From Prochlorococcus sp. AG-363-J23 (GTDB taxonomy: Bacteria; Cyanobacteriota; Cyanobacteriia; PCC-6307; Cyanobiaceae), in assembly GCA_003280245.1 (NCBI GenBank), contig QCFN01000012.1, positions 1 through 38,851 on the forward strand: a DNA stretch of 38,851 bases, written 5' to 3'. A program made the translations under genes and the position numbers. Position 1 is the first letter of the stretch. Each line of letters starts with the position of its first letter. Below, one piece after another: positions 1 to 38,851 of the stretch. The notes beneath the pieces were generated by a model that did not search any database, was not told the origin of the DNA, and saw only the letters and a program-made list of their open reading frames with translations.

Positions 1-712
1 GCAAAAACAATGGGTTGCTGTCTATGACTCATATGGCGGCAATGATGAACCCATTGATGTCATAGCGAGTCAACTCATAAAACTGTCTCAACAAGAGGCT
101 TTCAGTCCACTACGTGTTCGAAAAATCCCCGACAGAAATACATATCAACTATTTGAAGAAGCCGGAACAGATTTAGGCCAGTTACTTAATCGAAAAAAGA
201 ATATCGCGACAATTAAAAGTCTGGATGGTGATTTGGCAAAAGCAATGGGTCGTATAAGTGGTGGATTGTATATAGTGACTTCTAGTCAAGGTGAAAAAAT
301 CAATCAACGTCGTGGAGCAATGGTTGCGAGCTGGGTTAGTCAAGCTAGTTTTGAACCACCTGGACTAACAGTTGCTGTCGCCAAAGATCGAGCAATTGAA
401 GCTATGATGCAGGTAGGGGATCATTTTGTAATAAATATTCTGCGGAACGACAATTATCAATCTTTACTTAAACAATTTCTTAAACGATTTCCACCCGGGG
501 CAAATAGATTCGAGGGAGTTGACTGTCTAGAAGATGCTGCGCAAGGCGGTCCTGTTCTTAAAGACGCACTAGCTTTTTTAGATTGCATAGTCCAACAAAG
601 AATGGAAACACCAGATCACTGGATCATTTATGCGGTTGTTGAACAAGGTAAAGTCGCAGATGCAGAAGCAAAAACAGCAATTCATCACAGAAAGGTTGGA
701 ACTAATTATTAA
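1..712 (+). CDS. flv3: Flavodiiron protein, Flv3-like, C-terminal part (5' end outside window)
   Basis: The frame is open from the left edge, so only the last 236 or so residues are visible. They comprise the end of a flavodoxin domain (VAVYDSYGGNDEP) and a complete C-terminal flavin-reductase domain starting near AMGRISGGLYIVTS, with MVASWVSQASF and AVAKDRAIEA. The same blocks recur in the next gene, so the two are paralogues. In cyanobacteria such three-domain proteins (diiron lactamase-like, flavodoxin, flavin reductase) reduce O2 to water using electrons from photosystem I, and Flv1 and Flv3 work together. The Flv3 assignment is by elimination, because the partner looks like Flv1; the diiron domain that would prove it is outside the window. 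The stop overlaps the next start (TAATG), indicating translational coupling. Confidence 0.85.
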   Translation, partial: QKQWVAVYDSYGGNDEPIDVIASQLIKLSQQEAFSPLRVRKIPDRNTYQLFEEAGTDLGQLLNRKKNIATIKSLDGDLAKAMGRISGGLYIVTSSQGEKINQRRGAMVASWVSQASFEPPGLTVAVAKDRAIEAMMQVGDHFVINILRNDNYQSLLKQFLKRFPPGANRFEGVDCLEDAAQGGPVLKDALAFLDCIVQQRMETPDHWIIYAVVEQGKVADAEAKTAIHHRKVGTNY

Positions 713-2568
713 TGGAAAATACATCACAAAAAAAAGTCGGCCAACAACTCATTAACCGATCGGTAATAGAAATCCCTATAGATGATAACTTAATTAGTCT
801 AAGAGGACTTAGCCCTAAAAGATTGAGGTTTGAAGTTGAATATGGATTAGAAAGAGGAACAACTGCAAATTCTTTTCTATTTAAGGCTGATAATAAATAT
901 CAACAAACTAAATCTAAAAAAACAGCAATCCTAATACACCCTCCTGGCGCTACATTCCAAGAATTCTTTATACCAAGTCTTTTAGAATTTGTCTCACCTC
1001 AAACCACTAATTTATTGGTAGTAGTTGGTCATGTCAACCCTAATCGCCTAGTAGTACTTCGCTCTCTTGCGAAAAAATTCTCATCTCTAAAATTAATTAC
1101 ATCCAATGCTGGGGCTAAATTACTAAGAGATTTATGGTTTCAAGAAAAGCCATCAAAAGATCAACATAACAAAGAGAAAACCAATGAGATCCCCTCAATT
1201 CCAGAAATTAAAGTTATTCGCAAAGAAGAAGAAATAGAAATCAATCAAAACTATCGCCTAACACTTATTCCGGCTCCAACAGCTCGGTGGCCTGGTGGTC
1301 TAATCGCTTTTGAAAATAGTCTTGGACTCTTAATGAGTGATAAATTCTTTGGAGCACATCTCTGTACAACAGATTGGGCTGAAGCAAATGCTCTGCAAAC
1401 GGAAGAAGAACGAAGACATTATTTCGACTGCTTAATGGTACCTATGGCTAATCAAGTAGATGCATTAGTAGATAAACTAGAAGAATTAGACATTAAAACC
1501 ATTGCACCTGGGCACGGTCCTGCCATAGAAGGTAGTTGGCGTAGTTTAATCAATGACTACAGACGATGGAGTGAACAACAAAAGAAATCCTCATTAAAGG
1601 TAGCCTTACTATTCGCAAGTGCCTATGGCAATACTGCAGCCATAGCAGACGCTTTAGCGACAGGGATTAGCCGAACAGGTATCTGCATTGAAAGTCTCAA
1701 CTGTGAATTTACTTCAACGAATGAGTTAATCGAAGCCATTAAAACAGCTGATGGCTACCTCATCGGATCTCCAACTCTTGGAGGGCATGCACCTACACCC
1801 ATTGTTTCTGCTCTAGGTACGCTTCTAGCTGAAGGAGACAGACAAAAGCCAGTAGGTATTTTCGGAAGCTATGGCTGGAGTGGAGAAGCGCTAGATCTTT
1901 TAGAAAGCAAGCTTCGTGATGGTGGATTTATTTTCAGCTTCGACCCAATCAAAATAAAATTCAGTCCCGATGTCTCAACACTACAAACCTTAGAACAAAC
2001 CGGAACAAGCTTTGGCCGAAAACTAATTAAAGCACAAACCATTCAACAACGTCGCACCCAAGGAGGCGTAGGTGTTACTCGTAGTGACCCTGCTTTAATT
2101 GCCCTTGGACGAATAATTGGCTCTCTCTGCATATTAACTACTTACAAAGGAGAGGAAAATGAAATGAGAAGTGGGGCAATGGTAGCGAGTTGGATCAGTC
2201 AAGCAAGTTTTTCCCCTCCAGGAATAACCATTGCTATTGCAAAAGACCGAGCAGTAGAAGCCCTTCTACATTGTGGAGATAGCTTTGCCCTGAATATTCT
2301 TGCAGCAGGTAGAGAAAATAAACTGATGAAACAATTTCTCAAACCTTTCGATCCCGGAGCAGATCGCTTTGAAAGTCTCGATCTAACCCTAAGTCCTGCA
2401 GGTCATCCACTATTTTTAGAAAGCTTGGCATGGGTCGAAGGCACTGTAAAGCAACGTATGGAATGTGGTGACCACTGGTTAATTTACGCCGAAATTAATA
2501 ATGGGAAGGTTCTTGATCAACAAGGTATTACGGCGGTCCATCATCGAAAATCTGGGGCCAATTACTGA
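712..2568 (+). CDS. flv1: Flavodiiron protein, Flv1-like, with altered diiron ligands
   Basis: A 618-residue protein with the three cyanobacterial flavodiiron domains: lactamase-like domain (about 30-280), flavodoxin domain (about 296-440, FASAYGNTAAIA) and flavin-reductase domain (about 463-618). The usual diiron motif HxExDH reads H107-V-N-P-N-R112, so the Glu, Asp and second His are replaced by Asn, Asn and Arg. A later Asp (MSDKFFGAH) and His (APGHGPA) remain. Loss of acidic ligands is known for Flv1/Flv2-type members, which pair with a canonical Flv3/Flv4. Here the partner is the gene immediately upstream, whose TAA shares a base with this ATG. The product is expected to act in the cytoplasm in light-driven O2 reduction downstream of photosystem I. 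Confidence 0.9.
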   Translation: MENTSQKKVGQQLINRSVIEIPIDDNLISLRGLSPKRLRFEVEYGLERGTTANSFLFKADNKYQQTKSKKTAILIHPPGATFQEFFIPSLLEFVSPQTTNLLVVVGHVNPNRLVVLRSLAKKFSSLKLITSNAGAKLLRDLWFQEKPSKDQHNKEKTNEIPSIPEIKVIRKEEEIEINQNYRLTLIPAPTARWPGGLIAFENSLGLLMSDKFFGAHLCTTDWAEANALQTEEERRHYFDCLMVPMANQVDALVDKLEELDIKTIAPGHGPAIEGSWRSLINDYRRWSEQQKKSSLKVALLFASAYGNTAAIADALATGISRTGICIESLNCEFTSTNELIEAIKTADGYLIGSPTLGGHAPTPIVSALGTLLAEGDRQKPVGIFGSYGWSGEALDLLESKLRDGGFIFSFDPIKIKFSPDVSTLQTLEQTGTSFGRKLIKAQTIQQRRTQGGVGVTRSDPALIALGRIIGSLCILTTYKGEENEMRSGAMVASWISQASFSPPGITIAIAKDRAVEALLHCGDSFALNILAAGRENKLMKQFLKPFDPGADRFESLDLTLSPAGHPLFLESLAWVEGTVKQRMECGDHWLIYAEINNGKVLDQQGITAVHHRKSGANY

Positions 2569-2618
2569 CCCCAAATATGCGATAGACCTTCCAAACAGTG
2601 ACTCCATCAAATAAAACA

Positions 2619-3143
2619 ATGCAATCAACAAACAATCTTCTTGTAATCAGCGCTAGCAATGGGGAAAATCTCAAGCTTGCGATGCGTTTTGCGGAAATTT
2701 CTGAAAATTTGAATTTCAATCCAGAAATAATAGACCTCACAGAATTAGAGCTTCCGCTATACAACCCAAGAACTCATGCAGCAAAAGGAATACCGTCCAA
2801 TGCCAAAGACCTTAGTAAAAAAATGGCATCAATCCCACACTGGGTCATTTGTGCCCCTGAATACAACGGTTCCATCCCTCCAGTTTTTACAAGTGCACTC
2901 GCGTGGCTATCAGTCCAAGATGACGATTTTCGCTACTTATTCAATGGACGACCAATTGCAATGGCAAGTTTTTCAGGAGGAGGAGGTATGGAGCTACTGA
3001 TGTCATTAAGAATTCAACTAACTCACTTAGGAGCTCAAGTAGTAGGAAGACAACTCATGAGTAACCACAACAAGCCTGCAACAAATGAAGCCATTAAAGA
3101 CCTGCTAAACCGCCTTATGCAAATGAAGCCTTTAAAGCTATAA
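2619..3143 (+). CDS. NAD(P)H-dependent FMN reductase family protein
   Basis: About 174 residues with a flavodoxin-like fold of the NADPH-dependent FMN reductase family. It starts with a beta strand and phosphate loop (NLLVISASNGENLKLA), has the family segment CAPEYNGSIPPVFTSALAWLS in the middle, and a glycine-rich SFSGGGGMELL later. Such proteins bind FMN and reduce quinones, flavins or other acceptors; the substrate cannot be read from sequence. A GTG at 2598 in the same frame could add seven residues, but the ATG at 2619 starts right before the conserved strand. It follows flv1 by 50 bases on the same strand, so it may be co-transcribed with the flavodiiron pair and share a redox role; that is inference. 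Confidence 0.75.
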   Translation: MQSTNNLLVISASNGENLKLAMRFAEISENLNFNPEIIDLTELELPLYNPRTHAAKGIPSNAKDLSKKMASIPHWVICAPEYNGSIPPVFTSALAWLSVQDDDFRYLFNGRPIAMASFSGGGGMELLMSLRIQLTHLGAQVVGRQLMSNHNKPATNEAIKDLLNRLMQMKPLKL

Positions 3144-3373
3144 ATCTCAATTGCATCTACATATCTAGTGTTCACTTCTAAGATTAATAGTTCAGTTTCA
3201 AATGTGGTTTCCAACACGTCTCAGGGACTGAAAACGCTTTCATATCAATGACCTTGAGTATATTTGTAACAAGAGCAACAGATTGAATTCTTTCCAAATC
3301 TAAAAAAAATATATTGTAGGCGGACACACCATATATTGTGTTGTGAAATATATGCATTAGATCTTTTACTTCA

Positions 3374-3583
3374 GTGACTACGTTCGAACCTGAACATAAT
3401 CAGGCTGTTCGTTATAGAGGTTTCTTGATAATGCCTCAGGTCAATAACACCTGGCTGGTTCGTCCAGAGAGAAGTCCAATGAAATTATTGCCTTTTAGAA
3501 CGCAAAGTTCCTCACTAGAAGATGTAAAGGCTCTGCTCGATCTACGATTATCACAAGTTTTAATTGCAAATCACGCGGCCTGA
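3374..3583 (+). CDS. Small conserved-type hypothetical protein (69 aa)
   Basis: A 69-residue reading frame beginning at GTG 3374. It resembles short cyanobacterial proteins in composition: a compact fold with RYRGFLIMPQVNNTWLVRP, then a helix SSLEDVKALLDLRLSQVL. No signal peptide, cysteine pair or membrane segment is seen. I do not recognise a function. Its last 13 bases overlap the end of the convergent gene on the minus strand. The 230 bases upstream (3144-3373) hold no recognised gene and are very AT-rich, so its promoter is probably there. Confidence 0.6.
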   Translation: MTTFEPEHNQAVRYRGFLIMPQVNNTWLVRPERSPMKLLPFRTQSSSLEDVKALLDLRLSQVLIANHAA

Positions 3584-3831
3584 GGAGGTGTTGGATTGTC
3601 CTGAGGATGCAAAGATAAAACTAATGTTGCCCATGTTTCAGGACGATCTGGTCTTTTTTTTCTTGGTTGCCTAACCCCAAAAGGCACTCGGATGACATTA
3701 GTGCCTTCGACCTGAAAAGTGCGCCCTCCACTCATTGAATCTTCTAATCCTCCTTGAAAAGACGGAAGACTTAGCTCACATGTTGACCAAGATTTAGTTC
3801 TCTTAGAACTTTGTTTGTTGTTGCTATCCAT
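3571..3831 (-). CDS. Hypothetical protein (86 aa)
   Basis: A leftward reading frame whose ATG at 3831 is preceded by a G-rich Shine-Dalgarno-like tract (GGGGGGACAGC before ATG), which favours this start over an in-frame upstream codon at 3876. The product is hydrophilic and basic in its middle (RQPRKKRPDRPE), followed by TWATLVLSLHP and a proline-rich tail. No known domain is recognised and no function is assigned. It converges with, and overlaps by 13 bases, the 69-residue gene on the plus strand. The DNA just upstream (about 3837-3870) is noticeably more GC-rich than its surroundings. Confidence 0.5.
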   Translation of the reverse strand: MDSNNKQSSKRTKSWSTCELSLPSFQGGLEDSMSGGRTFQVEGTNVIRVPFGVRQPRKKRPDRPETWATLVLSLHPQDNPTPPQAA

Positions 3832-3900
3832 GCTGTCCCCCCAGCGATCGTTGCCGCTGCCGCGCACTATAGCCAAATAACTGCGCTACAGCCTTGAAAT

Positions 3901-3918
3901 AAACCAAAATTTCGGTTT
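3901..3918. terminator. Possible weak hairpin downstream of gcvP
   Basis: The 18 bases form an inverted repeat (AAACCAA / TTCGGTTT when read with one G-U pair), a seven-pair stem with a four-base loop. It lies 35 bases beyond the gcvP stop on the minus strand and upstream of the 3831 gene. There is no good T-run after it on either strand, so it may be a weak terminator or only a chance hairpin. Confidence 0.25.
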
Positions 3919-3952
3919 TCGATGAAAATTTACCTCTAAAATTCGAATTAGG

Positions 3953-6886
3953 CTAGTCGTCAGACAAAGAATCATCAACATCAAGTGATGCCATCTCTAA
4001 ACAAGTACAAATTAAATTCCTATCTCCATAGGCATTATTAATGCGTGACACAGCCGGCCAAAACTTATTTAATTGCTGGTTTGGTAAAGGGAAAGCTGCC
4101 TGATTTCGAGAATACGGACGATCCCAATCATCACTACACACTGTTTCAATACTATGCGGTGCACGCTTCAGAGGATTATTCAAAGAATCAATATCACCGC
4201 ATTCAATTGCGTCTATCTCTTTTTTTATCGCAATCATTGAATTACAAAATCGATTTAATTCATCTAAACATTCACTCTCAGTTGGTTCCACCATCAAAGT
4301 ACCTGCGACTGGCCAGCTAACAGTAGGTGCATGAAACCCATAATCCATTAATCTTTTAGCTATATCATCAACCTCAATACCACTCTTTTTCTTAAACTGA
4401 CGTACATCTAATATGCATTCGTGAGCAACAAATCCATTAACACCCTTAAATAGTACTGGGAAGTGCTGATCAAGCCGATAGGCAATGTAGTTAGCAGATA
4501 AAAGAGATATAGCACTAGCATTTCGCAAACCCTTTGCACCCATCATTCGCAAATACATCCACGTTATTGGCAAAATACCTGCACTCCCCCACGGAGCTGA
4601 AGCAACAGCACTAATCGAATTAGATCCACCTAAATCAACCAAACAATGGCCTGGCAAAAAAGGTAATAAATGTTCTGCGACTCCTATTGGACCTATGCCT
4701 GGCCCACCTCCTCCATGAGGGATGCAAAAAGTCTTATGGAGATTAATATGACATACATCAACGCCATACAACCCTGGCAAGCAAAAACCCACTTGGGCAT
4801 TGAGATTAGCGCCATCTAAATAAACCTGACCACCCTGCGAATGAATTAAATCACAAATCTGTCTAATATTTGGCTCAAAAACACCATGAGTCGAAGGATA
4901 AGTAACCATAAAAGCAGCTAATTTGTCTGCATACTTAGCAACTTTATTTTGAAGATCATTAAGGTCTATATTTCCCATCTCATCACATTCAACTGGTACA
5001 ACCCTTAATCCAGCCATAACTGAACTTGCAGGATTAGTTCCATGCGCACTTGTGGGAATTAAACAAACATCTCTCTGAAAATTTCCACGAGCTTGATGCC
5101 ATGCACGAATAACTAACAGTCCGGCAAATTCTCCTTGAGATCCTGCATTAGGCTGTAAAGAAAATTTTGCAAATCCAGTTAATTCAGACAACCATTTCTC
5201 TAAATCAGATATTAAAATCTGATAACCTTTTGTTTGCTGATCAGGAGCAAATGGGTGGATATCTGCAAACTGTTTCCAACTTACAGGAACTAATTCAGTC
5301 GCTGCATTTAACTTCATTGTACAACTTCCAAGAGGTATCATCCCATGCACTAAAGAAAAATCTCTACTTACCAATCGATTAATATATCTCATTAATTCTG
5401 TCTCGCTATGATATTTATTAAAAACCGACTGTTGAAGCCAAGGCTCTGTTCTAGACAAATCTTGAGGGAACAACTTCAATTCTACGGAAGCCAATGAAGG
5501 ATTAGGTCTGCCAATTACACCAGCAATAATATCAATCAGATTCTGCACTTCTTTCTCATCAGTCAGTTCATCAAAAGATATTCCAAAACCTTTTGATTCA
5601 TTAATAGTAGATCCTAATGGTAAAACTCTTAAGTTAAATCCAGCCAAATTTGCCAACTTATGTACCTGAGGAGCAGAAGTAGACATTACCTCGATTGTGT
5701 CAAAGCGTAGAACTTCATCAAATTGATACCCAAGCTTCCGTAAAGCTAATTCCAATTGCTGTCTTAGATACATAACCTTTTTGGCAATCTTTTGAAGCCC
5801 ATCAGGTCCATGATGAATCGCATAAAAAGATGAAATAACAGCCAACAAAACTTGAGCAGTACAAATATTGCTAGTTGCCTTATCTCTTCGAATATGCTGC
5901 TCCCTAGTTTGCAAAGCCAATCGAAGAGCAGGTTTCCCATCTATGTCTAAAGACTGACCAACCAATCGTCCTGGAATCTGACGCTTAAATTCCTCACGAG
6001 TAGCAAAAAAAGCTGCATGAGGACCACCAAAACCAATAGGGACTCCAAATCTCTGAGCACTACCAACAGCAATATCACAACCAAGTTGACCTACTGGTTT
6101 TAACAAAACCTGAGCCAATGGATCTATAGCAGCTGTAACTAAGGCCCCTATTTGATGGGCTTTTTCTATGAAATCCTGTGGATTCCAAATTCTTCCACTT
6201 CTACCAGGTAACTGAATTAAAGCTCCAAAAACATTCTCATCAAAAGAAAATTCCTCTGGTGAAGAAACTATCAATTCAATATTTAAAGGTTCTGCTCTGG
6301 TATGTAATACCTCCAATGTTTGAGGTAAAACATCAGAATCAACAAAAAAACATCTAGCTTGTCGTTGCTTGCACAAAGTAAAACTAACGTTCATAGCCTC
6401 AGCAGCAGCTGTGCTCTCATCAAGCAAAGAAGCATTAGCTATTGGTAATCCTGTTAACTCACTAATTAAAGTCTGAAAATTAAAAAGCGCTTCTAACCTT
6501 CCTTGAGAGATTTCTGCTTGATAAGGAGTATAAGCGGTATACCAAGAAGGGTTTTCAAAAACCTGCCTTTGAACTGCTGAAGGAGTGAATGTTCCGTAAT
6601 AACCAAGACCTATCAAAGAACGCTTAACTTCATTCTTGGAAGCAATTAAATGTAATTCTTCGAGTGCAGTAACTTCACTACAGCACTCAGGAACAGACTC
6701 TGTAGATAAATCCCTTTCCAAAATATCTTCTGGAATAACTTGACCAACAAAACTTTCCAAATCTCTATGACCCAAAGCTGCAAGCATCTCTTGTTGCTCC
6801 AGCATTGAAGGACCAATATGCCTAGAAAGGAAAGGTGAGTATTGACTGCTTAAAGCCTGAGCAGGCGTATTTTCAGCCACTAGCAA
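3953..6886 (-). CDS. gcvP: Glycine dehydrogenase (decarboxylating), P protein of glycine cleavage
   Basis: About 977 residues, the full length of a single-chain P protein. It opens with a FLSRHIGPS segment and has an N-terminal half ([25 protein letters not shown]) and a C-terminal half with the PLP-binding stretch [19 protein letters not shown], where the lysine is residue 718. The enzyme decarboxylates glycine and passes the aminomethyl group to the lipoyl arm of GcvH; in cyanobacteria this serves photorespiratory glycine. The first possible start is TTG at 6886, with an in-frame GTG at 6880; no ATG occurs until well inside the conserved region, so the start is non-ATG or uncertain by a few codons. 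gcvH lies 65 bases upstream on the same strand. Confidence 0.95.
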
Positions 6887-6951
6887 AAAGATCAGACATG
6901 GTACAACCTTAGAAAATCCTTGCTAACAATGTCGAGAGATTTTTGCGGTAT

Positions 6952-7341
6952 TTATTTTTCGGCCACTTTTGCCGAATAAGACTGAGCATCCATAAGTTCT
7001 TGCAACTGAGACAGGTCTGAAGGACGAACAAGAAGCAACCATCCTTCCCCATGAGGATCGTTCTGAAGCTCTTCAGGAGTCGCTTCAACAGATTCATTTC
7101 TGCTTACAACCTCTCCACTAATTGGTGAATACATATCCTCAACCGCCTTTACAGATTCAACAGAACCAAAACTTTGACCTCTACTTAAAGCATCACCTAC
7201 CTCAGGTAAATCAACAAAAACAATATCCCCAAGCTGATCAACTGCAAAAGCACTGATTCCAATGCGAACTAACTCTCCCTCCAATTTGGCGTATTCATGG
7301 CTATCAGCAAAACGAAAGTCATCTGGGAAATGAAAAGCCAT
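6952..7341 (-). CDS. gcvH: Glycine cleavage system H protein
   Basis: A 129-residue protein from ATG 7341, the normal size of GcvH. The lipoylation site is visible as VESVKAVEDMYSPISGEV, with lysine 65 carrying lipoate, and the usual GIGxxAxxQLGDIVFVDLPEVG motif precedes it (here GISAFAVDQLGDIVFVDL). The frame stays open for 23 more codons upstream, but the conserved N-terminus (MAFHFPDDFRFADSHEY) fixes the start at 7341. It shuttles the aminomethyl intermediate between GcvP and GcvT and is reoxidised by lipoamide dehydrogenase, which is not in this window. It lies between the PLP lyase gene, 22 bases upstream, and gcvP, suggesting one leftward transcript. Confidence 0.95.
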   Translation of the reverse strand: MAFHFPDDFRFADSHEYAKLEGELVRIGISAFAVDQLGDIVFVDLPEVGDALSRGQSFGSVESVKAVEDMYSPISGEVVSRNESVEATPEELQNDPHGEGWLLLVRPSDLSQLQELMDAQSYSAKVAEK

Positions 7342-7363
7342 TGGGCTTAAACCAAGCAAACAC

Positions 7364-8665
7364 TTAACTAGTCTGAGGCATTTTAAGCAAACCGGCTTTA
7401 ACCATTGCAATCAAAGCTGTCTTCAATGCAATCTTCACGTGAGCATGATGAGAACAACCTTGCACGTAAAGATCATAAGGCGGCCTCAAAGGGGCATCTG
7501 CAGAAAATTCACTAGTACTTCCATCAACAAAAGTTCCTCCTGCCATCACCAAATTACTTTCATATCCTGGCATTGGCGAAGGGATAGGGTCTAAATATGA
7601 ACCAACAGGAGAACTTTCTTGTAAAGCCTTGCAAACAACTTTCAAAGATTCTGCACTTCCTAGCCGAACTGCCTGAATGACATCGCTTCGATATTCGCCA
7701 GGTAAAGGTTGAACCAAAAAACCCAGAGCATCAAAAACTCCTGAAACTAGTTCTGCACCAATCAAAGCCTCAGCAATCATCTGCGGAGAAAGAAATAAGC
7801 CCTGCAATAAGAGCCTATTAAGATCAAAACTAATGCCCCCAGAACTCCCAATCCCAGGTGCAGTTAATCGGCAACATGCTTTTTCAACTAAATCAGCTCT
7901 ACCAGCTACATACCCACCAGCAGGAACAATCGTACCTCCTAGATTCTTAATAAGAGAACCTGCTACTAAATCAGCCCCGACTTCGGATGGCTCTTTATCT
8001 TCTACTAACTCTCCATAACAATTATCAACAAAGCAAACACACTCAGGTTGAATATTATGAATTAACGAGCAAATTTCTCCTATCAATTCAACAGAAAGAG
8101 ATTTTCTCCAACTATATCCACAACTTCTTTGAATAAAGGCAACCTGCCTTGGCACAACTAATGCCTTTTCTAAGGCTAATAAATCAACTTTACCTTCAAG
8201 TCCTAGAGAGATCTCCTCATAAAAGATGCCAAATTCACGTAAAGAACCTTCTCCAAAACCCCTTAATCCAATAACTTCTTCAAGAGTGTCATAAGGCCTG
8301 CCAGTAACCGACAAAAGTTGATCCCCAGGTCTCAACACTCCAAATAGTGAAGCGGCAATTGCATGAGTACCGCTCACAAATTGAAGTCTTATTGCGGCTT
8401 TCTCAGAACCTAATACTCTTGCAAATATTCGATCAACAACTTCACGACCCTGATCACCATGGCCATACCCAGTCATGGAAGCAAAATGATGGGTTCCCAG
8501 TCGCTCAACAGAAAAAGCATCTAAAACCTTGCCCATACGAGCCTGTATTGCTTCAGTCCGCTCCGTAACAAAAGGCGTTATTCGAGCAAATACAGACTCA
8601 ACATGTTGCTGGGCCCAAGCTTGAATTAGTTCTTCTTCAATTTCATCTATAGGCGTTGTATCCAT
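7364..8665 (-). CDS. PLP-dependent methionine gamma-lyase / aluminium-resistance family protein
   Basis: A 433-residue fold-type I PLP protein. The lysine expected to hold PLP is K240 in AGSLIKNLGGTIVPAGGY, and FVDNCYGELVE supplies the aspartate that faces the cofactor nitrogen. Segments such as TGYGHGDQGREVVDRIFA and QFVSGTHAIAASLFG are typical of the family annotated as aluminium resistance protein or methionine gamma-lyase-like (related to cystathionine beta-lyases). The true substrate is not known for most members. It is the first gene of the apparent operon with gcvH and gcvP, hinting at a link to amino-acid or one-carbon metabolism, which is inference. ATG at 8665 is a good start. Its promoter should be in 8666-8771, a divergent intergenic region. 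Confidence 0.85.
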   Translation of the reverse strand: MDTTPIDEIEEELIQAWAQQHVESVFARITPFVTERTEAIQARMGKVLDAFSVERLGTHHFASMTGYGHGDQGREVVDRIFARVLGSEKAAIRLQFVSGTHAIAASLFGVLRPGDQLLSVTGRPYDTLEEVIGLRGFGEGSLREFGIFYEEISLGLEGKVDLLALEKALVVPRQVAFIQRSCGYSWRKSLSVELIGEICSLIHNIQPECVCFVDNCYGELVEDKEPSEVGADLVAGSLIKNLGGTIVPAGGYVAGRADLVEKACCRLTAPGIGSSGGISFDLNRLLLQGLFLSPQMIAEALIGAELVSGVFDALGFLVQPLPGEYRSDVIQAVRLGSAESLKVVCKALQESSPVGSYLDPIPSPMPGYESNLVMAGGTFVDGSTSEFSADAPLRPPYDLYVQGCSHHAHVKIALKTALIAMVKAGLLKMPQTS

Positions 8666-8758
8666 AAAATACTTGCAGAGGTTTACAGTCCTTTTACATT
8701 TTCAGTCTTAGACCAATTCTCCTTATCCCTCAATCCTGTATGAAAGTCTCTAAAAACC

Positions 8759-8765
8759 AAAGGAG
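8759..8765 (+). promoter_or_regulatory. Shine-Dalgarno site that fixes the first desaturase start
   Basis: AAAGGAG lies directly against the TTG at 8766 but six bases before the TTG at 8772. The normal spacing favours 8772 (TTG GCT ACT) as the true start, so the first two codons of the longest open frame are probably untranslated. Confidence 0.6.
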
Positions 8766-8771
8766 TTGATT

Positions 8772-9683
8772 TTGGCTACTTCAGTTCCTGAAAGCTCATC
8801 TTCGGCACGAAACTTGCGGCTACGAGCAGGGATAGTTGCACCACGAGAACCTCTTCCAAAAAGTCAGAAGAAGTTCAGGACTGGAACAACTAGTTTCATG
8901 CTTGCAATTCATATTGCAGCAACTGTTGCTCTCTTGCCTAGGTATTGGAGTTTACAAGGCTTATTAGTCTTTGGTTTTCTTTATTGGACAACTGTCCTTG
9001 GAGTCACTCTTGGTCTACATCGACTAGTCGCACATCGCAGCTTTAATGCCCCAAAATGGGTTGAAAAAATACTTGTCTTAATGGGCAGTTTGGCTTGCCA
9101 AAGCGGACCCATTGAATGGGTAGCATTACATCGTCACCACCACAAATTCTCGGATCAGCCAAATGACCATCACGATGCAGGAAGAGGTTTCTGGTGGAGT
9201 CATAGCGAATGGATGCTCCACGAAATCCCAGCATTACGACACAGTGGTCAATTAGTTGGTGATCTAATTACTGATCCTTTTTTTCGATGGCTTGATCATT
9301 GGTTTTTACTCCTACAAATTCCTTTAATTCTTTGTTTATATTGGTATGGAGAAATAGCACAAGTCCATGGTGGAGGAATAGGTCTGATCCTTTGGGGAGT
9401 TCCCTTACGTTTAGCGGTTGTTTATCACGTAACTTGGCTTGTTAACTCAGCTACTCATACGTTTGGTTACCGCAATTTTGATTGTCCAGATCTATCAAGA
9501 AATTGCTGGTGGGTAGCTTTTCTTTCATTTGGAGAGGGTTGGCACAACAATCACCATGCCTATCCAAGTAGTGCTCGTCATGGACTTCGTTGGTTTGAAT
9601 TTGATATTACTTGGCAACACATAAAGTTACTAAGACGCCTAGGCTTGGCTCGTCAAATTCGCAAAGCAACCTACCGCCCATAA
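8772..9683 (+). CDS. Acyl-lipid/acyl-CoA delta-9 type fatty acid desaturase (first copy)
   Basis: About 303 residues from TTG 8772 (chosen by Shine-Dalgarno spacing). Three histidine boxes of membrane desaturases are present: HRLVAH (about 83-88), HRHHH (120-124) and HNNHH (258-262). These bind the diiron centre. Hydrophobic segments flank them (about residues 42-78 and 175-215). The order and spacing match the DesC group, which puts the first double bond into C16/C18 acyl chains, in cyanobacteria mostly on membrane glycerolipids with ferredoxin as electron donor. The exact regiospecificity cannot be read. A close paralogue lies 0.8 kb downstream. Its stop is three bases from the convergent end of the regulator-like gene. 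Confidence 0.9.
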   Translation: MATSVPESSSSARNLRLRAGIVAPREPLPKSQKKFRTGTTSFMLAIHIAATVALLPRYWSLQGLLVFGFLYWTTVLGVTLGLHRLVAHRSFNAPKWVEKILVLMGSLACQSGPIEWVALHRHHHKFSDQPNDHHDAGRGFWWSHSEWMLHEIPALRHSGQLVGDLITDPFFRWLDHWFLLLQIPLILCLYWYGEIAQVHGGGIGLILWGVPLRLAVVYHVTWLVNSATHTFGYRNFDCPDLSRNCWWVAFLSFGEGWHNNHHAYPSSARHGLRWFEFDITWQHIKLLRRLGLARQIRKATYRP

Positions 9684-9686
9684 ATA

Positions 9687-10400
9687 CTAATTATTACTGG
9701 TATCTTTGTCCTTAATTAGATCCCTTAACTCCTTCAAAAAGCCTTGGACTCCTTTATGAATAGGTCCATTAATCGCTACCTTTGTAGCATATAAATTCAA
9801 TAATTCACCTTCTAATTCTTCTGCAGTGTAATCACGAAGACCGGCCATTACTTCAGCAAAACGTTCTCTTCTAATATTTTTCTTAGATGGAAAAGATGCC
9901 ATAACTTTTTCACGACATTGACGCCATGTTTTACCACCACAAAAGTATTCAGCAAGTGCCTCGCTTAACTTAACAGCTTCATGCTGATCAACAAACCAAT
10001 CAAACCCTGAAGGCAAAGGCATTAAACCTACAAAAATTTCAAAAAACTCTCCAGCACTTATTGGCTTACCATCGTCTCTCAACAAAGGAACTGAAGACTC
10101 AGTCAGCACCTTTAACAATTCAGGATGCAATTTTGCAAGACGGTCTCTGATTGGGAATAAGCCAGCATGAAGGATTCTATTGGTCTGACCAAGAGCTAAA
10201 AAAACTTCCGGACCTGGCGAGGCAAGCTTTCCATTTCGAAGGTTTGAGATTTGAGAATTGTGCACTCTGGCCAAATCAAGACAATCTGCCAATGCTGGCA
10301 AAACCCTATGCGACCAAGCATTCTGCTCATGCCATATATGAATCAAATGCGCCATAGCGTGCCGCCCCGCAGATAACTGTTCACGACAATCGGATTTCAT
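9687..10400 (-). CDS. Hypothetical protein with possible helix-turn-helix, between two desaturases
   Basis: A 237-residue protein of unknown function starting at ATG 10400. Residues about 37-75 (LADCLDLARVHNSQISNLRNGK and following) look like a Cro/XRE-type helix-turn-helix, with the QISNLRNGK segment matching the recognition helix and turn. The rest is helical and charged, with a WRQCREKVM segment near the middle. It is convergent with the first desaturase and divergent from the second, sharing an 80-base upstream region with it. This makes it a candidate regulator of membrane-lipid desaturation; the helix-turn-helix is a by-eye call and the target is inference. Confidence 0.7.
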   Translation of the reverse strand: MKSDCREQLSAGRHAMAHLIHIWHEQNAWSHRVLPALADCLDLARVHNSQISNLRNGKLASPGPEVFLALGQTNRILHAGLFPIRDRLAKLHPELLKVLTESSVPLLRDDGKPISAGEFFEIFVGLMPLPSGFDWFVDQHEAVKLSEALAEYFCGGKTWRQCREKVMASFPSKKNIRRERFAEVMAGLRDYTAEELEGELLNLYATKVAINGPIHKGVQGFLKELRDLIKDKDTSNN

Positions 10401-10419
10401 TTGATCAGAGTTTCAATCG

Positions 10420-10454
10420 ATAACAAGATTTTGATACGGATCATTATCAGTTAT
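10420..10454. promoter_or_regulatory. Candidate operator in divergent promoter region
   Basis: Between the divergent starts at 10400 and 10481 there is an inverted repeat TGATA (10432-10436) / TATCA (10445-10449) with 8 bases between, and outer arms ATAAC (10420-10424) / GTTAT (10450-10454) that are not symmetrically spaced. It could be a binding site for the adjacent helix-turn-helix protein, but short AT-rich repeats like this also arise by chance. Confidence 0.25.
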
Positions 10455-10480
10455 TGTCCTTTGTAGAAATAAGATCGGCA

Positions 10481-11413
10481 ATGACTTTAGACCTGGTTGA
10501 TGCTCAATCAATTCCAAGCAGGCCGATGGCTTCTCACAAGGCGAATGCTCGTTCAAGAAGACTGCAATGGAATAACCGATCAATTTCCTCAATACCCGTC
10601 AAAGAGCAACGCCGCTGGGGAACCATTGCATTCATGATTGCCATTCATGCATTAACTCTTATCGCAATTAGTCCAAAATTTTGGAGTTGGCAAGCCTTAA
10701 TTTCTCTCGGAAGCCTGTACTGGGTAACTGCCTGTCTTGGTGTAACCCTTGGTTATCATCGACTCTTGTCACATCGCTCATTTCGAGTCCCTCTATGGCT
10801 TGAAAGATTCTTTGCCACATGTGGCGCACTCAGCTGCCAACACGGTCCAATAGACTGGGTAGGCCTGCATAGGCATCATCACAAATTCTCAGACACAGAA
10901 GCAGATCATCACAACAGTTATAAAGGGTTCTGGTGGAGTCATATGGGCTGGATGTTTGAGCCAATACCTGCCATGAAGGCAGTTCCAAAACTCAGTCAAG
11001 ACTTATCCAAAGACCCTTATTACCGATGGCTAAATAAGAATTTTTTGTTACTTCAACTTCCTCTAGGTTTCTTACTTTATTACATTGGCGAACTAAGTGG
11101 AACAAATGGATGGGGACTAGTGCTTTGGGGAATACCAATGCGTCTCGTTGTTGTTTATCACGTAACTTGGCTAGTTAATTCAGCAACACATCGCTGGGGA
11201 AACGTAAAATTCAAGAGTGGGGATGAGTCCAGGAATAATCCCTGGGTGGCAGCTCTCACATTTGGGGAAGGTTGGCATAACAACCACCATGCGTTCCCGT
11301 ATTCAGCCCGTCAAGGACTGTTTAGGGGACAAATAGATATAACCTGGCAACATATCCGTATCCTTAAAATGCTTGGACTAGCGACCCAGATCCGACTACC
11401 AGTCACATCGTAA
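10481..11413 (+). CDS. Acyl-lipid/acyl-CoA delta-9 type fatty acid desaturase (second copy)
   Basis: A 310-residue desaturase from ATG 10481; an in-frame TTG at 10454 could add nine residues. Histidine boxes are HRLLSH (93-98), HRHHH (130-134) and HNNHH (266-270), at nearly the same spacing as in the first copy. Shared blocks include LGVTLGxHRLxxHRSF, VVYHVTWLVNSATH and TFGEGWHNNHHA. The N-terminal 45 residues are basic and differ from the first copy. Membrane-bound, diiron, probably DesC family. Two divergent copies may act on different positions or lipids, or be used under different temperature or light; the sequence does not tell which. Confidence 0.9.
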   Translation: MTLDLVDAQSIPSRPMASHKANARSRRLQWNNRSISSIPVKEQRRWGTIAFMIAIHALTLIAISPKFWSWQALISLGSLYWVTACLGVTLGYHRLLSHRSFRVPLWLERFFATCGALSCQHGPIDWVGLHRHHHKFSDTEADHHNSYKGFWWSHMGWMFEPIPAMKAVPKLSQDLSKDPYYRWLNKNFLLLQLPLGFLLYYIGELSGTNGWGLVLWGIPMRLVVVYHVTWLVNSATHRWGNVKFKSGDESRNNPWVAALTFGEGWHNNHHAFPYSARQGLFRGQIDITWQHIRILKMLGLATQIRLPVTS

Positions 11414-11453
11414 GCTCTATAGATAATTATTTTCTTTTTCTTCAATCATCCTC

Positions 11454-11912
11454 ATGGCTAAACGTGTGCAAGTTGTGCTCAACGAGGACGTCCTCAGCCT
11501 CGGGAAAGATGGCGATCTAGTGGAAGTAGCGCCTGGATATGCAAGAAATTTCTTGTTGCCCTTTGGGAAAGCTCTACCAGTTACTCCAGCTGTTCTAAAA
11601 CAGGTAGAACATAGAAGAGCAAAACAAGCAGAACAAGAGCTAGCTCTAAAACAGGAGGCTATTGATTTCCAAACAGCACTAGTAACTATTGGAAGATTTA
11701 CAGTCAAAAAACAAGTCGGCGAAGATGAAGTGATCTTTGGAACTGTCACTAACGGTGATGTTGCAGAAGTAATTGAACAAGCAACCAAGAAAGAAATTGA
11801 TAGGCGTAATATCACTGTTCCTGAAATACACAGAACAGGAAATTACAAAGCTCATATCAAGCTTCATAGTGAAGTTACGGCCGAAATCAACCTTGAAGTA
11901 GTCAGCTACTAA
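11454..11912 (+). CDS. rplI: 50S ribosomal protein L9
   Basis: A 152-residue protein with the L9 N-terminal signature: [20 protein letters not shown] then [16 protein letters not shown], which binds 23S rRNA. A long central helix (residues about 45-75, [15 protein letters not shown]) connects to the C-terminal domain ending in LEVVSY. The length is normal for L9. It is the first gene of a rightward group with dnaB, mnmG and the chorismate-lyase-like gene; rplI next to dnaB is a widespread bacterial arrangement. The ATG is preceded by a pyrimidine-rich stretch with no clear Shine-Dalgarno site. Confidence 0.97.
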
Positions 11913-11978
11913 TTATGCCTCGCAAGGGTTTCTACACCAACCAAGAAATCGAATCTAACCTGTCAGGCTCTTGACATA

Positions 11979-13379
11979 GTGAGTATTTCGATTTCTAGCA
12001 ACTCTGATGAATCTCTTTCTGTAGAGAAATCAGCTTATTCTGAAGAACCAAAGTTTCAGGCACCACCTGATTGTGTTCCTCCGCAAAATCTCGAAGCAGA
12101 AGAAGCAATCCTGGGAGGCATCCTGCTTGATCCTGATGTAATAAACAGAGTTGCAGACCTATTACAACCAGAAGCTTTTTATCTAAATGCTCATCGCGAG
12201 ATTTATCGGACAGCATTGATGCTGCATGGACAAGGCAAACCAACTGATCTCACAGCAATGACAGCCTGGCTTGCAGACACTGGATCCTTAGAAAAGATTG
12301 GTGGAACCAATCGCTTAATTGAATTAGTCGACCGAGTATCGTCAACAGCCTCAATCGAACAGGTAGCTAAATTAGTACTGGATAAATTTCTACGTCGGCA
12401 ATTAATTCGATCAGGGAATGAGGTCATCCAACTTGGCTTTGACCAAGCGATTCCAATGGAGGAAGTTCTCGACAAAGCAGAACAGAAAGTGTTTGCAATT
12501 AGTCAAGAAAAACCATCAAAAGGACTAACTCCAACTTCAGAGATTCTTACAAGTACCTTCAACGAAATTGAAAGTCGCTCACTAGGTACCTCAGTTGCTG
12601 GAATTCCTGTTAATTTTTACGATCTAGATGCAATGACACAAGGTCTGCAAAGAAGTGATCTGATCATCGTTGCGGGAAGACCGGCAATGGGCAAAACCTC
12701 AATCGTTTTAAATCTCGCCAAAAATATCGCTCAACTCCATGACTTACCGGTTTGCATTTTCAGCCTGGAAATGAGTAAAGAGCAATTGACATATCGACTA
12801 CTTTCAATGGAAGTTGGTATTGAAAGTGGTCGCCTAAGAACAGGACGCCTTCAACAAGAAGAATGGCCTTTGCTAGGTCAAGGGATCAATACACTTGGAC
12901 AACTTCCTCTTTACATAGATGACAAACCGAATTTAGGAGTTCTAGAAATGCGTTCATTATGCAGAAGACTAATAGCCGAGCAGAAAAAGGAACTTGGATT
13001 AGTAGTTATCGACTACCTCCAATTAATGGAAGGCTCGAGTCCTGATAATCGTGTGCAAGAGCTATCAAGAATTACACGTGGCTTAAAAGGTCTTGCTAGA
13101 GAAATGAAAGTTCCAGTCATAGCTCTATCACAGCTCAGCAGAGGCGTCGAATCAAGAACAAATAAGCGTCCAATGCTAAGCGACCTAAGAGAATCTGGCT
13201 CAATAGAACAAGATGCCGACCTAGTGCTTATGATCTACCGAGATGAGTATTACAATCCCGAGACAGCAGACAGAGGAATCACAGAGGTTATTGTTACTAA
13301 ACACCGAAATGGTCCAGTAGGAACAGTAAAACTTCTTTTTGAGCCCCAATTCACTAGATTCAGAAATTTAGCTTCCTAA
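11979..13379 (+). CDS. dnaB: Replicative DNA helicase DnaB
   Basis: 466 residues: an N-terminal helical domain beginning PPQNLEAEEAILGGILLDPD (about 34-130), a linker, and a RecA-like motor domain with Walker A GRPAMGKT (233-240), Walker B LGLVVIDYLQLM and the later SGSIEQDADLVLMIYR motif. It forms the hexameric ring that unwinds DNA ahead of the replisome. The start is GTG at 11979; no ATG, TTG or GTG exists upstream in frame before a stop at 11910. There is no intein in the motor domain, unlike some cyanobacterial DnaB proteins. It lies 66 bases after rplI. Confidence 0.97.
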   Translation: MSISISSNSDESLSVEKSAYSEEPKFQAPPDCVPPQNLEAEEAILGGILLDPDVINRVADLLQPEAFYLNAHREIYRTALMLHGQGKPTDLTAMTAWLADTGSLEKIGGTNRLIELVDRVSSTASIEQVAKLVLDKFLRRQLIRSGNEVIQLGFDQAIPMEEVLDKAEQKVFAISQEKPSKGLTPTSEILTSTFNEIESRSLGTSVAGIPVNFYDLDAMTQGLQRSDLIIVAGRPAMGKTSIVLNLAKNIAQLHDLPVCIFSLEMSKEQLTYRLLSMEVGIESGRLRTGRLQQEEWPLLGQGINTLGQLPLYIDDKPNLGVLEMRSLCRRLIAEQKKELGLVVIDYLQLMEGSSPDNRVQELSRITRGLKGLAREMKVPVIALSQLSRGVESRTNKRPMLSDLRESGSIEQDADLVLMIYRDEYYNPETADRGITEVIVTKHRNGPVGTVKLLFEPQFTRFRNLAS

Positions 13380-13420
13380 TATTGAATATAAATCAATAGC
13401 TATCTTCAAAGGATCCCAAC

Positions 13421-15379
13421 ATGACTTCAAAGGAAAACTTCACAGAAACCTTTGACATAATTGTTGTTGGAGGAGGACATGCTGGCTGCGAAGCTGCACT
13501 AACTGCTACTCGCTTAGGACTATCTACTGCTTTATTTACTCTCAATCTTGACCGAATTGGTTGGCAACCTTGCAACCCAGCAGTTGGAGGTCCTGCCAAA
13601 AGTCAATTAGTGCATGAAGTTGACGCACTAGGCGGCGTTATAGGAAAACTTGCTGATGCAACAGCCATACAAAAACGAATACTAAATGCAAGTAGAGGGC
13701 CAGCTGTATGGGCCTTACGAGCTCAAACCGACAAGCGCTTATATTCACGAGAAATGTTGAAAGTACTTCAACAAACGCCCAACCTTGCCCTAAGAGAGGC
13801 AATGGTCAAAGAGCTCATAATTGAAAATTATTCTTCAAATATTAATGATCATAAATTAAACGATACACCTATAGGGAAAATTATCGGAATAAAAACATTT
13901 TTCGGAAGCAACTATAAGGCAAACTCAGTAATTCTCACTACGGGTACTTTCCTAGGAGGGCAAATCTGGGTAGGTAATCAATCAATGTCAGCAGGTCGCG
14001 CAGGCGAACAAGCCGCCAATGGTTTAACAGAATCTTTAAAACATCTTGGCTTTGAAATCAAAAGACTCAAAACTGGCACTCCTGCAAGAGTAGACCGTAG
14101 AAGTATTTGCTTCAAAAAACTAGAAGAACAACCAAGTGATGCCGCAGATCGTTTTTTTTCATTCGATCCTGACAATTGGATCAGTGGAGAGCAAATGAGC
14201 TGTTACATTACAAGAACAACAGCAGCTACACATCAATTAATAAAAGACAATTTACATCTAACTCCGATATATGGCGGCTTTATAGATAGCAAAGGCCCTA
14301 GATACTGTCCTTCAATCGAAGATAAGATTGTTCGTTTTGCAAATAAGGAGTCTCACCAAATCTTTTTAGAGCCAGAAGGGCGAGAAACACCAGAAATTTA
14401 CGTCCAAGGATTTTCTACAGGCCTACCAGAGCCATTACAATTGCAGCTTTTAAAAACTCTACCAGGATTAGAAGAATGTGTAATGCTTCGACCAGCATAT
14501 TCAGTTGATTACGACTATTTACCAGCAACTCAACTCAAATCATCACTAGAAACTAAAAGAATAGAAGGTCTTTTTACTGCTGGACAAATTAATGGGACTA
14601 CTGGATATGAAGAAGCTGCTGCTCAAGGAATTGTTGCAGGACTAAATGCAGCACGTTTCATTAATAATCGAAATTCTATCTCATTTCCTAGAGAGGAAAG
14701 TTATATCGGAACTATGATTGATGATTTAGTTAGTAAAGATCTTGGAGAGCCCTATAGGGTTCTGACAAGTCGAAGTGAATATAGATTAATTCTTAGAGGG
14801 GATAATGCTGATAGACGTCTCACGCCCCTTGGCTATAAACTAGGACTGATCGATCAACGTCGGTGGCAACTTTTTCAAGACAAGCAAGCAGCATTAGAAA
14901 ATGAAAAATATCGCTTAGAAAATCATCGCATTAAAGCTAATGATTCAATTGGTAGAAAAATTGCAGAAGAAACTAATGCAGCCATCAAAGGCTCTATAAC
15001 CCTCGCTAATCTTCTCCGGCGTCCAGGGTTTCATTCTAGTGATCTTATTAGACATGGGTTGTCAAATAAAAAAATCAATCGTGATATACAAGAAGGAGTA
15101 GAAATTGATATCAAATACAGCGGCTACCTAGAACGACAACAACAACAAATTGATCAGATCAAAAAGCATAGTGAAAAGCTTTTACCAGATGAAATTAATT
15201 ACCAACAAATTAAGACTCTCTCTCAAGAAGCTAGAGAAAAGCTTTCATTAGTAAAGCCAAAAAATTTTGGTCAAGCTGCACAATTACCTGGAGTTAGCCA
15301 GGCAGATCTAACAGCTTTGATGATTTGGCTCAAGCTTCAAAATCGTAAGAATTTGGCACCCAAAGTTCATGGTGGATAA
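13421..15379 (+). CDS. mnmG: tRNA uridine-5-carboxymethylaminomethyl modification enzyme MnmG (GidA)
   Basis: 652 residues. The FAD-binding Rossmann motif is at the N-terminus ([19 protein letters not shown], glycines near 17-22), followed by the family block [20 protein letters not shown]. Later come [25 protein letters not shown] and [15 protein letters not shown]. MnmG with MnmE modifies U34 of certain tRNAs using methylene-tetrahydrofolate and FAD. The C-terminal helical region (about 550-650) binds MnmE and tRNA. The length is slightly above the E. coli enzyme. The ATG lies 41 bases after dnaB, and its 3' end overlaps the next gene by 11 bases, so the group is probably co-transcribed. 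Confidence 0.97.
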
Positions 15380-15995
15380 TCTCGCTTCAATGACGGAGTC
15401 AGCTATGAATAATTTCTCTCCTCTTTTTCAATCCCCAACCAGAATTTGGGAAGCACCTTCTGCAGATGTTTTCTCTGGTGATGGACCTAAACAATTATCA
15501 GGGCCATGGCGTTTAATGCTCCTCGGCGATGGCAGTCCAACAAGACATCTACGCCTACTAACAGGTCATGAAGTCAAAATCAAATTAATTGCCATGGAAA
15601 AGGAAATCAAGCCAGATGAGCACGCACCTAAAGAAGTCAATGAACTGAATCAGCCGCTTTTAAGGCGTCAAGTCTGGTTAACTTGCAATTCGCAAACTCT
15701 TGCATGGGCAGAAAGCTGGTGGAACCAAGCCGAAGCAGAACACCATTTACAAAAACGTGATGAACCAATTTGGAAAAGTCTTACTCAAGGCCGGTCCGAA
15801 CTATTTAGAGAAGTTGATGGCCTTGCATTAGTAACTTCCAAATGGCTTGAAGAAGAATTTTCGCACCCTGGGCCCTTTTGGAGCAGACACTATAGATTCT
15901 TTCGAAAAGAACGAGAACTGACAGTAATTCGTGAGGTCTTTAGTCCTGAACTTGAACTCTGGCTTGGTCGCTGTCCCCGTGAAAGCTTCAAATAA
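15369..15995 (+). CDS. Chorismate lyase-like protein (4-hydroxybenzoate synthase, DUF98 type)
   Basis: 208 residues resembling the cyanobacterial/plastid chorismate pyruvate-lyase family (DUF98, Ycf21-like). Visible blocks are [44 protein letters not shown] and an N- to C-terminal pattern ending [26 protein letters not shown]. In cyanobacteria this enzyme makes 4-hydroxybenzoate from chorismate, the head group of plastoquinone. The ATG at 15369 lies inside the end of mnmG; in-frame ATGs at 15390 and 15405 are possible alternative starts, since the first dozen residues are not conserved-looking. The family assignment is from memory of the pattern, so moderately sure. Confidence 0.75.
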
Positions 15996-16085
15996 CTCCT
16001 TAAGAAATCCCATCAATATAAAATTTTACTTGACACTTGCCAAGTTGTGTGCTCTTGGGATTATAGGGGCAAAGCATCTCTGATC

Positions 16086-16508
16086 ATGGCGCCTTCCTCA
16101 AATTGGCTAAGCCTTACAGATCTAGGGCGTATTTACGGCATATCAGCAATCCACTGCGGAAGAACCTTGCAAAAAGAAGGCTTGCGAGATCCAAACGGAT
16201 ATCCAACGAAACGAGCCGTACAAGTTGGAGCTGCACACACAAGCAGTCTTAAGCACTCTCAAAAAACAACCGTATGGAACTCGAAGATTTGCAAGCCATT
16301 TTTTGAAAAAACAGGGTATCAACCAATTACTCGCGCTCTTCAAATTGAACAATGGGCTCAATTACTTGAAGCCCTTGAAGAGGGCTCTCCTGGAATAGCA
16401 GCAACACCTGCTCAAATGGCTGAAGAACTTCCAAATGAATATATAAGTGAAGTGAATAATTTGCTTGCTAGAAGAGGTTGCATTTTTCGTGTTAATGCCA
16501 CGAAGTAA
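16086..16508 (+). CDS. Hypothetical protein with possible winged-helix/antirepressor-like N-terminus
   Basis: 140 residues from ATG 16086 (an in-frame TTG at 16047 is less likely). The N-terminus, WLSLTDLGRIYGISAIHCGR followed by LQKEGLRDPNGYPTKRAV, has the look of a small DNA-binding module in which a short helix-turn-helix precedes a conserved GLR..G.PT..A turn. The C-terminal half is helical and acidic, ending LARRGCIFRVNATK. No enzymatic motif is visible. A TTGACA at 16031-16036 could be a -35 element but no good -10 lies at normal spacing. The function is unknown. It is convergent with the next gene. Confidence 0.6.
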   Translation: MAPSSNWLSLTDLGRIYGISAIHCGRTLQKEGLRDPNGYPTKRAVQVGAAHTSSLKHSQKTTVWNSKICKPFFEKTGYQPITRALQIEQWAQLLEALEEGSPGIAATPAQMAEELPNEYISEVNNLLARRGCIFRVNATK

Positions 16509-16513
16509 CACTT

Positions 16514-16576
16514 AAAGATTAATCATCCTTAGACCTAAGAATTTACCAATAATCGAGCAAGTCTTGATTAATCTTT
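16514..16576. terminator. Inverted repeat between convergent genes, possible bidirectional terminator
   Basis: Perfect 12-base arms AAAGATTAATCA (16514-16525) and TGATTAATCTTT (16565-16576) with 39 bases between them. The spacer contains a second small hairpin (CTTAG/CTAAG). The right arm runs into the last codons of the minus-strand gene. Position between two convergent genes fits transcription termination from both sides, though the arms are AT-rich and each also contains the palindrome GATTAATC. Confidence 0.4.
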
Positions 16577-17092
16577 TCGGCGACTAGACCTCGGTAAAGG
16601 TCTAGAACTATTTCTAGACAATTGGCCTCTTTGAGATTGTTTTCTTGAATCGGCAGTATCTACTGGTGAATTATTGCGCTTCCATTTTCCAATTTTAAAA
16701 TCTTTTTCCTCTGGCCAATCATCATCTTTAAAATCAATTGCCTTGGCCTTACGAGATTCTTCTATAGAGTCAGCAGGAACTCTTAAAGAAATCGCATCTA
16801 AAGGTCGTTTGTTTTGATGGGCCATCACGTAAGAGCTCTCCTCCTGCCAAGGCTCTAACCAATTCTCATCATCTTCCATCAGCCAATCGATCTTGTCACC
16901 TACCCATCGCCCCACTGTTTCCAAACTAGAGCGTGAGCGTCGATTAGAACGAAAATGCTTCCGCAGACCAGGCCGGTTACCGGCCACACCGTCGACAAAC
17001 TGTCTACCGGTCTCAATCCATTGATCTACTCGCTTATCCAATGGATCTCTAGAACGCTGTCTGGGATATCTATTTGGGCGATTTAAATTCAT
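16568..17092 (-). CDS. Hypothetical basic/acidic protein (174 aa)
   Basis: 174 residues from ATG 17092. The N-terminus is very rich in arginine (RPNRYPRQRSRDPLDKRVDQW), followed by GRQFVDGVAGNRPGLR, which I recall as a pattern seen in cyanobacterial hypothetical proteins. A central acidic tryptophan-rich part (LMEDDENWLEPWQEE) is followed by a basic serine/arginine-rich tail. The charge pattern suggests a partly disordered nucleic-acid- or ribosome-associated protein, but no domain supports that. It is the last of three leftward genes after the SprT-like gene and the 31-residue frame, with nine bases between this ATG and the preceding stop. Confidence 0.6.
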   Translation of the reverse strand: MNLNRPNRYPRQRSRDPLDKRVDQWIETGRQFVDGVAGNRPGLRKHFRSNRRSRSSLETVGRWVGDKIDWLMEDDENWLEPWQEESSYVMAHQNKRPLDAISLRVPADSIEESRKAKAIDFKDDDWPEEKDFKIGKWKRNNSPVDTADSRKQSQRGQLSRNSSRPLPRSSRRKD

Positions 17093-17101
17093 CCCAATAA
17101 G

Positions 17102-17197
17102 TTACCTTCCCCGAACCTCACGTAAACGTTCCCGATGCCAGCCAAGAAAAGCGATAACACAGCCACTTAATTCAAGAACCCAGAAAAACAAATCCAC
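17102..17197 (-). CDS. Short membrane peptide (31 aa) coupled to the SprT-like gene
   Basis: A 31-codon frame from GTG 17197 to TAA 17102. It starts one base after the stop of the SprT-like gene, and a perfect AAAGGAGG at the end of that gene lies six bases before the GTG, which is strong evidence that it is translated. The product begins with acidic then hydrophobic residues (VDLFFWVLELSGCVIAFLGW, about one membrane span) and ends with a basic tail (HRERLREVRGR). It resembles the single-span small subunits found in cyanobacterial membranes only in general shape; I do not recognise a family. Confidence 0.6.
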   Translation of the reverse strand: MDLFFWVLELSGCVIAFLGWHRERLREVRGR

Positions 17198-17198
17198 T

Positions 17199-17747
17199 TT
17201 ATGCCTCCTTTAAAGCAAGTTCATAAGTCAAAAGACAACTTTCATGCCATTTCCCTCCATGGAACTCATTGCAACATTGTCGGCATGCAACTCCTCGAAC
17301 TTTTCTGCTATACGGAAAGCGTTGACCACATTTAATGCACACAGCCCACCATTTTGGAAGAGATATCGGCAAAGGATAACTATGTCTAACACTTACCTTG
17401 AAACGATTTTGAGAAGCATTAATAGCCTTCATCCGTGAATAGAAATTAGGACCATGACCTTCATGAACTCTCAAAATAAGATCAATCCATGCATGAATCA
17501 TCTCATGGCATAAGGTACTTTCCACAGCAGATTTTGGAAGGTTTTCCAAAAGCGGCCTAGACAAAACAATTTCAGATGAATCAGTCAAGAAATCTTGACG
17601 AATACGACGATAAAAACCCGCTGTCCTACGCAGGCGTCCATCACTCCACTTCAAAGTCACCATTGGCTTTCCTTCAAGGCAAAGTTTTCCACCAAAATGT
17701 TCTCGATTTAAACAATGAAACAATGGCAACAGAGGGAACAAAGGCAT
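17199..17747 (-). CDS. SprT-like zinc metalloprotease-family protein
   Basis: 182 residues from ATG 17747. The HExxH zinc motif is present in TLCHEMIHAWIDL, followed by HEGHGPNFYSRM, which gives the third histidine. The early LNREHFGGKL and the W..GRLRRTAGFYRR segments match the SprT/Spartan-like fold. A C-terminal zinc ribbon is formed by CIKCGQRF and CRQCCNEFHGG. Such proteins are thought to cleave DNA-protein crosslinks (Spartan) or have unclear bacterial roles. The TAA at the end is followed directly by a short coupled reading frame with a strong ribosome site inside the last codons of this gene. Confidence 0.8.
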   Translation of the reverse strand: MPLFPLLPLFHCLNREHFGGKLCLEGKPMVTLKWSDGRLRRTAGFYRRIRQDFLTDSSEIVLSRPLLENLPKSAVESTLCHEMIHAWIDLILRVHEGHGPNFYSRMKAINASQNRFKVSVRHSYPLPISLPKWWAVCIKCGQRFPYSRKVRGVACRQCCNEFHGGKWHESCLLTYELALKEA

Positions 17748-17870
17748 TAAAGAGGCCTGAGAGCTTGAGCTAGGAGAAAATTCACTGGTTTTCTACAGAC
17801 TCGATTAGCTGATATTCAACCGTCAAGACAGCTGATAAGTCAGAATCTCTAGTCAATATGCATTGAGACA

Positions 17871-20548
<2,678 letters not shown>

Positions 20549-20567
<19 letters not shown>

Positions 20568-21163
20568 AGAGCTCCTTTAGCTGATTGTCCTACCAGCCAA
20601 ACAACACCAATTGTCGCCAATGCCCCCAGCACCCTAAGAGCCCACTCCATAGGTTCATCCTTACCATTAAGAATAGCTCCAAAGTTAGCCAAGTCACCAG
20701 CCAAAGCACCCAAACCACAAAAAAATACAGTTCCGGGTAATATTCCAATCATTCCAATTGAATAGTCTCTTGGAGTTACTTCACTTAAACCATAAGCAAA
20801 ATTAAGCAGACTAAAAGGAAAGATAGGAGAAAGACGTGTCAATAGAATCAACTTCAATCCTTCATTGCTCACAGCCATTTCAATAGCCTTAAATTTAGGA
20901 AATCTCTGAAGTCTATCCCGAGCCCAATCACGAAGAATTGTACGAGCCAACCAAAAAGAAATTTGAGCACCAATTGTTGCTCCTATAAAAACTAAAAGAG
21001 TCCCCAACCAAGTTCCATATAAAGCTCCTGCCAGCATTGATGCCCAAATACCTGGCAACAAAAAGACAACCCAAATTGCATACAGAGGTACAAAAATAAT
21101 CGCTCCTATAAAAGAATGAAAAAAAGGAAGTAACTGTAGTAAAAAGATTTGTATATCTAACAT
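20549..21163 (-). CDS. TVP38/TMEM64 (DedA/VTT-like) family membrane protein
   Basis: About 204 residues starting at ATG 21163. Several hydrophobic helices are seen, with the family-type core LPGIWASMLAGALYGTWLGTL and, after a basic loop (RDWARDRLQRFPKF), the LTRLSPIFPFSLLNFAYGLS motif of VTT-domain proteins. Such integral membrane proteins are linked to lipid scrambling or transport and to envelope maintenance. A longer frame opens at 21205, but 21163 fits better, because its ATG overlaps the permease stop in TAATG, showing translational coupling with the ABC exporter genes. Confidence 0.85.
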
Positions 21164-21951
21164 TAACTTGATGCAGATGTATAATGACGCAAGGCAAACA
21201 ACCAAAATAATCGGCTTAATACAAAAAATATTATTGCTACTAGTAAACTAGAAGATATCATGCTTGTTGGCGAGTTACCAAGAAGAACTTCTGCAGGAAC
21301 GGTTGTCAAGAAAGCAACTGGCAAAATAAAAGTAAAAATAAATCTCAGACTAGAAGGGTATACAGAAACAGGGAATCGTCCTGATGCAAGTAGTGCCCGT
21401 AACACTTCAGTTGCATTCCACGTTTTAACAAACCATATAGTAGTAGATGCAATCAAAAACCAAATAGAATAAAGTATTATAAGGCCGCAAATTAGCATAA
21501 ATGCTACTATAAAAAATAAGCCAACCGTGATATTAGCTCCTGCAGAAAAAGATGCCCAAGTCATGAGAAAAAAACCTAAAAATATCTCAGGAAGTCCTGT
21601 AGGAGAAAAAGTCCTTACTGACAACCAAAACTGACTATCAACTGGTTTTAATAAGACATAATCAAGTGTACCTTCTCTAACATAATTAACAATAGCTCCT
21701 AGATTTGGCCTTAGAAATGTATTCGTAATTCCATCAAATAATGTGTAAATTCCCTGGACTGTCAATGCAGCTTCCCAACTCCAACCACCTAATTGATTTC
21801 CATTAGAAAAAAATAGAGAGAGCACAAAAATGCTCCCAGCAAGGCTCCCAAACATAGCAATAAGCTCAACAAGAGCATTAAACTGATACTCCAATTGAAT
21901 TGCCAAAGCTGTTCCCCAAAAAATTTTCAAACTATCGAAGTAACGTCTCAC
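21163..21951 (-). CDS. ABC-2 type exporter permease (second)
   Basis: 262 residues from GTG 21951, with about six hydrophobic spans. The pattern FLRPNLGAIVNYVREGTLDYVLLKPVDSQFW is typical of the DUF990/ABC-2 permease family, and FPVSVYPSSLRFIFTFILPVAFLTTVPAE is the family's C-terminal block. It pairs with the upstream permease and ATPase to form an exporter. Substrate unknown. The start is one base after the first permease stop, and its own stop shares a base with the TVP38-like start. Confidence 0.85.
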   Translation of the reverse strand: MRRYFDSLKIFWGTALAIQLEYQFNALVELIAMFGSLAGSIFVLSLFFSNGNQLGGWSWEAALTVQGIYTLFDGITNTFLRPNLGAIVNYVREGTLDYVLLKPVDSQFWLSVRTFSPTGLPEIFLGFFLMTWASFSAGANITVGLFFIVAFMLICGLIILYSIWFLIASTTIWFVKTWNATEVLRALLASGRFPVSVYPSSLRFIFTFILPVAFLTTVPAEVLLGNSPTSMISSSLLVAIIFFVLSRLFWLFALRHYTSASS

Positions 21952-21952
21952 A

Positions 21953-22750
21953 TCAAGCCCCCATTGCCGTATATTTGCGCACTCCTAAGCGCCACAAAAC
22001 AATAACAAGTGGCAATAAAATACAAATCCATAGAATTTGAATACAAAAACCTCCAAGCACGTCAACATTCAAACCTGATAAAACTCTTGCCGGAAAATCA
22101 ATCAAATAAGGAAAAGGCGTCAATGAAGACCACTTCCTTACTTCTGGAGGAAAGGACGAAATAGGTGCAAGTAATCCTGACAAAAACAAATATGGAACAA
22201 ACAATAAGCGTTCTAAAGCACTTGCCTTCTCATTCCAGAAACATAGTGCAGCAATTAGGCTCTGCAGAAGAAAGCTAATAGTAAATGACATCAAAGTTGC
22301 AAGCCAGGTCAAGAGTAATATCCATAAAGATGGCAACCAGAAAGCACCTGGATTAATAACGAAAAAAATTCCTGCAATACACAATGCAAAAGGAAATCTG
22401 GTTGCTTGTTCAGCTAAATGTGATGCCGCATAACGCCATAAAGGATGCAAAGGCTGCAAGAGATAAGGCGATAGGCGGCCGAGAAGTGCGTCCTCTTCAA
22501 ATGCATAAACAACCCAAACAACTGAAAATTGACGTACTAAAAAAGCCGAAAGAAAATAACGTGATAATTCAAAACCTTTAAAGCCGAGATCTAAACCTGC
22601 CTGAGTATTACTCCACAAACTCAGCATGATAAATGGAAGCAAACCAGACAATGCCCAAAGAGCAATCTCAGCTCGATATTCCAGCATATATGCATACTGG
22701 GTAGATAACAAAGACCTAGCTACTTGGTAAGACAATCCTGCAAGCTTCAC
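21953..22750 (-). CDS. ABC-2 type exporter permease (first)
   Basis: 265 residues from GTG 22750. Six hydrophobic spans are seen with the family block VVYAFEEDALLGRLSPYLLQPLHPLWRY and, near the end, FPYLIDFPARVLSGL. It belongs to the same DUF990-like ABC-2 group as its neighbour, forming the other half of the channel. Its GTG overlaps the TGA of the ATPase gene by four bases (GTGA). Substrate unknown; membrane lipid, polymer or drug export are all possible. Confidence 0.85.
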   Translation of the reverse strand: MKLAGLSYQVARSLLSTQYAYMLEYRAEIALWALSGLLPFIMLSLWSNTQAGLDLGFKGFELSRYFLSAFLVRQFSVVWVVYAFEEDALLGRLSPYLLQPLHPLWRYAASHLAEQATRFPFALCIAGIFFVINPGAFWLPSLWILLLTWLATLMSFTISFLLQSLIAALCFWNEKASALERLLFVPYLFLSGLLAPISSFPPEVRKWSSLTPFPYLIDFPARVLSGLNVDVLGGFCIQILWICILLPLVIVLWRLGVRKYTAMGA

Positions 22751-23742
22751 TTAACTTTACCTGCCCTAAAAATAGTCCCAATTAATTCATCAATTGGTTG
22801 ATCATTTACTTCAAGATCAATCACATCAAAGTTAGCCAATAATTTAGTAACAGCTTCAGTAAGTTGATGTCGAGGGATAAGTAGTCTGACGACCCGATTT
22901 TCACAATCTTTCAGTTCTCCATACGCTTCAAATGCCTCTGGTGAGACATCTTGATTCAATTCCAGACGTACTTGTCTGTTAGGAGACAAACTTTCAACTA
23001 AAGCATCTAATTGACCATCATGAAAGATCTTGCCTTGATCTATTAATAATACTCTAGGACAAAGAACTGTGATATCAGCCATATAATGACTAGTTAACAA
23101 CACAGTTGCTCCAGTACGTCGATTATATTCAGAAAGAAATGCTCTTACCTTGGCTTGTGCATTAACATCAAGACCAAGAGTAGGTTCATCAAGAAATAAA
23201 ACTGATGGACGATGTAAAAGAGATGCTAACAATTCTGCCTTCATTCTCTGACCTAGGGATAGTTTACGAACAGGACGAGTCAACTCTTCACCTATTTCAA
23301 GCATATCTGCTAGTTCATTTATACGATAACGTGACTCTCTTGGGCCAATGCCATATACAGCAGCATTGAGTTTCAAAGAATCTAAAGGTGGCAAATCCCA
23401 AATAAGTTGCTGTTTCTGCCCCATTACTAAAGTTATCTGTCTTAAAAATTCCGATTGTCTGCTCTTGGGCGAAAAGCCTGCTACTTTTACATATCCAGAA
23501 GTCGGACATATTAAACCACATAACATTTTTAAAGTAGTAGTTTTACCAGCGCCATTCGCACCTAAAAAACCAACCATTTCCCCTGCTTTTATAGAAAAAC
23601 TCACTTCTTTTACGGCACATATATCGCAAGTTTTTCGAGCTAAAAAATGCTTAAAAGTTCCAACTAAACCCGGATCTTTATCGGCCACCCGATAAGTTTT
23701 TGTCAGCCTATCAACATCAATCACTGTATCAGGAAATATCAC
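22747..23742 (-). CDS. ABC exporter ATP-binding subunit
   Basis: 331 residues from GTG 23742. The nucleotide-binding motifs are clear: Walker [10 protein letters not shown] (61-69), signature LSLGQ (161-165) and Walker B LFLDEP (182-187), followed by LTSHYMADI with the switch histidine. The C-terminal extension of about 100 residues is common in ATPases that serve ABC-2 exporters. It energises the two downstream permeases. Its start overlaps the valS stop by 14 bases, so the exporter may depend on the valS transcript. Confidence 0.92.
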
Positions 23743-26563
23743 ACAATCTTTTTCTAGTTAATTGAGCCTGTACTTCAGCCTCAGCTAACTTCTTTCTACA
23801 TTCAGCAACAATATTTGGAGGTGCATTCTTAGCAAAGTTGGGATTAGATAACCTAGCTGATAGTCCATCTATTTCCTTTTGAGCTTTTATCAAATCTTTC
23901 TCTAAGCGACTACCTAAAGCCTCAAGATCAACTAATCCATCAATGGGCAACAAAACTTGCAACTCACCACTTACAGCCGCTAATGCCTTTTCAGAAGGCT
24001 GAGCAGCAGCAGCGTCAGCGTCAAGCACATCAACCGTAGTAGCCTTGGTAAGAAATGTGATTTCAGGCAATGATTCATTTAAAATTGAAGCCAAGGGTGA
24101 TCTATTGGTAACAAATCGAACTGGAACTTCCTGAGAAGGCTTTAAACCTGCAACTGCTCGTAGATTTCTCACTACACGAATAGCTTCTATTAAATCACTA
24201 AAAGAGTTTTCTAAAGATTGATCAACTGCTTCAGTCTTAATTAAAGGCCAAGCTTCTAATGCAAGCAGAGTATCTTCTGAACAACTTGTCAAGGCATGCC
24301 ACAACTCTTCAGTCAAATGAGGCATCAGAGGATGAAGCATCACCAAAAGATCTGTTAAAACCTTTAGCAATACTTTCCGAACCATTCTCTGATCAAGTAG
24401 TTCTGACGGAGAAGGAGAATCACCAACTTGCAATCTCTTCTTAATTAACTCTATATACCAATCACAAAAATCATTCCATGCGAACTCATATAAACCCTTA
24501 GCAGCTTCCCCTAATGCATAATTAGAATATCGATCTTGTGTTTCACGATTAACCCTAGCCAAACGAGAAAGAATCCACTTATCTGATAATTGAAGATGAC
24601 AATCTATTGTAATCTCATCAGAATTCTCAAAAGTTACATCTCCTAAATTCATTAAAGCAAAACGAGTTGCATTCCATAGTTTGTTCGCAAAATTTCTTGA
24701 AGCTTCTACAGTCGCAGAAGTATTCTTCTTTCGATCATAATCAAGTCGTATATCTTGGCCAGCCCCAGCGACCTCTCGAACTAAGGCAAAACGCAAAGCA
24801 TCAGCTCCATAATTATCAATTAATAACAGAGGATCAATTCCATTACCTGCGCTTTTGCTCATTTTACGATTCTGTTCATCTCTAACCAATCCATGAATAT
24901 AAACATCAGCAAAAGGTATTTTCTTAGTCAAAAAACCAGCCATCATTGTCATCCTGGCAACCCAGAAAAAAATAATATCAAAGCCTGTTACTAAGGTACT
25001 AGTAGGATACCAACGATTAAAATCTTGTTGATCATTATCAGGCCATCCCAAAGTAGAAAATGGCCATAATCCACTAGAAAACCAAGTGTCTAATACATCT
25101 TGTTCTTGTTGAATCTCAACTAATTCGCCATATTTTTTACGAGCTTTTACTAAGGCTTCTTCCTTAGAGTGTGCAACCACATAGGGAGTTTGATTGGTAA
25201 CTTGATTAGATGTCTCACTAATGACAAACCAAGCGGGGATTCTATGACCCCACCACAATTGCCTGCTTATACACCAATCTCGAATATCAGTAAGCCAATC
25301 AGAATAAACTTTCTTCCAACGTTCAGGGATAAAACGTGGTTGACCCTTCTCAAGAAAATCTCGAGTTTTGGCAGCTAAAGGTTCAGCACGAACAAACCAC
25401 TGTGTCGAAAGTAAAGGTTCAACAGGAACCTTCCCTCGATCTGAATAAGGAACAGAATGTTTATAAGGTTCTACTTTTACAAATAAACCCTCTTCATCTA
25501 AAGCTTTCACTATTGCTTTACGAGCTTCAAAACGGTCAAGACCTTCGAATTGACCAGCATGCTCATTCATTGAGCCATTTTTCCTCATAACCGTTATCTG
25601 AGGAAGATCATGGCGCTTACCTATTGCAAAATCATTAGGATCATGAGCAGGTGTAACTTTCACACAACCAGTGCCAAAATCTTTCTGAACATGTGAATCC
25701 GCAATTACCGGGATATGACGACCAACAAAAGGTAATTTAATTTTTTTACCTACAAGATGTTGATAACGTTTATCAGAAGGATTAACAGCTACTGCAACAT
25801 CTCCCAACATCGTTTCGGGTCTAGTCGTAGCAACTTCTAAATAAGCTATGCCTTCTTCAGTTGACCCATCAACTAACGGATAACGAAAATGCCAAAGATG
25901 TCCTTCCACTTCTCGCATTTCGACTTCAAGATCACTGACAGCCGACTCTGACGCAGGACACCAATTAACCAAATACTCACCTCTATAGATCAACCCTTCT
26001 TCATGCAACCTCACAAATGCTTCAGAAACAGCAGCACTAAGGCCATCATCAAGCGTAAATCTTTCACGTTGCCAATCTACGGAATAACCCATGCGACGGA
26101 GTTGCTCAACTATCTTCCCTCCACTTTGTGATTTCCAAGCCCAAGCACGGTCCAAAAATGATTGCCTGCCTAGTTCTTCAGGAGTAATTCCTTCACCTTG
26201 CAGTTGTTTTTCGAGAATAGTTTGTACAGCAATTGAAGCGTGATCCGTACCCGGTAGACAAAGCACATTTTTACCCAGCAAGCGATGAAACCTCACAATT
26301 GCATCTATTAAGGCAGTATTAAATGCATGTCCCATATGCAAAGTGCCAGTGACATTTGGGGGTGGAATGACAACCGAAAAAGATTCACCACCAACTTCAG
26401 GGTCAGGATGAAAAGCTTTGTTTCTCTCCCATATGACCTGCCAACGACTTTCAGTACTTGCAGGGTTATACGGATTGCTTAAAACACGTGAGGTCTCATC
26501 AGAGGTACTTTCTTCATGCCCCTTCTGCGCTGAAAAGTCAAAAGGTATTTTTCCCATGCTCAT
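23729..26563 (-). CDS. valS: Valine-tRNA ligase
   Basis: 944 residues from ATG 26563. The class I signatures are [14 protein letters not shown] with HMGH at 76-79, and KMSKS at 567-571 ([14 protein letters not shown]). An editing insertion follows the first motif, with [17 protein letters not shown], and the C-terminal end has a coiled coil ([19 protein letters not shown]). It charges tRNA-Val; the window also has one tRNA-Val gene. The 3' end overlaps the ABC ATPase gene. Confidence 0.98.
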
Positions 26564-26590
26564 AAAGATTGATTGACTAAAAATGAAAAC

Positions 26591-27064
26591 TTAAGCATCG
26601 GAGGAAAGGTTAGAGCCTGCCCAAGGAATGGCAATTATCGAATCTAGAATTTGCCATCTCTCTCGATCTAATACAACCCTGTCAGCTAATCGAATTTGAG
26701 TCAAAGCATCGGCAGCCTTCTCAGGAGAAACTACTAAGTTGTCAGTTATAGGCATAATTAATACTTGTTGCTCTGCAGGATCACCCATCAGTTTTAGCCC
26801 CAAATCATTCACGTTGCGCTCAAAAAACAAACGTCGCATTCGCACCAACATCTGAGGACCTAACGCTTCTACAAACAATTCAAGACTTTCTTTATCTCCA
26901 GATAAACCAGAGTTCAGAGACATCCATATAAGTAATTTTACCCAACTATCAATCGTCCAAAGAGGCTGAAAGCTCTCTCGATTCTCACAAATAAGCTCCA
27001 TAAGGGCAAAATCGAATAACTTCGCCTGAGTTCTGCTTTGCATAACGGAATCAATGGCTGACAT
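26591..27064 (-). CDS. Hypothetical protein (157 aa)
   Basis: 157 residues from ATG 27064, which is preferred over an in-frame TTG at 27082. Helical, with FDFALMELICENRESFQPLWTIDSWVKLLIWMSLN near the N-terminus and the charged block ALGPQMLVRMRRLFFERN. The end (LADRVVLDRERWQILDSIIAIPWAGS) suggests a compact globular cytoplasmic protein. I do not recognise the family. It is divergent from the next plus-strand gene and 27 bases upstream of valS. Confidence 0.65.
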   Translation of the reverse strand: MSAIDSVMQSRTQAKLFDFALMELICENRESFQPLWTIDSWVKLLIWMSLNSGLSGDKESLELFVEALGPQMLVRMRRLFFERNVNDLGLKLMGDPAEQQVLIMPITDNLVVSPEKAADALTQIRLADRVVLDRERWQILDSIIAIPWAGSNLSSDA

Positions 27065-27112
27065 TTTTTCTTCTAAAGTCAAACTGATAAGGATTTAAAG
27101 CGACAAGTAAAG

Positions 27113-27370
27113 ATGACACTGGATCTCAACGACCCTGAACTCGAGTTTTCAGATCTTGTTTACGCCTACCAAACCTGGGTCATGGCAGTAATCAACGATG
27201 AAAAGCTTGATAGCGAAGACACACTGTTAAATGACGACATTACAGAAGACGCTCTAAATGCTATGAGATTTCTACCAGGCGAGGTAACAAGCGCAATCGA
27301 GACATGCCTGGCACGTGTCTATAACGTAAATGAGGATGAATTAGCTCAACTTCTTTTCCCAGAAGAATGA
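27113..27370 (+). CDS. Small acidic hypothetical protein (85 aa)
   Basis: 85 residues, strongly acidic (DLNDPELEFSDLVYAYQTWV, later DDITEDALNAMRFLPGEV and a final FPEE). Two or three helices are predicted by eye and no cysteines stand out beyond one. Small acidic proteins of this type occur in cyanobacteria without known function. It is divergent from the 26591-27064 gene, with 48 bases between starts. Confidence 0.6.
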   Translation: MTLDLNDPELEFSDLVYAYQTWVMAVINDEKLDSEDTLLNDDITEDALNAMRFLPGEVTSAIETCLARVYNVNEDELAQLLFPEE

Positions 27371-27465
27371 CAACATGCTTAAAACGTAATCGATTTATGC
27401 AAAACGCTGTGGAATTGCTATTCATTAAGTAGTAGGAAAACTCGACCTACCTATTCGCTAATCCA

Positions 27466-27732
27466 ATGACCATTGCCACTAGCCAAGTTGGAGGCATAAA
27501 TAGAGGCTTCAGAGAAGCCATTGTTGACAAATTGCGGTCATGCCACACCAAAGATCAACTTTTGGCCTTTGAAGCCCAATTCAATGCAAATGCAAATGCA
27601 GGGCCTCTTTACTTACTAATCTGCGAATTTCTCCATGATCGAACAATCTCTCGTGCGTTAGCTGCTAAATGGCTAAAAACCATTCTGGATGATCGTGAAA
27701 ACAAACTAACTGCTTGTATGAAACACCTATAA
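27466..27732 (+). CDS. Small hypothetical protein (88 aa)
   Basis: 88 residues from ATG 27466. The composition is helical with VDKLRSCHTKDQLLAFEAQFNANANAG and a C-terminal block SRALAAKWLKTILDDRENK. No motif is recognised. It is convergent with the IscA-like gene, 46 bases away. Confidence 0.6.
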   Translation: MTIATSQVGGINRGFREAIVDKLRSCHTKDQLLAFEAQFNANANAGPLYLLICEFLHDRTISRALAAKWLKTILDDRENKLTACMKHL

Positions 27733-27778
27733 AGGTAAAAAATTAATTGCCAACTAACTGATTGATTGCCAAGCGTCC

Positions 27779-28141
27779 TTACTTCTCTACTTCACTAACT
27801 TTTCTAAACCCAGCACCACAGGCACAACTTTCACAACCTGGCGGAGTACTAATCAAAAAACCTCCACCACTCATATCAGCGTAATAGCTAAGAATTAAAC
27901 CACTCAATAAATCCAGCGTTGAAGAGGGGCTATACAAAGTAACTCCATCAGCTCGACACACTGCTATCCCAGATTGCTTACCAGGAGATAAACGTATATG
28001 TAACCAACTGTCTTCACATGCATCCTCAACAAAATCAAAATGCATTTGACCTGGAGTACCAGCAAATGCTGCTTGTCGATTTAACTCGGCTGCCGCAGCT
28101 GGCGTAATTCGAAAGCCATTACTCCTTTGCAAAACAGTCAT
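27779..28141 (-). CDS. IscA/HesB-like A-type iron-sulfur protein with altered cysteines
   Basis: 120 residues from ATG 28141 (an in-frame TTG at 28150 is less likely). The overall pattern of A-type carriers is seen (FRITPAAAAELNRQAAFAG, then SPSSTLDLLSGLILSYYADMSGGGF). The C-terminal cysteines are C106 and C108 in CACGAGF, where the canonical form is CGCGxSF, with an extra C103. The usual first cysteine in the G...SGC region seems missing; C42 lies nearby but not in the expected context. Canonical members carry iron-sulfur clusters to target proteins. The altered set suggests a variant branch with a different role. Confidence 0.7.
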   Translation of the reverse strand: MTVLQRSNGFRITPAAAAELNRQAAFAGTPGQMHFDFVEDACEDSWLHIRLSPGKQSGIAVCRADGVTLYSPSSTLDLLSGLILSYYADMSGGGFLISTPPGCESCACGAGFRKVSEVEK

Positions 28142-28214
28142 GGATCGCAAACAACCTTATACCCACTATTAGCTTAAAAGAACCAATGTCGACAGCGCTA
28201 AAAAATTCAAGAAA

Positions 28215-28286
<72 letters not shown>

Positions 28287-28343
28287 AATATGATAATTCT
28301 GCACTATCGAGGCATCGTGGGGGGATAGAAACCTTTTTATGAA

Positions 28344-28841
28344 ATGGCTTCTGGCATCAATCATGATAGGGCTTCAATGAAATGGAGTGTTCCCTTTGGT
28401 CTTTGCATAAATTTAATAATTGGCTCCCCATATGGCCTAATTGCTGGAGTGACTTTTTGCCTAGGAGGCCTATGGCTATCACCAGATCTAGACACTTGCT
28501 CAGAAGCACTTAAAAAGTGGGGGTTTCTTAAATTAATTTGGTTTCCATATAGAAAATTAATACCTCATCGATCTCTGTTCTCTCATGGACCTCTAATTGG
28601 AACGACTATTCGGATTATTTATTTAAATATCTGTCTTGCATTATTAGTTGCCATAGCAACATATTTAAGGATTATTCCAGAAATACAATTACATATATAC
28701 TTATTAGAGTCAATAAATAATAATCCCAAACTTTTCATCACAATTTTATTATCATTAGAAGCCAGTGCTTGGTTACATCTAATTAAAGATGGAGATCCAC
28801 TACCCAATGAATTCCTAAGCTGGTGGCATAAATATAAATAA
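28344..28841 (+). CDS. DUF2227-type putative metal-binding membrane protein
   Basis: 165 residues. Conserved blocks match the DUF2227 family of cyanobacterial metal-binding membrane proteins: SGINHDRAS at the N-terminus, WLSPDLDT, then PYRKLIPHRSLFSHGPLIGT and WLHLIKDGDP, which supply His and Asp residues for a metal. Two or three hydrophobic helices separate them (about residues 22-46, 93-110). Related to YdjM-like hydrolases. Role unknown, probably lipid or envelope related by analogy. It ends eight bases before mazG. Confidence 0.7.
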   Translation: MASGINHDRASMKWSVPFGLCINLIIGSPYGLIAGVTFCLGGLWLSPDLDTCSEALKKWGFLKLIWFPYRKLIPHRSLFSHGPLIGTTIRIIYLNICLALLVAIATYLRIIPEIQLHIYLLESINNNPKLFITILLSLEASAWLHLIKDGDPLPNEFLSWWHKYK

Positions 28842-28849
28842 TTTTCTTG

Positions 28850-29704
28850 ATGTCAAGCATGAAAAAAAATACAAAAGAAGCTACATCAGCCTCAATACAT
28901 GAGCTTCTTGAAATTATGTCTAGGCTACGAAATCCCGCAACAGGTTGTCCATGGGACATCAAGCAAACTCATCATTCCTTAATCCCCTGCCTACTGGAAG
29001 AAGCACATGAGCTCGCAAATGCAATTAGATTTGAGAAAGATCAACATTTATGTGAAGAGCTAGGAGATGTACTTCTTCAGGTTATATTTCACGCACATAT
29101 TGCAAATGAAGAAAGCCGTTTTAGCATTTTAGATGTTATAGAAGGCATTAACAAAAAATTAATTCGACGTCACCCACATATTTTTTCTAAGCCTAAAAAG
29201 CTAACAATGCAAGAAGCAAAAAAGTCCTGGGAGAACATCAAGGCATCGGAGTCTAAACAGTCAAGCGAGAGTATTTCCAATTATCTAAGAGGAAAGATAA
29301 GATGTCAGCCAGCACTAACTGGAGCGATGACAATTTCACATAAAGCTGCATCAACAGGCTTTGAATGGGAAAATATTAAAGACGTTATAGATAAAGTTGA
29401 TGAAGAGATAATAGAATTAAAACAGGCAATCTCCAACCAAAATATTACTGATATAAAAAGTGAGCTGGGAGACGTTATATTCACATTAGTAAATATTGCT
29501 CGTTGGTTTAACATTAATCCAGAAGATAGTCTCTCAGAAACTAACAAACGTTTTTTGGATCGATTTGCTTATATGGAACTAGCCTTAAATGAAAATATAA
29601 GCACTCAATCCAAAGAAGATCTCAAGCAATTATGGCAAAGAGCCAAAGCAAAAGTTAAAGGTCAAAAACAACTATCGAATTCCTCTGATAATCTAAACTT
29701 ATAA
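28850..29704 (+). CDS. mazG: Nucleoside triphosphate pyrophosphohydrolase MazG
   Basis: 284 residues from ATG 28850 (a TTG at 28847 is adjacent). Two MazG domains: the first has [17 protein letters not shown] and [10 protein letters not shown] then [15 protein letters not shown] (the EExxE...ExxD metal set), the second [13 protein letters not shown] and [15 protein letters not shown]. The enzyme hydrolyses NTPs or dNTPs to monophosphates and pyrophosphate, and in other bacteria lowers (p)ppGpp or cleans the nucleotide pool. It is followed by speE after 14 bases. Confidence 0.92.
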
Positions 29705-29718
29705 AATCGAATCTAACA

Positions 29719-30570
29719 ATGTCGCAATCAAATGAATGGATCGACGAAAATCACTTAGGTGTACGATATGGTCTCAAAGGGAAGATAATTCATCATGAAA
29801 AAAGCAAATTTCAAGACATAATCATTGTCGAAACAGAACGATATGGAAACGCACTATTGCTAAACAACTGTTGGATGGCTGCAGAAAAACTAGAGAAGCA
29901 TTATCACGAATGCTTGGTGCACCCAGCATTATGTGGAGCCAAAGAAATATCAAATGTTTTGATAATTGGAGGAGGCGATGGAGGAACAGCTAGAGAATGT
30001 CTTCGATACAGCAAAGTAGAACGTTTAGATATTGTAGAAATAGACTCAAGAGTTATAGAACTAGCTCAACAGTTCCTCCCAAAGATTGGAGGAACTGCAT
30101 GGAATGACCCAAGACTTAATGTACACATTGAAGATGGAGTTGGATGGGTAAAAAAAGCACAGGAATTATTTTACGACATTATTATTGTTGATGGTTCTGA
30201 CCCAGATGGACCAGCAGAAGGGTTATTTAATAAAAGTTTCTTTGATAGATGCAAGCACATACTTAAACCAGGAGGAATTTTTGCTACTCAAAGTGAATCA
30301 CCAGAAGCTTTTAAGGAAATTCATATTGAAACTATAAAAATAATGCGAGAGATTTTCGCTTATGTCGATCCACTGTACGGCTGTGTTCCCATGTATCCAA
30401 GTGGTTGGTGGAGTTGGACATTTGCAGCCATGGATAGTCCTCGATACCTAACTCCCAAGTCCGAAAGATCTTCCAATATCATTGATCAATGCAAAATATG
30501 GAGTCCAAGATGGCAACAAGGAGGTTTTAATGCAATTCCAGCCTTTATAGAGCGAGAGCTCGCATCATGA
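29719..30570 (+). CDS. speE: Spermidine synthase (polyamine aminopropyltransferase)
   Basis: 283 residues from ATG 29719. The family motifs are seen: [18 protein letters not shown], the dcSAM-binding [14 protein letters not shown], then [14 protein letters not shown] and [11 protein letters not shown]. It transfers the aminopropyl group from decarboxylated SAM to putrescine. The next gene, agmatinase, makes putrescine, so the pair forms a pathway. The final codons overlap the speB ATG by four bases (ATGA). Confidence 0.95.
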
Positions 30571-31463
30571 CGAAAATTTCTCCACAAATGACAAATCAAT
30601 TTAATACTGATGGCCCTATATTTATGGGTGCCAAGCGTGATCCTACTAATTGCGAAGTGGGATTATTTGGTGTTCCATATGATGGAACAACCTGTTTCAG
30701 ACCCGGAGCAAGATTTGGTCCCAATGACATTAGAGAAGTAAGCAACGGATTAGAAACATACTGTCCACAGTTAAACATGGATCTAGAAGAATTAAATTTT
30801 GCAGATTTAGGCTCTCTTGAAATACCCATAGGGGCCCCTGAACCAGTAATTAATGAGGTCAATAAAGCAACAAATTATATACTAAAATTAGGCTTACGAC
30901 CTTTGATGCTTGGTGGTGAGCATTCAATTAGCGCTGGAGCTATTTCAGCGGTAGCAAAGTATTATCCTGACCTAGTTTTAATACAACTGGATGCACATGC
31001 TGACCTCAGAAACGAATGGTTAGGCACTAAACATAGTCATGCATGTGCAATGAAAAGATGTCTTGAGGTTTTACCAAGTAAAAATTTAATACAAGTAGGC
31101 ATAAGAAGTGGAACAAAGCAGGAATTCTCTGAACTATATAGTAATAAGAATTTAATCACTAATAAATCTGGATCTCTTGCCAATAATCTTCAAAAAATTC
31201 TTAGCAAGTATTCAGCAAATCATTTATATATTACGATCGATTTGGATTGGTTTGACCCAAGTGTACTGCCAGGAACAGGAACACCAGAACCAGGAGGTTT
31301 TACATGGAGAGACTTTGCGGAAATTATTAATATTTTAAGAACATATAAAATTGCTGGTGCAGATATAGTTGAGCTTGCACCTCAATTAGATTCATCAAAA
31401 ATAAGTAGCATTTTAGCAGCCAAGGTTACTAGAAGTATCATTATGCTTCTTAGTAAAAATTAA
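30567..31463 (+). CDS. speB: Agmatinase / ureohydrolase family
   Basis: 298 residues from ATG 30567. Manganese-binding motifs of ureohydrolases are present: [21 protein letters not shown] and [21 protein letters not shown]. The family includes arginase, agmatinase and formimidoylglutamase; the neighbour speE supports agmatinase (agmatine to putrescine plus urea). The first part, [19 protein letters not shown], matches agmatinase-type N-termini. It is translationally coupled to speE. Confidence 0.9.
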
Positions 31464-31483
31464 GTACTTAAAATACAAGACTC

Positions 31484-31738
31484 TTATAAATCATCTAAGT
31501 TGAATTCAAAAGATTTTTCAAGACCTTTATCTAATTCAAGCTGAAGATTAAAACTGTCTTGCCCAGAATCAGGTTTAATCTGAGGTAATGATGGGTTGCT
31601 TGCTGTCCAATGATGACAAAGTGCAAACTTCGCCAAATCCTGATGAACGCTAATGCGCCTCAAACGACACCAAGGTTCAGAAGACATTGGACTGTGGATC
31701 AAATGCTTGCAAGAACGACAACATTCTTTCGAGGACAT
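31484..31738 (-). CDS. Small cysteine-containing hypothetical protein (84 aa)
   Basis: 84 residues from ATG 31738. The N-terminal half has cysteines and histidines in a possible zinc-ribbon pattern (CCRSCKHL, later PWCRLRR and FALCHHW). The C-terminal half is acidic. This resembles short cyanobacterial Zn-binding proteins, but no named family is recognised. It is convergent with speB and divergent from gcvT. Confidence 0.6.
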   Translation of the reverse strand: MSSKECCRSCKHLIHSPMSSEPWCRLRRISVHQDLAKFALCHHWTASNPSLPQIKPDSGQDSFNLQLELDKGLEKSFEFNLDDL

Positions 31739-31802
31739 AAAAAATCCGCGAAGTAATTAACAGTAGAGGCCATACGCTCATCCGCCTACCATCTCGAGCA
31801 AA

Positions 31803-31827
31803 TCTCCTTCTTTCCTTCCTCTTCTTT
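31803..31827 (+). other. 25-base pure pyrimidine tract in the gcvT leader
   Basis: An unbroken C/T run lies about 45 bases before the gcvT ATG. It includes CTCCTT and TTCCTTCCTC, which resemble the 3' end of 16S rRNA and could pair with purine-rich ribosome sites. Its role, if any, is unknown; composition bias is also possible. Confidence 0.3.
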
Positions 31828-31872
31828 ATCTGAAGTAACAAACCAACGAATTACCAGACTTTGGACAACACT

Positions 31873-32988
31873 ATGGATCTACTACAAACCCCCCTTCACG
31901 AGATTGCTTTAGAAACTGGCGCCCGAATGGTGCCTTTTGCAGGATGGGAAATGCCTGTTCAATTCACAGGTGTAGTCGAAGAACATTCTTCTGTAAGAAA
32001 AAAAGCAGGGGTTTTTGACATATCTCATATGGGAGTCTTTCGCCTAGAGGGCAAAAATCCTAAAGATGCCCTTCAAGCATTAGTTCCGACTGATCTTCAC
32101 CGTATTGGTCCCGGAGAAGCCTGCTATAGCGTTTTACTGAATGAAAATGGAGGTATTATAGATGACTTAATTATCTATGATTTAGGCACTTCATCAGAAA
32201 CCTCTTCTAGCCTATTAATTGTAATTAATGCGTCTCGCACAGAGACTGATATTAAATGGTTAAGAACATATCTCGATCCATCAGAAATATCTATTTTAGA
32301 TGCAAAAAAAAATAAAATATTCTTAGCTGTACAAGGACCACAAGCCCAACAAATTCTTGAATCAATCATTGGAATATCACTAGAAAGAATGCCAAGATTT
32401 AGTCATTGCTATATAAATCTAAAAAATTTCAATCAATCAAATACTGCTTTTATTGCTCGAACAGGATATACAGGGGAAGAAGGTTTTGAAATTCTTTTGC
32501 AAAGTGATCTGGGGCATTCACTTTGGCAGGAACTCTTAGCAAAAGGTGTTACTCCTTGTGGCTTAGGTGCAAGAGATACCCTCCGAATCGAAGCAGGCAT
32601 GCATCTATATGGCAATGACATGGATCAAACCACAACTCCTTTTGAAGCAGGACTTGGATGGCTAGTTCACCTAGAAAAAGCTATGCCTTTTATAGGACAA
32701 GAAGCCTTAGCAAAGCAAGCTGAATTTGGAATCAAGCAACGCCTGATAGGTCTAGAACTAACTGAACGAGCAATTGCACGAAGTGGATACAAAGTCCTTC
32801 ACCAAGGCAAAGTCATAGGAAAAATCACAAGTGGAACATGGTCACCAACGTTGGGTAAAGCTATTGCTATGGCTTATGTCCCGACAAGTTTGTCAAAAAT
32901 TGGCCAGCTTTTAGAGGTGGAAATTCGAAATAAAAGGCATATAGCAAAAGTCGTCAAAAAAACGTTTTATTTGCGTTCATCTGCCTAA
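31873..32988 (+). CDS. gcvT: Aminomethyltransferase, T protein of glycine cleavage
   Basis: 371 residues from ATG 31873, which fits the N-terminus MDLLQTPLHEIALETGARM; a TTG at 31861 is possible. GcvT motifs are FAGWEMPVQF, GVFDISHMG, ARTGYTGEEGFEI and LGARDTLRIEAGMHLYGNDM, the last contributing the catalytic aspartate. It moves the aminomethyl group from GcvH to tetrahydrofolate and releases ammonia. Its partners gcvH and gcvP lie about 24 kb away on the other strand. aspS follows after 60 bases. Confidence 0.95.
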   Translation: MDLLQTPLHEIALETGARMVPFAGWEMPVQFTGVVEEHSSVRKKAGVFDISHMGVFRLEGKNPKDALQALVPTDLHRIGPGEACYSVLLNENGGIIDDLIIYDLGTSSETSSSLLIVINASRTETDIKWLRTYLDPSEISILDAKKNKIFLAVQGPQAQQILESIIGISLERMPRFSHCYINLKNFNQSNTAFIARTGYTGEEGFEILLQSDLGHSLWQELLAKGVTPCGLGARDTLRIEAGMHLYGNDMDQTTTPFEAGLGWLVHLEKAMPFIGQEALAKQAEFGIKQRLIGLELTERAIARSGYKVLHQGKVIGKITSGTWSPTLGKAIAMAYVPTSLSKIGQLLEVEIRNKRHIAKVVKKTFYLRSSA

Positions 32989-33048
32989 CAAAAACAATTT
33001 TGAATGAGGTCCTATGGGAAACTCAAACCTTCTAAGCAAAACAGTCCC

Positions 33049-34869
33049 ATGCGCAGCAACGGTTGCGGCGATTTGCGCAAAGAACACATCAGCTCCAACG
33101 TTCAGCTATGTGGCTGGGTAGACCGGTGCAGAGATCACGGTGGAGTTATCTTTATTGACCTCAGAGATAGCAGCGGGACAACTCAAATCACTATTGATCC
33201 TGATCAAGGCTCAGAATTATTTCTGAAAGCTGAAAGTCTCAGAAATGAAACTGTTATTCAAATCATCGGAATAGTTAGATCAAGACCTGAGGAATCTATC
33301 AACTCTAAAATCAAAACCGGTGAAATCGAGGTTCTTGCAAGCAACTTAGAAGTACTAAACGAAGTAAACCAAAATTTGCCGTTTAACGTTTCAGTACATC
33401 AAGACGAACCACTTCGAGAGGAAGTTCGCTTAAAACATCGATATCTAGATTTGCGCCGAGCGCGCATGAATAAAAATCTGCGCATACGTCATAAAACAAT
33501 TCAAACAGCTCGTCGTTTTCTTGAAAGTCTAGGTTTTATTGAAATTGAAACCCCTATACTTACTCGCTCCACTCCAGAAGGTGCTAGAGATTATGTAGTC
33601 CCTTCCAGAGTCTGCGGAGGGGAATGGTTTGCCCTACCTCAATCACCGCAACTTTTTAAGCAGCTCCTAATGGTAGGCGGACTTGAAAAGTATTACCAAG
33701 TCGCAAGATGCTTCCGAGATGAAGATCTTCGCGCCGATCGACAGCCTGAATTCACTCAATTGGATGTCGAAATGAGTTTTATGGAACAAGATGAAATTCT
33801 AGAAATCAATGAACGTCTGATCGCTGCTATTTGGCAAGCAATCAAAGGAATTGACTTGCCAAGACCTTTCCCAAGAATGACTTGGAATGAAGCAATGAAC
33901 CGTTATGGAACCGATCGGCCTGATACTCGTTTTGGAATGGAACTTAATGATGTCAGTGACATTGTCAAAGATATTGGATTCAAAGTTTTCTCGGGTGCAG
34001 TAGCTTCAGGCGGAGCTGTTAAGTGCATCACAGTTTCAAACGGAAATGAATGTATTAGTAATGTAAGAATTAAGCCAGGCGGAGATATTTTTAAAGAAGC
34101 TCAAGCAGGTGGAGCTGGTGGACTTGCATTTATTCGAGTTCGAGAATCTGGAGAAATTGACACTATTGGTGCAATAAAGGAAAACTTAAATAAAACCCAA
34201 AAAGAAGCACTTCTGCATAGAACTAAGGCAAAACCAGGTGATCTAATTTTGTTTGGTGCAGGTGCTACAGCAATTGTTAATAAAACCTTAGATCGAATAA
34301 GACAATACCTTGCTAGAGAACTCAAATTAATTCCTAATGATGGCCAAAATTCAAGCTGGAATTTCTTATGGATAGTTGATTTCCCTATGTTCGAATTCAA
34401 TGAAGATGAAGATCGTTTAGAAGCACTTCATCATCCATTCTGCGCACCAAACAAAGAAGATTTAGGGGAAAACCCGAATGATTGGGTGCATCGGCTACCT
34501 AAAGCTAGAGCACAGGCCTATGACCTTGTTGTGAATGGCTTAGAACTAGGAGGAGGATCTTTACGCATCCATGATTCAAAACTCCAGCAAACAGTTCTCG
34601 AAGTAATTGGACTAACTACAAATGCAATCAATCAGCAATTTGGCTTTCTAATAGAAGCCCTAGGAATGGGAGCACCCCCTCATGGTGGAATTGCATTTGG
34701 TCTAGATCGAATGATCATGTTGCTAACTGGTGAAGACTCAATTCGAGAATCAATCGCTTTTCCTAAAACCCAACAAGCCCGATGTTTAATGACCCAAGCT
34801 CCTGCAGGAGTAGCAGCTCATCAACTTAATGAGCTGCATGTTAAAAGCACTTGGACTGATCCTAATTAG
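33049..34869 (+). CDS. aspS: Aspartate-tRNA ligase
   Basis: 606 residues from ATG 33049, where the conserved N-terminus begins ([14 protein letters not shown]); the frame also offers an ATG at 33004, adding 15 residues. The anticodon-binding OB domain is at the N-terminus, and class II motifs follow: motif 2 as [18 protein letters not shown], and [13 protein letters not shown] as motif 3. A GAD insertion domain lies between (about 300-420). It may be discriminating or non-discriminating depending on whether Asn-tRNA synthetase is present elsewhere. Confidence 0.96.
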
Positions 34870-34995
34870 ATTTAGCAAATCAAGTTATTCACCCAATTAA
34901 TCATCAACCCTAAAGAAATAACCTCGCAACCATTCTTTGTCCACAACCGACAAAAGAAAAGGGGACCCTCAAAAAATATCTGGGAGTTCCATTTT

Positions 34996-35621
34996 GTGCG
35001 TCTGTATCTGCAAAACATTGAACGAATAGCGCTTCTTCCAGAAGAAGAGGAAGTTCTATTTTCACGACTAGTTCAAAAGCGGGAGGCTCTTCTTGAAAAG
35101 CAAAGGAAAATCGCTTACGAAAAGCCAAGTATTAAAATACTATTGGAATTGCAAAAGATCCAATTAAAAGAAGCCAATCATTTATGTCATTTACCAACCA
35201 AACAAGAATGGGGCAAGCGCAGCAAATATTTCACAAAAAATCTTCAAAAAAGACCGCATTGCATCTCTAAAAGATCTTGCAAAAGAACTAAATGTTAACG
35301 AACTAGAAATTAGAGATAATCTTGCAAGAGCGTCTAGGAAAATTTCACTGGAAACCAAAAATCTGAACTTTTGGAAGACAAAAGCCCTACTCCTGAAGAA
35401 AACCTAATTAAGCATCTATTAATACAAAGTTTAAATAATTTGCTCAAAGATCTAATCAAAAAAGAAGAATCTGCCTTAAAATTACGCTTTCGTTTAATTG
35501 ATAATATACTAAGACTCCTCAATAAATTGATGAAATAATGAATATTTCGAGAGAAAGCGTTAGAAAAATAGCATTTCAAGCATTATCAAAATTACGGCAA
35601 TCAAAAAAACTTATAAAATAA
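34996..35621 (+). pseudogene. Decayed group-2 sigma-70 factor, region 2 lost
   Basis: Four fragments in shifting frames match a cyanobacterial RpoD-like sigma factor in order. (a) Frame 1 from 34996: VRLYLQNIERIALLPEEEEV then RLVQKREALL, region 1.2, and HLPTKQEWG. (b) Frame 2, about 35220-35361: KDRIASLKDLAKELNVNEL then IRDNLARASRKISLE, region 3. (c) Frame 1, about 35362-35500: ELLEDKSPTPEENL, then LNNLLKDLIKKEESALKLRF, region 4.1. (d) Frame 3, 35526-35621: NISRESVRKIAFQALSKLR, the region 4.2 helix-turn-helix. Region 2 (core binding, -10 recognition) is absent, and there are at least three frame changes and a stop at 35523. It lies between aspS and pyrG and cannot make a working sigma factor. 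Confidence 0.85.
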
Positions 35622-35737
35622 ATGACTATCTTAAATCATTAAAACCTTAAAAAATTTCAAGATCTAGTCAAATCATCACTATAAATACAGAATTAATCGC
35701 TGAGATGAAACCATCGCCGAAAAAAAATTACGCCTAA

Positions 35738-35765
35738 TTGCGAACTTCTACACTTTTTATAAAAT
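35738..35765 (+). promoter_or_regulatory. Candidate pyrG promoter
   Basis: TTGCGA (35738-35743), 16 bases, TAAAAT (35760-35765), ending 52 bases before the pyrG ATG. It lies in the 196-base gap after the sigma pseudogene, where no gene is seen. A bacterial sigma-70 promoter is plausible, but such AT-rich DNA yields many similar matches. Confidence 0.35.
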
Positions 35766-35817
35766 AGTTGAAGTATCTGGCAATTGCGAGGTATTTTAAA
35801 GAGTCACTGAAAGGTAA

Positions 35818-37484
<1,667 letters not shown>

Positions 37485-37485
<1 letters not shown>

Positions 37486-38165
37486 TGAGCTCAACTCTCC
37501 CAATTATGGAAACATTTCATTCCATTCAAGGAGAAGGTGCTCATACAGGGAAAAGCGCGTTTTTTATTCGCATTGCGAAATGCACAGTAGGTTGCAAATG
37601 GTGTGATACAAAACAATCATGGAACAGCAACCTTTATCCACAAAAATCCGTTAAGTCTATTGCCCAAGATGCAGTAAAAGCATATTCAAATGGAGCAAGT
37701 TTTATTGTTATTACTGGAGGCGAGCCTCTTCACCATAACCTTGACAATCTAACTGCCGCAATTCGCAAGCTCACAAGAACAAGCATAAAAGGATCTGCCC
37801 CAATTCATATAGAAACCAGTGGAGTAGATAATCTAAGTGGAAGTCCCAATTGGATTACACTTTCACCAAAACCACATGCTCCTCCAAAAAAAAATATTCT
37901 AATCTCATGCAATGAACTAAAAGTAATTATTCATGGAATCAATGATATTCAATTTGCAGAGCAAATGGCAAAAAAAATAGAAAGCCAAAGCAAAGAATAT
38001 GGCGCTTCAACTAATCTCCAAGACAAACAACCGCATCAACCTCTCCTATTTTTACAGCCTGGGTGGAAAAGCAAAGAAGGCACAAGTATTACTTTGGATT
38101 ATATAAAAAACAATCCTCAATGGAGGCTAAGTATGCAAACACATAAATGGCTAGGTATTCGATGA
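37485..38165 (+). CDS. queE: 7-carboxy-7-deazaguanine synthase (radical SAM)
   Basis: 226 residues from ATG 37485. The radical SAM cluster motif is CTVGCKWC (C33, C37, C40), preceded by ETFHSIQGEGAHTGKSAFFIR as in QueE. GGEP follows near the middle (VITGGEPLHH), and LSPKPHAPPK later. It rearranges carboxytetrahydropterin to 7-carboxy-7-deazaguanine, an early step to queuosine or 7-deazaguanine DNA bases. queC, the next step, follows after 183 bases. Confidence 0.92.
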
Positions 38166-38258
38166 AATATAAGTCAAATGAACCCATGTAAAAATGCATA
38201 CAACAAACCAGGCTAAGATATTTCTCTAAAAACTAATATCTAATTAAAATCCGATTTC

Positions 38259-38288
38259 TTGCAGAAAGAATGCTGAAATCTCTATAGA
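38259..38288 (+). promoter_or_regulatory. Candidate queC promoter
   Basis: TTGCAG (38259-38264), an 18-base spacer, and TATAGA (38283-38288), 60 bases before the queC ATG, in the 183-base gap after queE. No gene or clear riboswitch is seen in this gap. Weak support. Confidence 0.3.
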
Positions 38289-38348
38289 ATAATCACACAA
38301 GCAATCTACTTTGAAGTTTTCATTTAACTAAGACCAACTAATGATCGT

Positions 38349-38851
38349 ATGAAAAATTCGAAAACAATTACATTGCTCTCAGGTGGACTGGATTCTGCAA
38401 CTACTACCGCCTTGGCAATTGAAAAAGGTGAAACTGTTATTGGGCTTTCCTTTGATTATGGACAAAGACATAAAAGAGAATTAGAAGCCGCAAAAGATCT
38501 CGCAAAACACTTTAATCTTCTTGAACATCATATTATTTCAGTCAATCTTGGAACCTGGGGTGGATCATCACTAACAGATCACAAGCAAAAAATTCCATGT
38601 GAGGGAATTTTTGAGGGAAGAATACCTAATACATATGTGCCAGGAAGAAATACAGTTTTTATATCCATTGCTCTTAGTCTTGCAGAAGCAAAAAAAGCCA
38701 ATAATATTGCTCTTGGAATTAATTCAATGGATTACTCAGGATATCCAGATTGTAGGCCTGACTATCTTGAAGCCTTTCAAAGGCTAGCTGATCTTTCAAG
38801 CAAAGTTGGCAGAGAAGGAAATGGCCCTCAACTATGGGCGCCATTATTAAC
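38349..38851 (+). CDS. queC: 7-cyano-7-deazaguanine synthase, N-terminal part (runs off window)
   Basis: The frame from ATG 38349 runs to the right edge (167 codons). The ATP pyrophosphatase loop is [15 protein letters not shown] near the start, then [16 protein letters not shown], and [18 protein letters not shown] with [18 protein letters not shown] matching QueC. It converts the carboxy-deazaguanine made by QueE to preQ0 using ATP and ammonia. The zinc-binding C-terminal cysteines lie outside the window. Confidence 0.95.

Follow-up and report, generated by a model that had tools for sequence, protein, structure and literature searches.

Remnants of a SigC-type sigma factor gene between aspS and pyrG in a Prochlorococcus genome

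What occupies the interval between the genes for aspartyl-tRNA synthetase and CTP synthase in Prochlorococcus sp. AG-363-J23? The window, a 38,851-nucleotide stretch of DNA, corresponds to contig C12 in the assembly of a member of the Prochlorococcus/Synechococcus family; this assembly comprises 1.31 Mb in 55 contigs and is 69% complete. Both flanking genes lie on the forward strand and are intact. The aspS gene (33004-34869) is a 621-residue open reading frame whose product is 60-79% identical to AspS of relatives, in the same gene order, and pyrG (35818-37485) is a 555-residue open reading frame with about 77-88% identity in family relatives. The 948-bp interval between them contains no forward-strand open reading frame of more than 100 residues, and its G+C content is 32%, as against 41% for aspS and 40% for pyrG. 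No RNA gene was found in the interval by Rfam. A phage origin was considered and rejected, as a distant blastn search against 50,697 phage records returned only short matches at the level of chance. A preliminary description had read positions 34996-35621 as a sigma factor gene in decay. The interval very probably contains what remains of a SigC-type group-2 sigma factor gene, a unitary pseudogene whose ancestral place is between aspS and pyrG.

In Prochlorococcus sp. AG-409-N21, the nearest organism by PyrG in the named collection (86% PyrG identity), aspS and pyrG directly flank an intact gene of 376 codons (L003:4737-5867). The product of this gene is composed of the Pfam sigma-70 regions 1.2, 2, 3, and 4, with region 2 at residues 140-209. 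The protein exceeds the NCBIfam cut-off for TIGR02997, the cyanobacterial RpoD/SigA subfamily, and its top model of 52 is NF005785 (SigC, E = 3e-148). Since the marine orthologue scores 494 bits and lies below the SigC equivalog cut-off of 554, the term SigC-type denotes a subfamily placement. The intact marine relatives resemble SigC of Synechocystis PCC 6803 and RpoD5/SigC of PCC 7942 in matching NCBIfam SigC best and in the order of regions 1.2, 2, 3, and 4. In contrast to cyanobacterial SigC, the remnant in the window retains pieces of regions 1.2, 3, and 4 but has neither region 2 nor a single open frame. SigC of PCC 6803 is involved in stationary-phase, NtcA-dependent glnB transcription, nitrogen gene expression, and heat acclimation (PMC2758279). 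These roles may not carry over to the marine orthologue.

The intact AG-409-N21 protein was aligned with the interval by tblastn, and the pieces are numbered in its residues. The remnant consists of five collinear pieces on the forward strand, which lie in frames 1, 2, 1, 3, and 2 and end at the original stop codon. Piece 1 (34957-35244, frame 1) is the N-terminal part and comprises region 1.2 and a non-conserved linker (residues 22-104). Its tblastn match covers 34996-35244 with 49% identity (E = 9e-27), and the SigC profile carries the match back to 34957. The open reading frame 34996-35298, which contains most of this piece, likewise has NF005785 as its top match (E = 2e-10) and also matches Pfam region 1.2 (E = 7e-4). 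At position 35245, a single nucleotide stands in place of 129 codons (residues 105-233, including all of region 2), a net loss of 386 bp by the coordinates of the flanking pieces relative to the intact orthologue. Piece 2 (35246-35359, frame 2) corresponds to region 3 (residues 234-271; 58% identity by tblastn, 25.6 bits by profile). After a net loss of 25 bp, piece 3 (35365-35529, frame 1) forms the start of region 4 (residues 282-336) with 38% identity by tblastn. Its open reading frame, 35371-35538, matches NCBIfam sigma models, SigC and RpoD among them, with E values of 3e-5 to 4e-5. Piece 4 (35538-35606, frame 3), which follows a net loss of 1 bp, contains the helix-turn-helix of region 4.2 (residues 340-362; 57% identity by tblastn, Pfam Sigma70_r4 E = 6e-5). 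Pieces 2, 3, and 4 have a joint tblastn E value of 2e-17. Piece 5 (35615-35650, frame 2) follows a further net loss of 1 bp and is the C-terminus, KINDYLKSLKP (residues 366-376), with its stop codon. Its coding part (35615-35647) shares 6 of 11 residues with KIRDYMQSLDS of the orthologue. The match is weak alone, and the piece is assigned by collinearity and by the position of the TAA directly after it (35648-35650).

The copy is thus disabled by four frame changes and by the deletion of region 2. These lesions are read directly from the alignment; any order in which they arose is a matter of inference. No single open frame of the copy runs from region 1.2 to region 4.2, and contig C12 contains no Sigma70_r2 match. 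The sigma fragments in frames 1, 2, 1, and 3 that had been noticed from the sequence are exactly reproduced by tblastn, and region 2, described as gone, is wholly absent as residues 140-209. The extent of 34996-35621 has to be widened, because the fifth piece in frame 2 and the true end at 35650 had been missed and the profile match starts at 34957. The frames are indeed broken, but the stops said to interrupt the remnant sit only where each frame overruns its piece, and none falls inside a matched piece. Region 2 of sigma-70 proteins recognizes the -10 element and carries the main core-binding parts, and sigma function is impossible without it. With this region lost, the copy in the window is dead and no sigma activity can remain.

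Similarity arising by chance in AT-rich non-coding DNA might be suspected from the C-terminal piece, which alone gives a weak match (20 bits, E = 0.06). It is refuted by shuffles and synteny. By tblastn the interval scores 90.1 bits, from piece 1 alone, against a best score of 22.7 in 100 dinucleotide shuffles, none of which reaches the score. With the SigC profile, piece 1 obtains 90.2 bits, while the highest of 200 shuffles obtains 7.0. The pieces are moreover collinear, and an intact orthologue stands in the same place. The earlier judgment that this is a gene ruin and not noise therefore stands. A sequencing or assembly error, or a chimera of single-cell amplification, in an otherwise intact gene could be favored by the fragmentary genome, by the ability of amplification to create deletions, and by two single-base lesions near A-runs. 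That errors should produce four independent frame changes within 650 bp, with an intact gene on either side, is nevertheless unlikely, and aspS and pyrG are undamaged. The copy also carries excess amino-acid-changing substitutions throughout, which errors do not cause. Over 210 aligned codons, the fraction of sites at which it differs from intact genes is 0.44-0.53 for first and 0.25-0.32 for second codon positions; for intact pairs of similar AspS divergence, the fractions are mostly about 0.31-0.39 and 0.15-0.21, respectively. Third positions are similar for both kinds of pair and near saturation. The excess at the first and second positions shows a loss of constraint and no sequencing error, and the error reading is very improbable.

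The same substitutions bear on the fate of the individual pieces. Amino acid identities of pieces 1-5 are 0.49, 0.48, 0.38, 0.55, and 0.45 in the window copy, compared with means of 0.59, 0.62, 0.65, 0.74, and 0.61 for intact pairs. The excess of change peaks in region 4, a part that varies little among working copies; across regions 3-4, the window copy has 38-55% identity against intact-gene averages of 62-74%. In piece 1 the acceleration is slight (49% identity, compared with an intact mean of 59% and a range down to 46%), and its open reading frame may therefore have decayed less than the rest. A short product might then be retained, with the open reading frame 34996-35298 (100 residues; region 1.2, linker, and an out-of-frame tail) still being translated and serving, for instance, to bind RNA polymerase or DNA in the absence of region 2. 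The piece contains no interruption, has a GTG start, and shows a smaller acceleration than regions 3-4, and truncated yet conserved KaiA homologues have been reported from some Prochlorococcus (PMC8113500). Against such a product, its last ~17 codons are out of frame relative to the ancestral gene, and piece 1 is still more diverged than the intact-gene mean. Region 1.2 by itself also does not include the principal surface for core binding. When 400 family genomes were searched with the DNA of the interval, neither a truncated form nor a second relic turned up, only short matches that include intact sigC genes. A retained product is very unlikely, and the pseudogene remains the preferred reading.

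The relatives support the ancestral position of the gene. Every intact sigC checked lies between aspS and pyrG, in AG-409-N21 as well as in 37 of 37 further genomes scored for which both flanks were available. The lack of an intact homologue here in every relative, which the preliminary description had set in advance as counting against it, is clearly not what is seen, and its identification of a group-2 sigma factor is borne out as SigC type. Genomes with the intact aspS-sigC-pyrG order include Synechococcus-sized ones and several small, Prochlorococcus-sized ones. SigC is absent from most of the small-genome relatives examined, so this lineage is not alone in having lost it. At 28 loci without sigC, the distance between aspS and pyrG is only about 66-351 bp. 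Clean junctions such as that of Prochlorococcus AG-402-K22 (L004) represent the same locus and the same lost gene as the window, but with no detectable relic in the short gap, in contrast to the 948-bp interval here. The SigC profile, applied to 26 of the 28 loci, and tblastn, applied to a subset, detected no relic beyond the shuffles in these intervals. The window is the sole intermediate seen among the relatives examined. The assembly of the one congener compared (G001) does not contain this locus, and the lesions are thus known from one genome.

Three observations on individual relatives are added. The 286-bp gap of locus L131 (G008) contains a 35-residue stretch with a stop that resembles the SigC N-terminus. 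Its tblastn score of 19.6 bits, equalled by 1 of 100 shuffles, looked suggestive, and the stretch may be an older relic; the profile gives the G008 interval no support, with 29 of 200 shuffles as high. In two other family genomes, SigC-like matches at G264:C1:578247-579335 and G279:C41:285-1061 each have one TAA counted inside the match, and further broken copies or sequencing errors are possible there. In a genome without SigC (G016:C1:163200-165048; L157, L163), the aspS match is split into two pieces whose query ranges overlap, which points to a frameshifted aspS or to misassembly next to the same junction.

The number of losses was assessed on a maximum-likelihood tree of AspS and PyrG from 48 genomes (961 columns). 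Presence and absence of sigC require seven changes on this tree (6-8 across bootstraps), of which at least two are required when only strongly supported branches are counted. The tree is built from two linked genes and has weak support within the low-light radiation, and the number of losses may shift accordingly. Placing all genomes without SigC in one clade is rejected by the AU test (p = 2.9e-5, or p = 0.0045 without the outlier G026), the p-values being indicative only because the tested group was named from the same data. Since a single loss is rejected, SigC has apparently been lost several times separately, with re-acquisition by recombination as an alternative to some of the losses. 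A grouping in which the window joins two nearby genomes without SigC (p = 0.30) or joins G053 (p = 0.24) is not rejected, so that a private and a shared loss both fit the tree. The aspS-pyrG junction of SigC-less Prochlorococcus is accordingly a secondary state, apparently reached several times.

Very probably, the ancestor of marine Synechococcus and Prochlorococcus had a SigC-type gene between aspS and pyrG. Deletions and frameshifts, the loss of the whole of region 2 among them, disabled the copy in the window, and the sequence is now drifting and shrinking toward the clean junction of most small-genome relatives. The loss had been called recent. The term is justified only by comparison with a very long branch, and near-saturated third codon positions give no date. 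The accompanying loss of a regulon is an inference, because at least two other sigma factors remain in the host and may have taken over the SigC promoters. The 1.31-Mb assembly contains only two sigma region-2 matches in its 69% of the genome, and an intact sigC copy may lie in the missing part.

As to cause, genome streamlining, with which the preliminary description had found the loss consistent, is a candidate only. Both selection (PMC3940434) and, for the early phase, drift with deletional bias (PMC10837832) have been argued for genome reduction in Prochlorococcus. A shared ecological change that made the regulon dispensable or costly may tentatively be proposed to have driven repeated, parallel loss of SigC across Prochlorococcus, with the window as the only detectable half-decayed intermediate; this is conceivable but rather less than probable. 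The proposed stepwise loss of kaiA in Prochlorococcus likewise concerns a regulatory gene with a supposed relic in syntenic position. The kaiA pseudogene claimed for MIT9303 and MIT9313 has since been challenged and interpreted as an orphan gene without relation to kaiA (PMC8113500), whereas the SigC relic leaves no statistical ambiguity and its pieces are collinear. That pseudogenes form as genomes shrink is well established, and the present finding is a fresh example of this process: an ordinary pseudogene in a gene-losing lineage, of modest value as a captured intermediate. It catches the loss of one regulatory gene mid-way in a free-living lineage, where lost genes have usually been deleted already. 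No paper on SigC loss at aspS-pyrG was found in the open-access literature, an absence that is weak evidence. The locus raises a testable question, namely which promoters have lost SigC-type recognition in each SigC-less lineage.

Beyond the ruin, a motif like CGAGGTA-n2-TTAAAGAGTCAC is present at 35760-35800 on the forward strand. It recurs directly 5' of pyrG at most Prochlorococcus and marine Synechococcus loci, with or without SigC, and pyrG therefore seems unaffected by the decay of the neighboring sigma gene. Judged by eye, the element is probably pyrG's own promoter and leader. In relatives without SigC, the element corresponding to the region 35760-35817 often has TTTTCTTGGCC ~25 bp upstream.
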